Part shown: piece after piece, positions 1-63,081 of the stretch
How the letters are laid out: each line of letters begins with the position of its first letter
Numbering within the stretch: the first letter of the stretch is position 1
NCBI GenBank assembly: GCA_002010305.1
Contig: MTND01000034.1
Location: 1-63,081, forward strand
Direction of reading: 5' to 3'
Length of the DNA: 63,081 nucleotides
Origin: Archaeoglobi archaeon JdFR-42
GTDB lineage: Archaea; Halobacteriota; Archaeoglobi; Archaeoglobales; JdFR-42
Translations under genes and position numbers: made by a program
Notes under the pieces: model-generated
What the model was told of the DNA's origin: nothing
The model's input: the letters and a program-made list of their open reading frames with translations, nothing else
Databases searched by the model: none

Positions 1-397
1 TCTCTCTCTCTTTAACAGATAATAATCGGAAAGATGGAATTGAGAATTCTTCATAGAAATGTTGAAACCCGATGTATCCATGCGAAGGTCTAATGTGAGG
101 ATTTGAACTTATTAAATATGTATTGTAGTTGTGATCTATTAAATTTAAACTCAAGACATCCATGTTTTTTTCAAGTCTAACTTTCTGGCCTTTTTTGTGT
201 TTAGTTTCATGCGCTCCATGGTATAATGGATATAGTCCTGTAAAAATTGATGCATTACTGGGAACAGTCCAAGGGGAAGGGCTAATAACATTTTCATAGG
301 AAATAAAACCAAATTTACTTAATTCTTCTTCAAGAGGTTTTGCGTAATCTTTTCTTAAAGAATCGATAATTATTAAAATTATGTTTGGAGAATCCAT
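1..397 (-). CDS. Sulfatase/alkaline-phosphatase superfamily protein, N-terminal part (runs off left edge)
   Basis: The reading frame starts with ATG at 397 after a GGTGAT ribosome site and is still open at base 1, so only about 132 N-terminal residues are visible. It begins PNIILIIIDSLRKD, the metal-binding Asp strand of the sulfatase fold, followed by SPSPWTVPSNASIFTGLYP, where the nucleophile region of the family lies, and then a HGAH motif. There is no C/S-x-P-x-R formylglycine signature, so a phosphotransferase or phosphodiesterase acting on surface glycans is more likely than a true sulfatase. The protein at 2832-4238 has the same architecture, so the two are paralogues within one glycan cluster. 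The substrate cannot be read from the sequence. Confidence 0.8.
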   Translation of the reverse strand, partial: MDSPNIILIIIDSLRKDYAKPLEEELSKFGFISYENVISPSPWTVPSNASIFTGLYPLYHGAHETKHKKGQKVRLEKNMDVLSLNLIDHNYNTYLISSNPHIRPSHGYIGFQHFYEEFSIPSFRLLSVKERE

Positions 398-402
398 ATA
401 TA

Positions 403-555
403 TCACCTTATTCGAAATTTTAAAGTCAATGTGTATCTTGCTTCATGGAGTTTTAATAACATCATATTTGTAACCTCATCGAAATATTCTCCTGGGGGCT
501 TAAGTTTCCCCCCATCGATGTTATGAAAATGTACTTCTGGGCACTCTTTTCTCAT
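403..555 (-). CDS. Unrecognised 50-residue ORF in glycan operon, possible gene fragment
   Basis: ATG at 555 to TGA at 403. It lies 4 nt downstream of the ORF at 560-730 and ends at the ribosome site of the sulfatase-like gene. The product is basic at its C-terminus (TLTLKFRIR) and contains HNIDGGKLKPPGEYFDEV. I do not recognise a family. It may be a small coupled gene, or the C-terminal remnant of a gene whose N-terminal part is the neighbouring 560-730 ORF in another frame. Confidence 0.35.
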   Translation of the reverse strand: MRKECPEVHFHNIDGGKLKPPGEYFDEVTNMMLLKLHEARYTLTLKFRIR

Positions 556-559
556 ATTT

Positions 560-730
560 CTACCATTTCTGAGCTAATATCCTTTTAGTTACACTCGGTA
601 TCTTTATACAGCATAAAATATGTCCATCTATCCTCTGATTAAAATGAATTGATGTGCCGTAGATGCAGACTCTTTCATTCCAATGATATAGAGCATTAGA
701 GTCATCCATTTTTAATCTGAAATTTTTCAT
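560..730 (-). CDS. Unrecognised 56-residue ORF coupled to the methyltransferase
   Basis: The ATG (728-730) overlaps the TGA of the upstream methyltransferase in an ATGA arrangement, which points to translational coupling and argues that this short frame is translated. The product contains NALYHWNERVCIYG and ends ILAQKW. No known domain is recognised. Together with 403-555 it could be the remains of one frameshifted gene of about 110 residues. Confidence 0.4.
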   Translation of the reverse strand: MKNFRLKMDDSNALYHWNERVCIYGTSIHFNQRIDGHILCCIKIPSVTKRILAQKW

Positions 731-1503
731 TTCTTACACACCCCTACCATAATTCTTAAAATTCTTTTATTTTCTAAAGGTGTTACTTTATTTTTACCCA
801 TAGTGGATACGTCTATTTCATCTATTTTCTGTGGTCTCTGTGAGGGGTCTTGGCTAGGTCTACTATATATTATTTTACTGATTTTTGACTCAATGTTTTT
901 ATTTTTAAGTAGTATTAGTAAAACTGCTGAAGCCAATCCTATAATTTTTTGCCTAATTAAGTCGTTCAAACGTTGAAAACGGGATATATACTGCCCATAT
1001 TTCTCTACTTCTCTAAAATTCTTATCTAGGAGGTTAAAAAATTCATCAGGGCTGAATTCATGAAGATGATATGCTGGATGTCTCGTGTATTTTGTGTTTG
1101 GAGTTGAGCATATAAATATTCCATCGTCCTTTAAAATTCTCTGTATTTCCTGGATATAGTCAGCTGGATTGGATAAATGCTCAATCGTCTCAAAAGATGT
1201 AATTACCTCAAAATAGCTATCTGGGAAAGGAAGGCTTGTCACATCTCCTTGCAAATAAGTGACTTTCGGATGAGAGAAGTGATTTTTAGCAAGTTTCAGG
1301 GCTTTTCTGTCTATGTCAACAGCAATAACCTTCCTCGCACCACTTATAGCCAGAAAATGGCTCCCATAGCCACACCCACATGCAGCATCTAAAACTATTT
1401 TATCTTTAGTGTATTCGCTTGCAAAAACATATCGCATAATATGTTCTTGGATTATGTAGTTAGATAGATTGGATTTTGTTGGCATTACTCCGTCATACTC
1501 CAT
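727..1503 (-). CDS. Class I SAM-dependent methyltransferase (Methyltransf_11 type)
   Basis: The protein (about 258 residues) has a Rossmann-fold methyltransferase core: motif I VLDAACGCGYGSHFLA, the ribose-binding acidic residue in VIAVDID, motif II-like VTYLQGDVTSLPF, and EVITSFETIEHL, all in the first 130 residues. The C-terminal 100 residues are basic and probably substrate-specific. I start at the second ATG (1503) because GGAGG lies 6 nt upstream of it and family members commonly begin with the equivalent of MEYDG; the first ATG at 1518 would lie within the end of the upstream gene. It sits among glycosyltransferases, so a sugar or lipid-linked glycan is the likely methyl acceptor (inference). 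Confidence 0.85.
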   Translation of the reverse strand: MEYDGVMPTKSNLSNYIIQEHIMRYVFASEYTKDKIVLDAACGCGYGSHFLAISGARKVIAVDIDRKALKLAKNHFSHPKVTYLQGDVTSLPFPDSYFEVITSFETIEHLSNPADYIQEIQRILKDDGIFICSTPNTKYTRHPAYHLHEFSPDEFFNLLDKNFREVEKYGQYISRFQRLNDLIRQKIIGLASAVLLILLKNKNIESKISKIIYSRPSQDPSQRPQKIDEIDVSTMGKNKVTPLENKRILRIMVGVCKK

Positions 1504-2680
1504 AGAAAGCCTCCTCATAAACTTTTAAATGCTCTTTTGCGCACTTTTCCCAGCTGAATTCCTTGGTCCTTTTCAATCCTTTTTTAGTTAAATTCTCTCT
1601 TAAACTTTCATCCGATATAACCGTAAGAATGGCTTTTACCATTTCTTGGATATCCCAAGGGTTAATTAAAATAGCAGCATCTTTAGCAACTTCTGGGCAA
1701 GAAAATATATTAGAGGTAACAACAGGGCAGCCGCAAGCCATTGCCTCCAAAATGGGCATTCCGAAACTCTCATGGAAAGATGGGAAAATAAAACAAGTTG
1801 CTCCGTTATAGAAACTAGGGAGTTCTGAATATGGAACATGACCAAGAAAAATAACCTCTCTCTCTAACCTTAATTCTTTATTGAACTTTTTAATCGATTC
1901 TGTTTGTTTCCCTATTATAACCAACTTCTCCTTGATTTTATACTTATTTTTAACGAGAGCGAATGCTTTAATTATACCTTCTACATTCTTTTTTGGTTGA
2001 TAAGAACTCACATGCAAGATAAAATCAAAATTTATTCCATATTTTTTACCTAATTTTTCACGAATCTCATACTTGTCTAAAGGTTTGAAGTGCTCATGAT
2101 CGACACCATGGTATATAACCTTAATTTTTTCTTTTGGTATTCCAAGTTTATCGGCGATATTTTGTTTTTCTGAGTTTGATACGGTAATTATAGATTTAAT
2201 ATTGCTCTGAAGCTTCCACTTAAGAGCTTGGGTCCGAGTGAACATCTTAATAAGTGGAGGCCACTTCTCGGAATACATATGGGGGGGTAAAACAAGTGGT
2301 GCAACTCCGTGAAGTGTAACAACTAATCGAGGAGATAGTTTGAAAGCTAAAGATGGTGCACTAGCTCCTACAAGATAAGGTAGGTGCACAACATCGATTT
2401 TGTTTTTGATCAAAAGTCTTTGAATCTTCAAACTCCGAAAGTAGTCGTCAGCAATCATTTGTACAAAAGACAAAGTCTTTGAAAGAATGTTTTCATTAAA
2501 AAGGGATCGATTACTTTTTGTTTTATTGTAATCAGAATTTAAAATTTCTCTATCGTGAATTGGTATTATTTCAACATCATCGCATCCAATAACGAATAGC
2601 GATCTGAGTAAGTTTTCTGTATAATTTTTTACGCTTTCAGGACACATTTTAATTGAATTTACTATGATACCAATTTTCAA
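1493..2680 (-). CDS. Glycosyltransferase family 4 (GT-B fold)
   Basis: The 395-residue protein has the two-domain GT-B layout. The C-terminal Glycos_transf_1 domain is clear: FILHVSSYQPKKNVEGIIKAF, VIIGK, IFLGHVPYSELPSFYNGATCFIFPS, then the E-x7-E nucleotide-sugar motif in HESFGMPILEAMACGCPVV. The start is TTG at 2680 with GGAGG about 9 nt upstream. The end overlaps the methyltransferase start region by 11 nt, so the genes form an operon. It probably adds a sugar to a lipid-linked or S-layer glycan at the cytoplasmic face of the membrane; donor and acceptor are not readable. Confidence 0.88.
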   Translation of the reverse strand: MKIGIIVNSIKMCPESVKNYTENLLRSLFVIGCDDVEIIPIHDREILNSDYNKTKSNRSLFNENILSKTLSFVQMIADDYFRSLKIQRLLIKNKIDVVHLPYLVGASAPSLAFKLSPRLVVTLHGVAPLVLPPHMYSEKWPPLIKMFTRTQALKWKLQSNIKSIITVSNSEKQNIADKLGIPKEKIKVIYHGVDHEHFKPLDKYEIREKLGKKYGINFDFILHVSSYQPKKNVEGIIKAFALVKNKYKIKEKLVIIGKQTESIKKFNKELRLEREVIFLGHVPYSELPSFYNGATCFIFPSFHESFGMPILEAMACGCPVVTSNIFSCPEVAKDAAILINPWDIQEMVKAILTVISDESLRENLTKKGLKRTKEFSWEKCAKEHLKVYEEAFYGV

Positions 2681-2831
2681 CTTTATGGCCCTCCCTAAAT
2701 CTTCTTTATTGTGTATAAAACATTAATTAGTTTTTATAACTTTTCTTAAAGTGAATTATTCTTTAATCTTTTATCTTATTCGTGGTTTTCTGATTCAGGA
2801 AAGAATTAAGTAAACAACAAGTCTCTATATA

Positions 2832-4238
2832 TCACACTTTCCATAATATCATTTTTTCTGAAGTTAGTTTATGCAGTTTACTCATGAACATTTTGGATAA
2901 CTCCTCATCTACAATGGGATTTCGCTCATATGGATCCTTTTTAAGATTAAAAATCCAAGAAACATCATCATCTTGGGAGTATATAAATTTGTAATTATTG
3001 TAAATCAATGCTCTCTTCTCGTACCCATGAATCGTATTTTCACTTATCAACACTCGTTTCGTAGGAGCCTTAAAAATATTTAATCCATCCAAGAATATAT
3101 GGTGCTGAATCTCAAGTAAATCTAAAACAGTTGGTACAATGTCTACACCGCTCACAAGCTTATCATCCTGTCTATTAGGCACATTTGGTCCATGCATTAT
3201 CAGCGGTACTTGGATTAGTTCGTTAAACACACTGTGCCCATGGCCAATACCAGCATAACCCCTGACATCATAGAAATGCTTTGCTTCCAGCTCAGCATGA
3301 TCCCAGAACTCTTCCCCATGATCTGTTGTGATAATTACAACAGTAGAATCCAGTAATCCTTGATCCTCTAAAAACTCATAAAATCTTTCTAAGATGTGGT
3401 CGACGTATCTTAGAGTGTTATCATAGAGTAGGATTTTATTCTCTTTGTATTTCTCAAATTCCCTACCCCTCTGGGTTTCTGGCTTTTGAAATGCCCAGTT
3501 TTCAATGTTAGGTAACTTATCAATTTTGCCAAAATAATTTCTGAACTTCTTAGGTGGGTTTATTGGTTCATGTAAGTCCCCGAAGTGAACATGTGCGAAG
3601 AAGTTTTTATTCTCTTTCATATTGTTTGAGATCCAGTCTATAACATTCGAGATTATAAACTCAGCGTTACTCAGTGGAATGAGCTCTTGTAAACACCATC
3701 TCCCCTTTGTAGCATATATAGCCAAGTCAATTGGTGCAATAGAGTATGTATTGAAGCCCAACAGATACAAAAGTTCGTTTATAGTAATTACACCCCTCTT
3801 TAGAGGTCTTAGTCCTTTAATGTCAAATTTTCTTATTTTACCGTTTAATATCGCTCCATGGTTATGAGGGTAAAGACCAGTTAAAATAGATGCTAAAGCA
3901 GGATAAGTCCATGAAGAAGGAGAAATCATTGTTGTTCTGTATCCTTTTAAAGAGTCTATAAACGGAGTAGTCTCCCTTTCATATCCATTGTATGACATAT
4001 GGTCATTTCTTAGGCAATCAATAGTAATTTTAATAACGTTTATGTCAGGTTTATAAGAGGTATCTACAACTTTACTAATAATTGGTTCTATTTTCTTTAT
4101 TTTAGAAAAAAACTTTTTCCTATCCTTTTCAATTTTTTTCTTAAAGACTAGATTGTTGTACAGCTTCCATGAAAGTTTGTATAGTATCAGGTTTTTTCTT
4201 AGCAGATTTTCAACTATGAACTCTGTAATTTTCATCAT
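2832..4238 (-). CDS. Sulfatase/alkaline-phosphatase superfamily hydrolase or phosphotransferase
   Basis: A 468-residue soluble protein with the sulfatase fold: INVIKITIDCLRNDHMS carries the first metal Asp, SSWTYPALASILTGLYPHNHG the nucleophile helix, VVIITTDHGEEFWDH the second metal cluster, and GHGHSVFNELIQVPLIMHGP a later active-site loop. The CxPxR formylglycine motif is absent, which argues against a classical sulfatase. There is no signal peptide. The ATG overlaps the stop of the upstream glycosyltransferase (ATGA), indicating coupling. Family members near archaeal glycosyltransferases are thought to modify surface glycans (inference). Confidence 0.85.
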   Translation of the reverse strand: MMKITEFIVENLLRKNLILYKLSWKLYNNLVFKKKIEKDRKKFFSKIKKIEPIISKVVDTSYKPDINVIKITIDCLRNDHMSYNGYERETTPFIDSLKGYRTTMISPSSWTYPALASILTGLYPHNHGAILNGKIRKFDIKGLRPLKRGVITINELLYLLGFNTYSIAPIDLAIYATKGRWCLQELIPLSNAEFIISNVIDWISNNMKENKNFFAHVHFGDLHEPINPPKKFRNYFGKIDKLPNIENWAFQKPETQRGREFEKYKENKILLYDNTLRYVDHILERFYEFLEDQGLLDSTVVIITTDHGEEFWDHAELEAKHFYDVRGYAGIGHGHSVFNELIQVPLIMHGPNVPNRQDDKLVSGVDIVPTVLDLLEIQHHIFLDGLNIFKAPTKRVLISENTIHGYEKRALIYNNYKFIYSQDDDVSWIFNLKKDPYERNPIVDEELSKMFMSKLHKLTSEKMILWKV

Positions 4239-5410
4239 ACACCTCTTCCAAATTCCTCGAACAACCTCTCATACTCTTTAATAACCTTTCTCCAGTTATA
4301 TTGCCTCCTGATTTTTTTTACCAATGTCTTCTTTATGAGCCTTAAATCGAACTCTCCTCTTTCCAACATATCCATTTTCATAGCCAGATCATCCGAATCC
4401 TTAAAATAAATCCCTCCCTCTTCCAGCACTTCCTCATTAAATGGGACATCATATGCCAGTATGGGCCTTTTAAAAATCATTTGCTCAAGCAAAGATGGAT
4501 TTGTTCCCCCCACCTCATATGCGTGAATGTACGCAAAGCAGTTCTTTCTCAGGGTCCCTAGGACCTCTTTGTCATAAATTGGATTTAAGAGAATAATATT
4601 TTCATCTGTTCCTTTCAATCTAAATAGAAACCTTGAATAATGGTCTTTTTCATTAAAATTTCCAACAATCACAAGCTTCTTTTCTGAATTAGTTTTTTTA
4701 AACCCCTCTATCTCTATGTGGATGTTATTTTCAGCAACTATTCGGGCGACTGTAAGGTAATATTCTTTTGGATCGAGTCTGTAACTACTTAATATTCGAG
4801 TCTCTTCTTCTTTTGACACTGCAGGCGTGACCAACTTTCTCGCTCCATATGCTATGTATACTATTTTTCCGGGTTTGTGTCTTTGCTCTAGATGTTTTTT
4901 TATTCCATGAGAATCCGCAACCACTACATTGGCTAATTTACAAGACATGAATTCCATGAGATACATGTAAACCATTGTAATCAGGTAAAAAGGAAGGAGA
5001 TAAAAAGGAGCAAAATGAGATCTTTTTATTAAACGTTTCCATTCTACACCATCTGGATTTATCAATACATTTTTTTTTGCCAGTTTTGGTAAAATTGCTG
5101 CAGGAGAGCTATCCGGACCCAGGAAGTAGAATAAGTTTATTTTGGCCTGATGTTTCAAACACAGATAAATTGTTGTTATTAAATCGTTTATGGTAGGTAT
5201 ACTGGTGCTTTTGCTTTCAATTGCAGGTGCATGAACTCTCTGTATACCATAGTATGAGTCTTCATAGAACTTATTATCTTCATGCATTACATAGAAATTA
5301 AATTTGTCTTTCAATCTTGTTACGAGTTCTTCCACAAATACTTCAGTTCCACCGTATTTTGCAGGAATACCTCTCAGTCCAATAATAGCTATATTCGTTC
5401 TCTCTTTCAT
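4235..5410 (-). CDS. Glycosyltransferase, rhamnosyltransferase-like (GT-B)
   Basis: The N-terminus IAIIGLRGIPAKYGGTEVFVEEL is typical of the DUF1972-type N-terminal domain of bacterial and archaeal rhamnosyl/galactosyltransferases. The C-terminal GT-B half has YYLTVARIVAENN, KLVIVGNF and GGTNPSLLEQMIFKRPILAYD, a nucleotide-sugar-binding segment. I choose ATG at 5410 (about 391 residues) because AGGAG lies 8 nt upstream; the longer frame from 5452 has no ribosome site and adds residues not usual for the family. It is the first gene of the leftward glycan operon. Confidence 0.87.
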   Translation of the reverse strand: MKERTNIAIIGLRGIPAKYGGTEVFVEELVTRLKDKFNFYVMHEDNKFYEDSYYGIQRVHAPAIESKSTSIPTINDLITTIYLCLKHQAKINLFYFLGPDSSPAAILPKLAKKNVLINPDGVEWKRLIKRSHFAPFYLLPFYLITMVYMYLMEFMSCKLANVVVADSHGIKKHLEQRHKPGKIVYIAYGARKLVTPAVSKEEETRILSSYRLDPKEYYLTVARIVAENNIHIEIEGFKKTNSEKKLVIVGNFNEKDHYSRFLFRLKGTDENIILLNPIYDKEVLGTLRKNCFAYIHAYEVGGTNPSLLEQMIFKRPILAYDVPFNEEVLEEGGIYFKDSDDLAMKMDMLERGEFDLRLIKKTLVKKIRRQYNWRKVIKEYERLFEEFGRGV

Positions 5411-5529
5411 TATCTGCACTCCTAAAAGGTGAGTTATTCTAATTAGTTTCACCTTTTTAATTCTTTCGTGAGAAAAATAGATATTTCACTCCATGGTAAA
5501 ACTATTAAATGACGTGTTACTTTTCTTCT

Positions 5530-7623
5530 ATGGTGAGAATTGAAGACATAGGTCATCTCCCAGACTATATCATAGACATTTACAAAAAGAATGGAGTAGT
5601 TGAGCTCTTCCCTCCACAGAAGGAAGCTGTGGAAAAGGGGATTTTCAAAGATGATAATTTTGTTGTTGCAGTTCCTACGGCCAGTGGAAAAACCTTGATA
5701 GCTGAATTTGCAATGCTCTCTGAATTGTTGAAAGGAGGAAAATGCCTGTATGTAGTTCCTTTAAGAGCTCTGGCCAGTGAGAAGTATGAAGCTTTTAAAA
5801 AATTCTCGGATATAGGAATAAAAGTGGGGTTAACTACAGGCGATTATGAATCTACTGATGAATGGCTCGGCAACTTCGATATCATAGTTACAACCGCAGA
5901 AAAAGCAGATTCTTTAATTCGGAATGGGGCTGGATGGATTAAGAAAATCTCGTGTCTGGTTGTGGATGAAATTCATCTTCTGGACTCTCCTGACAGAGGA
6001 CCTACCCTTGAGATGGTTATAACCAGATTCAGGGATATCAATCCTGAGATACGTATTATAGCTCTCTCTGCCACCATTCCAAATGAAGATGAGATTGCAG
6101 ACTGGCTTAATGCAAAAATACTGACAAGTGAGTGGAGACCAGTTCCTCTTCACGAAGGAGTGTTCCTCAATAACAGAATTGTGTTTGTAAATGGCGAAGA
6201 AACTATTGTAAAACGCCTTAAAAGAGCTGGTGGAAGAATAGAAAACCTCGTAATGGATGCTATTGAGGAAGGAGGTCAGGCTCTAGTTTTTGATTCTACT
6301 AGGAAAAGGGCAGAAAGCACAGCAGTCAAACTGTCTCATCTTTTTGAAGTTATTCCTGATCTAATAGAGATTTCAGAAACCTTGAACGAGATTAGTGGAA
6401 CAGAAACAAGTGCTAAACTAGCGGAATGTGTAAGAAAGGGAGTAGCATTCCATCATGCAGGGCTAATTCATGAGCAGAGATCTATAATTGAAAAGACCTT
6501 TCGGGAGGGACAATTGAAAGTTATAGTCTCCACTCCAACTCTAGCCGCAGGAGTGAATCTCCCGGCTCGAAGGGTTATTATCAAAAGTTATAAACGCTAT
6601 TCTGGGAATGAAGGAAGTATACCCATTCCTTGCTTGGAATATAAACAGATGGCTGGAAGAGCAGGGAGACCCAACCTTGACCCTTACGGAGAAGCAGTTC
6701 TTATAGCAAACAGAAAAGATGAAATGGACACTCTTATTGACCGATACATTCTTGGCACTCCTGAGAGAATCTTCTCAAAACTTGGGGTTGAGAAGAATTT
6801 GAGGGCTCATGTACTAGCTCTTGTTTCAGATAAACCATCTAGGTTAGAAGAGCTTGAGAACTTCTTTTCTCAAACATTTTTCTTCTACCAGAATAAATCC
6901 ACTCCTGCTGTTATAGGTAAGGTGGTAAAAGATCTAACGGCATGGGAGATGATCGAAGGCAGAGATATACTCTTTTCCACTCCTCTCGGAAGTCTGGTCT
7001 CAAAATTGTATATAGACCCTCTATCTGGCAATATATTTCATACTGCTCTTGAAGAAAAGAAAGAAATCGAAGAAATTGGCATTCTCCACCTGATATGTAG
7101 AACTCCTGACATGATAAAACTATATCTTGGAAGGGATGATTACTGGGTCGATGAAATTCTAAGGGGAGTGAATGGTCTGACAGTTCATCCCTCTCCCTTC
7201 TCCCATGAATATGAATGGTTTTTAAGTGAATTTAAAACAGCCTTATGTCTCTATGATTGGATAAACGAGGAAGATGAAGATATGATTTGCGCGAAATATT
7301 CAATAGGCCCAGGAGATCTGAGAAGGATCTCAGAAACAGCCGAATGGCTTGCAAACGCACTCTATAGAATTGCCGAGCAGATGGATCATCCAGTTGCTAG
7401 AGACGTTAAGGATTTGGTCACTCGAATTAAGCACGGAATCAGAGTGGAATTGCTGGAACTTACAGAGCTGAAAGGTATTGGGAGAGTTAGGGCAAGAAAG
7501 CTCTTCAACAGAGGAATTTACACCAGAAAGGATCTCATCATGAGAAAGGAAGAACTACCTTCCATTCTCGGTAAAAAAATCGCTGAAAAGGTTCTTGAAC
7601 AAATCGAGGTAAATGATGTATAG
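5530..7623 (+). CDS. hel308: ATP-dependent DNA helicase Hel308 (Hjm)
   Basis: A superfamily 2 Ski2-like 3'-5' helicase of about 697 residues that unwinds the lagging strand at stalled replication forks. Visible motifs in order are the Q region LFPPQKEAV, Walker A PTASGKT, the DEIH box in VVDEIHLLD, motif III ALSATIPN, motif IV/V STPTLAAGVNLPARRVI, motif VI QMAGRAGRP, and a C-terminal helix-hairpin-helix LTELKGIGRVRARKLF. Family proteins start at the equivalent of the second Met, so I use 5530 rather than 5509. There is no Shine-Dalgarno sequence and transcription may be leaderless. The gene is divergent from the glycan operon. Confidence 0.95.
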   Translation: MVRIEDIGHLPDYIIDIYKKNGVVELFPPQKEAVEKGIFKDDNFVVAVPTASGKTLIAEFAMLSELLKGGKCLYVVPLRALASEKYEAFKKFSDIGIKVGLTTGDYESTDEWLGNFDIIVTTAEKADSLIRNGAGWIKKISCLVVDEIHLLDSPDRGPTLEMVITRFRDINPEIRIIALSATIPNEDEIADWLNAKILTSEWRPVPLHEGVFLNNRIVFVNGEETIVKRLKRAGGRIENLVMDAIEEGGQALVFDSTRKRAESTAVKLSHLFEVIPDLIEISETLNEISGTETSAKLAECVRKGVAFHHAGLIHEQRSIIEKTFREGQLKVIVSTPTLAAGVNLPARRVIIKSYKRYSGNEGSIPIPCLEYKQMAGRAGRPNLDPYGEAVLIANRKDEMDTLIDRYILGTPERIFSKLGVEKNLRAHVLALVSDKPSRLEELENFFSQTFFFYQNKSTPAVIGKVVKDLTAWEMIEGRDILFSTPLGSLVSKLYIDPLSGNIFHTALEEKKEIEEIGILHLICRTPDMIKLYLGRDDYWVDEILRGVNGLTVHPSPFSHEYEWFLSEFKTALCLYDWINEEDEDMICAKYSIGPGDLRRISETAEWLANALYRIAEQMDHPVARDVKDLVTRIKHGIRVELLELTELKGIGRVRARKLFNRGIYTRKDLIMRKEELPSILGKKIAEKVLEQIEVNDV

Positions 7624-7699
7624 AGCATATAGCTTTCTCAAACTGAATTTCACTAACTCTATGACCATAAGGATAAATATCTTGTCTTAATCAATTTGG

Positions 7700-8425
7700 G
7701 TGGATAGGATGGATGATAGGATGGAGAATGGTATGAAAAGATATTTGCATGATCTGGAAAAGAAAGTATATGATTGGGGTGCAGATATTTTTGGAGTGGC
7801 TGATCTATCCCTGCTGGAAGGGTTAACCACTTACCCGGCTGATCTCCTTTCTGAATTTTCAAGAGGGATCTCTATAGGAGTTGTTTTGTCTCGTAATGCC
7901 ATTGAGACTATAACAGATGGACCAACTCCTCTTTATGCCTTTCAGTATAAAGCAGCTAATGCATTGCTGGATATTATAGCTTTGAGAGTTGCCAAGTATA
8001 TTGAGAAATTGGGTTTTCCTGCTCTTCCTATTCCCGCGTCTCATAGATTATGGAATGAAAATGGATATGTGGGTAGTATTTCTCATAAGGCAGTGGCTCG
8101 AGCAGCCGGTCTGGGTTGGATTGGGAAATCAGCATTACTGGTAACTCCAAAGTATGGTCCAAGGATCAGACTCTCTACTGTGTTGACTGATATGCCTTTG
8201 CCCCCTGGAACTCCTATGGCATGCAGATGTGGGACATGCAGTAAATGCATAGAGGCGTGCTTGGTGGGAGCAATACAGGGTGGGGAGTTCGAAGACTATC
8301 CTTTAAAAAGGGAGGACATATTTATTGCCCAGAGATGTTCTGAGAAACTGGACGAGTTTGCCAGAAATCCAGATATAGGCGTGACAGTGTGTGGAATCTG
8401 CATAAAAGCATGCCCTTATGGATAA
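7700..8425 (+). CDS. Epoxyqueuosine reductase-like double [4Fe-4S] protein
   Basis: A 241-residue protein related to QueG and to corrinoid-type 4Fe-4S reductases. The middle has the family pattern GYVGSISHKAVARAAGLGWIGKSALL. The C-terminus holds two ferredoxin-type clusters, CRCGTCSKCIEAC and CGICIKACP. It lacks the HEAT-repeat tail of full-length QueG, so the actual substrate is open. Possible starts are GTG 7700 and ATG 7709, 7721 or 7733. A TATA-like GATAAATATC about 25 nt upstream of 7700 suits a leaderless start at the first or second of these. Confidence 0.75.
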   Translation: MDRMDDRMENGMKRYLHDLEKKVYDWGADIFGVADLSLLEGLTTYPADLLSEFSRGISIGVVLSRNAIETITDGPTPLYAFQYKAANALLDIIALRVAKYIEKLGFPALPIPASHRLWNENGYVGSISHKAVARAAGLGWIGKSALLVTPKYGPRIRLSTVLTDMPLPPGTPMACRCGTCSKCIEACLVGAIQGGEFEDYPLKREDIFIAQRCSEKLDEFARNPDIGVTVCGICIKACPYG

Positions 8426-8792
8426 AGCTGTATAATTTTTTAGTCTCTTAATTTCTTAGAAAAGGGCATGTTAGTTTTTGGTGGTATTTTGAAAATTCTG
8501 AAAATCGATGCAGAATGTGGAAAATAATAGCGGGGCGTGGATTTGAACCACGGATCTGCGGGTTATGAGCCCGCCGGGATCTCCTGACTACCCCACCCCG
8601 CTGCTCGTATTCTCAACTCTTGTTGAGGGCGTGGTTTGTAGACCCAAGAATAGGGATAATAGACCTGATAATTAAACTTTACGATTGGCTTTTCCGAAGA
8701 ATATGGAATTGGTAAAAAAGCACATACTAAAAAAGGGTTACAATGGGGTATACCAAACTACTTTGTGGATAGCTCTAATAATGAGGGATGTG
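8426..8792. other. Region without protein genes around tRNA-Met
   Basis: Apart from tRNA-Met and the short hairpin at 8612-8627 I see no gene here. ATAATTTTTTAG just after 8425 is a plausible T-run terminator for the QueG-like gene. The ORF at 8793 can be extended upstream to a TTG at 8685, but the extra 36 residues do not look like part of the family. Confidence 0.4.
8529..8602 (-). tRNA. Initiator tRNA-Met (CAT)
   Basis: The 74-nt cloverleaf has the acceptor pairing AGCGGGG/CCCCGCT, A73, anticodon loop CTCATAA, and the three G-C pairs at the base of the anticodon stem (GCGGG/CCCGC) that mark initiators. The T loop is TTCAAAT. CCA is not encoded. A 6-bp hairpin (arms CTCAAC/GTTGAG, loop of 4) lies just 5' of the gene at 8612-8627. 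Confidence 0.95.
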
Positions 8793-9470
8793 ATGAAGTT
8801 GAATGTTGACGACATCTTGGAAACATTAATGGTTTTGTCCAGATCTGAAGCCCTCGAGAGCATGGCAAGGTATGGTATAACTCCTCAAAACTCTTATGGG
8901 GTAGCTATTCCAGATCTTAGAAAAATTGCCAAAACAATAGGGACAAATCATGAGTTCGCCCGGCAACTCTGGAGCTATAGCATCCGTGAAACCCGAATAC
9001 TGGCCAGTATGATAGATGATCCGGGTATGGTAACAGAGGAACAGATGGAAAACTGGGTAAGAGATTTTGATTATTGGGAGATCTGTGACCAATGCTGTAT
9101 GAACCTCTTCGAAAAAACTAGATTTGCTTACCAAAAGGCAATAGAATGGAGTTCTAGAGAAGGGGAATTTGTTAAAAGGGCTGGTTTTGTGCTGATGGCT
9201 CGATTGACAGTCAGTGATAAAAAAGCGGATGATGAGCAATTTGAGAGATTTTTTCCTTTAATAAAAAGAGAAGCCACTGATCCAAGAAATTTTGTTAAAA
9301 AAGCGGTTAACTGGGCACTGAGGCAGATTGGAAAAAGGAATCTGAATTTGAACAGAAAGGCAATTGAAATTGCCAGAGAAATCCAAGAACTTGATTCAAA
9401 AAGTGCCAGATGGGTTGCCTCTAACGCACTGAGAGAATTGACCAGCGAATCGGTTCAAAAGAGGTTATAG
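8793..9470 (+). CDS. DNA alkylation repair protein, AlkD-like (HEAT-like repeats)
   Basis: The protein of about 225 residues matches the DNA_alkylation family: ALESMARYGI, VAIPDLRKIAKTIG, HEFARQLWSYSIRETRILASMIDDP, WVRDFDYWEICDQCC and the C-terminal FVKKAVNWALRQIGKR. AlkD enzymes excise N3- and N7-alkylated purines by wrapping the duplex in HEAT-like helices. I start at ATG 8793, where AGGG lies about 5 nt upstream; residues further upstream have no counterpart in the family. Confidence 0.85.
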   Translation: MKLNVDDILETLMVLSRSEALESMARYGITPQNSYGVAIPDLRKIAKTIGTNHEFARQLWSYSIRETRILASMIDDPGMVTEEQMENWVRDFDYWEICDQCCMNLFEKTRFAYQKAIEWSSREGEFVKRAGFVLMARLTVSDKKADDEQFERFFPLIKREATDPRNFVKKAVNWALRQIGKRNLNLNRKAIEIAREIQELDSKSARWVASNALRELTSESVQKRL

Positions 9471-9640
9471 AGAAAGAGTCGATAATACCCACATGATGCT
9501 TTAATCGGGTGTGAATTTAATGGGAATTGATTTTACCTCTTCGTAGATCTGATATCGGAAAGTTATCCCTTCATTAATACTCCTTACCATCTTTAGTAGC
9601 CCATACAAAAATACTAATGGGAGAATATATTCCGCAGGTT

Positions 9641-9648
9641 TTTATATA
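9641..9648 (+). promoter_or_regulatory. TATA box of the DUF1284 gene
   Basis: TTTATATA is centred about 25 nt upstream of the ATG at 9670, so transcription should begin at or next to the start codon (leaderless mRNA). Confidence 0.6.
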
Positions 9649-9669
9649 TCTACAGGTCTTTCTGGAAAT

Positions 9670-10047
9670 ATGCCTATCAAATTGAGGGGCCATCATCTTA
9701 TATGTCTACATTTCTTTCCTGGACATGATGCAGAATCGAAAGAGTTACTGAAAAAGCTGCTCAGCAAGGGGAGATTAGAAGGAGTGACTGTTGTTGATGG
9801 AGTGGACGACTATTGTGTAGAATGCAAATTCCAGATAGATGGTGTTTGCAAATACAAGGAAGGAGCAGAAGAGCATATCAGGGAGCTGGATTATCTGGCA
9901 TTGAATCTGTTGAACTTATCAATCTTGGATAATATCGACTTTTCGGATTTGAGAGAACAAACCCACAAAATACTGGATAAATGGAAGGCTCTGGTATGCA
10001 GTGAATGTGACTGGAAGAGTCATTGCAATATCGGATATCAGGTTTGA
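9670..10047 (+). CDS. DUF1284 family cysteine-rich protein
   Basis: The 125-residue protein opens with KLRGHHLICLHFF, the hallmark of DUF1284. It contains four later cysteines in two groups (DYCVECKF/GVCKY and CSECDWKSHC), which suggests a bound metal or Fe-S cluster. The function of the family is unknown. The gene stands alone after a TATA box and is followed at once by a paired hairpin element (10050-10090). Confidence 0.8.
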   Translation: MPIKLRGHHLICLHFFPGHDAESKELLKKLLSKGRLEGVTVVDGVDDYCVECKFQIDGVCKYKEGAEEHIRELDYLALNLLNLSILDNIDFSDLREQTHKILDKWKALVCSECDWKSHCNIGYQV

Positions 10048-10049
10048 TA

Positions 10050-10090
10050 TTGTCAATAAATGTTGACAAACTGTAAATTGAAGATTTACA
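10050..10090. repeat. Paired-hairpin element, copy 1
   Basis: Two perfect inverted repeats are separated by AC. Arms of the first are TTGTCAA/TTGACAA (loop 6). Arms of the second are TGTAAAT/ATTTACA (loop 5). The layout matches 14172-14212 and, more loosely, 45384-45424. It lies between convergent genes and is not followed by a T-run, so it is not an obvious terminator. Confidence 0.6.
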
Positions 10091-10130
10091 ATATTCTAAG
10101 GAAACCTTTCAATCTCCATTAGATATTTTC

Positions 10131-10847
10131 TCAGTTTCTGAAGAATATCTCTCTGAATCTTTGAGCATCCTGGAACATAGTGATGTTGTTGAATAGACAG
10201 TATATCTCTTTGATAGAAAATTTGTCAATATTCCTTCGAAGATTTTCAAAGTCTTCATTGGTGTATGTGTATTTATACATTCTTTTACCCGGTGGTTTTC
10301 CATGAAGTCTAAAATACATGATCTCAGAATCGACTGAAGGTAGAGATGCAAAAGGATCTGTCACATGAATCAGATTAAGGTTTTCACATACCAGTTTTAT
10401 TTTTTCAGGACTCCAGCCCCTTGGCTCCCACGCGAATATGAATTCTCTTTCAAGAGAATTGAAAAAATCCTGCATATTTTTGATATTGCTCTCATGATCC
10501 TTAAAGGAATAGGGAGTCTGGAACAGAATGATTTTACTCTCAAGAACTTTCGCTATTACTTTTGTAGTTTCCCATGCATCAAATACAGTTTCAGAGGGTA
10601 TAAAATATCCGGCTTTTCCATCAACGCTAATTCCAGCCTTCCGGTATGTGGGACTAGTAGGAGGATGGGTTATAAGCTGCCAAGCTTTTACAATAAATTC
10701 AAAATCATTAGGAGCTTCAACTCTCCACTTCTCCAGAGTTGACTGGCTGGGAGGCTTGTAAAATGTTTGCTGAACTTCAACCACATCAAAGGTTCTGAAA
10801 TATTTCTGCCGGGAAACCTGAAATCCACAACACCCAATCCATATCAT
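10131..10847 (-). CDS. DUF72 family protein (YecE-like TIM barrel)
   Basis: A 238-residue protein with the DUF72 start MIWIGCCGFQVSRQKYF, the segment VVEVQQTFYKPPSQSTLEKWRVEAPNDFEFIVKAWQLITHP, FAWEPRGWS, and the C-terminal YFRLHGKPPGKRMYKYTYTNEDF. The fold is a TIM-like barrel. No activity is established for the family. It is convergent with the DUF1284 gene and follows the NSUN methylase gene by 21 nt, probably in the same transcript. Confidence 0.9.
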   Translation of the reverse strand: MIWIGCCGFQVSRQKYFRTFDVVEVQQTFYKPPSQSTLEKWRVEAPNDFEFIVKAWQLITHPPTSPTYRKAGISVDGKAGYFIPSETVFDAWETTKVIAKVLESKIILFQTPYSFKDHESNIKNMQDFFNSLEREFIFAWEPRGWSPEKIKLVCENLNLIHVTDPFASLPSVDSEIMYFRLHGKPPGKRMYKYTYTNEDFENLRRNIDKFSIKEIYCLFNNITMFQDAQRFREIFFRN

Positions 10848-10868
10848 ATCTCTACCTTATCCAATCAC

Positions 10869-11843
10869 TCAGAGGATCTCTTCAGTAACCCGTATTCTGG
10901 CCACAAAAAAACCAGAGGTTTTGTGAATGTGTGGAAAGAATCTTTTTGCTTTTTTCATCTGACGGGAAAATTCATATTTACCAGCTTTCAGGAGGGCAGG
11001 AGAGCCATAACTGACTTCCTCCAGTCTTACGGGATAGTTATCTATTACATATTGAACCACCATTTCATTCTCTTCTGGGGCTAAAGAACAAGTGGAATAT
11101 ACGATTATACCACCTTTTTTTACTAATTTTAGGGCCGAGTCAACTAATTCCCTCTGCATAGTAGAGCAGAAAATCAAATCTTTCAAATCACGACTGGTTT
11201 TTCTCGATGGATCTTTGTGGATTATTCCCTCCCCTGTGCATGGAGCGTCCAGCAACACTTTATCAGCCATTATTCCTATTTCTGGAAGTTTCTTTGCATC
11301 TACTTTCATCACCAGTGTATTTATAACACCACATCTGTGGATGTTATGTATGAGGCTGTTGATCCTTTCTCTGTTTATTTCTGCTGCAATGATAACACCC
11401 TCATTGTTCATCAACTGGGCAAGGAATGTTGTTTTCCCCCCTGGAGCAGCACACATATCCACCACTACGTCCTGTTTATTTGGCTCTAGAGCAAGAGGGG
11501 GAATGGCAGAAGACGCATCCTGTATGTAATAGTAACCCATCAGATATTCTGGAGTGGCTCCTGGAGAGTATGGGGCATCAACCACTTCATACATATAAGA
11601 GTATGGTGTTTCTTTAAGAGAGAATCCTCTTTCTTCTAGCAGGCTTATGACTGTCTCTTCTCTCTTTTTCAAGGTATTAATTCGTATGTATGTGGGTAGG
11701 GTAGATTCCATGGCCTCTATGAGCTCTTTTCCATTTTCAAACAGGTTGAGGAAACGCCTTACTATAAATTCGTTGTATCCATATTGTTTTGCAAGTCTTT
11801 TTGACTCGCTGGTGGATGGAAAATCGATTATATCTTTTTCCAT
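10869..11843 (-). CDS. NSUN-family tRNA/rRNA cytosine-C5 methyltransferase
   Basis: A 324-residue RNA m5C methylase of the NOL1/NOP2/Sun family. The SAM-binding motif is VVDMCAAPGGKTTFLAQLM, motif IV with the release Cys is LLDAPCTGEG, and the catalytic Cys is in YSTCSLAPEENE. The N-terminal 70 residues include the helical RNA-binding part. There is no separate PUA domain. It overlaps the end of the upstream riboflavin gene by 16 nt. Confidence 0.92.
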   Translation of the reverse strand: MEKDIIDFPSTSESKRLAKQYGYNEFIVRRFLNLFENGKELIEAMESTLPTYIRINTLKKREETVISLLEERGFSLKETPYSYMYEVVDAPYSPGATPEYLMGYYYIQDASSAIPPLALEPNKQDVVVDMCAAPGGKTTFLAQLMNNEGVIIAAEINRERINSLIHNIHRCGVINTLVMKVDAKKLPEIGIMADKVLLDAPCTGEGIIHKDPSRKTSRDLKDLIFCSTMQRELVDSALKLVKKGGIIVYSTCSLAPEENEMVVQYVIDNYPVRLEEVSYGSPALLKAGKYEFSRQMKKAKRFFPHIHKTSGFFVARIRVTEEIL

Positions 11844-12502
11844 TTAAGTAACACACCTTCTCCCAATTCTCTTGTTTCAAACAACCTGAATTTAGGAAAG
11901 TTGCGAGTAAAACCCACCCCATCTACAATGGTCGGGGCATCTCTTCCACCCAATACCAGATTCCCAATATAGATTTGAATCTCATCCACGAGATTTTCTT
12001 GGATAAGAGAAAAGTTCAATTCTCCCCCTCCTTCCACCATTAGAGTTCTGACCCCTGATTTATACAATTTTTCCATTGTTTTTGTTAGATCTACTGTATC
12101 GTTCCCGACACACCAGATTTCTACATCATCCACAGCTTTTTTTATGGAGTTCACTCTCTGACTGTTTGCTCTATCTGAAGTTACAATAATCCTTTTACCA
12201 GGGCCTTGCAGTATATCCGCTTCCAGAGGAATTCGACAACGGCTGTCTATCACAACTCTGATGGGGTTCTCATCCTTACCAATAAGAACTCGTAATTTTC
12301 GTAAACCATCGTCCTTGACTGTCAGGGAGGGATCATCACTCAGTATGGTGCCTATACCAACCATTACTGCATCGGAAAAAGCTCTTAAACGATCTACACG
12401 TCTTAGGTCTTCCTCGTTTGAAATCTTGAGTTGTTTTCGCTCAGTAGATGAAATCTTTCCATCTAGGCTTGATGCCAGATTGATGAAAATATAGGGTTTC
12501 AT
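11828..12502 (-). CDS. arfC: 2,5-diamino-6-ribosylamino-pyrimidinone 5'-phosphate reductase (riboflavin pathway)
   Basis: The 224-residue protein is a stand-alone RibD C-terminal-type reductase, as in archaea and fungi. It has FINLASSLDGKISS, DAVMVGIGTILSDDPSLTV, PIRVVIDSRCRIP and VRTLMVEGGGELNFSLI. It uses NAD(P)H to reduce the ribosyl group of the second riboflavin intermediate. Its ATG overlaps the stop of the upstream MoCF-type gene by 4 nt. Confidence 0.9.
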   Translation of the reverse strand: MKPYIFINLASSLDGKISSTERKQLKISNEEDLRRVDRLRAFSDAVMVGIGTILSDDPSLTVKDDGLRKLRVLIGKDENPIRVVIDSRCRIPLEADILQGPGKRIIVTSDRANSQRVNSIKKAVDDVEIWCVGNDTVDLTKTMEKLYKSGVRTLMVEGGGELNFSLIQENLVDEIQIYIGNLVLGGRDAPTIVDGVGFTRNFPKFRLFETRELGEGVLLKWKKI

Positions 12503-13200
12503 GAGGACAAACCCCTTTCAATGAATTCTCTAACCTCTTTTACCATTTCAATGTCTTTCCCCGAAATCTTTATTCGAACTTTGAATTCCACTTTTCCATT
12601 TTTTTCTGTTTTTTGAGGGTAGGATCCTATTCGAATAGACGGGAATTTATTTACTGCCTTTTCGAGGAGTGGGGTGATATCCACCTCTTTCTTATGGGTT
12701 TCTATCCATTCTTCCCAGTAGCTTTCTGATCCGAATCGGCCTATCACTTTATTGAAGATATCCATCATTTCTTTTGGTACTCCTGGCATGACGAGAATGT
12801 TCTCTACGATAAATCCTGGAGCTACACCTTCATTATTTGGCACTGGCTCACTTCCTTCTGGTAATAGACTCATTCTCTCCCGGATTTCATCATCTATTCG
12901 ATATTGGCTGAGCATCCTCTTTACTTCTCGGAATTCTATTAGGGGTTTTTTAAGTGCCTCAGCTATAGCCTCTCGTGTGAGGTCATCAGGGGTGGTTCCA
13001 AGCCCTCCGGTTACGATAATAAAATCCTCTCTAGAATTCCTGATTTCCCTAACTATATCCTCTTTTACATCTCCAACAGTTACCATTCGTCTGACCTTAT
13101 GGCCATTCTGGGTTAGCTTTTTTGCTATCCATTGAGAGTTGGTATCTATAGTATCTCCACTCAACAGTTCGTTACCCACAGCAAGTATGAGAAATTCCAT
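12499..13200 (-). CDS. MoCF_biosynth (CinA N-terminal-like) protein
   Basis: A 233-residue protein with FLILAVGNELLSGDTIDTNSQWIAKKL, DFIIVTGGLGTTPDDLTREAIAEAL and ILVMPGVPKEMMDIF, all standard for the molybdopterin-binding fold of CinA. The CinA C-terminal amidohydrolase domain is absent, as in other archaeal members. It may act in nucleotide-cofactor quality control or bind molybdopterin; the sequence does not decide. It is the first gene of a three-gene leftward set. Confidence 0.85.
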   Translation of the reverse strand: MEFLILAVGNELLSGDTIDTNSQWIAKKLTQNGHKVRRMVTVGDVKEDIVREIRNSREDFIIVTGGLGTTPDDLTREAIAEALKKPLIEFREVKRMLSQYRIDDEIRERMSLLPEGSEPVPNNEGVAPGFIVENILVMPGVPKEMMDIFNKVIGRFGSESYWEEWIETHKKEVDITPLLEKAVNKFPSIRIGSYPQKTEKNGKVEFKVRIKISGKDIEMVKEVREFIERGLSS

Positions 13201-13293
13201 GAAGAATATATTGGAGAGACATATAGAAAAGCTTTATCCACAAGAATGGGGAAAAACTTCTCTCTCCTGATATTAAAAAATGAGGAAATTTCT

Positions 13294-14127
13294 TTATTGA
13301 AGCTCTATATCCTTGATCTCTATATCTGTGACGTATCTATTGACTCTGGGAGCATAGCTCCCTACTCGCCTGAAAAAAAGAACTTTGGACTTCATCCTAT
13401 ACTGAGAGAGAGCTCTTTCTACTTTATTTGGAAGCTCTTTTTCATCTTCTTCACCAGCAAGGGTGTAGTAATGGACTATGGTCCCTCTATCAACCACATG
13501 GGGGAGGAGATACACATAATCTTCAGCAATGAACGGGGATGGCATCAGTATTCTGTCGAACTTCTCTCCTAAAGAGGGTATTACTTCTTTCACATCTCCC
13601 AGCAGAGCTTCGATTCTATCTTCCACTTTATTTCGTCTGATATTTTCTAGGAAATACTCATAAGCTTTTGGATTTAATTCTATTCCCGTTATTCTAACAT
13701 TTTTTTTCTTTGCTATAACAATTGGATATGGTCCAACTCCAGCAAACATACACAAAATTCCCTCTCCATCGTTAACGAGATCTCTTATTCGTTCTCTCTC
13801 TGTCGCAAGCCGAGAGGAAAAATATACTTTTGTTGGATCTAATTTAAACACACATCCGCTCTCTTTGCAGGTGGTCTCGGTCTCATATCCGTGGAGAATA
13901 CGATATTTAGCCACCCGGTATGTTCCAGATACCTCTCCAGTTTTTTGAAGTACCGTTTTAAGATTTTTGTGGATAGTTAGCAGAGCCTCTATAATTAAAT
14001 CTTTCTTGTCTTCGAGTTCAGGTGGGATCTCTATTATAGCTATATCTCCTATGATCTCAAAACTTCGCCGAAGTAATTGTAACTCCTTTTCAGTAAGTTT
14101 TCCTTTGAGCGCTTCTTTGAGGTTCAT
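13294..14127 (-). CDS. Trm5-like tRNA (guanine37-N1)-methyltransferase
   Basis: A 277-residue class I methylase of the Met-10+/Trm5-TYW2 group. FEIIGDIAIIEIPPEL is the N-terminal D2 start, YFSSRLATERERI the linker, GILCMFAGVGPYPIVIAKK motif I, ITGIELNPKAYEYFLENIRRNKV motif II, and RILMPSPF the catalytic N/D-P-P-like position in an altered form (MPSP). The product methylates G37 next to the anticodon, or is a wyosine-pathway relative. The altered NPPY-like motif makes substrate assignment uncertain. Confidence 0.82.
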   Translation of the reverse strand: MNLKEALKGKLTEKELQLLRRSFEIIGDIAIIEIPPELEDKKDLIIEALLTIHKNLKTVLQKTGEVSGTYRVAKYRILHGYETETTCKESGCVFKLDPTKVYFSSRLATERERIRDLVNDGEGILCMFAGVGPYPIVIAKKKNVRITGIELNPKAYEYFLENIRRNKVEDRIEALLGDVKEVIPSLGEKFDRILMPSPFIAEDYVYLLPHVVDRGTIVHYYTLAGEEDEKELPNKVERALSQYRMKSKVLFFRRVGSYAPRVNRYVTDIEIKDIELQ

Positions 14128-14171
14128 CTTGAGCAGAGTATATGAGATTTTATTAAATTTTTTCGGGGGAA

Positions 14172-14212
14172 TTGTAAAGCTATTCTTTACAAACTGTAAA
14201 CGTATGTTTACA
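14172..14212. repeat. Paired-hairpin element, copy 2
   Basis: Two perfect inverted repeats are joined by AC. The arms are TTGTAAAG/CTTTACAA (loop 5) and TGTAAAC/GTTTACA (loop 4). The junction ACAAACTGTAAA is identical to copy 1. It lies between the Trm5-like gene start and the Orc1/Cdc6 stop. Confidence 0.6.
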
Positions 14213-14249
14213 AATTATGATGCTTTAAAGAAAAATCATCTCTAATATT

Positions 14250-15377
14250 TTATTTCTCCATCTCTTTCAGAGCTTTAAGCATCATTTCTGATTCATATCT
14301 GTGTAAAATATATCTGGTCCTGCCCTTTGCTCCTTTTCCAGAAAAAGAAACATCTATGAGTTTTATGGCATCAAGCTTGTTAATCATCTCATAAAATTTG
14401 GTATATCCCATTTTTATTATCTCTCTTGCCTCCTTATAAACTTCTCCAGCAGTGGTTTTTGCAGGCATAGAATAAATGATATCCAGCAATTTAAGTTCAT
14501 CTTGGTTAAGCCCTCTTAATCCTTTTTTCAGAAAAACACGTTTTGAATCCTCATAGACCTGTTCTACATCCTCTACTGTAATCTGTCTGGATGCTCTTTG
14601 TTCTGCTGATAGTCCAGCCCTTTTGAGGAGATCTATACCCATTCTGAGATCCCCTGATTCCACTACTTTGTCGGTTATCATCTCTAGGACCTCTTCGCTA
14701 ACAGTATCTGGATAAAATCCCATTTTAATTCGATCCAGTAGAATATCGTAGATCTCTTTCCACTCATACAAAGGAAACATGATTTCTCTGGGCATAAAAA
14801 CGGATTCAACACGAGGATCCAGGGTATATGGTAACTTGAGGTCGCTCATAGCACCAATGACTCCAATTTTCACACCTGGCTCTTCTTCATGAGCTCTGAG
14901 AAGAGAATATAATATCTCGTTTATACTTCTCTCATATAACAAGAAATTCAAATCATCGAGGGCAACAATTAGCACTTTTCTCTCCTTTACCAGTTTTTTA
15001 AGAACACTCTCATACACTTTCGAAAAAGGAACTCCGGATGAGGGTAGTGGATATCCATATACCTTTCTAAAGATGACTGAAAATGCAGCAAATCTGGAAT
15101 CGTTAAGCTGGCAGTTAATATATACGGTAATAATATTGTCAGTAGTTTCGTTTATTTCTTCGAATAGCTTGTAGATGGCAGTGGTCTTCCCCGTGCCTGG
15201 AGGTCCAAGGCATAGTGCATTGACAGGTCTAGCACCTTTAATGGCTGGGTTGACGCAGAAAGCGAGCTCTTTCATTTGATTCTCTCTATACAGGTAGTTT
15301 TCTGGAATGTAATCTAAATCAAATACCGAGATATCTTTAAACAGAGTTTCATCCCACATAAGATACTTCTTTTTCAT
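14250..15377 (-). CDS. Orc1/Cdc6 family replication initiator ATPase
   Basis: The AAA+ protein has about 375 residues. Walker A is [17 protein letters not shown], Walker B is VLIVALDDLNFLLYE, sensor 1 is IGVIGAMSD, and a C-terminal winged helix follows (LKLLDIIYSMPAKTTAGEVYKEA). It should bind origin repeats and load the MCM helicase. I start at ATG 15377, which overlaps the TGA of the MoaB-like gene (ATGA); the longer frame from 15473 runs back through that gene. No origin-recognition repeats were recognised next to it. Confidence 0.9.
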   Translation of the reverse strand: MKKKYLMWDETLFKDISVFDLDYIPENYLYRENQMKELAFCVNPAIKGARPVNALCLGPPGTGKTTAIYKLFEEINETTDNIITVYINCQLNDSRFAAFSVIFRKVYGYPLPSSGVPFSKVYESVLKKLVKERKVLIVALDDLNFLLYERSINEILYSLLRAHEEEPGVKIGVIGAMSDLKLPYTLDPRVESVFMPREIMFPLYEWKEIYDILLDRIKMGFYPDTVSEEVLEMITDKVVESGDLRMGIDLLKRAGLSAEQRASRQITVEDVEQVYEDSKRVFLKKGLRGLNQDELKLLDIIYSMPAKTTAGEVYKEAREIIKMGYTKFYEMINKLDAIKLIDVSFSGKGAKGRTRYILHRYESEMMLKALKEMEK

Positions 15378-15901
15378 TTCAACCCCTTCACATGAGAAAC
15401 CACATGGATAAGTTCTGGAAGGATAATTTTTTCCATAGCCATCGTTACAGCTTTTTTCGAGCCAGGCAAGCAAAATACCACTGTCTCACCCCATATCCCT
15501 GCGATAGCTCTGGAAAGAATGGCTGAACTCCCTATCTCTTCATAGCTCAGCCATCTGAAAATCTCCCCGAACCCCTCTATCTCTTTGTCAAACATATCTT
15601 TGACCGCTTCCACTGTAACATCAGTGGGCGTCAGACCTGTTCCTCCTGTGGTAATGATCACATCAGCAATACTTGAGAAATCCTCAATGACCTGTCGTAT
15701 CCTTTGGATGTCATCTGGTATCAAAGAATATCTGCAAACATCAAAACCACTATTTACGAGTTTATCCTTTATTACTTTTCCGGATTCATCATCAACCTCT
15801 TCTGGCTCTCTAGCGATTCCTGCATTAGTGGCTCGAGAAGTGCTTATCGTTATAATAGCTACCTTAGGTCTGATGTCTGCTTCATGGTCTCTCTTTCCCA
15901 T
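15374..15901 (-). CDS. MoaB/MogA family molybdopterin-binding protein
   Basis: About 175 residues, with VAIITISTSRATNAG, VIITTGGTGLTPTDVTVEAV and the C-terminal PGSKKAVTMAMEKIILPEL. Family members adenylylate molybdopterin before metal insertion. I start at ATG 15901 behind GAGGTG; the first ATG at 15919 would begin inside the end of fen1. The gene is in a tight operon of JAMM protease, FEN1, MoaB-like and Orc1/Cdc6. Confidence 0.87.
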   Translation of the reverse strand: MGKRDHEADIRPKVAIITISTSRATNAGIAREPEEVDDESGKVIKDKLVNSGFDVCRYSLIPDDIQRIRQVIEDFSSIADVIITTGGTGLTPTDVTVEAVKDMFDKEIEGFGEIFRWLSYEEIGSSAILSRAIAGIWGETVVFCLPGSKKAVTMAMEKIILPELIHVVSHVKGLK

Positions 15902-15906
15902 ACACC

Positions 15907-16938
15907 TCACCCAAACCACTGGTCTAAGGTTTTCTGGCCCACATCCATTCCCTCTTCAAGCCTGTCAATGGCTTTTGTAACCCTATCTTCTGAAAAATCA
16001 TATTCATCACACAGCAATCTGATAATGCCATCCCGTTCTGGCCTTTTCCATTTGATTTCGTAGTCATCCGTTACCGGAGGGTTCAAGAAATACTCTCTGA
16101 TTTCAAACAGAAGTTCCATCTCTTCTGGAGAAAGATGTAATTTTCCTGCCTTTACTGATGATTCGATGTCCCCATATTTTTTAATCAGATCCAGTGCTTT
16201 TTTCGGTCCGATACCTTTTATCCCTTTGTTATAGTCCGTTCCGACGAGAAGGGCGATATCAATGAGCTGTTCCCGACTTAAATCAAGGTTTGTGAGAGTT
16301 TCTTTAAGGTGGACGACCTGAGGTCTGACGGTTACATACACGTTTCTTCCAGGTAGCTTTCTTTTCCCTGTTATGGTTAGATTTCTTACCAGCTTTGGAG
16401 TTCCAAAAAGAAGAGAGTCGTAATCCTGAGAAGCCGTGAAATGAGCGTCTCCTTTTGCGGTCATGTATGCAGCCTGTGCTTCACCCTCTGATGGAGCATC
16501 AACAAAGGGGATGCCCATTAAGGAGAGTAGTGTTTTTGAGGTGGTAATAACATGATCATCTACTGTGCCTGATGCTTGAGCGTATTTAAAAGCATCTTCA
16601 GCACCAGAGGCAAGAGCAGATTTCCATTTTTCTTCCATCTCTTTTCTGAGTTTTGACCGATCTGCTATAGCAGCATATTTGAATTCTGGAGGATCTCCAT
16701 CAAATACAAAAATCGGTTTAACACCCTCCTCAACAAGATTGGTAACTCTATAAAGAATTCCGGAAAGGTGTGAGGTAGGCCGTCCTTGTCTATCCTGTAA
16801 CGGCGTACCGTCTCTCTGGCGAATAATGCTAATGAACTGATACAGGGTGTTAAATCCATCAATTGCCACCACTTTCTGATTCAGTTCTTTTATCTGGATT
16901 TCATGTTTTACCACGATGTCCCCAATATCAACGCCCAT
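15907..16938 (-). CDS. fen: Flap endonuclease 1 (FEN1/XPG family)
   Basis: About 343 residues, beginning MGVDIGDIV as in archaeal FEN1. The N-nuclease domain holds VAIDGFNTLYQFI and PIFVFDGDPPEFK. The I-domain holds PFVDAPSEGEAQAAYMTAKGD and the metal Asp pair in ASQDYDSLLFG. The H3TH is LIDIALLVGTDYNKGIKGIGPKKALDLI. The C-terminal QKTLDQWFG is a PCNA-interacting PIP box. The enzyme removes 5' flaps in Okazaki-fragment processing and long-patch repair. Confidence 0.96.
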   Translation of the reverse strand: MGVDIGDIVVKHEIQIKELNQKVVAIDGFNTLYQFISIIRQRDGTPLQDRQGRPTSHLSGILYRVTNLVEEGVKPIFVFDGDPPEFKYAAIADRSKLRKEMEEKWKSALASGAEDAFKYAQASGTVDDHVITTSKTLLSLMGIPFVDAPSEGEAQAAYMTAKGDAHFTASQDYDSLLFGTPKLVRNLTITGKRKLPGRNVYVTVRPQVVHLKETLTNLDLSREQLIDIALLVGTDYNKGIKGIGPKKALDLIKKYGDIESSVKAGKLHLSPEEMELLFEIREYFLNPPVTDDYEIKWKRPERDGIIRLLCDEYDFSEDRVTKAIDRLEEGMDVGQKTLDQWFG

Positions 16939-16940
16939 AC

Positions 16941-17351
16941 TTAACTCCACTCCAGGATTTCTACCAGTATCTCAGTAACTCCATTATCCCAGATAAATCC
17001 TCGTATCCTTTTTCCCTTGAGGATGAGCCATACAAAGTCTGAATGTCTCATGAACTGAACATCCCGGGGGGAAGGTGTTAGCCCGCCATGAGGGTGAGAG
17101 TGGTATACACCAACAACATCTTTTCCCATTTTCTCGGCAGTAATCCAAGCTTTATAAATCTCTTCAGGAGATATCTCGAATAAAACCGGAGAAGAAAGAA
17201 TGTTGTCTGCAGGCAGAATATGAGATGCAACAGCTTCATCATCCACTTTATCTCCTATGAGGAAGCCACAGGCTTCAATAGGCTCCTCTTCTTTTGAATG
17301 GTTCACCATTCTTTCAAAAAGATCCTTTGGAATGGTTATTTTCCTTATCAC
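16941..17351 (-). CDS. JAMM/MPN+ metalloprotease (desampylase-like)
   Basis: The 136-residue protein is a minimal JAMM domain. The catalytic Glu is in EACGFLIG, and the zinc motif HSHPHGGLTPSPRD gives H-x-H-x7-S-x2-D. Archaeal JAMM proteins cleave ubiquitin-like SAMP proteins from targets and help sulfur-carrier recycling. It ends 3 nt before the fen1 start, so the genes are cotranscribed. Confidence 0.9.
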   Translation of the reverse strand: MIRKITIPKDLFERMVNHSKEEEPIEACGFLIGDKVDDEAVASHILPADNILSSPVLFEISPEEIYKAWITAEKMGKDVVGVYHSHPHGGLTPSPRDVQFMRHSDFVWLILKGKRIRGFIWDNGVTEILVEILEWS

Positions 17352-17353
17352 GG

Positions 17354-17725
17354 CTAACGGTACATTCGTCGTGAGAGCTCATTTACTGTCTCATTCAGCA
17401 TTCTGGTGTAGGATTCAAGTTTTCTCTCTATCCCCTCTTCAATTCCTCGTATATTGAACCGGAAAGATCGAGCTTGCTCTTCCATGATTGTTTCAATTCT
17501 TTTGAGTCTCAATTCAATGCTTATCAGGAGGGACGCTAATGCCCCTATTAGGATTATCGCAGATAGTATCATTACCGGATCCGACTCATGATAAATGGAT
17601 AGCCACCGGAAGGTCAGTGTAAAGGCTGAAATAACCATAACAATGGAAAATAATATATCTCTGGTCTCCACTAATATCACCAACTCAACAAGAGTATTTA
17701 TAATATATATTGATTTTGTAATCAT
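17354..17725 (-). CDS. Small membrane protein with C-terminal coiled coil
   Basis: The 123-residue protein has two or three hydrophobic segments in residues 8-70 (VETRDILFSIVMVISAFTL and VMILSAIILIGALASLLI) followed by a charged helix rich in R, E and L that could form a coiled coil. I do not recognise a family. It is 2 nt upstream of the JAMM gene and divergent from the presenilin-like gene. Confidence 0.6.
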   Translation of the reverse strand: MITKSIYIINTLVELVILVETRDILFSIVMVISAFTLTFRWLSIYHESDPVMILSAIILIGALASLLISIELRLKRIETIMEEQARSFRFNIRGIEEGIERKLESYTRMLNETVNELSRRMYR

Positions 17726-17773
17726 AAGGGAGATGGTACGATCAAGCGGGGCGAGGCTGTAGCACTGACGGGC

Positions 17774-18592
17774 ATGATGCTCTCCTTTGTGATAATCCCC
17801 CTCTTTGCCTCATATTTAGCTGGGTATTACCAGGTTAATAATATCCGGGTTTTTGAGGATCCTGAGAACATTGCAAATTCAGTGTATTATTTTGGTTTAC
17901 TTATGATATTTACGGCGATAATTCTCCTCTTAATTAAATTAAAAGCAGAACTGATACTTCAGGCTATTATTCTTATTTTGATAGTCGTATCCGTTCAATA
18001 TGTCCTCCTACCTTTCTTACCAACTTTAATTTCTCTGGCTATTGCCGTATTCTTTACAGCCATTTTGTATAAGTTTCCTAAATGGTATACTGTTGATTGT
18101 GTGGGAGTGATTCTAGGGATCGGTATATCAGCAGTTTTTGGTATTTCATTTACACCTGTACCACTCACTATTTTGCTGGTTGCCCTTGCAGCGTATGATT
18201 TCATTTCAGTTTATAAAACCAGACATATGGTGACCATGGCTGATATAGTGGTTAGACTTAAAGTGCCGGTAATTCTGGTGTTTCCGTATAATCTGGATTT
18301 TGAGTTTCAGGATGATCTGGGGGATATGAAAAAACAGGGTGCTTTTTTTCTGGGATTAGGAGATATAATCATGCCATCCATGCTGACAGTCTCATCCAAC
18401 ACTTTTTTGGGAGGGATGGACATTGGATTTATAAATTTAACTGCACTGTTTGTTATCATCGGCACTATAAGTGGGTTTGCAGCCCTCATGTGGTTCGCAA
18501 AAAAAAAGGAAGGTCCTCATCCAGGTCTTCCATTTTTAATTTCTGGGGCGTTAATAGGTCTCGGTCTGGGCATCCTTTTGAACACTTTTTAA
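17774..18592 (+). CDS. Presenilin/signal peptide peptidase-type intramembrane aspartyl protease (A22)
   Basis: The 272-residue protein has about nine membrane segments. Both catalytic motifs are present: YDFISVYK (YD) and LGLGDIIMP (GxGD). A C-terminal PGLPFLISGALIG occupies the place of the PAL motif. The fold is that of archaeal presenilin homologues that cleave transmembrane helices inside the membrane. ATG 17774 is the only standard start, although the frame is open for 57 nt upstream. The 3' end overlaps the convergent GTPase gene by 42 nt. Confidence 0.9.
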   Translation: MMLSFVIIPLFASYLAGYYQVNNIRVFEDPENIANSVYYFGLLMIFTAIILLLIKLKAELILQAIILILIVVSVQYVLLPFLPTLISLAIAVFFTAILYKFPKWYTVDCVGVILGIGISAVFGISFTPVPLTILLVALAAYDFISVYKTRHMVTMADIVVRLKVPVILVFPYNLDFEFQDDLGDMKKQGAFFLGLGDIIMPSMLTVSSNTFLGGMDIGFINLTALFVIIGTISGFAALMWFAKKKEGPHPGLPFLISGALIGLGLGILLNTF

Positions 18593-19516
18593 TCGTTTCC
18601 GAATCTCTTCAATCAGCTGGTCGATTCCCTCTCCAGTATGGGTTGATATTCTAAGGCGTTCGTGGAAACTGTGGAGATCTGATTTTGCGTTTACTTCTAT
18701 AATGGGCACTGGAAATTCTCTCTTCACTTCTTGCAGGAGATGGAGCTGATCTTCAAGGGGATATCCACAATGAGTGCTAGGATCTAAAATAAATACCATG
18801 ATATCTGCTACATATTTCAGACATAGAATCGCCTGTCGCTCTATGGGATTCCTTTTTTCAAGTGGTCTGTCCAGAAGGCCTGGGGTGTCTATTATCTGGC
18901 ATTGTTGGTCTCCCACTTCAAAAAACCCAACATGAATCCCTGTGGTGGTAAAGGGGTAGGATGATATTTTTGGATGGACGGTGGATATCATTGAAACGAG
19001 GCTGGTTTTTCCCACGTTTGGGAAACCGGCCACTACTACAGTTGGAATATCCATGAGTGCAGGTAACTGTTTTAACTGATTCCTTGTGTGATTGAGGAAT
19101 TCCAGATGGGGATTAATCTGATGTACAACTGAGGATATTCTCCCGTAAGCCTCCTTTCTAACTCTTTGAATGTCTTTTGTTTTTTTCAACTCTCTGATAT
19201 ATATTTTTGTCAGTCTTGATATCTGACTTTTTGCCCATGCTAAAGACCCTAGAGCCTGTCGTATTTTGTTTATGCCAACTAGAATATCGATCAGTTCTCG
19301 GTAGAATGGTGGGATCCTCTCATAAGAAGGATGAGCCTTTATAATCTTGTCTAGATAATCCTGTATAACATTAGAAGCGGTTGTTATCTTGGTGATGGCA
19401 CGCAACCTCTCACTGGATGCAGATATCTTAGACGCCCTCTTAAAGGCCTTATCCAGTAGCTCTTCAGAGTTTAATGTGGTGGGAACTTTTTTATAGTTTA
19501 AATTCATGTAGCTCAA
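18551..19516 (-). CDS. Nog1-like GTPase
   Basis: The 321-residue protein has a helical Nog1 N-terminal domain (about residues 1-160) and then an Obg-type GTPase: G1 GFPNVGKTSL, G2 around YPFTTTGIHVG, G3 DTPGLLDRP and G4 NAKSDL. Relatives assist 60S/50S ribosomal subunit assembly. The start is ATG 19516 or ATG 19507; the former is used. The promoter region is shared with the divergent CBS-domain gene. Confidence 0.88.
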   Translation of the reverse strand: MSYMNLNYKKVPTTLNSEELLDKAFKRASKISASSERLRAITKITTASNVIQDYLDKIIKAHPSYERIPPFYRELIDILVGINKIRQALGSLAWAKSQISRLTKIYIRELKKTKDIQRVRKEAYGRISSVVHQINPHLEFLNHTRNQLKQLPALMDIPTVVVAGFPNVGKTSLVSMISTVHPKISSYPFTTTGIHVGFFEVGDQQCQIIDTPGLLDRPLEKRNPIERQAILCLKYVADIMVFILDPSTHCGYPLEDQLHLLQEVKREFPVPIIEVNAKSDLHSFHERLRISTHTGEGIDQLIEEIRKRLKSVQKDAQTETY

Positions 19517-19535
19517 TGAAAATATGAACGAAGTA

Positions 19536-19543
19536 TTTATATA
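19536..19543 (+). promoter_or_regulatory. TATA box of the CBS-domain regulator gene
   Basis: TTTATATA lies 48 nt upstream of ATG 19591. The transcript would have a leader of about 25 nt that includes the GGAGG ribosome site. Confidence 0.5.
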
Positions 19544-19590
19544 TTATTGTAAGCTTTAATAGTGTAAATAAGTGGAGGAGAGTGAAGTAA

Positions 19591-20469
19591 ATGGAGTTGA
19601 CCCAAATTCAAAGGGATATTCTTCTTGCGTTGATAACTTTGGCAAGGCAGAAAGGTCCCGTAGCTATAAAAGGGGAAGAAATTGCAGAAATCATTAATAG
19701 GAATCCCGGTACAGTACGAAATCAGATGCAGGCGTTAAGAGCCCTTGGACTTGTAGAGGGGGTACCGGGTCCTAAGGGGGGATATAGGCCTACCGCAAAA
19801 TCCTATGAAGTGATGTCCATCACTCCGGCAGAGACAGAAGCTCCAGTCCCAGTGTATATCAATGGAGAACTGGTCGAAGACCTAGTACCGGAGGAAATAG
19901 ACTTCACCACTCTTCGTCATCCTGAGGTTTGCCAGGCGAATATTAGACTTATTGGCGATATCAAAAAGATCAATATAGGGGATGTTGTGCGTATTGGTCC
20001 CACCCCTGTTAATGAACTGGTCCTAGTGGGGGAGGTTGTTGGCAGGGACGATACCCAAAATTCTGTGTTATGTTCGATTATTGAAATGGTTTCTATGCCT
20101 AAAAAGACCGTATCAGAGTACATGAAATCCCCTGTTATAACAGTCAAGGCTGATGACTCAGTTCTGGAAAGTACGAAGAAAATGGTGGCTGCAGGAATTG
20201 TAAACGCTCCTGTCGAATCAGATGGGAAGTTAATAGGCTTATTTACTCTCAGAGAAGCGGCAAAAGCATTGTCAGAAAATAGAGTAAATTACCCAACAGC
20301 TGATTACATGGCCCGGAAAGTAGTGCTTGTTCCTCCAGATACTAGTTTGAGGGAAGCCATTTCACTGATGAATGAGAATCGTGTCAGGTTGCTTGTTGTA
20401 GTTGAAAATAACAGACCTGTTGGAGTGATAACAGAAACAAATGTGTTAAGGGAGTTAACTCCCTTTTAG
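19591..20469 (+). CDS. Winged-helix plus CBS-domain regulatory protein
   Basis: The 292-residue protein has an N-terminal winged helix (residues 1-75, GPVAIKGEEIAEIINRNPGTVRNQMQALRALGLVEGVPGPKGGY), a middle domain of about 95 residues, and a C-terminal pair of CBS motifs (MKSPVITVKADDSVLESTK; ARKVVLVPPDTSLREAISL). CBS pairs usually bind adenine nucleotides, so it is probably a ligand-sensing transcription factor. The start has GGAGG upstream. It overlaps the nreA end by 15 nt. Confidence 0.85.
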   Translation: MELTQIQRDILLALITLARQKGPVAIKGEEIAEIINRNPGTVRNQMQALRALGLVEGVPGPKGGYRPTAKSYEVMSITPAETEAPVPVYINGELVEDLVPEEIDFTTLRHPEVCQANIRLIGDIKKINIGDVVRIGPTPVNELVLVGEVVGRDDTQNSVLCSIIEMVSMPKKTVSEYMKSPVITVKADDSVLESTKKMVAAGIVNAPVESDGKLIGLFTLREAAKALSENRVNYPTADYMARKVVLVPPDTSLREAISLMNENRVRLLVVVENNRPVGVITETNVLRELTPF

Positions 20470-21669
20470 GAAATCTGAAAGGCGTCTCTGTTCCTTGAAC
20501 TCAGCAAGCATGGTGAGTGAAGGTAGCCATGCCGTACGGGGCGTCTTTATTCTTCTCTCTATCGATGTGAGGGCCCGATTCAAATCCTCGGCCTCTTCCC
20601 ATCTATTTTTCATGGCCTGTCTTACTCCTTCTTCCACCACCCATACTCCTAGTGGGGCCCAGTAGGATGGAGATATTTCTCTGATAACGATAGCTCCTCC
20701 CTGAATGCCTGATGAATACATGTATTCAAGAACAGGCAGTCGGGCTGCATAGTACCCTCCTCCAAGAGGGGAGTATGATTTTTTTCGTCCCCCTCTTTCT
20801 CTGTCAGCCTCAATAATCAGGTGTCCAGGACTCCATAGACTGTTCTTCATCCAGATCTCTACTATTTCAAAGAAGAATTGAGATGGTAGAAGTAGGATTT
20901 CAAAATGGTTCCCATAATGCTCAAAAGAAAATATTTTGATGGAATCTATCTGTGGGTAGTGGAGAATCTTTTTAATAAGCTCTTTTCCCAGTATATCATG
21001 AGTTGCTGTGATAGACCACCTAGTTGGAACCATTTTTCGTTCTCTTTTTCTTCCAAGAAGCCCTGCGGATAATAATCTCTGCATGTCATGGGTGGTAATT
21101 TCATGTCTCCACAGTTCAGTTAGTGCACCAGTAACGTTAATGTCATAATCTTCAACAATTCTGTCCACTCTTGCAGGTATATCAGGATTATCAATGATTT
21201 GAATTTTTTTTACTTCTCCAGAAAGCCCCTGGGGCATGAGAACATCATCGAATCGTATAGTATTGCCGGATAGACGTCTGAATTCAGCCTCTACATCCAC
21301 TGGGCTGAAAGAGAGAGCAATCTCCTGAATGGTAGATAACATTTTATCTGGTGTAGGTGCCATAAACACACTGGTTTTGAAAGTACCCCTAACAAGGGAG
21401 GTTCTAAAATTTATTATTTCGCTTATAGTTTTATTAATCCAAGAAGGGGGATTGTCCATCTCTTTAGGGTTTTCACGATTCAGTGAGATGAGAGGTCCAG
21501 CAAAGACCTTAGGATATCCCATCCGACCAACAAAAATCGAAGGAGGAGAGGGATCAGCCAGAAAGGGCACAACTTCTCTAGCCTGTAAAAATCTATGTCT
21601 CTCTAAGATGGGGCATTTAATTCTTCCACATAGAAAATTTCCTTTACAGCGTACACATAACTTTGACAT
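20455..21669 (-). CDS. nreA: DNA repair protein NreA
   Basis: The 404-residue protein carries the archaeal Nre N-terminus LCVRCKGNFLCGRIKCPI (a four-Cys zinc knuckle), then FVGRMGYPKVFAGPL and the C-terminal half with SLWSPGHLIIEADRERGGRKKSYSPLGGGYYAARLPVLEYM. It ends QRRLSDFLKGS, a PIP box for binding PCNA as described for NreA of other archaea. Nre proteins are implicated in tolerance of crosslinks and other DNA damage. Confidence 0.92.
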   Translation of the reverse strand: MSKLCVRCKGNFLCGRIKCPILERHRFLQAREVVPFLADPSPPSIFVGRMGYPKVFAGPLISLNRENPKEMDNPPSWINKTISEIINFRTSLVRGTFKTSVFMAPTPDKMLSTIQEIALSFSPVDVEAEFRRLSGNTIRFDDVLMPQGLSGEVKKIQIIDNPDIPARVDRIVEDYDINVTGALTELWRHEITTHDMQRLLSAGLLGRKRERKMVPTRWSITATHDILGKELIKKILHYPQIDSIKIFSFEHYGNHFEILLLPSQFFFEIVEIWMKNSLWSPGHLIIEADRERGGRKKSYSPLGGGYYAARLPVLEYMYSSGIQGGAIVIREISPSYWAPLGVWVVEEGVRQAMKNRWEEAEDLNRALTSIERRIKTPRTAWLPSLTMLAEFKEQRRLSDFLKGS

Positions 21670-21674
21670 GGATA

Positions 21675-21896
21675 TCAGAACACGAAAACTTCAGCATCAT
21701 CATAGGTATGATTTGAATCGAATATAACACCAGCCTCTTTTGCTTCTTTCATTAGCTCATGAAATTCATCGTCTGTGGTACAAATCGAATCCATGACAAC
21801 TATAGTAGTGAATCCAAGAAAGGCAGAAGCAACAGCAAGGGTTAATCCCTTTCTATAATTTTGTTCATCCCCTGAAATCTGGATTACTACGTTCAT
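21675..21896 (-). CDS. Small DsrE/F-like protein
   Basis: The 73-residue protein (MNVVIQISGDEQNYRKGLTL start) has a beta-alpha-beta layout like the DsrE/F sulfur-relay family, but no clear conserved catalytic Cys beyond the one in DSICTTDD. Its start overlaps the end of the S4/FtsJ gene by one base, and nreA follows 5 nt downstream, so the three form an operon. Confidence 0.55.
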   Translation of the reverse strand: MNVVIQISGDEQNYRKGLTLAVASAFLGFTTIVVMDSICTTDDEFHELMKEAKEAGVIFDSNHTYDDAEVFVF

Positions 21897-22549
21897 CAGA
21901 GTGTAGTGTGTAGGTAAACATATATTTCTTTTTTCTTTCCCGGAATGATGGCTGAGATGCTGGCTGGAACATCTTTCAAGAGAATTTCAGCCTTGTTTTT
22001 TTCTATTACTCCTTTTAATACGATCAAAATCCTGCCACCGGGCTTTAACAGGGGTAGAAATCGTTTTAAAGCGGTTACTGAAATTTCGGGTTCAAGAGTA
22101 AGGTCATTCAAAATCACATCTACAGGCCTAATGGTTTCCGGTTGGATTTGGAAGACATTTTCGAATCTCACAGTGATATTAGGTTTAGATTGCTGAACAT
22201 CTGCTAGCTCTTTTTCAAATTCTCGGCTTATTTCAATTCCAGTTACTTTTCTTGCTTTTTCACTGGCATATAATAAAAATCCACCGGCAGAACTGCCCAG
22301 ATCCAGGACCTCATCGTCATGGTGTATTATCGATAGCTCTTCATCCAAACTTTTTAATTTCCAGTATCCCTCTGGGAGATTCTCAAGTCCTTTACCCTCT
22401 ACTTCTACCTTTGCTGCAAATGTAATATCCATTGAGGGGATGGTTACTACTTTCCCATTCACCTTTACCAGTCCTAATTTTATGATACGTTTAGCCTTCT
22501 GTCGGGTAGGCGCATATCCTGTAGATACCAAAAATTCATCTATTCGCAT
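21896..22549 (-). CDS. S4-domain FtsJ-like rRNA methyltransferase (TlyA family)
   Basis: The 217-residue protein starts with an S4 RNA-binding domain (MRIDEFLVSTGYAPTRQKAKRIIKLGLVKVNGK) followed by an FtsJ-type methylase: EVLDLGSSAGGFLLYASE, KVTGIEISREFE, VDVILNDLTLEP and KPGGRILIVLKG. TlyA proteins 2'-O-methylate rRNA. The archaeal target is not settled. Confidence 0.82.
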   Translation of the reverse strand: MRIDEFLVSTGYAPTRQKAKRIIKLGLVKVNGKVVTIPSMDITFAAKVEVEGKGLENLPEGYWKLKSLDEELSIIHHDDEVLDLGSSAGGFLLYASEKARKVTGIEISREFEKELADVQQSKPNITVRFENVFQIQPETIRPVDVILNDLTLEPEISVTALKRFLPLLKPGGRILIVLKGVIEKNKAEILLKDVPASISAIIPGKKKEIYVYLHTTL

Positions 22550-22598
22550 TGTAAAAGGAATCGTCAGGTATTTATGAAAAATCTTTCCCCATCATATT

Positions 22599-22913
22599 GT
22601 GCATGATGGACTGATTCAGATCAGAGCTTTAAGAGAAATTAAGGAAAACGAATTACGATCCATTCACAACATTGTTGCTAGATATAAAGGAGGCAGTGAG
22701 ATAGAGTATCTCCACAGAAAAAGAGGGTTTGATATCTATGTATCCCATGTTGTTGATGCCCGCCACATTACATCCAAAATACTCAAGGTGCTAGGGGGAG
22801 AATTGAAAACGAGTTCTACGTTTCTCCGGGTAGAAAATGGAAGGGCCATATATCGGTATACTTTCAGAATCAAACTTCCCGACCAACCTTCTAGAGCCAG
22901 ATACGGTTTTTGA
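22599..22913 (+). CDS. Stand-alone NMD3 C-terminal-like protein
   Basis: The 104-residue protein resembles the part of archaeal NMD3 that follows the zinc domain: GFDIYVSHVVDARHITSKIL, LGGELKTSSTFL and YRYTFRIKLP. NMD3 binds the large ribosomal subunit during late maturation. The Cys-rich N-terminal half is not in this gene. The start is GTG 22599 without a ribosome site, 25-30 nt behind an AT-rich box, suggesting a leaderless mRNA. Confidence 0.6.
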   Translation: MHDGLIQIRALREIKENELRSIHNIVARYKGGSEIEYLHRKRGFDIYVSHVVDARHITSKILKVLGGELKTSSTFLRVENGRAIYRYTFRIKLPDQPSRARYGF

Positions 22914-22979
22914 TTTCCTGAGGTTGTTGCAGTACTTAATGCATAAACCTTATTACAATTGAAATATGGTGCAGAGTTT

Positions 22980-24503
22980 ATGGAATTTAAAGTTAAGGCA
23001 CTGAATATTGAAAAGAGAGAATATTCCGTCATACTAAATTCAAGTGATGCCCATGAAATGGGTTTAATACCTGGAGATAGAGTAAAACTCTTTTCAAAAG
23101 GTAATTCTATTGTAGCATCTATAGAGATCTCACAGAGTGTTGTCTCTCAGAATGAAATGGGATTGTATATCAACACTCTGGAGCGGTTAAAAGTGAAAGA
23201 AGGCGATGTAATAAGTATCAAAGCTGTGTCCAAACCCTCTTCTCTCCACTATATAAAAAAGAAACTACGAGGTGAGAAGCTATCCAGGGATGAAATCACA
23301 GAAATTGTAATGGATATCGTGGATGATGCCCTCCGGGAGGTTGAACTGACTGCTTTTGTTATTTCCACCCTTGTGTATGGGATGGACATGGATGAAGTAG
23401 AATGGTTGACCCGAGCCATGATAGACACTGGAGAGAAAATAACCTTTGAAAAGGCCAAAGTAGTGGATAAACACAGTATCGGAGGAGTACCAGGAAATAA
23501 AATATCCCTTCTCGTTGTACCTATTATAGCCTCAACGGGGTTGCTCATTCCAAAAACCAGTTCTAGGGCTATAACCGGAGCAGCAGGTACAGCAGACATT
23601 ATGGAGGTGTTTGCTGATGTGGAGTTTACAGCAGAAGAGCTGAAGGAAATAACTGAAAAAGTTGGAGGTGCTTTGGTATGGGGTGGTTCTACCAACATCG
23701 CTCCAGCTGATGATAAGATAATTGAAGTTGAATACCCCCTCTCTATAGATCCGAAAAGTCAGCTTCTTGCTTCAGTAATGGCAAAAAAAGGGTCTATTGG
23801 AGCGGAGTTTGTTGTGATAGACATTCCAGTGGGAGAAGGATCTAAAGTAAAGGATGTAAAAGAGGGTAGGTATCTGGCAAAAGATTTTGTTGAGCTGGGT
23901 AACAGGCTGGGGATCAACATTGAATGTGCCATAACCTATGGTGGTGGCCCAATAGGCAGAGCTATCGGACCTGCTTTGGAGGGATGGGAGGCCTTAAAAA
24001 TGCTTGAGACAGGAGAAGGTCCTCGAAGTTTATACGAAAAGGCCATGGGAGTAGCAGGCATTCTTATGGAGATGGCAGGCCTTGAAACTGAGGGTAAACA
24101 AGCAGCAGAACGCATAATGAAGTCGGGAAAAGCTTTAGAGAAATTCAGAGAAATTGTAGAGGCCCAAGGAGGGGAAAGAACCATCTCCTCTGATGACATT
24201 GTTGTGGGGGAGAAGAGGTACGATGTTGTGGCTGATACCGAGGGCTACGTGATCCATCTAGACAATAAGAAGTTCATTGAGATTGCCAGAGCTGCAGGGG
24301 CTCCTCATGACAAGGGAGCTGGCATTTATCTTCACAGAAAGAAAGGTGAGATTGTTAAAAAGGGTGAAAAGCTCTTTACTATTTATGCTGAGAAAGGATG
24401 GAAACTCACCAATGCCATAGAAAAGGCAAGAGAGGAATTTCCTCTTATTATAGAGGGTATGGTACTGGAACGTTATCCCCGATATCAGCAGTATCAGCTT
24501 TGA
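22980..24503 (+). CDS. deoA: AMP phosphorylase (archaeal DeoA/thymidine phosphorylase family)
   Basis: About 507 residues, the usual length of archaeal AMP phosphorylase. It has the N-terminal extra domain (MEFKVKALNIEKREYSVILN), the glycosyl-transferase family 3 signature KHSIGGVPGNKISLLVVPIIASTG, TSSRAITGAAGTADIMEV, and LVWGGSTNIAPADDKII. It releases ribose-1,5-bisphosphate from AMP, feeding the isomerase and type III RuBisCO route in archaea that have it; neither partner is in the window. I start at the second ATG (22980), which fits the family. Confidence 0.93.
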   Translation: MEFKVKALNIEKREYSVILNSSDAHEMGLIPGDRVKLFSKGNSIVASIEISQSVVSQNEMGLYINTLERLKVKEGDVISIKAVSKPSSLHYIKKKLRGEKLSRDEITEIVMDIVDDALREVELTAFVISTLVYGMDMDEVEWLTRAMIDTGEKITFEKAKVVDKHSIGGVPGNKISLLVVPIIASTGLLIPKTSSRAITGAAGTADIMEVFADVEFTAEELKEITEKVGGALVWGGSTNIAPADDKIIEVEYPLSIDPKSQLLASVMAKKGSIGAEFVVIDIPVGEGSKVKDVKEGRYLAKDFVELGNRLGINIECAITYGGGPIGRAIGPALEGWEALKMLETGEGPRSLYEKAMGVAGILMEMAGLETEGKQAAERIMKSGKALEKFREIVEAQGGERTISSDDIVVGEKRYDVVADTEGYVIHLDNKKFIEIARAAGAPHDKGAGIYLHRKKGEIVKKGEKLFTIYAEKGWKLTNAIEKAREEFPLIIEGMVLERYPRYQQYQL

Positions 24504-24967
24504 GGCAATACTTCATCCAGACGTTTTTGATAAGCTAGGGGATAAATCCTCTTCCCATCCACAGATATTTCATTTCCCTGTATTTCTATTTTTGTCACCA
24601 TCTTTCCATCCAGAAGAACTTCTATGAGAATTTCTTTCAAATTTCTCCTCCTCTCTCCTACTATTTTTGCAAGTGAATCTCCCTGCAGAGAAAACATAGT
24701 TTTTATAGCTTTTACGACCGGTAGGAGATCTTCTCCCAGCATATATGTCCATTTTTCCTGGAACCCAAGCCATATAGTAAAGGCTTTTTCTCCTTCCATC
24801 TTTTCAACCGTGAGAAAATCTCTTCGAGGAATTTTTCCTTTTTCTGATGGAACTCTTTCCTCAATCCAACGTCTCAGAGGTCTTCTTATTAGATCAGCGA
24901 CGATCCATTCAATATCGGTGGTAAGTATGTCTCCTCTAACGGTCACTTTAATGAGGAGATGACTCAT
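24494..24967 (-). CDS. Conserved-looking protein of unknown function
   Basis: The 157-residue soluble protein is rich in charged residues and has no motif I recognise. Segments include IVADLIRRPLRRWIEERVP and MVTKIEIQGNEISVDGKRIYP. It overlaps the end of the convergent AMP phosphorylase gene by 10 nt and stands 5' of nothing in its own direction. Confidence 0.6.
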   Translation of the reverse strand: MSHLLIKVTVRGDILTTDIEWIVADLIRRPLRRWIEERVPSEKGKIPRRDFLTVEKMEGEKAFTIWLGFQEKWTYMLGEDLLPVVKAIKTMFSLQGDSLAKIVGERRRNLKEILIEVLLDGKMVTKIEIQGNEISVDGKRIYPLAYQKRLDEVLPQS

Positions 24968-25034
24968 GTAATTATTTTGTTATGAATTGTTAAATATTTT
25001 ATGGAAAATAGATTTTTCTGAGTCATATCGATTT

Positions 25035-26591
25035 CTATCTGAAAAGTATGTAAGGGCTAATAAGGGCGAATATAAATGAAGAAAATATTAGGAATGCTAG
25101 GAATGTTACAATTTTTCTAGCATATTCTGACCCTTTTTTCTTGCCTAATTTTTTGAATATCCAATCAAGGTATTCTTCCAGAATTCTCCCGCCATCCAAA
25201 GGAATGGCAGGCAGGCAATTGAAGAGTCCCACATATAAGTTTATCCACGCAATCCAGAAAAACGCATTGGCAATCCAGAAGATTCCATTTTGAAGGAATG
25301 CCACATTTTCAGCAGGCTGGAAAAAGTTCATCATATCTCCAACAAATCCCCGAAACTCTACAAAAGGGAGGGCGGTCAGCCATATCCATCCAGTGAAACT
25401 CTTGAGTTTTTGAGGTATATTTTTTAAGTTGTTCAGCAAGGTATCTGACGGGAAATATGTGAGAGTCAGACCCATCATGTAATTCTGAACCACAACACCT
25501 ATAAAACCATAATTTCCCTGTGGTGCATCTGTTAATGTAACGGGTATAATGCTTTGTTGTTCATCTTTCATGATATAGATCTCAATAGTCTGGCCAGGGG
25601 TTGTGTTTCTCATGAATTGTATGAAACTGTTCAAATCTGGAGTTGGAGTGTCATCTATCTGGTATATTATCATTCCAACTTCCAGTCCTGCCCGAATTCC
25701 TGGATAGTCTTCCATCAATTCAATGATTTTTACTCCAGTACCATTGATAATTCCAGTCTGAATTTCTGAGTATTTACCATCATAGTATACTGTAACAGTC
25801 CCCCCTGTTTTCAGACCATTCAGAAGGTCCTCATATGAATTCACTTTTTCATCGTTAATGCTGGCGATTACCATCCCTTTCTGAAATCCTGCAAGATCTC
25901 CAGGAGAGTCAGGATCTACTTGGCTCACCATGATGTTGCCTACCGGTGATATGGAGTTGACGGACGCGATAAAGATCACAAAAGCAAAAAAGGCTACAAG
26001 GAAGTTACTGATCACTCCTGAAGAGAAGACACGTATCCTCTGTTTTTTATTGGCTATCCTCTCTCCCTCCTTTCCAAGAAGCTCCTTCTCATCCGGTTCT
26101 GCAAAACCTCCAATTGGTACAAGGGCCAATAGAAGACCTAGAGATTTAACACGTATACCCTCGACCCGACACATAACAGCATGCGAAAATTCATGGACAA
26201 CGAGGGTAACGACTAGACCAATGAGGCCCCATACAAGGGGTATGAACTGATTAATTCCCGGTAGGAGAAGTATGTTTCTTGGTTGCTGTGCTGGTCCTGG
26301 AGGCATAGGATGAGCGATCATAAAATAGTCCATAAAAAGTATCAGGGAAAACATGTAGGCCATCCCTATGAGGATCACAGGAGAGGCTATGTTAGCTAAC
26401 CCTCTCCACAATCTGTGGTGCTTGGCTAAACGATCTAAGAATTTAAGACCCCTAGATGTCCGTATCATCAGGATAGGCCCAAAGGCTGAAATATTGTACC
26501 TTTCCAGATAACCCCTGACTTTTAGGGTCTCAACCACCATCCAGTATATTATAAACACTGTCAGGATTATCAGAGTTTTAGCCAAATTCAA
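25035..26591 (-). CDS. Site-2 protease family zinc metalloprotease with two PDZ domains (RseP-like)
   Basis: The 518-residue membrane protein has the intramembrane zinc motif in VVHEFSHAVMC (HExxH) and the distal NCLPAIPLDGGRILEE (the N-x-P-x4-DGG type motif). Between them lie two PDZ-like domains (VSQVDPDSPGDLAGFQKGM; PGIRAGLEVGMIIYQID). About seven hydrophobic segments are present. Such proteases cleave membrane-anchored regulators. It is coupled to the upstream HD-domain gene by a 14-nt overlap. Confidence 0.9.
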   Translation of the reverse strand: MNLAKTLIILTVFIIYWMVVETLKVRGYLERYNISAFGPILMIRTSRGLKFLDRLAKHHRLWRGLANIASPVILIGMAYMFSLILFMDYFMIAHPMPPGPAQQPRNILLLPGINQFIPLVWGLIGLVVTLVVHEFSHAVMCRVEGIRVKSLGLLLALVPIGGFAEPDEKELLGKEGERIANKKQRIRVFSSGVISNFLVAFFAFVIFIASVNSISPVGNIMVSQVDPDSPGDLAGFQKGMVIASINDEKVNSYEDLLNGLKTGGTVTVYYDGKYSEIQTGIINGTGVKIIELMEDYPGIRAGLEVGMIIYQIDDTPTPDLNSFIQFMRNTTPGQTIEIYIMKDEQQSIIPVTLTDAPQGNYGFIGVVVQNYMMGLTLTYFPSDTLLNNLKNIPQKLKSFTGWIWLTALPFVEFRGFVGDMMNFFQPAENVAFLQNGIFWIANAFFWIAWINLYVGLFNCLPAIPLDGGRILEEYLDWIFKKLGKKKGSEYARKIVTFLAFLIFSSFIFALISPYILFR

Positions 26592-27183
26592 ACCTCCTTC
26601 TGTTCAGCTCTCTCAGTGCAATGTTTCTGGCCTCTTCTGTGAAAAACATTCTGTCAAGACTGGTCTCGAGATAAGATAGATACTGGGAGGGAGAGATACC
26701 CAAAAACTTTGAATAGAAAATTACCGCATCACTGGTATATCTCCAGAGTTTGTCCGCATCTCTGACAACTTTCTCTTCTATGGATCTAGCTCTTCTTCCA
26801 CCAGAATCATGTCTCAGTATGATTTCTACAATATGTTCTATGAATGTATCTGGATATTTCAGCGAGCGAAGTATGATTTCCGCAATTCGTGCCCCTTCCT
26901 CCTCGTGAATTTTTGCTAGTTCTCTATGGCATTTCGGATCTCTCATCATCTTCTTTATCGTGTTTTCTGCCTCAGAATTGAAATTGATACCGTCGAATAT
27001 ACTATAGCCTGTGTCATGGAACAGTACTGCGGGGATTATGATTCGCTTGTCTCCTCCAATAGATTCCATTAGTTTCAGGGCGAATTGCAACACATGTAAT
27101 GTATGTTGTTCGTTATTCCTCACTTGGAGGAAAGGCCTTGCAGCATCATACATCGCTTTGTAGGGACCATTAAGTATCTCCAT
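26578..27183 (-). CDS. HD-domain phosphohydrolase
   Basis: A 201-residue HD-superfamily protein. The metal ligands are H in EQHTLHVLQFALKLM, the HD pair in PAVLFHDTGYS, and later IVEIILRHDSGG and KVVRDADKLWRY. The substrate, a nucleotide or phosphorylated metabolite, cannot be inferred. It starts the two-gene leftward unit with the S2P protease. Confidence 0.85.
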   Translation of the reverse strand: MEILNGPYKAMYDAARPFLQVRNNEQHTLHVLQFALKLMESIGGDKRIIIPAVLFHDTGYSIFDGINFNSEAENTIKKMMRDPKCHRELAKIHEEEGARIAEIILRSLKYPDTFIEHIVEIILRHDSGGRRARSIEEKVVRDADKLWRYTSDAVIFYSKFLGISPSQYLSYLETSLDRMFFTEEARNIALRELNRRRFEFG

Positions 27184-27399
27184 CTGGGAATGGGTAATCA
27201 GGACATCTATTAATAACTTTACTATAAAGTACGGTATATATGTGGTCGATAACTGTGATGATAAAGCTGGTTTAAATCAAAGGGTAGGGTTTTGATATCT
27301 ATGTTTCTTATGTTGCACAATCTGAGGGTGGAAAAGGTCTTATATCTCTCTGAGTAAAGACCTCCATGAGATTATTTAATAGAGGAAGAGGGTGAGGAA
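27184..27399. other. Intergenic region between divergent HD-domain and CutA genes
   Basis: This 216-nt region holds a 7-bp inverted repeat with a 15-nt spacer (arms AGGTCTT/AAGACCT) near 27330-27360 and AT-rich promoter-like segments on both sides. I see no gene. Confidence 0.4.
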
Positions 27400-27711
27400 A
27401 TGTATGTGTTCATATACGTAACTACCAGCGATATTGATGAGGCAAAGAGTATTGGTAGAGCCCTAGTTGAAGAAAGGCTAGCAGCCTGTGTCAACATATT
27501 TCCCATTACATCTATTTACCGTTGGGAGGGTGTACAGGAAGATAATGAAGGGGCCATGATTGTCAAGACTACTAGCGAAAGGGTAAGGGAAACAATGGAT
27601 CGGATAAAGCAACTGCATAGTTACGAGGTTCCGTGTATATGTGTATTTGCCGTTGAGAGAGGTAACCAAGAATACCTTAAATGGATTGAAGAGAGCGTCA
27701 TGAAAGAATGA
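27400..27711 (+). CDS. cutA: CutA1 divalent-ion tolerance protein
   Basis: The 103-residue protein is full length for CutA1: FIYVTTSDIDEAKSIGRALVEERLAACVNIF, ITSIYRWEGVQEDNEGAMIVKT and HSYEVPCICVF. CutA1 is a trimeric ferredoxin-like fold linked to copper tolerance and signalling. GGTGAGG precedes the ATG. The stop overlaps the next ATG (ATGA). Confidence 0.93.
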   Translation: MYVFIYVTTSDIDEAKSIGRALVEERLAACVNIFPITSIYRWEGVQEDNEGAMIVKTTSERVRETMDRIKQLHSYEVPCICVFAVERGNQEYLKWIEESVMKE

Positions 27712-28406
27712 GGTCCAAAACTGGTAGTTATGGATTTAGAAAATCTGTTGTTTATGATTCTGATCACTGGGATCTATTGGAATCTCTAAGGGATAGAGCC
27801 AGAGAAGTGATCGGGTGGTTTGCGAAGAATAGCATTCCAGCTCTTGTTCATGGGAGTATTGCTCGTGGAGATGTGAAGCCTTCCAGTGACATTGATGTTT
27901 TTATCAGCGTGCCAGTGTCTTCATTTTTGGTAGAAACTTTAATTCCAGAAGAAATAATCGAAAAAAAGATCGTCCAGGCAACACCAAATCATTTGGTCAA
28001 AGGGGTTTATGTGCTGGATGGTAACACCACTGTTACTATTCCTCTTGTATCGCCAAAACGCAGAGAAATGGAATTTTATTATTTTGGTGGAGCCATAAGT
28101 CAAGGAGAGATGGATAAGAGGGTTCCCGGTATAGATAAAAGGCTTATGTTCATACAACCCACTGAATCAGGTCATGAGGAAATTCCTGTTTATGAGATAC
28201 CTTTGAATCATCTTTCGACTGTTCTTGGAATCGATGTGGATGTAATCGAAGAGAGAATCAGAGTTCTCAAACGGAGAGGTACTGTTGGAAGGACTGGTGT
28301 TTTCATCAACAGAACCATTCCTTCAAACGCCAGTCTAGATGAATGGCTTAGAAAGCTGGCAAAAAGAAACCCCTTATTGAGACAGGAGATTCATAGGAGA
28401 GGGTAA
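27708..28406 (+). CDS. Nucleotidyltransferase (Pol beta superfamily)
   Basis: The 232-residue protein has the minimal nucleotidyltransferase signature ALVHGSIARGDVKPSSDIDVFI (GS...DxD). The rest is specific to an uncharacterised archaeal family. The product is coupled to cutA by ATGA and is followed 6 nt later by a radical SAM gene. The nucleotide acceptor is unknown. Confidence 0.8.
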   Translation: MRSKTGSYGFRKSVVYDSDHWDLLESLRDRAREVIGWFAKNSIPALVHGSIARGDVKPSSDIDVFISVPVSSFLVETLIPEEIIEKKIVQATPNHLVKGVYVLDGNTTVTIPLVSPKRREMEFYYFGGAISQGEMDKRVPGIDKRLMFIQPTESGHEEIPVYEIPLNHLSTVLGIDVDVIEERIRVLKRRGTVGRTGVFINRTIPSNASLDEWLRKLAKRNPLLRQEIHRRG

Positions 28407-28412
28407 AGCGGT

Positions 28413-29453
28413 ATGAAAGAATATTTAGAAGAAAGTAAAACTATAAACCACATAAAAAGAGAAAATGGGTCTTTTTATACATACCTTCCTGAAGGATGCC
28501 GTCTGTGCAGTCGTGGTTCGAAATTGGTGGTATTTGTTACAGGAATCTGTTCGAATTCTTGCTTTTACTGCCCAACAACTCCTGAAAGGAAGAGGAATCT
28601 GGTTTATGCCAATGAAAGGTTGGTTAAATCTTGGGAAGATATTATCAATGAAGCAGAGGCCATGGATGCAGAAGGGGCATCACTGACTGGAGGGGACCCC
28701 ATAGAGAAGATAGGGAAGAGCCTCGAAATTATAAAAATGTTGAAGGGTCATTTTGGCACTGATTTTCACATACATTTGTATACCTCAATACCTGTTGATA
28801 GGGAGGTTATCGAAAAACTATATCGCAATGGTATGGATGAGATTCGTTTTCACCCCCCTGGTTTATTAACTCCAGAAAGGTACGAGAAAAGTATCAGGGC
28901 TGCTCTTCAGACAGGGGTAGAAGTGGGGTTTGAGGTGCCTGCCATAGAATTCAACAGAACTCTTGTGGAAATTGCAAACAGATACGAGATTTTCATCAAT
29001 TTGAATCAGGTGGAGTTCACCCCTACAAATTTTAAGGCTCTATCTGAGATGGGTTTCACTACAGAAGATTTTGGTGCGGTTGAAAGTGATCATCTGGCTC
29101 AAAGGTATGGGAATGTAGTTAAGAAATTCCACTACTGTACGGCATCTTTTAAAGATGGCGTCCAGTTTCGCAACAGACTTATGAGAATGGCCAGAAAAAT
29201 GAACGATATGTATTATAAAACTGATGATGGAACTGTTTTATGTGGGTTTATAGAGGGAGAAATATCTAAAATTGTGAACATACTGAAGCTTAATAATATA
29301 CCCTATGTGGTTATATATGAGCAAGGTGTTGAGGTAAGTTTAAATACCATAAAAAAACTTGGAAAGAAACTCAAGAGGAAAGGTTTTAAAGTTTCTGTGA
29401 TAGAAAGATATCCTACGAGTACTAGGACAGTTGTAGAAGTCATCCCAGTATAG
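28413..29453 (+). CDS. Radical SAM protein
   Basis: The 346-residue protein has the Fe-S/SAM motif CSNSCFYCP (C-x3-C-x2-C) around residue 50, preceded by a possible second cysteine pair (CRLCSRG), and the SAM-binding TGGDP. The C-terminal 90 residues contain a TRAM- or ferredoxin-like region. It resembles archaeal pyruvate-formate-lyase-activase-type proteins of unknown target. It lies in a rightward operon with DUF2551 and the prenyltransferase. Confidence 0.85.
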   Translation: MKEYLEESKTINHIKRENGSFYTYLPEGCRLCSRGSKLVVFVTGICSNSCFYCPTTPERKRNLVYANERLVKSWEDIINEAEAMDAEGASLTGGDPIEKIGKSLEIIKMLKGHFGTDFHIHLYTSIPVDREVIEKLYRNGMDEIRFHPPGLLTPERYEKSIRAALQTGVEVGFEVPAIEFNRTLVEIANRYEIFINLNQVEFTPTNFKALSEMGFTTEDFGAVESDHLAQRYGNVVKKFHYCTASFKDGVQFRNRLMRMARKMNDMYYKTDDGTVLCGFIEGEISKIVNILKLNNIPYVVIYEQGVEVSLNTIKKLGKKLKRKGFKVSVIERYPTSTRTVVEVIPV

Positions 29454-29455
29454 AG

Positions 29456-29761
29456 GTGATCCCACTGAATGAAACACTTGTGAGGGAACGGTTGGAAAAA
29501 TATCTTTCAAGAGATTCCTCAGGAGTAAGAAAAAAAGTCCTTGAGTTGTTCCTCAATGGAGAAAAATTCACCACAGAAGAGATTTTTAACCATCTCCGGA
29601 AGGAAGGATTTGGAGTGAATTACCGTGGAGTATCTGCTATGGTAGGTTTGATGAACACCCGTCTTGGTATTTTGAGAATAGATGTGGGTGGGGAGCATAA
29701 CCTATATTCTCTTAAAGAAAGTCACAGGAAGATTTTGAAGTCTGTATTGGAGAGATTTTAG
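29456..29761 (+). CDS. DUF2551 family winged-helix protein
   Basis: The 101-residue protein has a single winged helix (residues 20-75: FTTEEIFNHLRKEGFGVNYRGVSAMVGLM) and ends with HRKILKSVLERF. DUF2551 is found in euryarchaea and has no assigned function. It starts at GTG 29456, 2 nt after the radical SAM stop, and precedes uppS by 1 nt. Confidence 0.75.
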   Translation: MIPLNETLVRERLEKYLSRDSSGVRKKVLELFLNGEKFTTEEIFNHLRKEGFGVNYRGVSAMVGLMNTRLGILRIDVGGEHNLYSLKESHRKILKSVLERF

Positions 29762-29762
29762 A

Positions 29763-30626
29763 ATGTCTTTCTTAAGATTGCTTTTACGACCAGTGTATCC
29801 CATATACCAGTGGAAATTACTCCATGAAGTGCGAAAAACTCGAATTCCAGAACATATAGCTATTATTATGGATGGAAATCGAAGATATGCTCAGAAACTC
29901 AAGATTCCACCACACTATGGCCATAAATTTGGAAGTATAACAGCTGAGAAATTGCTGGAATGGTGTCTTGAACTTGGAGTTAAAAATCTTACCGTCTATG
30001 CTTTTTCGACTGAAAATTTGAGTAGATCAGAAGAAGAAAGGGAAAGTTTGTTCGAACTGATGAAGGTTAAGCTGGAAGAGTTGAAAAGAGATCCAAGAAT
30101 ACACAAGAATGAGGTAAAAGTGAGGATCATTGGTGAGCTGGAACTCCTTCCAGAAGATCTCCAGATCATGGCAAGAGAAGTAGAAAAAGTTACTGCGAGA
30201 TACAATAAATTCAGGCTCAATATTGCAATAGCTTATGGTGGGAGACAAGAGATTTTGTCTTCTATCAGAAAAATTGCCCATCTGGTGAAAGAGGGAAAGT
30301 TAACACCTGAGAAAATTGATTCGGAAATCATAAGTAAATATTTTTACGAAACAGATAGGTGTTATTCTAGGGTGGATCTCCTTATACGAACCGGTGGAGA
30401 GCAGAGGCTTTCAAATTTTCTGCCTTGGCAAGCCAATGGCAGTGAAAGTGTGGTACATTTCTGTGATATATACTGGCCTGAATTCCGAAAAATCGACCTT
30501 TTGAGGGCTATTCGAGCCTATCAAGAGAGAATCAGGGATTTAAATAGAGAGAATGAGCTTCGACACACCGAAATAGGGAGATATATCCATAAAAATGTTA
30601 GTTTCCAGAATTTACCAGAGACATGA
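29763..30626 (+). CDS. uppS: cis-Prenyltransferase (undecaprenyl/dolichyl diphosphate synthase family)
   Basis: The 287-residue protein has the catalytic Asp and diphosphate site in HIAIIMDGNRRYAQ, then VKNLTVYAFSTENLSRSEEE, LNIAIAYGGRQEI, LIRTGGEQRLSNFLPWQ and FCDIYWPEFRKID. It makes the long-chain polyprenyl phosphate carrier used for archaeal protein glycosylation, which fits the surface-glycan operon at the left end of the window. Confidence 0.94.
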   Translation: MSFLRLLLRPVYPIYQWKLLHEVRKTRIPEHIAIIMDGNRRYAQKLKIPPHYGHKFGSITAEKLLEWCLELGVKNLTVYAFSTENLSRSEEERESLFELMKVKLEELKRDPRIHKNEVKVRIIGELELLPEDLQIMAREVEKVTARYNKFRLNIAIAYGGRQEILSSIRKIAHLVKEGKLTPEKIDSEIISKYFYETDRCYSRVDLLIRTGGEQRLSNFLPWQANGSESVVHFCDIYWPEFRKIDLLRAIRAYQERIRDLNRENELRHTEIGRYIHKNVSFQNLPET

Positions 30627-30640
30627 GTTGGTGAAAGACA

Positions 30641-31861
30641 ATGAAGGCATTATCAAAATATGAGTTCAAACGAAAGCTTGAGGACTTAAAAGGCTACAGA
30701 GGAAGAGGTACTGAATTGATAAGCCTGTATATCCCCCCGGATAGGATGATTGCTGATGTGAGCAATTATCTAAAATCAGAATACAGCCAAGCATCTAATA
30801 TCAAATCTAAAAGCACCAGAACCAATGTTCAGAGTGCCATAGAGTCAGTATTACAGAGGTTGAAGCATTATCGAAAACCTCCTGAAAAGGGAATGGTCAT
30901 CTTCAGCGGATCAGTAGATCTTGGAGGAGATAAAACGAAGCTGATAACCGAAGTAATTGAACCTCCTGAACCAGTTCCCATGTACAAATATCACTGCGAT
31001 AACACCTTTTTCCTTGAACCCTTAGAAGAAATGCTTATGGAGAAAGACACCTATGGTTTGATAGTAATAGATAGGAGAGAAGCGACCATAGGTTTTTTGC
31101 GGGGAAAAAGGATAGAACCTTTGAAACATCTTTCCTCTATGGTTCCTGGAAAGCATAGAAAAGGTGGACAGAGTTCTGTAAGGTTTCAGAGGTTGAGGTT
31201 GATTGCCATCAATGAATTTTATACAAAAGTAGGTGAAAGTGCCACGGAGGCTCTTCTACCTATGGGCAAGGATCTGGTTGGCATACTGATAGGAGGTCCA
31301 AGCCCTACCAAGGAAGAGTTCTATGAAGGAGAGTATCTGCATCATGAACTCCAGAAGAAGGTTATAGGTCTTTTTGATGTATCATATACAGACGAATCCG
31401 GATTATCCGAACTGGTTGAGAATGCTTCGGAAGCTCTTCAGGATTTGGATATAATAAAAGAAAAACGATTGATGAACAGATTTATGAAAGAGCTTGTTAA
31501 GGATGGTCTTGCAGCATATGGAGAAGAAGAAGTAAGGAGAGCTTTAAAACTGGGAGCTGTAGATACCCTTCTGCTATCGGATGATCTGAGATTAAAGCGA
31601 GTTCATTTTAAGTGTTCCATGTGTGGAGATGAGGTTATAAAAACAGTGAAGGAAAACCAGGATATCCACCCTCCAAAGTGTGAGAAGGATAATATTCCTA
31701 TGGAAAAGGTCAAAGAGGAAGATCCAGTAAAAGAATTAACAGAACTGGCTGAACAGACTGGTTCAGATGTAGAATTCATATCTACCGATTCGGAAGAAGG
31801 AGGGCAGCTATATAATGCATTTGGAGGTATAGCTGCCATTCTGAGATATAAGGTGGAATAA
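30641..31861 (+). CDS. prf1: Peptide chain release factor aRF1
   Basis: The 406-residue protein has the stop-codon-recognition motif NIKS in ASNIKSKSTR and the peptidyl-hydrolysis motif GGQ in GKHRKGGQSSVRF. The C-terminal domain carries CSMCGDEVI and PPKCEKD, a zinc-binding minidomain. It terminates translation at all three stop codons. argS begins directly after its stop. Confidence 0.96.
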   Translation: MKALSKYEFKRKLEDLKGYRGRGTELISLYIPPDRMIADVSNYLKSEYSQASNIKSKSTRTNVQSAIESVLQRLKHYRKPPEKGMVIFSGSVDLGGDKTKLITEVIEPPEPVPMYKYHCDNTFFLEPLEEMLMEKDTYGLIVIDRREATIGFLRGKRIEPLKHLSSMVPGKHRKGGQSSVRFQRLRLIAINEFYTKVGESATEALLPMGKDLVGILIGGPSPTKEEFYEGEYLHHELQKKVIGLFDVSYTDESGLSELVENASEALQDLDIIKEKRLMNRFMKELVKDGLAAYGEEEVRRALKLGAVDTLLLSDDLRLKRVHFKCSMCGDEVIKTVKENQDIHPPKCEKDNIPMEKVKEEDPVKELTELAEQTGSDVEFISTDSEEGGQLYNAFGGIAAILRYKVE

Positions 31862-33502
31862 ATGCCCTTCAGAGAGTTTAAGACAGAGATACTTAATCTA
31901 CTGGAGAATTTTGAGGTTTTTGAGAAAGATCTGGAGTTGTCAGACCATGCAGATATGGCGTGTAAAGCAGCTTTTCGTCTTAGCAAGCATCCTGTTGAAC
32001 TTGCAAAAAAGATGGAAGAAAGAGTTAAATCCAGATCTTCTGAATTCAGATTTATTGGGTCTGTAGAGAGAGCTGGTCCGTACCTAAACTTTTTCGTCAG
32101 TCAAAAGTTGCTAGATGAAACCCTTCGAAGAGTTCTGACAGAAGGAAATAGATATGGAGCACTGGAAATAGGGAAAAAGGTGGTGATAGAGCATACATCT
32201 GCGAACCCTGATGGCCCTCTTCATATCGGTCATCTAAGAAATACCGTCATAGGAGATACACTGGCAAGGATACTGGAAAAGACAGGATGTAAGGTGGAAA
32301 GGCATTATTATGTGAATGATATGGGCCGCCAGATAGCCCTTGCGGTTCTGGGAGTGGAACGTTATGGCCTTGAAAGTATTAAAGGTGACCATGCAGTTGC
32401 TAATGCCTATATTAGAATTAACAGAGATGGATATGAGGAAAGTGATGTGGAAAAATATATGGAAAGGTATGAGGAGGGAGATGAAGAAATCGTCTCAACT
32501 TTTAATAAAGTTGTGGAGACAGCCCTTGAAGGTATTAAAGAAACCTTAAAGAGATTGAACATAATCCATGACAGGTTTGTATGGGAGAGCGAATTTGTTC
32601 GAAGTGGCTATATGAGAAAAGTGTTGGAGAAACTCTTAAAATTGAAAGAGTGTAAGAAAAACGAGACTCTTTATCTAGATCTCAGTGAGTATGGTATAAA
32701 AAAGGAAGTCCATCTAACACGAAAGAATGGTACAAGCCTGTATGTCCTCAGAGATATAGCGTATCATATATGGAAAAATGAGAAATTTGAAAGGATGATA
32801 AATGTTCTTGGAGCCGATCATAAACTATATTCTAGGCAATTATCCCTGGTTCTAGAACTTATGGGCTATAACTCTCCCGAAAATGTGATATTTGAATTCG
32901 TCTCTCTCCCTGAAGGTTCAATGAGTACCAGAAAAGGTAAATTCATCTCCGCTGACGAGCTTATAGATAAAGTTGTGGAAACGGCATCTGACCTCATCAG
33001 TGATAAGGATATGGAAGACGAGGAAAAGAAAAAAGTCGCTGAGGCTGTTGGTGTAGGGGCCATACGGTTCGACATTGTTAGAGTCTCTCCTGAAAAACCC
33101 ACTGTTTTTGACTGGAAACAGGCTCTGGATTTTGAGAGGCAGACGTCTCCCTATGTTCAATATGCCTATGCCCGAGCATCCAGCATCCTAAAGAAAGTGG
33201 AAGATTTTGACCTTAGGTGGGATGTGGCCCACTTCAATCATCCCAGTGAATTACGTTTAATTAAAGAACTATCCATGTTCTCTTTTCACTTGGAACGGTG
33301 TTATCGACTTTTGAAACCAAACATTATGGCAGGTTACGCATTAAATCTTGCTAATGCCTTCAATGCCTTCTATCGAGATATTCCTGTATTACAATCTGAA
33401 GGAAATTTGAGAAACAGCAGGATATCTCTGGTTATGGCTTCAAAAATAGTTCTTGGTGAAGTCCTTAATCTTCTTGGAATCGAACCTCTTGAGAGAATGT
33501 AA
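31862..33502 (+). CDS. argS: Arginyl-tRNA synthetase
   Basis: The class I synthetase has 546 residues. It has the N-terminal additional domain, the HIGH motif in GPLHIGHLRNTVIGD, and an altered KMSKS equivalent in MSTRKGKFIS, as is common for ArgRS. The C-terminal DALR anticodon-binding domain holds QTSPYVQYAYARASSILKK. It starts right after the aRF1 stop and probably belongs to the same transcript. Confidence 0.95.
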   Translation: MPFREFKTEILNLLENFEVFEKDLELSDHADMACKAAFRLSKHPVELAKKMEERVKSRSSEFRFIGSVERAGPYLNFFVSQKLLDETLRRVLTEGNRYGALEIGKKVVIEHTSANPDGPLHIGHLRNTVIGDTLARILEKTGCKVERHYYVNDMGRQIALAVLGVERYGLESIKGDHAVANAYIRINRDGYEESDVEKYMERYEEGDEEIVSTFNKVVETALEGIKETLKRLNIIHDRFVWESEFVRSGYMRKVLEKLLKLKECKKNETLYLDLSEYGIKKEVHLTRKNGTSLYVLRDIAYHIWKNEKFERMINVLGADHKLYSRQLSLVLELMGYNSPENVIFEFVSLPEGSMSTRKGKFISADELIDKVVETASDLISDKDMEDEEKKKVAEAVGVGAIRFDIVRVSPEKPTVFDWKQALDFERQTSPYVQYAYARASSILKKVEDFDLRWDVAHFNHPSELRLIKELSMFSFHLERCYRLLKPNIMAGYALNLANAFNAFYRDIPVLQSEGNLRNSRISLVMASKIVLGEVLNLLGIEPLERM

Positions 33503-33648
33503 ACTTTTACAATCACCACTAGGTCATCCTCTCTTCTCGATTTACTACTTCACAAATAGATTCAAAACGCCTTTTAATACGCATCTGTCTGTTAATGTTT
33601 AATATAAAAATGGAGGTCCGATTGAATACTGAATACCCTGAAAATCTG

Positions 33649-34896
33649 TTAGGCGAACATCACACCTCTCTCTGATACCCCACTTTCCACTGCAGACTTC
33701 ATTACTTTTCGTATGGCCTGTTTGAAGTCCTCTAGTGTGACTTCTCGTCTTTCTGCTCGGATGGCAAACATTCCTGCCTCAGTGACTATTGCCTTAATAT
33801 CTGCCCCACTGGCTCCCTCAGTCATTTTGGCAAGTTCATTGAAATTCACGTCTTCAGCGAGTTTCATGCCTCTTGAGTGGATCTTGAATATCTGAATTCT
33901 ACCCTCGTAACTTGGCATCGGAACTTCAATAAGCCTATCGAATCTACCTGGACGTAGAATAGCCGGATCCAAGATATCTGGCCTGTTGGTGGCTCCGATA
34001 ATCCGAATATCTCCTCTTGGATCAAACCCATCCATTTCTGCCAGTAACTGCATTAAAGTTCTTTGGACCTCTCTGTCTCCGGAAGTCCCGTTATCCATCC
34101 TCTTTGCTGCTATGGCATCCAACTCGTCTACGAATATTATGGATGGAGATTTTTCTTTAGCCAGAGTAAACAGTTCTCTAACTAGTCTTGCACCCTCTCC
34201 AATATATTTTTGAACCAATTCTGAACCAACCACCCTGATAAACGTGGCATTGGTCTTATTGGCCACTGCCTTCGCCAGAAGGGTTTTACCCGTTCCAGGT
34301 GGACCGTACAGCAGAACACCTTTTGGTGGATCGATTCCTATTTCTTTGAAAATTTCGGGTCTCAGTAATGGTAGCTCGACCGTCTCTCTCAGCTCCTCAA
34401 TCTGTTTGTCGAGCCCTCCTATATCCTCATAAGATACTTCTGGTTTTGTAATGATTTCCATCCCATATACCATGGGATCCTTTTGTGAAGGTAATACATG
34501 TACAATTGCCAGAGTTTGCTGATTTAAAGCCACTCTGGCACCTGGTTTAAGTTCAGCATCTTCGATCACATGAGAAGCGTTAACAACGAATTTTGGACCG
34601 GTGCTGCTTTTAACAACTACCCGTCCGTCGCCAATTTTTTCGATAATAGTCCCCACAATGAGAGGTGGGGTTTTAAGCCTCTCAACTTCGCTTCTTAGTT
34701 TTCTAACTTCTCTTTCGTATCGAATCCTCTCACTTTCTGCAAAGCGCTTTTCAGACTCGAGACGTTTAAATTCCTCTTTCAACTTTATGTTGTGTTCCTC
34801 AAGCTGTCTTAACCGATCAAGTAGGTATCGGGCAAGCTCATCCTTTTCAGATTTCCTAGTTTTTTCAATCTTGGGATCACTGGATATATCTGTCAT
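33649..34896 (-). CDS. pan: Proteasome-activating nucleotidase (PAN)
   Basis: About 415 residues. The order is an N-terminal coiled coil (residues 20-75), OB domain ([21 protein letters not shown]), Walker [13 protein letters not shown], Walker [15 protein letters not shown], the pore loop around KYIGEG, second-region-of-homology [20 protein letters not shown], and the C-domain. The C-terminus is GVMFA, an HbFX variant of the HbYX tail that docks into the 20S proteasome. I start at ATG 34896 with GGAGGT 7 nt upstream; the longer frame begins with TTG. Confidence 0.96.
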
Positions 34897-34915
34897 AGGG
34901 GTGACCTCCGTATAG

Positions 34916-34940
34916 TATATAAACAACTAATGGTATAAAA
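34916..34940. promoter_or_regulatory. Divergent TATA boxes of pan and the MBF1 gene
   Basis: TATATAAA at 34916-34923 read on the minus strand is TTTATATA for pan. TATAAAA at 34934-34940 serves the rightward MBF1 gene, whose ATG at 34960 lies about 23 nt downstream, so that mRNA is likely leaderless. Confidence 0.55.
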
Positions 34941-34959
34941 CTTCTTTGGAGTGTTGTAA

Positions 34960-35436
34960 ATGCAGTGCGAGGTCTGCGGAGGAGAAATTAGAGGAAAACC
35001 AGTGGAGGTTGTTGTTGAAGGCAGCGAGATCAAGGTGTGCCAGAAATGCAAGAGGTTTGGAATGGAGGTTGAAAAGTGGAAACCTTATCGACGAAAAATA
35101 TCCCCTGAGAAAAAAACTCTCGTTATGAGAAAAAGATCTACACCAAAAATTGAGATAATAGAGGAGGTTATTCCAGATTTTAATATGATAATAAAGAGGG
35201 AAAGAGAACGGAGGAACTGGACTCAGGAAAAGTTTGCTAAAAAGATTAATGAAAAAGTCTCTCTAATAGGTAAGATAGAGCGAGGGGAAATGGTACCTGA
35301 GCCTAAGGTACTTAAAAAAATTGAGCAATTATTCAATATCAAACTGACAGAACGAATACGAGATATTGAAATCTCTCCTAAAGGGAAGGAAATAAGTCCA
35401 ACTCTTGGGGATATTGCCGTTATTAGAAAAAAATAA
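34960..35436 (+). CDS. Archaeal multiprotein bridging factor 1 (aMBF1)
   Basis: The 158-residue protein has the archaeal N-terminal zinc ribbon (MQCEVCGGEIRG and VCQKCKRFG) and a C-terminal cro-type helix-turn-helix (IKRERERRNWTQEKFAKKINEKVSLIGKIERGEMVPE). aMBF1 is a general transcription or translation-linked factor. It is divergent from pan. Confidence 0.92.
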   Translation: MQCEVCGGEIRGKPVEVVVEGSEIKVCQKCKRFGMEVEKWKPYRRKISPEKKTLVMRKRSTPKIEIIEEVIPDFNMIIKRERERRNWTQEKFAKKINEKVSLIGKIERGEMVPEPKVLKKIEQLFNIKLTERIRDIEISPKGKEISPTLGDIAVIRKK

Positions 35437-35443
35437 GAGTCTT

Positions 35444-36037
35444 ATGAGTGCAGGAGATTCTCTGGAAAAAGCAGTCAGAATAGTTAAAAAAGGGGGTGTT
35501 ATTGCATATCCTACTGATACTGTATATGGTATTGGAGTCTCTCCTTTTATGAATGGTTGGGTTCAGAGGATTAGTATTGTAAAAAACCGTCCTGTGGATA
35601 AACCTGTATCTATTGCTTTTCACTCATTAGATACAGCATTGAAATATGCAGAACTGGATGAGTTCTTTGACATCCTTGAGAAACTCTTTCCCGGACCGTA
35701 TACGGTTATTGCATTGAAAAAGAAAAATTTTAAAGAGTATCCATGGGAAAAAATTGGGATTCGAGTACCAGGACATCCAGTCTCTCTCCAGTTACTTTCT
35801 AATGCTGGTCCTCTTTCTGCTACAAGCGCTAACCTTCATGGTCATCCTCCTCCTTCGAAATGGGAGGACGTATCCCTGAAAGTCGATTATATTTTGAAAG
35901 GAAGATGTATATATGGAATTCCATCTACAGTGGTTGATCTGACCGAAAGAACCATTATACGAAGTGGAGTATCCATGGAGAGAATACGGGAAGAATTTTC
36001 CAAGAAAGGTTTACATTTAACTGTCAAACTCAGCTAA
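35444..36037 (+). CDS. Sua5/YciO/YrdC threonylcarbamoyl-AMP synthase
   Basis: About 197 residues with the YrdC fold: GGVIAYPTDTVYGIGV, IVKNRPVDKPVSIAFHS, IGIRVPGHPVSLQLL, GPLSATSANLHGHPPPS and IPSTVVDLTERTIIRSG. It makes threonylcarbamoyl-AMP for t6A37 of tRNA. It lacks the Sua5 C-terminal domain. I start at ATG 35444 just after the MBF1 stop, since the longer frame would overlap it. Confidence 0.92.
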   Translation: MSAGDSLEKAVRIVKKGGVIAYPTDTVYGIGVSPFMNGWVQRISIVKNRPVDKPVSIAFHSLDTALKYAELDEFFDILEKLFPGPYTVIALKKKNFKEYPWEKIGIRVPGHPVSLQLLSNAGPLSATSANLHGHPPPSKWEDVSLKVDYILKGRCIYGIPSTVVDLTERTIIRSGVSMERIREEFSKKGLHLTVKLS

Positions 36038-36049
36038 TAGTAGAATAAG

Positions 36050-36089
36050 TAAACTTTGTTTAAATATTGAGATTAGCAAAGTTTATATA
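36050..36089 (+). promoter_or_regulatory. sucCD promoter with inverted-repeat operator candidate
   Basis: TTTATATA at 36082-36089 is the TATA box, about 25 nt upstream of a predicted start near 36112. A 9-bp inverted repeat (TAAACTTTG at 36050-36058 and CAAAGTTTA at 36077-36085) has its right arm overlapping the TATA box, which would let a dimeric regulator block TBP. Confidence 0.5.
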
Positions 36090-36122
36090 TTCCTCCAAAA
36101 ATCCACTGTTGAGGTGTGCATA

Positions 36123-37271
36123 TTGAAATTATTTGAACATGAGGCTAAGAAGATATTCAGAGATAATGGTATACCAGTTCCAAATGGAGTAGTGATAGAT
36201 TCCATTAATTTTCCCACTGAAAATTTGACCTATCCAGTAGTGGTTAAATCTCAAGTCTTGGTAGGTGGGAGAGGGAAGGCTGGAGGTATTCGATTTGCCA
36301 GCAATGAGGATGAATGCAGGCAAGTTGTCAGAGATCTGCTAGGGATGGAGATTAAGGGAGAAGTTGTTAATACACTTCTGATTGAAGAAAAACTTGATAT
36401 TGAAACAGAGCTGTATATTTCCGTTATTGTGGATCGTAATAGCAGAAAACATCTTGTTATGGCTAGTACTGAGGGCGGAGTTGACATTGAAGAAGTAGCT
36501 GAGAAAAATCCTGAGAAGATAGTAAAGTATCATATAAATCCACTAGAAGGATTTTACCCTTATATGGCTTTAGAAGTGGCAAGAGGAATGGGACTCCACG
36601 GAAAGATTGCAACAAAAGTGGCTGGTGTCATCTATAAGCTGTATCAAGTATATAGAAAATATGATTGTGAGATAGCTGAAATTAACCCTCTTGTTATTAC
36701 AGAAAATGGTGAAGTTCTGGCTGCAGATGCTAAAGTCATTGTGGATGACGATGCCATGTTTCGCCATCCAGAATTCTCTTCTATTGTTAGGAGAGAAGGA
36801 ACGGCTCTTGAACAGGAAGCTAAAGAACTTGATTTGAATTATGTAGATCTGGATGGTAGTATAGCTGTGTTAGGAAATGGAGCAGGTCTCGTACTAACAC
36901 TAGTAGATCTGATCACTCTGTATGGAGGTAAACCCGCTAATTTCCTAGACACGGGAGGGGGTGTAAGAGAAGAGACCGTCCTCTCTGCTATGAAGATCCT
37001 TTCCAAAAAATGCAAATCACCGGAAGTTAAGGTCATGTTGATCAATTTAGATCTTGCCATCAGCTCAGCGGCTGTTGCCTCTGAAGGGATAGTGAAAGGT
37101 CTCTCCATGTATCCCATTGATGTACCCATTTTTGCAAGAGTGATAGGAAATGAGGCAGAAAAGGCAAGAGAGACTCTTAAAAATGCAGGAATTCAGGTGT
37201 ATGAAGATATAGTCGAATTGATAAATTCTGCAATAGAGGAGGCTACTCAATATGAGCATATTAGTGGATGA
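36123..37271 (+). CDS. sucC: Succinyl-CoA synthetase beta subunit (ADP-forming)
   Basis: About 382 residues with the ATP-grasp domain ([54 protein letters not shown]) and the C-terminal ligase domain ([30 protein letters not shown]). I start at TTG 36123 because GAGGTG lies 6 nt upstream and the resulting [12 protein letters not shown] aligns with family N-termini. It overlaps sucD by 20 nt. Confidence 0.94.
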
Positions 37272-38106
37272 ATCTACACGGGTTGTTATCCAGGGTATAA
37301 CTGGACGAATAGGAAAGGAACAGGCAAGAGTGATGATTGAATACGGCACCAATATTGTGGCTGGGGTGACTCCAGGCAAAGGTGGCAGTGAAGTTCTTGG
37401 GGTACCAGTCTACGACACAGTAAAGGAGGCTGTGAAGGAACACGATGCCAACGCTTCTGTGATATATGTTCCACCCCCTTTCGCTAAAGATGCTGTGTTT
37501 GAGGCAATAAATAATGGTCTTGAAGTAATTGTTGTAATAACTGAAGGAATTCCTGTGCATGATTCAATGGAGTTTGTTGAGAAGGCTTTAAAGGAGGAGA
37601 TTACCATTATTGGCCCTAACTGCCCAGGGATAATGTCTCCCGGAAAAACCAGTCTGGGAATGATCCCTCCATCCACTGTCTCGCCCGGAGAGGTGGGGGT
37701 CGTATCAAGAAGTGGAACTCTGATGTTTGAGATTCTTCATGCAATCTCCTCAGCAGGATTGGGTCAATCCACTGCTGTGGGGATCGGTGGAGATAGGGTT
37801 ATAGGGACCACCTTCATCGATGTGCTGAAACTGTTTGAGGAAGACCCTGATACCAAATCCATTGTGCTGGTTGGAGAAGTAGGAGGAAGTGCAGAAGAAA
37901 TTGCAGCTGAATTCATTAAGGAATACATATCCAAACCTGTGGTATCTTTTATTGCAGGCAGAAATGCCCCTCCCGGAAAGCGAATGGGACATGCAGGAGC
38001 GATAATTTCAGGTAAAACTGGGACAGCCGAGACCAAAGTTAAGGCTCTTGAGGATGCTGGTGTAACGGTTGTAGAAAACTTTCTTGAAATCCCTGAGCAT
38101 CTGTAG
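37252..38106 (+). CDS. sucD: Succinyl-CoA synthetase alpha subunit
   Basis: The 284-residue protein has the CoA-binding N-terminus ([35 protein letters not shown]), [13 protein letters not shown], and the phospho-His segment [21 protein letters not shown]. With SucC it interconverts succinyl-CoA and succinate with ATP formation. The pair forms an operon. Confidence 0.95.
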
Positions 38107-38218
38107 CTCTCTTTTCTCTCTTTTTTATATTTATAAACCCTAGATATATCATATCATCTATTAGATTCCATTAGATTTAAGTATTTTAATAACTTTGATT
38201 TAATATATGATTTTTAGG

Positions 38219-38611
38219 ATGAGAGAGGATGGAATCACTCCAGTGGTGGGAGAGATACTGCTTGTGGTGATAGCTGTTATGGTTGCAGGAATTGTGGCTG
38301 CATTCGCCTTTGGCCTTGTACCAGATGTTAAAACACCCCCAGTTCCTGCTATTGGGGTGCTATTACCATCTGAAAATACTGTTGAACTAACCTTGCATAA
38401 CAAGGGTGGAGTAATAACCATAACTTCCGTCAAGATAACCTCTCCCATAAACGAGGATGTAGATCTGCAAACAATTGGAGATGGTGATGAGGAATGGGAT
38501 GTGGGCGAGACAATAACCCTCATAGATTCGAGTCTAGTACCTGGTGCAAGATTGGTAGTGGTAGCGAGTCTGGACGGGGATGATCGAGTTGTCTTAGATA
38601 TGACCCTATAA
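38219..38611 (+). CDS. Type IV pilin-like protein (Pilin_N/DUF1628)
   Basis: The protein of about 130 residues begins MREDGITPVVGEILLVVIAVMVAGIVAAFAFG, a class III prepilin signal with a charged leader, a likely prepilin-peptidase site after DG, and a hydrophobic helix used for pilus assembly. The rest is a beta-rich head (SLVPGARLVVVASLDGDDRVVLDMTL). I start at ATG 38219. A TTAATATATG box about 20-25 nt upstream suggests a leaderless mRNA. It encodes a surface filament or adhesion pilin. Confidence 0.85.
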   Translation: MREDGITPVVGEILLVVIAVMVAGIVAAFAFGLVPDVKTPPVPAIGVLLPSENTVELTLHNKGGVITITSVKITSPINEDVDLQTIGDGDEEWDVGETITLIDSSLVPGARLVVVASLDGDDRVVLDMTL

Positions 38612-38653
38612 AAATCAGAAAGTTTTTTAATTCTTTCTGTCAGGTTATTTACA

Positions 38654-39592
38654 ATGAGTGAGAATGGGGTAATTTATGTTGTGGGCCATAAGAGTCCCGA
38701 TACTGATTCAATCTGTTCTGCCATAGCCCTTGTACACTTACTTAACAGCCTCGGGTACGAAGCTGTTGCGTGCAGACAGGGAGAGCCAAACAATGAGACA
38801 AGATACGTTCTTAATAGATTTGGAGTTGAGGTACCGAATCTTTTGACTGATGGCAGCGGAAAAAAGGTATTTCTTGTGGACCATAGTGATGTTGCTCAAT
38901 CTCTCGATAACCTAGATAAAGCTGAAATATTTGGAATTATTGATCACCACAAGATTGGGGATGTGACGACTCCTCAACCCGTATATTTCTTGGCCCTTCC
39001 TGTTGGTTGCTCTTCAACTATTGTTGGGATGTTGTATGATTATTTCAATGTGGAAATACCGGAAAAAATTGCCGGAATCATGACATGTGCCATCCTTTCC
39101 GATACGGTTATTTTTAGGTCTGCCACCACCACTGAAAAAGACAAGGAAATAGCTAAAAAACTGGCTTATATTGCAGGGATTGATGACGTGGAAAAGCTTG
39201 GAGTTCAACTGTTCAAGGAAAAATCTGACATAGTACGTAAATCTCCTAGGGAAATACTACTTTCGGATTTTAAGGAGTTTGACTTTGCGGGATATAAGGT
39301 TGGAATTGGACAAGTTGAAGTAGTAAGTCTCTCTCTCCTTGACAATGTAAAAGATGCTCTCTTTGAAGAGATGAAGAGGTTAAAGGAGGAAAGTGGTTTT
39401 CATGGCATATTTTTCATGCTTACGGATATCATGCAGGAAGGCACCGAACTCATGGCAGTGGGAGCAAACCAAGAAATTTTTGAAAAAGCATTCGGAAAAC
39501 AGGTTGAAGGCAATTCAGTTTATCTGGAAGGTGTAATGTCGAGGAAGAAACAGGTGGTCCCCCCATTACAGAAAGCTTATGAAAGTCAGTAA
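38654..39592 (+). CDS. ppaC: Manganese-dependent inorganic pyrophosphatase (DHH family II)
   Basis: The 312-residue protein matches family II pyrophosphatase: VVGHKSPDTDSICSAIALV, FLVDHSD, IIDHHKIGDV, CAILSDTVIFRSATTT, and the C-terminal DHHA2 domain with SRKKQVVPPL. It hydrolyses pyrophosphate from biosynthesis. It is a single gene. Confidence 0.95.
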   Translation: MSENGVIYVVGHKSPDTDSICSAIALVHLLNSLGYEAVACRQGEPNNETRYVLNRFGVEVPNLLTDGSGKKVFLVDHSDVAQSLDNLDKAEIFGIIDHHKIGDVTTPQPVYFLALPVGCSSTIVGMLYDYFNVEIPEKIAGIMTCAILSDTVIFRSATTTEKDKEIAKKLAYIAGIDDVEKLGVQLFKEKSDIVRKSPREILLSDFKEFDFAGYKVGIGQVEVVSLSLLDNVKDALFEEMKRLKEESGFHGIFFMLTDIMQEGTELMAVGANQEIFEKAFGKQVEGNSVYLEGVMSRKKQVVPPLQKAYESQ

Positions 39593-39766
39593 TATGTGGG
39601 CGTAAAATGAGACATGTGATTCTCCAATAGTCATGTCTATCAAAAGTTTGGCTCCGCCCTCATATAGAAATTCAATGATTGCCCATCTCTTCTGTTTAGA
39701 TGAGATTAAAGGATATTGCTGATGTGAAACAGTGCTTTACAATAATAGAAAAACAAAAAGAAACGG
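39593..39766. other. Intergenic region between convergent genes
   Basis: The 174-nt region contains a 7-bp inverted repeat (arms AGACATG/CATGTCT, 15-nt spacer) near 39609-39637. I tested it by eye for C/D-box guide RNA signatures and found no convincing pair. Confidence 0.35.
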
Positions 39767-40870
39767 TTAGAGGTTCTCAGCCATAAACTGAACCATATCC
39801 TTAACATCGAGGTTTTCACTGTTCTCTTTCAGGTTGTAAACACAGAATGGGCAGGCAGAAAGGAATATATCTGCACCAGTATCTTCTGCTTCCTTGACTC
39901 TTTTTTTGGCGATACTTTCCGTCAGATCAGGAAAAGCCATCCTTACGCCCCCTCCTGCCCCACAGCACCAGGAACTCTGTTTTGCGTGTTCCATCTCAAC
40001 GATCTCTACTCCAAAAGCTTTGAGAACCTCTCTTGGGGCTTCATACTCTCCCATATGCCGTCCAAGATGGCAGGGGTCATGAAAAGTTACCTTCATGTTT
40101 ACTTCTTTATCGATCACCAGCTCTCCTTTTTTGATTCGATCTGCCAGATACTGGGATATATGCATCACTTCTATATCAAACTCCCGTGCTTTTATCGGAT
40201 AGTCTCCCTTAATGGTTTTGTAACACCCCGCACATGAAGTAACAACGATCTCTGCCCCAGTTTTTTCTGCAGTCTCTATCATTCTATCGATGTTGTGCTC
40301 AGCAGTGATTGGCTGATAACCTGTTCTGATTAATGGAGAGCCACAGCATTTCTGGTCGCGAACGAATGCCCAAGGTATGTTGAAAGCATCCATTACAGCC
40401 ACAGTGGATTTTGCTATATCATTAGTTCTGTAAGTGGGAGTACATCCGACAAAATACTGAACCTCAGCCTCTTCAGGCTCTTTGTATTCAGGCATCCACC
40501 AGTTTCTATCCTTATGTTCATCGTATGGGTTGCCCAGCCTCTCGACTCTCTCGTACATCTTTCTGTGAGATGTCAATCCTTTACCTGCATTGACTAGAAT
40601 GTTCCTAGTCATTTCCATTACTTCAGGAACCTTTGCTTTTGAAGGACAGACTTCGTAGCAATGTTTACAAGTTGTGCATGAGAAAATACTGTTTAATGCC
40701 GTCTCATTGGGCTCAAATCCATTTTTTATTATCTCTCCAGAGAGTATCATTCGGCCGCGAGAGCCAAAGTTATCCCATCCTACCACATCCAGAGTTGGAC
40801 AGACAGATCTGCATTTTCCACATCGTACACATTTAACTACTTCAGGAACACACGCTTCAATCATTTTCAT
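39767..40870 (-). CDS. Fe-S oxidoreductase, GlpC/HdrD-like (two 4Fe-4S and two CCG domains)
   Basis: The 367-residue protein has two N-terminal ferredoxin clusters (CVRCGKCRSVCP; CTTCKHCYEVCP) and two CCG domains (CCGSPLIRTGY and CCGAGGGVRMAFPD). This layout matches glycolate oxidase iron-sulfur subunits and HdrD. It is encoded directly after the FAD subunit below and should take electrons from it toward a membrane or heterodisulfide-type acceptor. Confidence 0.9.
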   Translation of the reverse strand: MKMIEACVPEVVKCVRCGKCRSVCPTLDVVGWDNFGSRGRMILSGEIIKNGFEPNETALNSIFSCTTCKHCYEVCPSKAKVPEVMEMTRNILVNAGKGLTSHRKMYERVERLGNPYDEHKDRNWWMPEYKEPEEAEVQYFVGCTPTYRTNDIAKSTVAVMDAFNIPWAFVRDQKCCGSPLIRTGYQPITAEHNIDRMIETAEKTGAEIVVTSCAGCYKTIKGDYPIKAREFDIEVMHISQYLADRIKKGELVIDKEVNMKVTFHDPCHLGRHMGEYEAPREVLKAFGVEIVEMEHAKQSSWCCGAGGGVRMAFPDLTESIAKKRVKEAEDTGADIFLSACPFCVYNLKENSENLDVKDMVQFMAENL

Positions 40871-40875
40871 CCCTC

Positions 40876-42264
40876 TTATAGTGCCATCTTCCCCGGATTC
40901 ATAATGTTATTCGGATCTAGGGCTTTTTTTATAACTCTCATGAGTTCCATGGCTTTTCCATGTTCTGCTTCCATAAAACGAGCCCTTGCTATTCCTATTC
41001 CATGTTCGCCAGTTGTAGTGCCTCCCATTTCTAATGCAGCCGTTTGTATCTCTTCCGATACTTTCCACAACTTATCCCACTCATCATCATCTAGGACATT
41101 AATCACAAGGGCTGGATGTAGATTTCCAGAGCCAATGTGACCAAAGGTTACAATGTTCATACCATATTTCTTTCCTATTTCCCGAATTTTTAGAAGAATT
41201 TTCGGTACATTTGTAATGGGTACAGTGATATCTTCTGCTTCATACACCCTTGTGCAATCTGGATTTAGGGCCGTAGTGGCAGCACCTACAACAGCTCGTG
41301 CAGCCCATAGTTCGTCAAATCTTTCCTTTGATGTGGCTATATCTACTTTAACTGCCCCTGTGTTTTTACATACTTCTTCTATTCTTGCCGCTTCTTCCCG
41401 TATTCCTGCGGGAGTCCCATCCACTTCAAACAGAAGTAATGCTTCGACAATGGGAATATCTAGATTTGGTCGATAGGTTTTGACGGCTTCAAGGGCACTT
41501 CTGTCCAGGATCTCCAGGCCAGAGGGAACGATTCCAGCAGCAAAGGTGTTAACTACAGCGTTTCCTGCTTTTTCAAGATCATCAAAAGCTGCTAGAACAA
41601 GAGCTTTTGCTTGAGGCATGGGCAGTATTTTCAGTCTAGCTTTGGTGATTATACCAAGGGTCCCTTCAGCCCCCACAAACAATCGCGGGAGGTCATATCC
41701 ACTGGCACTTTTTGGGGCTTTCGAACCCACAGTTACGATTTCACCAGAAGGGAGAACTATTTCAAGTTGCATCACATAGTCTCTTGTAACACCGTATTTT
41801 ACCGATCTCATCCCGCTTCCACCGTTGGAAATAAGACCACCTATGGTGGCCATATCTGTACTTCCCGGGTCTACGGGAAAAAAATATCCAAGTTTTGCTA
41901 GTTCTTTATTTAGGGTTGCATGCACCACTCCTGGCTCGACAACCACTTGTAAGTTTGCTGTATCAATTTCAAGTATTCTATTAAGTCTTGTCAGTTCAAT
42001 CACAATACCTCCATTGACCGGAACCGCACCTCCAGCAGCCCCACTCCCCGCTCCCCTAGGGATAACCGGTATTTTGTACTGGTTGGCGAGTTTCACTATT
42101 TCAGCTATTTCTTCGGGAGTGCCAGGCCTTACAACGAAATCTGGTCTTCCTTTATAGGGACTAACATCATAAGAATAAACCCTCAAAACCGCTTCATCCA
42201 TTGAAGCATTTTCTTCCCCTACAATAGATTTCAGCTTGTCAAAAATCTCTGCTTTATCGACCAT
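40876..42264 (-). CDS. glcD: FAD-linked oxidase GlcD family (D-lactate/glycolate dehydrogenase-like)
   Basis: The 462-residue protein has the PP-loop FAD-binding domain (PVIPRGAGSGAAGGAVPVNGGIVIELTRLNRI; GYFFPVDPGSTDMATIGGLISNGGSGMRSVKYG) and the C-terminal FAD-oxidase domain with FGHIGSGNLHP and TTGEHGIGIARARFME. It oxidises a 2-hydroxyacid such as D-lactate or glycolate. It forms an operon with the Fe-S partner 5 nt downstream. Confidence 0.92.
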   Translation of the reverse strand: MVDKAEIFDKLKSIVGEENASMDEAVLRVYSYDVSPYKGRPDFVVRPGTPEEIAEIVKLANQYKIPVIPRGAGSGAAGGAVPVNGGIVIELTRLNRILEIDTANLQVVVEPGVVHATLNKELAKLGYFFPVDPGSTDMATIGGLISNGGSGMRSVKYGVTRDYVMQLEIVLPSGEIVTVGSKAPKSASGYDLPRLFVGAEGTLGIITKARLKILPMPQAKALVLAAFDDLEKAGNAVVNTFAAGIVPSGLEILDRSALEAVKTYRPNLDIPIVEALLLFEVDGTPAGIREEAARIEEVCKNTGAVKVDIATSKERFDELWAARAVVGAATTALNPDCTRVYEAEDITVPITNVPKILLKIREIGKKYGMNIVTFGHIGSGNLHPALVINVLDDDEWDKLWKVSEEIQTAALEMGGTTTGEHGIGIARARFMEAEHGKAMELMRVIKKALDPNNIMNPGKMAL

Positions 42265-42358
42265 CCCATCACCTTACGGGCTAATTAATGCCATCAGATA
42301 TTTAATAATATTCTTTTCACGATTTTCCTTAAACCATATCATCATTTTTTTTAATTAA

Positions 42359-43417
42359 TTATCTTATCAAGGAAAGAACATCTTTAATCTGCCCATCAGT
42401 TTTAATGGATGTCCCAGAAAATCTGGTTCTTGAGGCATGGAATCCCATATCTGATAGCCCCTGAATGATTTGCGAAATTTTTGGAACACTTTTACCTGCT
42501 AATTTGCCCAGATAATGTATATCGTAGTGGAAAGGAACATCTAGTTCTTGAAGAATTAATAGGAGGAGTTTTTTATACTCTTTTTCACCCTCCTGATCTG
42601 CTAGTTTAATAGCGTCCGATACAATGGACTCATCTTCCAGTTTCCCTGTCCATACTGGACCACTTCTTCGTAATTTGGACCCACAGATACATCTTTCTGG
42701 CCACTCTTCGTCCATTAACGAAATACAGGTTCTGTAACCACAGTTAAAGCAGTGAAATATGAATCCTAAGTTATTGAAGGTTTCATTGGCTTTTTTTACT
42801 TTTTTTTGAATGGAAATATGCACTCTGAAATAATGTTCTTTCGTCCATGCAAGCAGAATATCCATGCCTTTCTCATGTTTTGCAAGTTCTCGACCAATCT
42901 TCCCAATAAGGATACGCAAACCGTTTTCTAGATAATAGTCTGTTTTAAGTGGAATTGCATCATATTTTCTCAAACATGGAAATGTATAAGTTCCACACAA
43001 AGGTGCTGTATCTGTAGCTGTAACTGAAAGGTATCGCAGAGCAGATCTTCCAGCTTTATCAAGATATTCTACAGGACTGCCAAAAGGATCTATATCTACC
43101 CAATCATAAAAATCTCTAAGCATAAGTGCATTTATATCTTCGTTTCGTATCATACATTTGACTTTATTCAGGGCACAGTTCTCCTGTATCGTGCTGAATG
43201 CTATTGGATCTCTATCATTCAGAGTCACGTCCCATCCTAGTTCCAGAGCCACACGAATCCCTCTAACACCACAGGCAGAAAGGCCATCTAGATATCTCAG
43301 GTCTTTTTCACCAGTGGCTTTCATCAGGAGTATATCCATATCTCGGCAGAAAGTCATTCGGGGGTTGTAAAAAACACCTTCGGGTATCTTCAGTTTTGCC
43401 AGTCCTTCTAAAATCAC
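42359..43417 (-). CDS. trm1: tRNA (guanine26-N2)-dimethyltransferase
   Basis: The 352-residue protein has EGVFYNPRMTFCRDM near the N-terminus, motif I YLDGLSACGVRGIRVALE, DVTLNDRDPIAF, the catalytic DIDPFGSP, SVTATDTAPLCGTYTFPCLRKY, and a zinc element (CFNCGYR and CICGSK). Trm1 makes m2,2G26 in tRNAs. It is 20 nt downstream of the THEP1 gene. Confidence 0.95.
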   Translation of the reverse strand: MILEGLAKLKIPEGVFYNPRMTFCRDMDILLMKATGEKDLRYLDGLSACGVRGIRVALELGWDVTLNDRDPIAFSTIQENCALNKVKCMIRNEDINALMLRDFYDWVDIDPFGSPVEYLDKAGRSALRYLSVTATDTAPLCGTYTFPCLRKYDAIPLKTDYYLENGLRILIGKIGRELAKHEKGMDILLAWTKEHYFRVHISIQKKVKKANETFNNLGFIFHCFNCGYRTCISLMDEEWPERCICGSKLRRSGPVWTGKLEDESIVSDAIKLADQEGEKEYKKLLLLILQELDVPFHYDIHYLGKLAGKSVPKISQIIQGLSDMGFHASRTRFSGTSIKTDGQIKDVLSLIR

Positions 43418-43437
43418 TCTAACCCTCCATGAGTCTT

Positions 43438-43995
43438 CTAACTATCTGAATTGGTAACGTATCCCCGATTATCAAAAGTTATCTCAACTGGTGGGTATAC
43501 CTGCCTCAAGTATTTTAACAAGGGGTGATTGCTTTTTCTGTGGATAGTGAGGAGAGCAGATTTATCAGAGTCAATGAGCTGGTAGATGGATTTCTCGAAT
43601 TCTCGGCTTCGTAGCTCCATAGGGCCTACTTCGTCTACTATAACGATATCAGAAAAAAGGATACCACTAACAATCGCCTTCACACCAAGATTCCTGATAC
43701 CATCGAGATTTACTCCATACTTTCCCACTTTCACTGAAGACTTAAGGGATATGTGAGCAAGAATCTCTTTATTGTCAGTAATGAGGTCTACCATAACAAA
43801 ACCTGTTCTTTTACCTTTTTCCCTTATTTCATTGGTAATAAAACCACCCACAGATACCTCAGGTTTAGTATTTTGCAGTATCTCGATTACTTTTTTGCAT
43901 AATGTGGTTTTTCCGATGCCAGGTGCTCCAGTTACGGTTATTATGGTGCTGTTTGGTCTATTCCAGGTTACAGGTTTCACTCTTTTTTCTGTCAT
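43438..43995 (-). CDS. THEP1-type NTPase
   Basis: The 185-residue P-loop NTPase has Walker A VTGAPGIGKTTL, a Walker B-like ILFSDIVIVDEVGPMELRS, GGFITNEIREKGKRTGF and ALLTIHRKSNHP. The THEP1/NTPCR family hydrolyses nucleotide triphosphates and may act on RNA, but its cellular role is unsettled. It is upstream of trm1. Confidence 0.9.
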   Translation of the reverse strand: MTEKRVKPVTWNRPNSTIITVTGAPGIGKTTLCKKVIEILQNTKPEVSVGGFITNEIREKGKRTGFVMVDLITDNKEILAHISLKSSVKVGKYGVNLDGIRNLGVKAIVSGILFSDIVIVDEVGPMELRSREFEKSIYQLIDSDKSALLTIHRKSNHPLLKYLRQVYPPVEITFDNRGYVTNSDS

Positions 43996-44014
43996 TCTCT
44001 ATGTTACTGGATGC

Positions 44015-44941
44015 CTACCATTTATATGATTTATTGGATGCGAAGAGGATATGTTTGAAGTATCCAGCAAGGATGGACAAAATGGGCATTTCCACTACCA
44101 CAGCCATGGCGATGATCAAAGGAACTATAGGGGATTGGAATACCATTATAGCAATAGCGATTGCTAATGGACTGTTTCTGGCAATGGTTGTGAAGGTAAG
44201 CAGAACGTATTTCTCATAAGGCATATTCTTTGAAGCAATCAGTTTTGTGATCAGGAATATCAATATGAAGAATACCGGAACAGTAGTAAAAACCGGGATT
44301 ACAAGGTTTACATCTGTGAGAAGTGTGTTTCCATAGTCAGCAAAGATGAAGAAAAGAAGAGGGACAAGCACGGGAACTTGGAGTTTTTCAGAAAGCCACT
44401 CGGATCTAATGGGATTGATCCATCTCATTATAGATGCTATTAAGAAGGGTAAGATTAAAAATAGCATAATAGTTTTTAATATGATCGCCGGGTCAAAAAG
44501 AAATGTACTATAATAAGACAGTAATAGCATTAATAAAAGAAGCTGCATAAAAAGGTTGATGGGTGTTACGATAATCCCGAGAGCCACATCCCCTTTTGCT
44601 ATTTTCGTATAACTTAAAAACCAGTCGGTGCAGGGTGTAAAGAGATACATGAGAAGCCCTAATCTAACCAGATTGTTTTCTATAGGAAACACCAGTATCA
44701 GTGCGATACCAGGAATAATGAGAAAGTTGATTAACAGGACAGTTTTTATAAATCTCCATTCCTGAAGGGCTTGCTGAAGAGCTCTGAATGAGATGGATAG
44801 CATGATGGATATCATTAGAATAAAGAGTGTAACTTTGATCATAAAATCAAAGGATCTGTTCAGTCCACCAAGGCTTGCGAGTATACCTATAAAAATACTT
44901 GATAAGATAATAATTTCATGATAATGTCTTTTTAGAATCAC
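44015..44941 (-). CDS. BASS/ACR3-like sodium-coupled or arsenite transporter
   Basis: The 308-residue integral membrane protein has about ten helices. The segment PCTDWFLSYTKIAKGDVALGIIVTPIN is like the ACR3/SBF transporter core (a TxxxxxxxxGD-type crossover). Members move arsenite or organic anions. No arsenate reductase or ArsR gene is adjacent, so the substrate remains open. Confidence 0.78.
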   Translation of the reverse strand: MILKRHYHEIIILSSIFIGILASLGGLNRSFDFMIKVTLFILMISIMLSISFRALQQALQEWRFIKTVLLINFLIIPGIALILVFPIENNLVRLGLLMYLFTPCTDWFLSYTKIAKGDVALGIIVTPINLFMQLLLLMLLLSYYSTFLFDPAIILKTIMLFLILPFLIASIMRWINPIRSEWLSEKLQVPVLVPLLFFIFADYGNTLLTDVNLVIPVFTTVPVFFILIFLITKLIASKNMPYEKYVLLTFTTIARNSPLAIAIAIMVFQSPIVPLIIAMAVVVEMPILSILAGYFKHILFASNKSYKW

Positions 44942-45039
44942 CGGATTACCTCTTCTTCTTTGCTTATTAAATTTATGAGTGATATAAGGGGAAAATTTTT
45001 ATCCAAGTTGTTTTACCCTTATGGGTGGAGGTGCAAGAG

Positions 45040-45267
45040 TTGAAAGAGAAGATTGAAGAAGTGCTCGAAAATGAAATACGCCCCGGTCTTAGAATGGATG
45101 GTGGCGACATCAGACTTCTGGATGTAGATGAGGAAAATGGAGTTGTTAGGGTGCAGCTCATGGGTCACTGCATGGGGTGTCCGATGTCACAGCTCACCAT
45201 GATGGGTTTTGTTGAAAGAGTTCTCAAAGAAAAAGTACCTGGGGTTAAAGAAGTAGTTGCTGTGTAA
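45040..45267 (+). CDS. NifU C-terminal-like Fe-S scaffold protein
   Basis: About 75 residues with the NifU_C signature RPGLRMDGGDIRLLDVD and the cluster-binding pair in GHCMGCPMSQLTM. I start at TTG 45040 because GGAGGTG lies 6 nt upstream and MKEKIEEVLE matches family N-termini; GTG 45025 is the alternative. It donates or carries a [4Fe-4S] cluster. Confidence 0.88.
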   Translation: MKEKIEEVLENEIRPGLRMDGGDIRLLDVDEENGVVRVQLMGHCMGCPMSQLTMMGFVERVLKEKVPGVKEVVAV

Positions 45268-45297
45268 GCCATGGTAATCTTTATCTTTTGGAAAGTT

Positions 45298-45528
45298 ATC
45301 AGGTTACCTGAGAGCAGATATTGCCAGGCAAAATGAGGTGACCCCATCTCATGAAACGCTATCGTTTCATCAGGAATGCAGTATTGTAATGCTATGCATT
45401 ACAACTTATCAACTCCTGTTGACAATATCTTCGATACTGCCATATAAGAATGGTAGTATAAAGACATAAGCAACATGCAGTAAGGGCGCATCGTAATACT
45501 TCATTGCGAATCAAACGAGTGCGTTTGA
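45298..45528. repeat. String of nine short hairpins upstream of tRNA-Ser
   Basis: Nine inverted repeats with loops of 1-6 nt follow one another. Arms and positions: TCAGG/CCTGA 45299-45311; TTGCC/GGCAA 45321-45331; ATGAGGTG/CATCTCAT 45333-45352 (one G-T); ATGAAACG/CGTTTCAT 45351-45370; TTGTAATGC/GCATTACAA 45384-45404; TCAAC/GTTGA 45409-45422; ATACTGCCAT/ATGGTAGTAT 45434-45459 (one G-T); TCGTAAT/ATTGCGA 45491-45509 (one G-T); TCAAACG/CGTTTGA 45511-45528. The sequences differ but symmetry is kept, which suggests selection for RNA or cruciform structure. No ORF of note lies here. Confidence 0.7.
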
Positions 45529-45541
45529 GTTTGAAGAAAAT

Positions 45542-45626
45542 GCCGAGGTGGCCGAGTGGACTAAGGCGCAGGCCTGGAGAGCCTGTGTCCCCCTGGGACG
45601 CAAGGGTTCAAATCCCTTCCTCGGCG
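45542..45626 (+). tRNA. tRNA-Ser (GGA), provirus integration target
   Basis: The 85-nt class II tRNA has acceptor GCCGAGG/CCTCGGC, discriminator G73 (serine identity), anticodon stem CAGGC/GCCTG with anticodon GGA at 45576-45578, a long variable arm (GTCCC/GGGAC), and T loop TTCAAAT. CCA is not encoded. The integrase reading frame begins inside it and runs out of its 3' end. Confidence 0.96.
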
Positions 45627-46447
45627 CTCTTTCATGGACGGAGGAAGATGTAAATCACTTCCTCCTCCCATTACAGTTATCTGGTATAACAGAAGAGCAA
45701 ATTAAAGCTATTAAACGAAGATTAACGAGATTTTCTGAGGGTGTAAATTATCAATTAGACTATAACGAGATTATTATTTATATAAACAAAATTAAAAAAC
45801 AATATGCTCATGAGACATTCAGGAAACATATGATAGATATAAAAAGATTTTTAAAATACCTTGGAGTGGATTTTGCTGACCAAATAAAGATTCCTAAACC
45901 CCCAAAATACCGAAAACGTGTTGTTAAAGTCTCACATTTATTGGACTTATTCAGAGAGATCGATGAGAAAATCCATAATACACTATTACATTCTCGTATT
46001 CGTGCTGCTCTTCTGCTTAGTGCAACATCTGGATTACGACCTCTCGAGCTTTACAAATTAAACCTGCGATATGTGGATCTTGAGGAACGGATGATAAAAA
46101 TATCAGCAGAGATGAGCAAAACAAATCTTGAACGTGTAATTTATTTCAATAAGGAATCGGAAAAAACGTTAGAGGAATACTTATCTCTTGATCCTAATCC
46201 CTCTTTCACATTTTCACGTTTACGTGATGGATTTGAACGACTTGATAATGATCTGAGGATGAATCATATGAGGAAATTCTTTTCTCAGCAATCTGATCGA
46301 TTAGGCATGCCCACTGCGATAAAGAAGTTATTAATGGGTCATGAATTGGAACAGGATATTGATCTAATGCATTACGACTTCCAGGATGATGAAGATCTGA
46401 AAAAAATATATGATCGCTATTGGAGAGAGTTTAGGATTCTTGAATGA
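45548..46447 (+). CDS. int: Tyrosine recombinase (provirus integrase), frame open through tRNA-Ser
   Basis: The catalytic domain has R in ATSGLRPLELY, K in EMSKTNLERV, an N-x-x-R box (MNHMRKFFSQ, with Asn in place of the usual His), GH in LLMGHELEQ, and candidate nucleophiles in LMHYDFQ and KIYDRYW. The SAM-like core-binding domain occupies about residues 45-130. There is no ATG, GTG or TTG between the tRNA end and the Met of HMIDIKRF (near 45830), inside the core domain, so the native N-terminus must come from within or before the att site. In the circular virus another start would be joined here, as in SSV-type integrases. Confidence 0.9.
   Translation: MAEWTKAQAWRACVPLGRKGSNPFLGALSWTEEDVNHFLLPLQLSGITEEQIKAIKRRLTRFSEGVNYQLDYNEIIIYINKIKKQYAHETFRKHMIDIKRFLKYLGVDFADQIKIPKPPKYRKRVVKVSHLLDLFREIDEKIHNTLLHSRIRAALLLSATSGLRPLELYKLNLRYVDLEERMIKISAEMSKTNLERVIYFNKESEKTLEEYLSLDPNPSFTFSRLRDGFERLDNDLRMNHMRKFFSQQSDRLGMPTAIKKLLMGHELEQDIDLMHYDFQDDEDLKKIYDRYWREFRILE
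45580..45626 (+). other. Left attachment site (3' part of tRNA-Ser), boundaries approximate
   Basis: The integrase gene starts within tRNA-Ser and lies on the 3' side, so the att core must be inside the tRNA 3' half or its end. The exact core can only be set by comparison with the right junction outside the window. Confidence 0.5.
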
Positions 46448-46450
46448 TCT

Positions 46451-46957
46451 TTATTTCCTCTCTATTTCACCAGTTCCAGGATAGAAAACTAATTCCACTG
46501 TTAAGCTGGGTTCGAACAGATTATAAGATTTCAACTCTACTTTTTCAGGTTTACAGAAGAATTTAACAGTAGCATACTTACTTGGCAATATAGTAACTTC
46601 TTCTTCTCTCTCTTCTTCTTTAATTTCAGGACAGTTCTCAACTCTTGCTCGAACTCTTATGGGATCTCTTGAGTAATTAGTTAACCCGATGACAGTTTTT
46701 GGTTCACCGTTATCAGTTTCTGGTTTATCCTTCTCATGCAGTTGCGGGAGAAAATTCGGAGCTCTTTCAAGTGCAAGCAATTCAATTTGTTTCATAGATA
46801 TTCGTGCTTGGAAGAATAGAATAAGCATGATCGTTATAGAGCCCCCTATGAACATAAATAGCTCTTTACCCCATTTAATAAAAAATGGAGATGCTAAAAC
46901 TAAAATTAATATTATGACTCCTATTAAACCTTCAAGTCTTTTTAGTTCTCTAACCAT
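46451..46957 (-). CDS. Provirus membrane protein with cytosolic beta domain
   Basis: The 168-residue protein has two hydrophobic helices (LIGVIILILVLASPFFI and LFMFIGGSITIMLILFF, residues 10-50) and a C-terminal domain with strands (TVIGLTNYSRDPIRVRARVEN; LTVELVFYPG) like an Ig-type fold. I do not recognise a family. It is convergent with int, ending 4 nt from it. Confidence 0.6.
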   Translation of the reverse strand: MVRELKRLEGLIGVIILILVLASPFFIKWGKELFMFIGGSITIMLILFFQARISMKQIELLALERAPNFLPQLHEKDKPETDNGEPKTVIGLTNYSRDPIRVRARVENCPEIKEEEREEEVTILPSKYATVKFFCKPEKVELKSYNLFEPSLTVELVFYPGTGEIERK

Positions 46958-47010
46958 GTTGAATTATTATGGAGATCTACATTTTTAAAACTTCTCAATT
47001 TTAAATCGAA

Positions 47011-47712
47011 ATGTATATTAGAAATTTTGAAAGTAAAGAAATCATGGGTAAGCCTCTATATAGGTCCATTAGAAGAATGTTAAACTTGATTCCAATTGTT
47101 ATTTTGATCGTTATTTCAATTGCGATCTGGAATGGACATATATTGTCTATAGAAACCAGCTTTTTCTCCACTGAAGCTAAGATGACATCAAGTTTCCAAG
47201 ATTATAGGGAATATACTAAAGATGGCGTGAATTATAAATTTATATACTGGATTCGGACTTCTGCAGAAGCACGTGATGGATTTTTGGCCGGAAATCCATT
47301 TCACTTGCGTATTGGTGGTTTTATAGATCTTGAAGGTAACATTCCTGAAAAAGAAATCATTAATATGACGATTATATTCAAGGATGTGCCAAGATCAGCG
47401 ACTGATGATACAGAAATTACACCGATAAGCTTGACAGCTCAAAGAGATAGAAATGATTCAAGCAGATACATATTTACTTGGGAAGGAGATTTGGTGTATT
47501 ATTCCAGTGGTCCTAAAAGAATAGGAATTATATTTAGGAATATTGAAGAAAAACCGGAAGGATTCAATACAAAAGAGTTTGTGTTTCTCGATATGGGTCC
47601 GCCATATGTGACAACGCAACTCAAACTTACGAAAGCTACAGTAATCCTGACAATATGGATTGCTTATCTAACTTTTCTTGCTGTTAGGAAGGAGTTTATG
47701 GGGAGAGAATAA
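47011..47712 (+). CDS. Provirus membrane protein with two flanking helices
   Basis: The 233-residue protein has an N-terminal helix (LIPIVILIVISIAIW, residues 27-45), a beta-rich domain of about 150 residues predicted outside the membrane, and a C-terminal helix (ATVILTIWIAYLTFLAV). The first Met at 47011 or the internal Met at 47044 could be the start. TTTTTAAAA lies about 20-30 nt upstream. It is divergent from the 46451-46957 gene, with which it may function as a pair. The family is unknown. Confidence 0.6.
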   Translation: MYIRNFESKEIMGKPLYRSIRRMLNLIPIVILIVISIAIWNGHILSIETSFFSTEAKMTSSFQDYREYTKDGVNYKFIYWIRTSAEARDGFLAGNPFHLRIGGFIDLEGNIPEKEIINMTIIFKDVPRSATDDTEITPISLTAQRDRNDSSRYIFTWEGDLVYYSSGPKRIGIIFRNIEEKPEGFNTKEFVFLDMGPPYVTTQLKLTKATVILTIWIAYLTFLAVRKEFMGRE

Positions 47713-47822
47713 TGACGACTTGGGCATGTGAGTGTTTTTAAAGATTTTTGATAAAAGAGTTATAATTAGAGTTCAGAATTGCAAAGAAAATGGTATATAT
47801 TTTAATTATGTAAAGATAAATC

Positions 47823-48149
47823 ATGTCAAATTATGATGAATTACATAAAGAATTTGCCGAACTCTCGAATGAAATAAAAGAAATCGAAAAGAAAATCGGA
47901 GAAATTACCAATCCACTAGGATGCAGAATTTATAAGATCAAGAATTATTGGTTAGTAATGAAGCCAGAAGGAAATCATCTCGTTGTTAGTAGAGTGGAAG
48001 AGGTTGTAACAGATCCAGAGAAGTTTTATGAATTATTTACAGAGTTTCAAAAGATTAAAGAGCGAATGAGAGACATCGTAGACGAATTTGAGAAGTTGGG
48101 ATGTTCAGGAGTAGGTGGTATGAAAACAACCCTTATAGGTCTTCATTAA
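47823..48149 (+). CDS. Small coiled-coil protein of the provirus
   Basis: The 108-residue charged protein has an N-terminal coiled coil (YDELHKEFAELSNEIKEIEKKI), a short beta part (YKIKNYWLVMKPEGNHLVVSRVEEVV) and a second helix. A TATATATTTTAA box lies about 25 nt upstream of the ATG. No family is recognised. Confidence 0.6.
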   Translation: MSNYDELHKEFAELSNEIKEIEKKIGEITNPLGCRIYKIKNYWLVMKPEGNHLVVSRVEEVVTDPEKFYELFTEFQKIKERMRDIVDEFEKLGCSGVGGMKTTLIGLH

Positions 48150-48160
48150 ATATTTTTATT

Positions 48161-48478
48161 TCACTCTCCTATCCACCCTAATGCTGTTAAAAACGCCATA
48201 ATTGCACCGATAACAAGCGCAATAATATCAATTATTGTTATCTCTTTAAATGTTTTTACTGTAAACTCGATTGGATCTACGAATTCTTGGAAACGAGATT
48301 CGTCAAATCCCGCTGACACAGTATGTCTTGATGCTAATATTTCTTTCCCTTCCTTATCCTTCCCTACAACTATAATTCCTTGAAATTTTTTCGCAATTTT
48401 TGTTAACTTGTGTATGTGATGCACAGTAACAAATACCAATATTAGATACAAAGAACCTAATATTGTCCAACTCTTCAT
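48161..48478 (-). CDS. Small provirus membrane protein
   Basis: The 105-residue protein has hydrophobic helices at both ends (WTILGSLYLILVFVTVHHI and IIDIIALVIGAIMAFLTALGWI) with a polar middle that includes KKFQGIIVVGKDKEGKEILASRHTV. The family is unknown. It is convergent with the coiled-coil gene. Confidence 0.55.
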   Translation of the reverse strand: MKSWTILGSLYLILVFVTVHHIHKLTKIAKKFQGIIVVGKDKEGKEILASRHTVSAGFDESRFQEFVDPIEFTVKTFKEITIIDIIALVIGAIMAFLTALGWIGE

Positions 48479-48538
48479 CTGGTTGAACTAAGATACATAC
48501 TGGATAAATATTTTAAGATTCAGTAACCCACTTCAGAA

Positions 48539-48556
48539 TTTCTATTTAAAGTCCAA
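48539..48556 (+). promoter_or_regulatory. Provirus GTCYA-type promoter, orphan copy
   Basis: TATTTAAAGTCCAA on the plus strand matches the other provirus promoters. Transcription would start near 48572 and run antisense into the 3' end of the NYN gene. The only downstream frame is a 15-codon ORF at 48576-48623. Confidence 0.5.
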
Positions 48557-48629
48557 TCCACATCAATTCGAACTAATGGCAATAAATCGAATTATACACT
48601 GTTCTCTGGGAAGCATTCATTAAATTATA

Positions 48630-49244
48630 TTATGGTTCGTAATCGTTGTAAAGCGGTGTTGGAAGTCTTGGAAATTTGTAATCAAAGCTTTCTATCAATC
48701 GTTTTGAGGTATTTTTTGGGGAATAAAATCCTACGACTCGTTTACCAGTAAAGTCTTTCACGACATTCACAGCGTCAAGGAAGTCGTCATCTCCTGCGAC
48801 CAATATTGCAACATCATAATGATCCAGAAAAGCTTTTACAACCATGTCTATTGATAGTAATACATCCACTCCCTTCTGTCTGGGTTCATTTTTGTTACCA
48901 CTCTTTATTAGCCTGCCAAATTTCAAATCAATTGAGCTGTTTTTGGGGAGATTATCTTTCAATTTTTCGAAATACTCTGCTTTTTCACTATATTCTGGTT
49001 CTTTTGGTAAGTATTTGGCATCATAATAGTAGTTTCTTATTACCTCTGGTTTAGAGTATGGAGCAAAACTACTTTCTCCCTTAATTTTTTCTATTAGGTG
49101 CGTCAGAGCATTAGCAAATTTTGCTGGATCTTCAATGAACTCTTCACCAAAATGATTTCTTAAGATCCCTCTAAGATACCCACCGTCAATAAATACCATT
49201 ACTCTCTTTAGATGAGGAGTTGGCGTGGAACTCATAAAACCCAT
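48630..49244 (-). CDS. NYN-domain (PIN-like) ribonuclease, DUF88/LabA type
   Basis: The 204-residue protein has the NYN core: an N-terminal VMVFIDGGYLRG with the first metal Asp, a middle GVDVLLSIDMVVKAFLDHYDVAILVAGDDDFLDAVNVVKDFTGKRVVGFY with clustered Asp residues, and RLIESFDYKF. NYN proteins are metal-dependent RNases. In a provirus such a gene could act in anti-host, defence or RNA-turnover roles (inference). The start is M1 at 49244 or M4 at 49235. Confidence 0.85.
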   Translation of the reverse strand: MGFMSSTPTPHLKRVMVFIDGGYLRGILRNHFGEEFIEDPAKFANALTHLIEKIKGESSFAPYSKPEVIRNYYYDAKYLPKEPEYSEKAEYFEKLKDNLPKNSSIDLKFGRLIKSGNKNEPRQKGVDVLLSIDMVVKAFLDHYDVAILVAGDDDFLDAVNVVKDFTGKRVVGFYSPKNTSKRLIESFDYKFPRLPTPLYNDYEP

Positions 49245-49465
49245 AGTTGGTTATTATGGTAAGGTTGTACAAAACTTTTTTGAGTATTTAGAATGTTAAA
49301 AATTAAGTGAATCTATTAAGATAAAAAGAAAGATGTTGATTCTTATTTATTTAGAATTCTTATTTTAACGTGTGCTGTACGATTTTAGAAGGAGGTACTC
49401 AATGATATCAATGATTTGACGGGTTACCACAGAGTTCGAAATTTGAGGCGAGATTTAGAGGTTTT
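49245..49465. other. Intergenic region inside the provirus
   Basis: The 221-nt AT-rich spacer separates the accessory zone from the late operon. A GGAGG-led six-codon frame at about 49391-49420 is too short to call. Nothing else is visible. Confidence 0.35.
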
Positions 49466-49897
49466 TCAATGAATGGATGGATCTATGCCGTTTTCCGGTT
49501 TCATAGCCTCTCGATCCATCATCTGCTGTTTTACATCTCTCATGATCTCATAATCTTCATCCACAAATCTTGCCAAGATATTGGCTATGTATAGAGCTTG
49601 TTCCGCACTGATCACAAAAACAACTCCATCATTCAATATTTTTTCAATGATTTTTGACATGCCATTGATGACCTTATTTGATGTATCCCCTTCTTTCAAA
49701 ATGGCAAACACCATATCCCTGACCATCTCCATAATCTTGTTTTTGTCGACTGTATCCACGATTGACAGCAAAAAGTTGCCAGCTTGAATTTTCTTATATT
49801 CCTCTGTGTTGATTATGATGGGTGATTGCTTTACGATGCCAAATTGTTTGGCCCCGTCTTCCGTCTGTACATAGTATATTATTTCCTCATACATCAT
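49466..49897 (-). CDS. Provirus protein of unknown function coupled to phosphoesterase
   Basis: The 143-residue acidic protein is mostly helical (DTVDKNKIMEMVRDMVFAIL; EQALYIANILARFVDEDYEIMRDVKQQMMDRE). I recognise no domain. Its ATG overlaps the stop of the upstream phosphoesterase by 4 nt, so the two are translated together and may form a complex. Confidence 0.6.
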   Translation of the reverse strand: MMYEEIIYYVQTEDGAKQFGIVKQSPIIINTEEYKKIQAGNFLLSIVDTVDKNKIMEMVRDMVFAILKEGDTSNKVINGMSKIIEKILNDGVVFVISAEQALYIANILARFVDEDYEIMRDVKQQMMDREAMKPENGIDPSIH

Positions 49898-50712
49898 CCC
49901 AACCTCGTTAACTCTAAAAGATATGTCCAGGTCATCGGTCTCTCTTCGTTTACTCCAAAAAACCAGAATTTTGGGATTTCTTTCATTCCAAGTTTTTTCT
50001 GAACAAAATCATCATCTGTCACAAATGTTCCGTTTAACAATACTCTAAAATCATTCCAAAACTGATCTCCTACTGTGTGAAAATGCCCAAGACACACATA
50101 ATTGAAGTAACTTTCATGAATTCCTCCTGATTTCCACCTCATAGCTCGTTGTACAATGCCATAATAGGGTATGGTCTGATACATCATGATGTCCTCGCCA
50201 TGAAACATTAAGTATCCATGTCCTTGGATTTCTGCATAGTTATACCATTTCTTACTAATATTCACATTGGTGTTTTTCCCGTTCAAACGATCCGCCAATC
50301 GCTTATAGAAAATCCTATCAAAATTGGTCTTTTCGCTGTTTCTCCTCCCAACACGGCCGTGATTTCCTTCAACCGTCCACATGTTAATCTCTTTAAACCT
50401 TGCGTTACGACCCCTGAAAGAGTGGATAAAATCTTCAAATTCATCCACAGCCAGATCCATAGCATCGTCTGCATCCACATCTTGTTTGTATGCTTGTGTT
50501 GGAAAGATGTTCTCCCCATCGATCACATCTCCGAGCATGAAAATGTTTAAGACTGGCAGTTTGTAAGATCGGTTTATAATCCGCTTAACTTTCAGCAAGT
50601 TTTGTCGAAGAAAATTCAATCGTTGGCGAAAAACGCTGATGTTGTATGTTGGTGTTACACGTCCAATGTGTGTGTCGCTAATAATCAGTACGCATTCTTC
50701 GGTTTCAACCAT
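49894..50712 (-). CDS. Calcineurin-like metallophosphoesterase
   Basis: The 272-residue protein has all metallophosphatase blocks: LIISDTHIGRV (DxH), MLGDVIDGENIF (GD), VEGNHGRVGR (GNH), LMFHGEDIM and CLGHFHTVG (GHxH). The fold resembles Mre11/SbcD nucleases and phage-encoded phosphoesterases. A nuclease acting on viral or host DNA is the simplest guess. The ATG is 23 nt downstream of a GTCYA promoter, so the mRNA is probably leaderless. Confidence 0.87.
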   Translation of the reverse strand: MVETEECVLIISDTHIGRVTPTYNISVFRQRLNFLRQNLLKVKRIINRSYKLPVLNIFMLGDVIDGENIFPTQAYKQDVDADDAMDLAVDEFEDFIHSFRGRNARFKEINMWTVEGNHGRVGRRNSEKTNFDRIFYKRLADRLNGKNTNVNISKKWYNYAEIQGHGYLMFHGEDIMMYQTIPYYGIVQRAMRWKSGGIHESYFNYVCLGHFHTVGDQFWNDFRVLLNGTFVTDDDFVQKKLGMKEIPKFWFFGVNEERPMTWTYLLELTRLG

Positions 50713-50732
50713 TAGTATGTTATAATACTATA

Positions 50733-50747
50733 GACTTTAAAAATAAA
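50733..50747 (-). promoter_or_regulatory. Provirus GTCYA-type promoter (phosphoesterase)
   Basis: On the minus strand TTTATTTTTAAAGTCTA. The distance from the GTC to ATG 50712 is 23 nt inclusive. Confidence 0.6.
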
Positions 50748-50797
50748 GAAGTTTAGGACTTGTGAATATTTTGTTTATGATTCATGAACTATTGATG

Positions 50798-51271
50798 TTA
50801 AGGTGGTCTTGCAGCGGTCAGATAATATTTCAAATTGATTTCAACTGCACTTGATTTTGAATAGGTCGGACTGACTTGAACTTGACAGAACATATCTCCT
50901 CCAGCACTGGCATTGAATAAACCGTATTCTGAAATATCCCCCACATATTCGGTTGTTCCGATGTATCCCAAAAATTCCAGTGTGTAGTTTACATCATCCC
51001 GAGTGATGCTTTGAATTGCCTTCCGATATTGTTCAGTTCCCAAAGCTGTGTTTTCTGGAAGAGGTGCTGCAGTTCCAGTTCCGATGGCAAAGTATTTCAT
51101 ATCCGCATAGGTCCCATAAGTCCCCCTGATGGCCTCGAGGATTTGCAGCAAACCCGAGTCAACAACCATGTTTTTATTCTCTCTTACTTTCTTCCATTTG
51201 TCGGTTTTTTCATCTTTTTCATATATCTGCAAAACGCCCTTGAACTGTATTCTCTCTTCTTGTTGCCCCAT
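50798..51271 (-). CDS. Tail-associated structural protein
   Basis: The 157-residue protein has a beta-rich sequence with FAIGTGTAAPLPENTALGTEQYRKAI and EYGLFNASAGGDMFCQVQVSPTYSKSS, a pattern common in phage tail-fibre or baseplate-associated proteins. Its position after the tail-hub genes agrees. The ATG lies 22 nt downstream of a GTCYA promoter. Confidence 0.65.
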   Translation of the reverse strand: MGQQEERIQFKGVLQIYEKDEKTDKWKKVRENKNMVVDSGLLQILEAIRGTYGTYADMKYFAIGTGTAAPLPENTALGTEQYRKAIQSITRDDVNYTLEFLGYIGTTEYVGDISEYGLFNASAGGDMFCQVQVSPTYSKSSAVEINLKYYLTAARPP

Positions 51272-51287
51272 ATCTATGTATGCAAAC

Positions 51288-51305
51288 TTGGACTTAAAAA
51301 AATAG
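51288..51305 (-). promoter_or_regulatory. Provirus GTCYA-type promoter (tail-associated protein)
   Basis: On the minus strand TATTTTTTTAAGTCCAA. The distance from the GTC to ATG 51271 is 22 nt inclusive; no ribosome site is present, so the transcript should be leaderless. Confidence 0.65.
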
Positions 51306-51327
51306 GATGTAAGTTCATTATCTCACC

Positions 51328-51789
51328 TTAAATTTCTACAATTGTAAGCGAATCTGAAAACTGCACGGTCTCTGTGTCGGTAATGATCCTCGTTTTAATT
51401 ATCTGCAATGATCTCTCTAACGTCTCCAACCGTGATTTTAATCTCCCCATCAGAAGCACGAGGTTTTTACGATAGTTCTCGAATGTCACTTCCTGCTCAA
51501 TTCTGTATGGGTAAATGGTCTCAGTCATTTCTGCTACTGTGATGGTATCGTTGTATCCTTCTTTGTCGATCTTCAGTGTGATAATATCCCCCACATTGAT
51601 ATCTTCATCACTCATCATCGTTTTGATCGATATACGTGGATCCTTGTGTTCATCGATGATCGCTTGCCCCACTTGTTGGGCTTGGGTCTCTGATGTTATC
51701 CCATCGTCCTGGATCACAAATTCCCATTTTCCATGTGTACCTATGGATGTGAGATCTTCCACGATTTCGCTAATGGCTTGTTCTGTCAT
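51328..51789 (-). CDS. Tail hub protein, C-terminal half encoded separately
   Basis: The 153-residue protein looks like the C-terminal region of long tail hub proteins: GKWEFVIQDDGITSETQAQQVGQAIIDEHKDPRISIKT, NVGDIITLKI, YNDTITVAEM, and a final helix LLMGRLKSRLETLERSLQI. In related viruses this follows the N-terminal hub domain in one chain. Here it starts at its own ATG with GGGGG upstream, 10 nt after the stop of the kelch-bearing N-half. The two chains probably assemble together. Confidence 0.7.
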   Translation of the reverse strand: MTEQAISEIVEDLTSIGTHGKWEFVIQDDGITSETQAQQVGQAIIDEHKDPRISIKTMMSDEDINVGDIITLKIDKEGYNDTITVAEMTETIYPYRIEQEVTFENYRKNLVLLMGRLKSRLETLERSLQIIKTRIITDTETVQFSDSLTIVEI

Positions 51790-51799
51790 CTATTGCCCC

Positions 51800-53392
51800 C
51801 TATATCACCCTGAATTTAATGAATTTAGTGGAAATTACCACTCCACTATCTGGTTCTGGTTTGTATCCAAGGCCGACATATCCTTCGTTATTTATTTGAA
51901 ACGAGATTTTAAGTCTTCCAGCCATACCCGGACAAATCCCAATAAACTCATAAGTGTTTGATGTTGGATTATACGCCACCACAACCCAAGGAGAATATTC
52001 ATCGTGAAAGTCTCCTGAAGCAATATCTCTGTAAATTATGATTCCAAGGTTGTTTATACCGTATGCCGCAATAACCCTTCCAATTATTTCGTTAATCCCC
52101 GCCCATGTATTTGTTGAAGGATCGTATTCGTATAAGGTATAATCTGGATAATAACAACAATAACCCTTCCCACCACTTGAAAAAGCCCTCAAACCATCAT
52201 TATAATATGTTCGACCATAAACACATGGGGTATCTGCAATTTGCGTCCACGTATTTGTTGAAGGATCGTATTTCCACGCATCTGCTGCATCTCCTGAGAA
52301 AACATATCCGATCCCGTCGATTACAAACGCAACCATCCCACTGGTACTTCTATAATCTGGATCTCCTGTATTTACCGGCAAATTTGCTATTTGCGTCCAC
52401 GTATTTGTTGAAGGATCGTATTTATAGAATTTATTTGTATAATCACTTACATCTCTGTCATATCCTCCACCAACATATCCATACGTTCCATCAGAGAAAG
52501 ATACCATCTCATCAGCGTTTAATGGATATGCGATTTTCTGTGTCCAAGTATCTGTTTCAGAATCATATTCCCAAACATCTTTTGCAGTATTGCCTACAAC
52601 CAAATAGGTCTTCAATCCAATTGAAAAAGCGGTGCCGCCAGCATCGGTCGTCCAAACACCAGTATAATCTGATATATTGTTCCATACCACGTTGTTAACT
52701 CCAGATCCTCCAATAACCCCCCCACCTTCTGATACGTCTTTTTTTCCACCAAAAACATAAACTCTGTTTATCATATCTGCTTCTTCTTCGAGATCATAAT
52801 CTTCAATCAATTCAACGGTTGTAGTGGTGGTATTCTTCAAATTGGTTTTTGTATCGAAATACAAATCGTTGTTATCATCGACAAACCATATCCTTCCGCT
52901 CAATTCAGCTAATCGATTTAAACAGTCTTTCAAATCTTTCATGTAGAAATCGATAGATTCGAGGGTTATTCCGGTTAATCCAGCATAAACCGTGTTTATA
53001 ACATCACTTGCATAGTTATTGATCAGATCTGATACGATATATTCCACTGTTTGATTTGCATATTGTTCTGAAACGATACGATGAGTAAAGATAGTAGAAA
53101 CATCCGCACAATCAAGAGTCAAAATGGTTCTATTTCCTTCATATTCGTTCTTTTTATTCCTGATCACACCCTTGAATTTTCTCTGGATCCCATTCACCGT
53201 TATAGTGAGATCGATCGTATTGCCCACTGAAATCTGGTTGCTGACCGTGTTGTTGTTATCTCTAATTTTTATTATCGCAGTATCTGCATCTTCTCCAAAT
53301 TTTTTAGTTATCTCTACTGGAAAAATCAGAAGATCATTACTGGTTGAATCTGCTATCGTTGTCACTCCCACGAGAAGGGTGTACGTGGCCAT
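51800..53392 (-). CDS. Tail hub N-terminal half fused to a kelch-like beta-propeller
   Basis: Residues 1-225 match tail hub proteins (ITKKFGEDADTAIIKIRD; FKGVIRNKKNEYEGNRTILTLDCADVS; LNRLAELSGRIWFVDDNNDLYFDTK; INRVYVFGGKK). From about residue 235 to 525 there are five or six kelch-type blades with repeated YDPSTNTWTQI cores and GxGYVF/GGGYD strands. The propeller sits exactly where the hub would continue, and the chain then stops. It probably displays a receptor- or glycan-binding surface at the tail tip (inference). The gene starts one base inside the tape measure stop. Confidence 0.85.
   Translation of the reverse strand: MATYTLLVGVTTIADSTSNDLLIFPVEITKKFGEDADTAIIKIRDNNNTVSNQISVGNTIDLTITVNGIQRKFKGVIRNKKNEYEGNRTILTLDCADVSTIFTHRIVSEQYANQTVEYIVSDLINNYASDVINTVYAGLTGITLESIDFYMKDLKDCLNRLAELSGRIWFVDDNNDLYFDTKTNLKNTTTTTVELIEDYDLEEEADMINRVYVFGGKKDVSEGGGVIGGSGVNNVVWNNISDYTGVWTTDAGGTAFSIGLKTYLVVGNTAKDVWEYDSETDTWTQKIAYPLNADEMVSFSDGTYGYVGGGYDRDVSDYTNKFYKYDPSTNTWTQIANLPVNTGDPDYRSTSGMVAFVIDGIGYVFSGDAADAWKYDPSTNTWTQIADTPCVYGRTYYNDGLRAFSSGGKGYCCYYPDYTLYEYDPSTNTWAGINEIIGRVIAAYGINNLGIIIYRDIASGDFHDEYSPWVVVAYNPTSNTYEFIGICPGMAGRLKISFQINNEGYVGLGYKPEPDSGVVISTKFIKFRVI
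52239..52273 (-). repeat. Kelch DNA repeat, copy A
   Basis: A 35-bp segment encoding the YDPSTNTWTQI blade core is identical in sequence to 52390-52424. A third, shorter copy (22 bp identical) lies at 52107-52128. Codon-level identity implies recent duplication or gene conversion. Confidence 0.8.
52390..52424 (-). repeat. Kelch DNA repeat, copy B
   Basis: This copy is identical over 35 bp to 52239-52273, 151 bp away. The spacing equals about one propeller blade, so recombination between copies would add or remove a blade nearly in frame. Confidence 0.8.
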
Positions 53393-55671
53393 TAGAATCC
53401 TCCATATTGTGTTTTATACTGTCTTACTATTACATCTTCGACCGTATTTGCTGCCTTCTTTGCCAATTTGTTCTCATCCAAGGCCCATGAATCTGTAACG
53501 TTTATGTTTACCGTGACATTGCTGTTTATTTCATTCCCTCGCAATCCTTGTATTTTAGCTTGAATTGTGGAACCCAAATCAAGCTGTGGAATTTTATAAG
53601 CCGCCAGCGACTCTATTCCTATGAGACCCCTCACTTTCTTTGGTAATTTTTCCCAGATCCAATTTATTGCATCTATTACATGATTGATAAATGCAATCAC
53701 TGTGTCGTTGTATATCGCACTCAAGGAATCTCCAATTATTTTGCCAAGTTTTGCAAGAATATCTATAAATGCATTTTCAAGTATTGGAGCAGATCTTTTA
53801 AGGAGAATTAGGGTGGTTTTAACCCATAATTTCATTCCTATAACTGTAGCGACTCCAAGAATTTTAAATAAATTAAAAAACAATTTTGTCATAGTATCAG
53901 AGAACCCACTTCTTTCCACTTCTTTGGTACCCACTTCTAATGATTTAGAAAACGAACTCGTTAGATCTGTTGTTCCAGTCGTCACTTCAGTTATTATATC
54001 TGCCCAATTTTCTGCCATTTTGTCTAAAGCTTCAGTATCCGTAAATATCTTCCATGTTTCTTCGAACATGGTTTCAAGGCGGGTATTGAGTTTATCCATG
54101 CCACCTCTTAATGAATTATCTATCCATTCGTCTAATTTAAACGATATTGAAAACATATTCTGGATTGCTGCTGAAATTTTACTCCAATCAATTTCTTTTA
54201 AAAAATCCGTTATTTTTTGGACGAACGCCCTCTTTTCTTCGGAAGTGCTCTCCAATCCTAATCTAATTTTAATGTCTCCAATTATATTTTCTATTCCGCT
54301 TATTACGTCTTCCCAGCGTATCTCTGTTATTTTATCAGCAATCTCATTCACAAAACTAACAATTGTGTGTCTTGCACCCTCCAACGCCTCTCCTATTCTC
54401 TCCTTAATTTTGCCCCAATCATGACTCATAAAAAGTCCGATAAGCTCTTTTGTTTTCCTAAACATCGTGGATAATTTTGGGATTAACTTATCTTCCATAA
54501 ACGTGTATAGAAACTTAAATGCTTTGTTTTTTCGAATTATATCGAATAACCTACTGATCCACCCGACAAAATCCTCAATGGCGGGAATGATTTTATCCCG
54601 TATTACATCAAACAATTTGACAAGATGGGGGGATATCTTTTCGAATATTTTAAGTTGTAATGCTTCAAACCTTGATTTGAGCATTTTTAAAGACCCAGCC
54701 GTAGTGTCAGTTTGTTCTTTTGCCATTTTGCTTGCTTTGGTCGTTCCAGTTATATCTTTAGTCATTTCTCTGATAGCCTTGGACCCGGCCGGAATTAGTT
54801 TAAGCCAAACTCTGGCTCCTTCTTGACCGAATACTTTCGTGACATCGGCAGCAGACATGTTTGCTTTATTCAACACATCCACAATTTCTGCCATCGATTT
54901 TGTGGAAGGATTCACTTCTTCAAGAGTTATCCCGTATTTTTCCAATGTTTCCACCGCATCATCAGAGGGATTGAGCAATCTACTCATAGATGATGCAAGC
55001 AACCTTCCCGCAGATTCAGCTCTAACGCCAGCACTAACTAAAATTCCCATTGTTGCTGTGACCTCTTCCAAGGACATGCCCAATGAAGATGCCAAACCGC
55101 TTATGTATGGCATGGCCACTCCAATTCTTTCCATTGTGAGCTGACTGTTGGATATCGCAGCAGCAAAAACATTTGCAACTCGTGAAGATTCTGACGCTTC
55201 CATCCCGAATGCATTCAGGGTTGATACCACGATTTCAGACGTTGAAGCGAGATCTGATTGTGTGGCAGCAGCAAGGTCAAGGATTCCACTCAAACTGCTC
55301 ATGATGCTTTCAGTTTTATATCCAGCAGATGCGAGAAAGTACATAGCTTCTGCCGATTCACTGGCAGAAAAAACAGTTGTTTCCCCCATCTTTTTTGCGA
55401 AATTGGTTAATTTATCAAACTCTTGAGTACTTGCTCCCGCCACCGTTTGTACATTCTTCATGGCTTGCTCGAAATCCATTCCTGTCTTGGCAACTTTGGC
55501 GATTGCAAAACCAACACCCGCAATTCCCACAGTCATAGGTAGCCATGCAGAAGTGATAGATCTGGTTACCCCAGATATTTTCTTTCCCATCTTCGAGAGT
55601 CTGGTTTCAATGTTTTTGATTGGTTTGGTTGCTTTATCGATTCCTTGAATTACTATTTTGATATTTTCCAT
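53392..55671 (-). CDS. Tail tape measure protein (TP901 family)
   Basis: The 759-residue protein has the TP901 N-terminal core: MDFEQAMKNVQTVAGAS, FAKKMGETTVFSASESAEAMYFLASAGYKTESIMSSL, MEASESSRVANVFAAAISNSQLTMERI, and EVTATMGILVSAGVRAESAG. Later parts are helical with hydrophobic stretches (LFNLFKILGVATVIGMKLWV). It sets tail length and is ejected with the DNA. Roughly 1.5 angstrom per residue predicts a tail near 110 nm. Confidence 0.93.
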   Translation of the reverse strand: MENIKIVIQGIDKATKPIKNIETRLSKMGKKISGVTRSITSAWLPMTVGIAGVGFAIAKVAKTGMDFEQAMKNVQTVAGASTQEFDKLTNFAKKMGETTVFSASESAEAMYFLASAGYKTESIMSSLSGILDLAAATQSDLASTSEIVVSTLNAFGMEASESSRVANVFAAAISNSQLTMERIGVAMPYISGLASSLGMSLEEVTATMGILVSAGVRAESAGRLLASSMSRLLNPSDDAVETLEKYGITLEEVNPSTKSMAEIVDVLNKANMSAADVTKVFGQEGARVWLKLIPAGSKAIREMTKDITGTTKASKMAKEQTDTTAGSLKMLKSRFEALQLKIFEKISPHLVKLFDVIRDKIIPAIEDFVGWISRLFDIIRKNKAFKFLYTFMEDKLIPKLSTMFRKTKELIGLFMSHDWGKIKERIGEALEGARHTIVSFVNEIADKITEIRWEDVISGIENIIGDIKIRLGLESTSEEKRAFVQKITDFLKEIDWSKISAAIQNMFSISFKLDEWIDNSLRGGMDKLNTRLETMFEETWKIFTDTEALDKMAENWADIITEVTTGTTDLTSSFSKSLEVGTKEVERSGFSDTMTKLFFNLFKILGVATVIGMKLWVKTTLILLKRSAPILENAFIDILAKLGKIIGDSLSAIYNDTVIAFINHVIDAINWIWEKLPKKVRGLIGIESLAAYKIPQLDLGSTIQAKIQGLRGNEINSNVTVNINVTDSWALDENKLAKKAANTVEDVIVRQYKTQYGGF

Positions 55672-55720
55672 TTAACGCTCTCCAATAGTTGCCACATTTG
55701 GCTATATAACAATTAAAAAA

Positions 55721-55737
55721 CAGACTTTAAAAAATAG
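55721..55737 (-). promoter_or_regulatory. Provirus GTCYA-like promoter (tape measure)
   Basis: On the minus strand TATTTTTTAAAGTCTG, with G rather than A at the last position. Predicted initiation near 55702 leaves a leader of about 30 nt that contains GGAGAGCG before ATG 55671. Confidence 0.5.
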
Positions 55738-55746
55738 AGCTTGATA

Positions 55747-56301
55747 TTACATCAAATCAGTGATATTGACTTCAAATACGATCTCAGGAATATTCTCCCA
55801 TACCGTTTTTGGATAAGGTTGTCCAAGCGACTTATTTATCTCACCCATGAGATCTAATCCCCAATTCGATGTATTTAAATAGAGTTTCGTGTTTTCCCAT
55901 TTCCCAGGGGCTGGGATGGGGATGTATACGCTATCTATTATTTTTGCATGTGGTAATATGACAATCCCATTGAAATCTTTTAAATCGCTTATTTCATCTC
56001 CTCCAATTAGTTCTATACTTTCAACTTGTTGTCCATCAATGATCGCATATTGGGTTCCAATCGAATAATATGGTATTTTTTCATCTAATGTGTTTTCAAT
56101 TCCATAGATTAACCTTAAATAATACTCGTTATTACCATAACCGATATATTCTGCATCAACAAAAGTAAACTTTATTCCTTCAAACTCCACCACATCCCCC
56201 ACGTGAAGCACTGGAGTCGTTGTTTTGACCTCGGATTCGGTACATCCTGCAAATATCATTGCAACCAATACTCCCAAAACAAATAATATTTTTAGTTTCA
56301 T
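55747..56301 (-). CDS. Secreted lipoprotein of the provirus (DUF4352-like)
   Basis: From ATG 56301 the protein (about 184 residues) starts MKLKILFVLGVLVAMIFAGC, a signal peptide with a lipobox (FAGC), followed by beta-rich segments (VLHVGDVVEFEGIKFTFVDAEYIGYG; YYLRLIYGIENTLDEKIPYY) like DUF4352/telomeric-repeat-type extracellular domains. GGGGGGAG precedes this ATG. It sits between the tail chaperones and the tape measure gene. In Streptococcus phages a lipoprotein encoded near tail genes blocks superinfection; the same role is a hypothesis here. Confidence 0.75.
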   Translation of the reverse strand: MKLKILFVLGVLVAMIFAGCTESEVKTTTPVLHVGDVVEFEGIKFTFVDAEYIGYGNNEYYLRLIYGIENTLDEKIPYYSIGTQYAIIDGQQVESIELIGGDEISDLKDFNGIVILPHAKIIDSVYIPIPAPGKWENTKLYLNTSNWGLDLMGEINKSLGQPYPKTVWENIPEIVFEVNITDLM

Positions 56302-56385
56302 ACTCTCCCCCCAATGATAATTTACACACAGGTATACACACAAGATATAATAACTTTGCTCGTCTTTTAATCGATTTTAATAAAA

Positions 56386-56562
56386 TTATTTGAATTTATC
56401 GAAGAATTCCTGCTTTTTCCGCTCTCGTTCTCTTATCCTCTTTTCGTCTTCAATTATTTCGACATATGCTTGGATCATTGTTATGAATTGTGGGATTTTT
56501 AAATTTAAGATTTCATCAAGCCCCATCTTAAATTCTTTCATAGCAAATATGATGGTCTTCAC
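56386..56562 (-). CDS. Tail assembly chaperone downstream frame (GT part)
   Basis: The 58-codon frame starts at GTG 56562, overlaps the end of the upstream chaperone frame, and is in the -1 frame relative to it. The product VKTIIFAMKEFKMGLDEIL ... EKRIRERERKKQEFFDKFK is helical and charged, as is usual for the T part of G/GT chaperones. There is no ribosome site at the GTG. Ribosomes could enter by a -1 slip at CTAAAA just before the upstream stop. Confidence 0.6.
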   Translation of the reverse strand: MKTIIFAMKEFKMGLDEILNLKIPQFITMIQAYVEIIEDEKRIRERERKKQEFFDKFK

Positions 56563-56885
56563 GATTTTAGATTCTGTATCGCCTTCTGAAAATCCTCATT
56601 ATCTACCTCATGCTTAAGATCATTTGCTTCCAAGATCTTTTCAAAGAAATTAACTAACACACTCAGTGGAAGATTTTTTATTTCATTCTCATTCTTATCG
56701 GGAAATATCTTTCTCAATGTCTTTACAAAAATATCTATCATCGCTTTCGGTTTGGTTTGTGGGTTTTCCAATCCAATAAACAATTTTAAATCCTTCGTTT
56801 TTAGTGGTGGAATTTCAACTTTTTTCCCCATTATTTCAAATTCTTTTGCCTCTCCCACGAGGTCTTCAAACTTCAGTTCTTCCAT
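56559..56885 (-). CDS. Tail assembly chaperone (G part)
   Basis: The 108-residue acidic protein (KFEDLVGEAKEFEIMGKKVEIPPLKTKDLKLFIGLE) sits between the tail tube gene and the tape measure gene, the conserved position of tail assembly chaperones. A GGGGGGAT sequence precedes the ATG. Its C-terminus overlaps the GT frame. Chaperones of this type coat the tape measure before tube polymerisation. Confidence 0.75.
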   Translation of the reverse strand: MEELKFEDLVGEAKEFEIMGKKVEIPPLKTKDLKLFIGLENPQTKPKAMIDIFVKTLRKIFPDKNENEIKNLPLSVLVNFFEKILEANDLKHEVDNEDFQKAIQNLKS

Positions 56886-56902
56886 TTTCTATCCCCCCTC
56901 AA

Positions 56903-57037
56903 TTAATTATAAACGGTCTCATAGTTTGGAGTAATGCGGGTGGTAGAATCACGTATGATGGAATCCGGATTGTAATAGCTTGGATAAATCGGTTTTTCCT
57001 CATTTTCCTCGATTTCTATTGTGATTTTTAACTTCAT
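56903..57037 (-). CDS. Small 44-residue protein between tail tube and chaperone
   Basis: ATG 57037 has GGAGGG 5 nt upstream. The product MKLKITIEIEENEEKPIYPS ... ITPNYETVYN is short and acidic at its N-terminus. The strong ribosome site and the compact spacing on both sides support translation. No function is recognised. Confidence 0.55.
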   Translation of the reverse strand: MKLKITIEIEENEEKPIYPSYYNPDSIIRDSTTRITPNYETVYN

Positions 57038-57079
57038 CTTATCCCTCCTGTGGATTTTATAAATTAAGAAAATTGGTGG

Positions 57080-58006
57080 TTAGTAATACGTGGCTTGATC
57101 CCCAGTCATTCTCACTTTAATGCAATTCTTGTTTGTGGCATCAGCTTGCGATATGAAAACCAATTCGATCTCTTTTTGAGAATCTGCTTCGGTTACATCG
57201 TTCAAAGATTCAAATGTTGCATCTTCGATCGTGATTTCTATTTCATCATTCGTTCCCCGAATAACCTTCAGGGTTATGTCGGCCGTGTCTTCATTCAACA
57301 CAAAATCGCCCAATGTGTAATCAAATTTGCAAGTTAGTGAACCTGTTACCTCCCGCATTCCCTCATCGATAGCTCGTGGTTTTCCATCGGCTCCAATATC
57401 AACCGATAGATTGTTGGTCATATTGATATCAAAACTCTTTATGTAAGCATTTATGTCGGTTGCACCAAACGTAGCGGTTGCCAAGTTGGTGACTCTGAAG
57501 GGCAATGCTTGAGTATAACTTGGAGTGGCCAATCCAGTATCAATCTTTAACTTATCTTTAGCCATGAAATTCAATTCGAATTCCATCGCTTGACCCACTT
57601 CACCCTTGATACTCAATGTATTCATTTTACATCCAAGTACTTTGTAGGCTTTAGCACCCCATTGTCTCTCTAACGTGAAAGAAGGTAATACTTCAGTTTC
57701 CTCGAAATCATGATAGTATGGAGCACTTACTGCAGATGTGGCATTTTCCGTCAAACTACCCAACGCATGTTTAAGAAATTTCCATTCTGTGGCGTTTGCG
57801 ACTATTCGTCCTTCTACATATTTTGTTGTGCTGTAAACCATCGGATAATTTCGTACCCCCCACAACGCTGGTTTTTTCTCTAAATTCCTGACCCACTCTG
57901 CTTCAACTGTTTGTACATCTGCCGTTTTATCTCCTGTACCAGGATCTGTTCCGAATGTGCTTTCGTCCCTCCATAGGAGATATCCCCCACTTGTTCCAAT
58001 TCCCAT
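57080..58006 (-). CDS. Major tail (tube) protein
   Basis: About 308 residues, starting MGIGTSGGYLLWRDESTFGT. Beta-rich segments (VEGRIVANATEWKFLKHALGSL; FTLERQWGAKAYKVLGCKMNTLSIKGEVGQAMEFELNFMAKD; FDINMTNNLSVDIGADGKPRAIDEGMREVTGSLTCKF) are typical of tail tube proteins of long-tailed phages and archaeal viruses. I start at ATG 58006 with GGGGAGG 9 nt upstream; the TTG at 58015 is the alternative. Many copies form the tail tube. Confidence 0.85.
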   Translation of the reverse strand: MGIGTSGGYLLWRDESTFGTDPGTGDKTADVQTVEAEWVRNLEKKPALWGVRNYPMVYSTTKYVEGRIVANATEWKFLKHALGSLTENATSAVSAPYYHDFEETEVLPSFTLERQWGAKAYKVLGCKMNTLSIKGEVGQAMEFELNFMAKDKLKIDTGLATPSYTQALPFRVTNLATATFGATDINAYIKSFDINMTNNLSVDIGADGKPRAIDEGMREVTGSLTCKFDYTLGDFVLNEDTADITLKVIRGTNDEIEITIEDATFESLNDVTEADSQKEIELVFISQADATNKNCIKVRMTGDQATYY

Positions 58007-58007
58007 T

Positions 58008-58187
58008 TTATTCAACCTCCCCTACTTTCCGTTTCTTTGTTTTAGAGTCTTCCTCGACTTCCTTCAAGATGCCCTGGTCGATGAACCGAAGAATATCAAT
58101 GGTTGGATCTACCTCTTTGACTTCCCTCCGCTCAACTATTACAGGACCAACATGCACTCGTTCTGCCTTCACAACTTTCACTTTCAC
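58008..58187 (-). CDS. Small 59-residue protein upstream of tail tube
   Basis: The GTG at 58187 has GGGAGCG upstream and lies 4 nt after the tail terminator stop. The product VKVKVVKAERVHVGPVIVER ... SKTKKRKVGEVE is basic and charged. The last codons abut the ribosome site of the tail tube gene. No family is recognised. Confidence 0.5.
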   Translation of the reverse strand: MKVKVVKAERVHVGPVIVERREVKEVDPTIDILRFIDQGILKEVEEDSKTKKRKVGEVE

Positions 58188-58191
58188 AATA

Positions 58192-58662
58192 TCACGCTCC
58201 CGCTTGTTTTTGATAATAAAAAATAAACTCCAGAGGTTTTCGCATAATCCCGGTATTATCCTCCACAATGGTGATACTTCCCCCACCAGCCAATTTGCCC
58301 ACGATAACATTTGATATGGAAAACGCATTGCTTTCTATCGTGTTTATTATCTGATCCGCCAGATAATCCAATAGTTTTCCACCGGCAAACTCTTCGCTAT
58401 TGATCACGTGTTTTTGCTTCATTCGTATCCAAGCGGATATCTCATATCGTAATGGATACACCAAGGTCATGCCACCATTTATAGCATAAAATTCCGCTTC
58501 ACTACTGCCCACAAACACAATGCTTATCCGTGGCATTTTTGCTGGGGTTTCGGGGAAATCGGGGTAAATCCACATCTCGCCAGCGTTCGCTCTTTCTGTA
58601 TTTGGATCTGGTATGTTTGTTTTTAACAATGTTATTAGCTCATTTACAAGTTCCCTGAACAT
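58192..58662 (-). CDS. Tail terminator/completion protein
   Basis: The 156-residue protein (FRELVNELITLLKTNIPD; MPRISIVFVGSSEAEFYAINGG; YEISAWIRMKQKHVINSEEFAGGKLLDYLADQI) has the length, alpha-beta mix and position (between head-tail connectors and tail tube) of tail terminators. Ribosome site GGGGGAG is present. Transcription is expected from the GTCYA promoter at 58705. Confidence 0.65.
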   Translation of the reverse strand: MFRELVNELITLLKTNIPDPNTERANAGEMWIYPDFPETPAKMPRISIVFVGSSEAEFYAINGGMTLVYPLRYEISAWIRMKQKHVINSEEFAGGKLLDYLADQIINTIESNAFSISNVIVGKLAGGGSITIVEDNTGIMRKPLEFIFYYQKQAGA

Positions 58663-58704
58663 CTGGCTCCCCCGCCAAAAGTTTTCCCCAATTCAACTGT
58701 GATT

Positions 58705-58720
58705 TTGGACTTAAAAAAGA
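58705..58720 (-). promoter_or_regulatory. Provirus GTCYA-type promoter (tail terminator operon)
   Basis: On the minus strand CTTTTTTAAGTCCAA. Predicted start near 58687 gives a leader of about 25 nt carrying GGGGGAG before ATG 58662. The T6 run could also end the upstream RNA cluster. Confidence 0.6.
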
Positions 58721-58721
58721 G

Positions 58722-58866
58722 TGGACCCTATCTACTCCATCCTGTCCCGCTTACACGAGCCTCATCGTTTCGATAGGACTTACCCATCACAATGATGGTC
58801 AATTTTCCCTCCGACCCAACGATTTGTCAAGCCACCCTTCAGGGCTTAACCCGATTGACCACCATT
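58722..58866 (-). ncRNA. Unknown structured RNA adjoining tRNA-Gln
   Basis: On the minus strand, directly after tRNA-Gln, a 13-bp helix (58854-58866 with 58791-58803, one G-T) closes a domain with an inner stem (GTTAAGCC/GGCTTGAC, one G-T) and ends near 58791. A second domain (58722-58790) holds TGAT-type hairpins, ATCG/CGAT with an AAA loop, and CTCG/CGGG. The outer helix includes the discriminator base of tRNA-Gln, so tRNA maturation and this fold compete. No known RNA family was recognised. Confidence 0.5.
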
Positions 58867-59024
58867 AGCCCAGGAAGGATTCGAACCTCCTTCGATGGGT
58901 GTCTTCAGGGTGAAGATCTTATGGCTATCGAGTCCGTACATTCAGTTAAACCGTCTTTGCTCGATAGCAGAGTTCTTATATCCCTTCCAAAGCCCATCAT
59001 GCTTACCGATTACACCACCGGGCT
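58866..59024 (-). tRNA. tRNA-Gln (TTG) with an 86-nt intron
   Basis: Exon 1 is 58987-59024 and exon 2 58866-58900. The acceptor pairs AGCCCGG/CTGGGCT with A1-U72, as in archaeal tRNA-Gln; D stem GTGT/GCAT; anticodon stem ATGGG/CCCAT; T stem GGAGG/CCTTC. The intron (58901-58986) sits after position 37. A canonical bulge-helix-bulge forms: CTTT pairs with GAAG, flanked by 3-nt bulges GGA and ACA, with inner helix AGGG/CCCT. The intron also contains a 9-bp helix GCTATCGAG/CTCGATAGC. Confidence 0.93.
58901..58986 (-). other. tRNA-Gln intron (bulge-helix-bulge type)
   Basis: The ends lie at the second position of each 3-nt bulge, as the archaeal splicing endonuclease requires. The interior folds into a hairpin with arms at 58924-58932 and 58960-58968. 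No ORF or C/D box is visible inside. Confidence 0.85.
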
Positions 59025-59035
59025 ATCTATATCCA

Positions 59036-59109
59036 AGCCGGTGACCAGATTTGAACTGGTGTTCTGGAGGTTACAGGCCCCCCGCATTAAGCCACTATGC
59101 TACACCGGC
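59036..59109 (-). tRNA. tRNA-Thr (TGT)
   Basis: The cloverleaf pairs GCCGGTG/CACCGGC, D stem GCAT/ATGC, anticodon stem GGGGG/CCTCC with loop CCTGTAA, and T stem ACCAG/CTGGT with loop TTCAAAT. The discriminator is T73, typical for archaeal tRNA-Thr. Position 33 is C instead of U, an unusual feature that could reduce function. It lies 11 nt from tRNA-Gln. Confidence 0.88.
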
Positions 59110-59132
59110 ATTTGGCTCAACCCTCAACAAAG

Positions 59133-59204
59133 TGGACCCAGAGGGAATTGAACCCTCGGCCATCACCTCGCAAGGGTGGCATTCTACCCCTGAACTATGG
59201 GCCC
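59133..59204 (-). tRNA. tRNA-Ala (TGC)
   Basis: The cloverleaf pairs GGGCCCA/TGGGTCC, with the alanine identity pair G3-U70 and A73. D stem GTTC/GAAT; anticodon stem CCACC/GGTGA (outermost pair mismatched) with loop CTTGCGA; T stem GAGGG/CCCTC with loop TTCAATT. It is the first RNA of the viral cluster. Confidence 0.9.
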
Positions 59205-59228
59205 TTACGTATAATTCTGATTTCACCA

Positions 59229-59507
59229 CTATTCTTTTCCAATTTTCTTAATCATTGGCTCCAATTCTCCTGAACCACCACACATATGACATTCTGTTTT
59301 AAATGTGACCTCTGTTATTTCACCAAGAAATGCATGGCTGATTTTTGCGTTGACATAACCAGTTCCATCACATTTAAGGCATCTCATTTCTTTGATGTTT
59401 GAACTGATTTTAACTCCGTTTATCACCAATTCCTCCCACTCTTCATCATCAATTAATTTCACAGCCAAAAGTTGTTCCAAATCGTTTAAACTCATTTCTA
59501 ATGTCAT
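59229..59507 (-). CDS. Small protein with DnaJ-type zinc knuckle pair
   Basis: About 92 residues. Two C-x-x-C-x-G-x-G motifs (CLKCDGTGYV and CHMCGGSGEL) are 25 residues apart, like one zinc site of the DnaJ cysteine-rich domain. I start at ATG 59507 because it has GGAGG 5 nt upstream and overlaps the upstream stop (ATGA). A role as an assembly chaperone or RNA/DNA binder is possible but unproven. Confidence 0.7.
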   Translation of the reverse strand: MTLEMSLNDLEQLLAVKLIDDEEWEELVINGVKISSNIKEMRCLKCDGTGYVNAKISHAFLGEITEVTFKTECHMCGGSGELEPMIKKIGKE

Positions 59508-59935
59508 ACCGTCCTCCATGTCCATTCAGATTTCCTTGGGCCTATGATTCTCGCTGTGATGTATGTTGATTTGCGTGGATGTCTCGGAACTAAAAGAGTT
59601 GTAATCGCATATCCTTCGATTATGCGTACTGTTTTTTCAATTACTGCTGGTTTACCCATTATTCCCGTTTTTATTATGACTTTTCCGGTGTTGAGATGTC
59701 CGAAACCGGTTTTTCTCTTTCCTAAAAACGTTTTGAATGAATACTCTTGCCAGCAATCAACGAATACGTCAACTTTAACCATCCCGCTGGATACATCATC
59801 TTCATGGAATTCAGTATCTATTCTTCGGATCCAAACGTTTATTATTTCATAATCACGAGGTCCTCTCTTCTCTTCTTTAATTCCAAGTAATCGTGTCATA
59901 CTATATTCTGCAAGAATAGACTTAATAAGATTCAT
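59504..59935 (-). CDS. Virion/connector protein of unknown family
   Basis: The frame has 143 codons and its first ATG overlaps the gp10-like gene stop by ATGA. An alternative start at ATG 59899 lies exactly 22 nt downstream of a GTCYA promoter (59914-59926). The product has beta-rich segments (YEIINVWIRRIDTEFHEDDVSSGMVKVDVFVDCWQEYSF; KTVRIIEGYAITTLLVPRHPR). Both starts may be used. It lies among head-tail connector genes. Confidence 0.6.
   Translation of the reverse strand: MNLIKSILAEYSMTRLLGIKEEKRGPRDYEIINVWIRRIDTEFHEDDVSSGMVKVDVFVDCWQEYSFKTFLGKRKTGFGHLNTGKVIIKTGIMGKPAVIEKTVRIIEGYAITTLLVPRHPRKSTYITARIIGPRKSEWTWRTV
59914..59926 (-). promoter_or_regulatory. Provirus GTCYA-type promoter (internal)
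   Basis: On the minus strand TCTTATTAAGTCTA. The distance from the GTC to ATG 59899 is 22 nt inclusive. Confidence 0.55.
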
Positions 59936-60273
59936 CGTAAATTGGATTTTAACATTTTTTTCAATCTACCCGTCCAACGTTCCACTATTCCTCGAACATC
60001 ATGCTTTACACTCATTTTGGACGTGCCATAAATCAAGAATTTTGCATATTCAACGTTATTGATGATCTGATACGTGAGTTTCTTGACTCTCATGGTATGC
60101 CAACCGGCCCGATATCTACCCGAGTCTACTGGGCATGGTGGAGTCTTCTTTATCTCTCTTTCGAGTTCTAACACTGCCATTTGCATAACATGATCCACTT
60201 TTTCCAGTGATTTAACATCATCCAATTGCTTTATTATTTCATCAACGCCTTCTACTTTTATCTTAATGCTCAT
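59932..60273 (-). CDS. HK97 gp10-like head-tail connector/tail completion protein
   Basis: The 113-residue protein has the gp10 pattern: KIKVEGVDEIIKQLDD, VLELEREIKKTPPCPVDSGRYRAGWH, YQIINNVEYAKFLIYGT and the C-terminal basic helix. Members join the head-tail interface. It is coupled to the upstream gene by a 4-nt overlap (ATGA). Confidence 0.85.
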   Translation of the reverse strand: MSIKIKVEGVDEIIKQLDDVKSLEKVDHVMQMAVLELEREIKKTPPCPVDSGRYRAGWHTMRVKKLTYQIINNVEYAKFLIYGTSKMSVKHDVRGIVERWTGRLKKMLKSNLR

Positions 60274-60641
60274 GTCACTTCCATCCTCTTCAACAACAAT
60301 TTGTTATACACCTTGGATCCAGCCATGTAAGTAGTATCAACCCGTATAACTTCATAAGTATCGCTCCCATCCACTATTTGGTCAAACTGTTTAACGACAT
60401 CGACCGGATCCACATAACCTATTGCATCGATATCCTGTCGTCCATCAATCGTTTTTCCTTGGTAATTGTGACCAGTCACACCATAACCAAGTCTATCTAT
60501 TGCCGTGGTGATTATGGCCTTAATCTGACTGTCTGTGTATGTGACCTCTTCCACACCGTAATCTGCATCAATTTCCGTTCGTGTTGAAATCTTAAGAGTT
60601 ACATCTCTTCCCTGTTTTTCCAATATCTTTTCAAAACCCAT
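60270..60641 (-). CDS. Head closure/stopper protein
   Basis: The 123-residue protein (GRDVTLKISTRTEIDADYGVEEVTYTDSQIKAIITTAIDRL; GYVDPVDVVKQFDQIVDGSDTYEVIRVDTTYMAGSKVYNKLLLKRM) has the beta-barrel-like pattern and place of head-closure proteins just before a gp10-like gene. A GGGGGG ribosome site precedes it. It overlaps the upstream membrane protein gene by 43 nt. Confidence 0.75.
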   Translation of the reverse strand: MGFEKILEKQGRDVTLKISTRTEIDADYGVEEVTYTDSQIKAIITTAIDRLGYGVTGHNYQGKTIDGRQDIDAIGYVDPVDVVKQFDQIVDGSDTYEVIRVDTTYMAGSKVYNKLLLKRMEVT

Positions 60642-60838
60642 ATTGTACCCCCCACAATTCCGATAATTGCGATTATGAACTCATGCGTCCCCATATACTG
60701 TAAATCTGTGTAATCAAACCAATATCCTTCTTTGATGTATTCATCCGCCAACAGAATCACGATTAATCCAAGGATCCAGAGTGGAAGACGTTCATCTAAT
60801 CTCTTCCAGAGATCCTGAATGGTTGGCTTTCGTGCCAT
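60599..60838 (-). CDS. Small two-helix membrane protein (holin-like)
   Basis: About 79 residues from ATG 60838, with helices PLWILGLIVILLADEYI and EFIIAIIGIVGGTIWVL and a basic C-terminus (KRYWKNREEM). The topology is holin-like, but this is not proof. It forms a pair with the membrane protein at 60843-61019. Confidence 0.65.
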   Translation of the reverse strand: MARKPTIQDLWKRLDERLPLWILGLIVILLADEYIKEGYWFDYTDLQYMGTHEFIIAIIGIVGGTIWVLKRYWKNREEM

Positions 60839-60842
60839 TTCA

Positions 60843-61019
60843 TCACTTTGAAGCCCTGCTACCAAAGTAGAATCCGAAGGTTGTCGAAAACGCCGATATA
60901 ATCCAATCTGGGGCATCTCCATTTTTTACATAAACCAGCATCATGGAGCCCCCCACGATACCAAGTGCGATTATGGCACGAACAGATCCCTTGGGTAAAC
61001 CTAATGGTTCATTTCTCAT
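60843..61019 (-). CDS. Small membrane protein with GSVRA-type signature
   Basis: The 58-residue protein (MRNEPLGLPKGSVRAIIALG ... FGFYFGSRASK) has two hydrophobic segments, and its LPKGSVRA and FGFYFGSR motifs recur in viral and microbial small membrane proteins. ATG 61019 is 22 nt downstream of a GTCYA promoter, which decides against the earlier ATG at 61034. Confidence 0.7.
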   Translation of the reverse strand: MRNEPLGLPKGSVRAIIALGIVGGSMMLVYVKNGDAPDWIISAFSTTFGFYFGSRASK

Positions 61020-61035
61020 GAGTAAATCTGTCATA

Positions 61036-61048
61036 TTGGACTTAATAA
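61036..61048 (-). promoter_or_regulatory. Provirus GTCYA-type promoter (membrane protein pair)
   Basis: On the minus strand TCTTATTAAGTCCAA. The GTC ends 22 nt upstream of ATG 61019. Confidence 0.65.
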
Positions 61049-61091
61049 GATGTGTGTAACTATTTTTTAGTCCGATTGAAGGACTGAAAAA

Positions 61092-61595
61092 TCATAACCA
61101 GATCGTGGTGTATAATTTGACATCTGATCTCGCATCTCTTTGTACTTCAAACAAAATCTCATCTGTAACGAGTTTATCTATGTACTTATTGGTTGTTTCC
61201 CAATTCCATCCCATTTTTTCTTTTATTTTTCCCCTCGTGATGATCTTATACTCTTTCAAATATTCCCAGAGAAATTTTAACAATTTATCAATCATTTCAT
61301 CCCGATATTCAACGCTCCCCTTCGGTCTGCCCCTCTTCTTCTTTGGTCTCCTTCGAAGCAATCCCCTCAACACCGCTATCTCCAAATCCGTCCATATATC
61401 ACTTACATCGTTAATGAGATAGATGCTGATGTTCCCATGTCGCAATGGTGTGATTAATCTCTTCTTTTCCAACGCTCGTAATCGCTGTGGAATCCAGCTT
61501 GATCCACCAACTATACCATAGTGTTGTTTTAGTTCCTTCAAGCTTATAACTCGATGTTGTTTGATTACTTCTTCCACTTCTTCTTGAGTTGCCAT
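61092..61595 (-). CDS. DNA-binding protein with two winged helices joined by an AT-hook-like linker
   Basis: The 167-residue protein has winged helix 1 (residues 15-65, VISLKELKQHYGI ... LRALEKKRLITPL), a basic linker RRRPKKKRGRPKGS with the AT-hook core GRP, and winged helix 2 (residues 115-160, ITRGKIKEKMGWNWETTNKYIDKLVTDEIL). It is a likely transcription regulator of the provirus, possibly of the GTCYA promoters (speculative). Confidence 0.8.
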   Translation of the reverse strand: MATQEEVEEVIKQHRVISLKELKQHYGIVGGSSWIPQRLRALEKKRLITPLRHGNISIYLINDVSDIWTDLEIAVLRGLLRRRPKKKRGRPKGSVEYRDEMIDKLLKFLWEYLKEYKIITRGKIKEKMGWNWETTNKYIDKLVTDEILFEVQRDARSDVKLYTTIWL

Positions 61596-61814
61596 CTATG
61601 CCTCAATTGTTATTCGTTTCCGGTTTTCATACGTTACCTCATATTCATTTTCTTCATCTGCCAATTGTTTAAGCTTCTTTTTAAGCTCGGGAATGTTGGT
61701 TGGAACGATCATCAAACCAAAACCGATGTCCTGGGTTTTTAACTCGTTGTCAAAATATTCTTCCACCAATGTCTGCAACAATTGAAGGAGTTTTAATGAT
61801 TTGAACGTGTCCAT
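61596..61814 (-). CDS. Small helical protein upstream of the winged-helix gene
   Basis: The 72-residue protein (FKSLKLLQLLQTLVEEYFDNELKT; IPELKKKLKQLADEENEYEVTYENRKRITIEA) is mostly helical with an acidic C-terminal half. It ends 1 nt before the winged-helix start and may be its partner. No family is recognised. Confidence 0.55.
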   Translation of the reverse strand: MDTFKSLKLLQLLQTLVEEYFDNELKTQDIGFGLMIVPTNIPELKKKLKQLADEENEYEVTYENRKRITIEA

Positions 61815-61862
61815 GTATATCTATATGAAATTCATCCATAGTATGAGTTTTGGCCACATCAG

Positions 61863-61878
61863 GAGTATATATATACTC
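61863..61878. promoter_or_regulatory. 16-bp perfect palindrome with TATA core
   Basis: GAGTATATATATACTC is self-complementary. It lies about 50 nt upstream of the 61814 start, overlapping the end of the Ig-like gene, and contains a strong TATA sequence. It may be a promoter and operator for the regulator pair. Confidence 0.5.
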
Positions 61879-62170
61879 ATGTTTTACTTATGACCGTGAA
61901 ATGAGATCTTTCAATGGTCGGTTTGGTGTTTATGGTTGCTGTGCATATCACCATCCATTCTCCCAATGCGGCATTGGATGGTAGGATATAATCAGCCACA
62001 TACACACCCGTTGATTCCTTGGTCATTGTGCCGTTTGCCACTTTCGTTCCATCTGGATCATATATCTCATAACTGGCATCGTCTGGATCTGTCAATACAT
62101 TATTCACCTTGACTTCCATTTTAGCCCTGTATGTCTCTTCCCTCTCATAGAAATCCACCACGTTATCCAC
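61877..62170 (-). CDS. Immunoglobulin-like virion protein
   Basis: The 97-residue beta-rich protein (MEVKVNNVLTDPDDASYEIYDPDGTKVANGTMTKESTGVYVADYIL; LGEWMVICTATINTKPTIERSHFTV) has the strand pattern of Ig/macroglobulin MG2-like domains common in phage structural proteins. It overlaps the repeat protein end by 8 nt. Confidence 0.75.
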   Translation of the reverse strand: MDNVVDFYEREETYRAKMEVKVNNVLTDPDDASYEIYDPDGTKVANGTMTKESTGVYVADYILPSNAALGEWMVICTATINTKPTIERSHFTVISKT

Positions 62171-63081
62171 CCCCCTCGTTTATAACATTCAAATCTGCTA
62201 TATGTTCGTTATTCACATTTAGATCGGCAATTCTCTCATTCAGAATCTTCAAATTAGTTATTCGTTCATTGCTAATACGAAGAACGGGCAAATACGTGAA
62301 GGTAGAAGATACCAATATCACATCTGCCGTGTAAGCTTTCCCGATCTTCAACTTTTTCACAATCACATCTGCAGTATATGACGATGCAAATTCTTTCATC
62401 AAAATTGCATCCACCGTATAGAGAATTTTAGTGTTTAACTTCTCGATAAGAGTATCTACCGTGTATGTTTTACTAATGCCCAATTTCTTTAATAATGCAT
62501 CCACGGTGTAATCTTTGCTCAATCCAAGACCCTTAAGAATCGCATCTGCCAGATATGTGGTCATTCCCAGATTCACCAACAACACGTCTGCCGTGTATGA
62601 TTTTGTAACTCCAAGCTTTTTCAGCAACGCATCGATTGAGTAATCCTTACTTATCCCCAATTGTTTCAATAACACATCCGCATCATACGTCTTTGTTAGT
62701 TCTTTGAGCATCGTCACATCAACTGTATACTGTTTAGACAGATCATCCGATTTCAGGGCAACATCCACAGCATACGTCTTGACGACATCGAGCTTCTTCA
62801 ATAACGCATCAGCAGTATACGTCTGTTCGATGCCCAGTTTCTTAAGAATGGCATCGATTGAATAAGTGTCGATGATATTTTTCTTCTGTAACAGGACATC
62901 AGCAGTGTATGTGCTGGTTACACCCAATTTTTTCAACAATACATCTGCGGTATAGGTTTTTGTGTATGTAGCACCTCCCGCTGGAGCTGTTGTATATCCA
63001 ACCAAAAAGAAATCGGCTCTCGTACCCTCTATTTTCCCCTCAATTAATTGACTACTATCACATTCAACAAACGCCCAGGGA
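62163..63081 (-). CDS. Repeat-rich fibre-like virion protein (5' end beyond window)
   Basis: The frame is open to the right edge, beginning PWAFVECDSSQLIEG, so the TTG at 63005 is only an internal codon. After about 40 residues come roughly 15 repeats of 14-15 residues with consensus YT(A/V)D(A/V)LLKKLGIxKT. Then there are four 10-residue repeats of the type xNERIxxLxV, and the chain ends INEGGG. This looks like an elongated rod or fibre of the head or tail. I cannot match it to a named family. Confidence 0.8.
   Translation of the reverse strand, partial: PWAFVECDSSQLIEGKIEGTRADFFLVGYTTAPAGGATYTKTYTADVLLKKLGVTSTYTADVLLQKKNIIDTYSIDAILKKLGIEQTYTADALLKKLDVVKTYAVDVALKSDDLSKQYTVDVTMLKELTKTYDADVLLKQLGISKDYSIDALLKKLGVTKSYTADVLLVNLGMTTYLADAILKGLGLSKDYTVDALLKKLGISKTYTVDTLIEKLNTKILYTVDAILMKEFASSYTADVIVKKLKIGKAYTADVILVSSTFTYLPVLRISNERITNLKILNERIADLNVNNEHIADLNVINEGGG

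Follow-up and report, generated by a model that had tools for sequence, protein, structure and literature searches.

A baseplate hub divided between two reading frames

We found that a provirus of the archaeon JdFR-42 encodes its baseplate hub in two adjacent open reading frames, the first of which ends in a kelch propeller. In the window (the whole stretch of 63,081 nucleotides of contig MTND01000034.1 that we analyzed), ORF A (530 amino acids, positions 51,800–53,392, minus strand) contains the N-terminal three fifths of a hub (residues 1–217, 52,742–53,392, minus strand, with final strand INRVYVFGG); a complete kelch propeller of six blades (residues 235–530, 51,803–52,690, minus strand) comes next, and then a TAG stop codon. 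ORF B (153 amino acids, 51,328–51,789, minus strand) contains the second part of the hub core in residues 3–118, followed by a short C-terminal tail. An earlier sequence-only reading had described this N-terminal hub part running into a propeller and a stop, with the missing half in a separate ORF with its own ribosome site, and both descriptions were borne out. We consider it probable that, in this siphovirus-like Archaeoglobales provirus, the two chains assemble into one trimeric hub, with the propeller serving as a peripheral host-binding adhesin.

Residues 1–217 of ORF A matched the baseplate hub family phrog_4930 (2.7e-6), NCBIfam NF047561 (7e-8) and the VgrG family TIGR01646 (1e-4), and ORF B had weak matches to Prophage_tail and several phage tail families and also matched the hubs of haloviruses HCTV-1 and HCTV-16. 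On a hub profile of 341 nodes, constructed from seven one-chain relatives with the window excluded, ORF A covered nodes 9–218 and ORF B nodes 222–336, with no overlap and a near-zero gap. A second profile (351 nodes), from which both the window and its closest relative, the hub of genome G022, were left out, scored ORF A at 50.8 bits (nodes 42–225) and ORF B at 39.4 bits (nodes 226–338), whereas the best of 600 shuffled sequences reached 7.3 bits. The earlier reading had named a failure of the two ORFs to complement one fold as grounds for abandoning it; at the level of profiles, no such failure occurred. As in hubs of the gp27/VgrG type, the core profile was matched along its whole length, here by ORF A and ORF B jointly, and the gene lies directly after that of the tape measure protein in the tail operon (53,392–55,671, minus strand; PhageMin_Tail, 5.7e-44), whose stop overlaps the ORF A start.

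When compared with all solved structures, the seven-relative profile gave one good match, the HFTV1 baseplate hub (E = 2.9e-39), a link that runs through the family profile and not through ORF A or ORF B alone; two-sequence profiles of each half matched no hub among the solved structures. AlphaFold modeling of chain A without an alignment was uninformative (pLDDT 43). Identity to the G022 hub was 56% for the core part in ORF A and 36% for the C-terminal part in ORF B, and the lower conservation of the latter could reflect relaxed constraint.

The two ORFs are separated by 10 nucleotides. ORF A ends in ATA TAG, which is followed by GGGGCAATAG and then by the ATG of ORF B, and the ribosome site AGGGGG (51,796–51,801, minus strand), with GGTGAT upstream of it, overlaps the ORF A stop and lies 6 nucleotides 5′ of this ATG. 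In the frame of ORF A a second stop occurs 10 codons past its TAG, and in the frame of ORF B a TAG stands immediately 5′ of the ATG, with further stops upstream. These stops in both frames ruled out a single frameshift or indel joining ORF A to ORF B, which speaks against an assembly error as the origin of the stop, named by the earlier reading as a possible refuter, and they likewise ruled out read-through of the TAG (e.g., as pyrrolysine). Given these stops and the spacing of AGGGGG from the ATG, we read the chain as restarting at ORF B. Both frames are clean along their entire length, the adjoining tail genes are intact, and ORF A finishes exactly on its final kelch strand, without any linker that would return to the hub.

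The kelch propeller

Residues 235–530 of ORF A matched Pfam Kelch_1 at 2.7e-19 (68.8 bits, relative to a cut-off of 20.1) and consist of six consecutive d-a-b-c units of 46–52 amino acids each, so that the propeller named by the sequence-only reading stood, and its count of "five-to-six" blades became exactly six. The strand that opens the first unit resembles 'NTWTQ', the strand found after each motif, and the strand that closes the last unit is the one found before the motif; the ring is therefore predicted to close in the usual way, in that the first unit's N-terminal strand would complete blade 6 and bring the two ends of the propeller together. A single-sequence model of the kelch part was of moderate confidence (mean pLDDT 59), with poorly defined ends. 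Foldseek nonetheless matched this model to the designed six-blade protein SAKe6 and to KEAP1 kelch domains (E ~1e-13 to 1e-14, probability 1.00, TM ~0.5), and the viral proteins that it matched were poxvirus and jumbo-phage kelch proteins. A closed ring of four-stranded blades of about 50 amino acids is indicated by the six sequence units and by these Foldseek matches, the ends of the model being poor.

Over KYDPSTNTW, the codons of blades 2–4 are almost unchanged (12 of 15 are identical between blades 2 and 3), and the rest of the blades have diverged, a pattern that suggests recent duplication or conversion. We also observed a 42-nucleotide DNA repeat present in four copies, 144–150 nucleotides apart, within the kelch blades (52,088–52,570); two of these copies are 95% identical despite the diverged protein between them. 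Such repeats could act as recombination anchors for blade exchange. This genome yielded no second kelch copy, nor did we see a diversity-generating element at the hub.

Beta-propellers are known as virion parts for which host binding has been proposed, as we propose here: the receptor-binding protein of phage phi11 has a propeller (PMC4901313), and jumbo phages have kelch virion proteins, e.g., CBB_552 and PhiPA3 (PMC5259590). However, these are separate receptor-binding or virion proteins that lie outside the hub.

Related hubs and the site of the cut

Searching 394 genomes of the phylum with the hub profile gave 24 matches. A hit in L047 was rejected as a false match, being DNA gyrase. The hub matches outside the window lay in open frames of at least 351 amino acids, and only the window's hub occupied two frames; the split hub is known from this one genome. 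Among IMG/VR and GTDB genome contigs, a search for close relatives found only the window's own UViG.

The provirus of the Archaeoglobales genome G022 (hub at L012:9615-11780) is syntenic with that of JdFR-42, to which it is also related in its integrase, tape measure and downstream genes; its hub, however, is one chain of 721 amino acids and has nothing inserted at the kelch site. The G022 hub carries a DUF2341-containing insert of about 320 amino acids between residues 60 and 69, and is followed by a fibre of 445 amino acids with no counterpart in the JdFR-42 provirus. The earlier reading had recommended comparison with intact hubs and a search for hubs with inserts at the same place, as reported here. 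Like the G022 hub, HFTV1 gp44 (PDB 9h4p, 9h5b and 9h7v; PMC12494034) is continuous across the cut: it has a homologous hub core, the profile of the relatives matches its residues 87–367, and the JdFR-42 cut maps to its residues ~234–241, where the profile match is unbroken. Inserts at the kelch insertion point were present in the hubs of G049 (L044:149-1588; an Ig-like domain of about 90–100 amino acids) and G045 (L046:2-1357; G045:C128; an unassigned domain of about 140 amino acids), each in a single ORF with no kelch domain. As judged from the L044 and L046 sequences, the cut point tolerates inserts. In the G025 hub an insert of about 270 amino acids, read by eye, lies elsewhere, around residue 185. 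The hub of Syntrophomonadaceae phage IMGVR 15540650 (L026:2567-4942) belongs to the same superfamily and carries a propeller that we assigned to the BNR/Asp-box type from a reading of its motifs, the Pfam match being below cut-off; it differs from the JdFR-42 propeller in family, in its position near the N-terminus and in residing in a single chain.

A hub may be built from one to three chains (PMC13243795): in lambda the hub domains are shared between gpL and gpJ (PMC10721106), and in RcGTA between the hub (g13) and the megatron (g15) (PMC7296036). The JdFR-42 hub resembles these multi-chain hubs in having its core divided over more than one polypeptide. In lambda gpL/gpI/gpJ and RcGTA g13/g15, one hub subunit is assembled from two or three polypeptides and the break is a focus of added domains (PMC10721106, PMC7296036, PMC13243795), as would be the case here. 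In lambda and RcGTA the break comes after HDI, within the insertion of HDII (HDI and HDII being hub domains), and no propeller lies there; the JdFR-42 break is ~217 residues in, at node 218 of 341, and judged by length would lie beyond the first domain. The hub part of ORF A also lacks the four-cysteine Fe-S cluster of lambda gpL, having only the two cysteines C95 and C157. The archaeal tailed virus HFTV1 has additional globular domains suspended from its hub ring (PMC12494034), but gp44 is one chain and its extra domains are not kelch. With the terms used, searches of open-access papers turned up none on a split hub and none on a kelch domain in a tail hub. The earlier reading, which knew of no described tail hub with this arrangement, overstated the uniqueness with respect to the inserts at the same point, the multi-chain hubs of lambda and RcGTA and the L026 propeller. 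We see the JdFR-42 hub as an unusual variant among tail hubs of the multi-part and decorated kinds already known. To the multi-chain hubs of lambda and RcGTA it contributes a further break point. Taken with the hubs of G022, G025, G049 and G045, it points to a view of archaeal virus hubs as scaffolds that carry different domains at a small number of fixed loops, and this pattern gives a rule, open to testing, by which the receptor-binding parts of uncultured archaeal viruses might be recognized.

Other proviruses contained features of their own. In an Archaeoglobales provirus of genome G008, a tail-fibre-like protein (L016:6190-7776) appears to have a DUF2341 domain like the G022 hub insert, which suggests that adhesion domains may move between fibre and hub genes. 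A contractile-tail provirus of the same order (genome G016, L017) contains a diversity-generating retroelement (L017:3048-3160 and L017:3613-5223; reverse transcriptase at L017:1827-2870), whose 113-bp template repeat shares 87% identity with the 3′ end of a tail-fibre gene; each of the 15 mismatches falls on an adenine of the template. A head-morphogenesis-like protein of genome G027 (L014:99-1505) apparently contains an intein that is absent from a related gene (L015:10994-11770).

Proposed assembly, alternatives and provirus setting

Around the cut point, the one-chain G022 hub reads INRVYIYGG-LDSNN-VRVAVQMED, and we infer that this sequence in one-chain relatives is a beta-hairpin, with the cut at its predicted tip. 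ORF A keeps the first hairpin strand (INRVYVFGG) and ORF B the second (AISEIVED), so that assembly should need these strands, neighbors in one-chain relatives, to pair in trans, which would happen as three such subunits come together in the hub ring on the tail tube. The six-blade propeller would then hang from the cut end of chain A, with its first and last strands side by side, as insertion at a hairpin tip requires. In the simplest history, a kelch domain with its own stop would have been inserted at a tolerated site, and a newly gained start and ribosome site would have saved the remainder of the hub. The propellers would lie around the tail tip and attach to the host surface, presumably the S-layer or its glycans. 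Two archaeal tailed viruses are stated to use the S-layer as their receptor (PMC12494034), and the 445-amino-acid fibre of G022 is absent here, where the kelch domain may do the binding in its place; by analogy, these two points make binding of the host surface the most likely role of the propeller. More tentatively, with a chance that we put somewhat short of even, this could be a new hub architecture, in which a hairpin tip in the second half of the fold is where the hub is cut, and pairing of strands from the two chains restores it; the free end of the first chain would carry a whole adhesin as a swappable cassette, and the near-identical DNA anchors between the diverged blades would let the blades recombine.

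A split hub could also work with its propeller as a structural or docking part, such as a mount for the fibre-like protein of 157 amino acids, rather than as an adhesin. Kelch propellers generally bind proteins, and the gene for this tail-collar-fibre-like protein (50,798–51,271, minus strand; a weak Phage_tail_fib match, phrog_5417 at 1.3e-21, and synteny) adjoins the hub downstream, both of which would suit such a role. However, the protein is a homologue of a 149-amino-acid protein that G022 retains despite having no propeller, and the variety of hub inserts among relatives (DUF2341, Ig-like, kelch, BNR propeller) is more what one would expect of host-binding modules than of a conserved dock. 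We regard a docking role as unlikely, though worth keeping in view beside that of an adhesin.

The division of the hub might instead mark a defective provirus, the kelch insertion and stop having inactivated the hub and left ORF B as a fragment. That the split is unique among the hub loci found, that the contig holds part of the provirus only, and that ORF B is less conserved than ORF A relative to G022 are consistent with decay, but decay should bring losses or more stops, and what we observed was clean frames, intact neighboring tail genes, and an ATG, preceded by a good ribosome site, at the very point where ORF A stops matching the hub, with zero residues lost. We consider inactivation quite improbable. 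An error of assembly or consensus, with the hub and its kelch insert forming one continuous ORF in the true genome, as in G049 and G045, seems to us very improbable: unsplit hubs with inserts at the kelch point do exist, and the genome is probably metagenome-assembled, but at least two changes would be needed (affecting the TAG of ORF A, the frame, and the TAG before the ATG of ORF B), the ribosome site lies at the correct distance, and chain A has nothing after its final kelch strand to lead back to the hub. We therefore favor two chains forming one hub that bears a host-binding propeller.

The contig ends within the provirus, whose integration end is marked by a tyrosine integrase gene that overlaps a tRNA-Ser (45,542–46,447, plus strand), and its tail genes include that of a tail tube protein (57,080–58,015, minus strand; Phage_tube_2, 3.7e-31). 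The host genome (2.15 Mb, 99.6% complete) has two MCR-alpha genes, and the host is probably Ca. Polytropus marinifundus, an archaeon of the deep subseafloor and a member of the Archaeoglobi, which has two mcrABG operons (PMC6474303). Genes for tRNA-Thr and tRNA-Ala lie between the tail genes of the provirus (59,036–59,204), and a predicted lipoprotein (lipobox FAGC; no Pfam match) is encoded beside the tape measure gene (55,747–56,343), in a position that recalls that of superinfection-exclusion lipoproteins.
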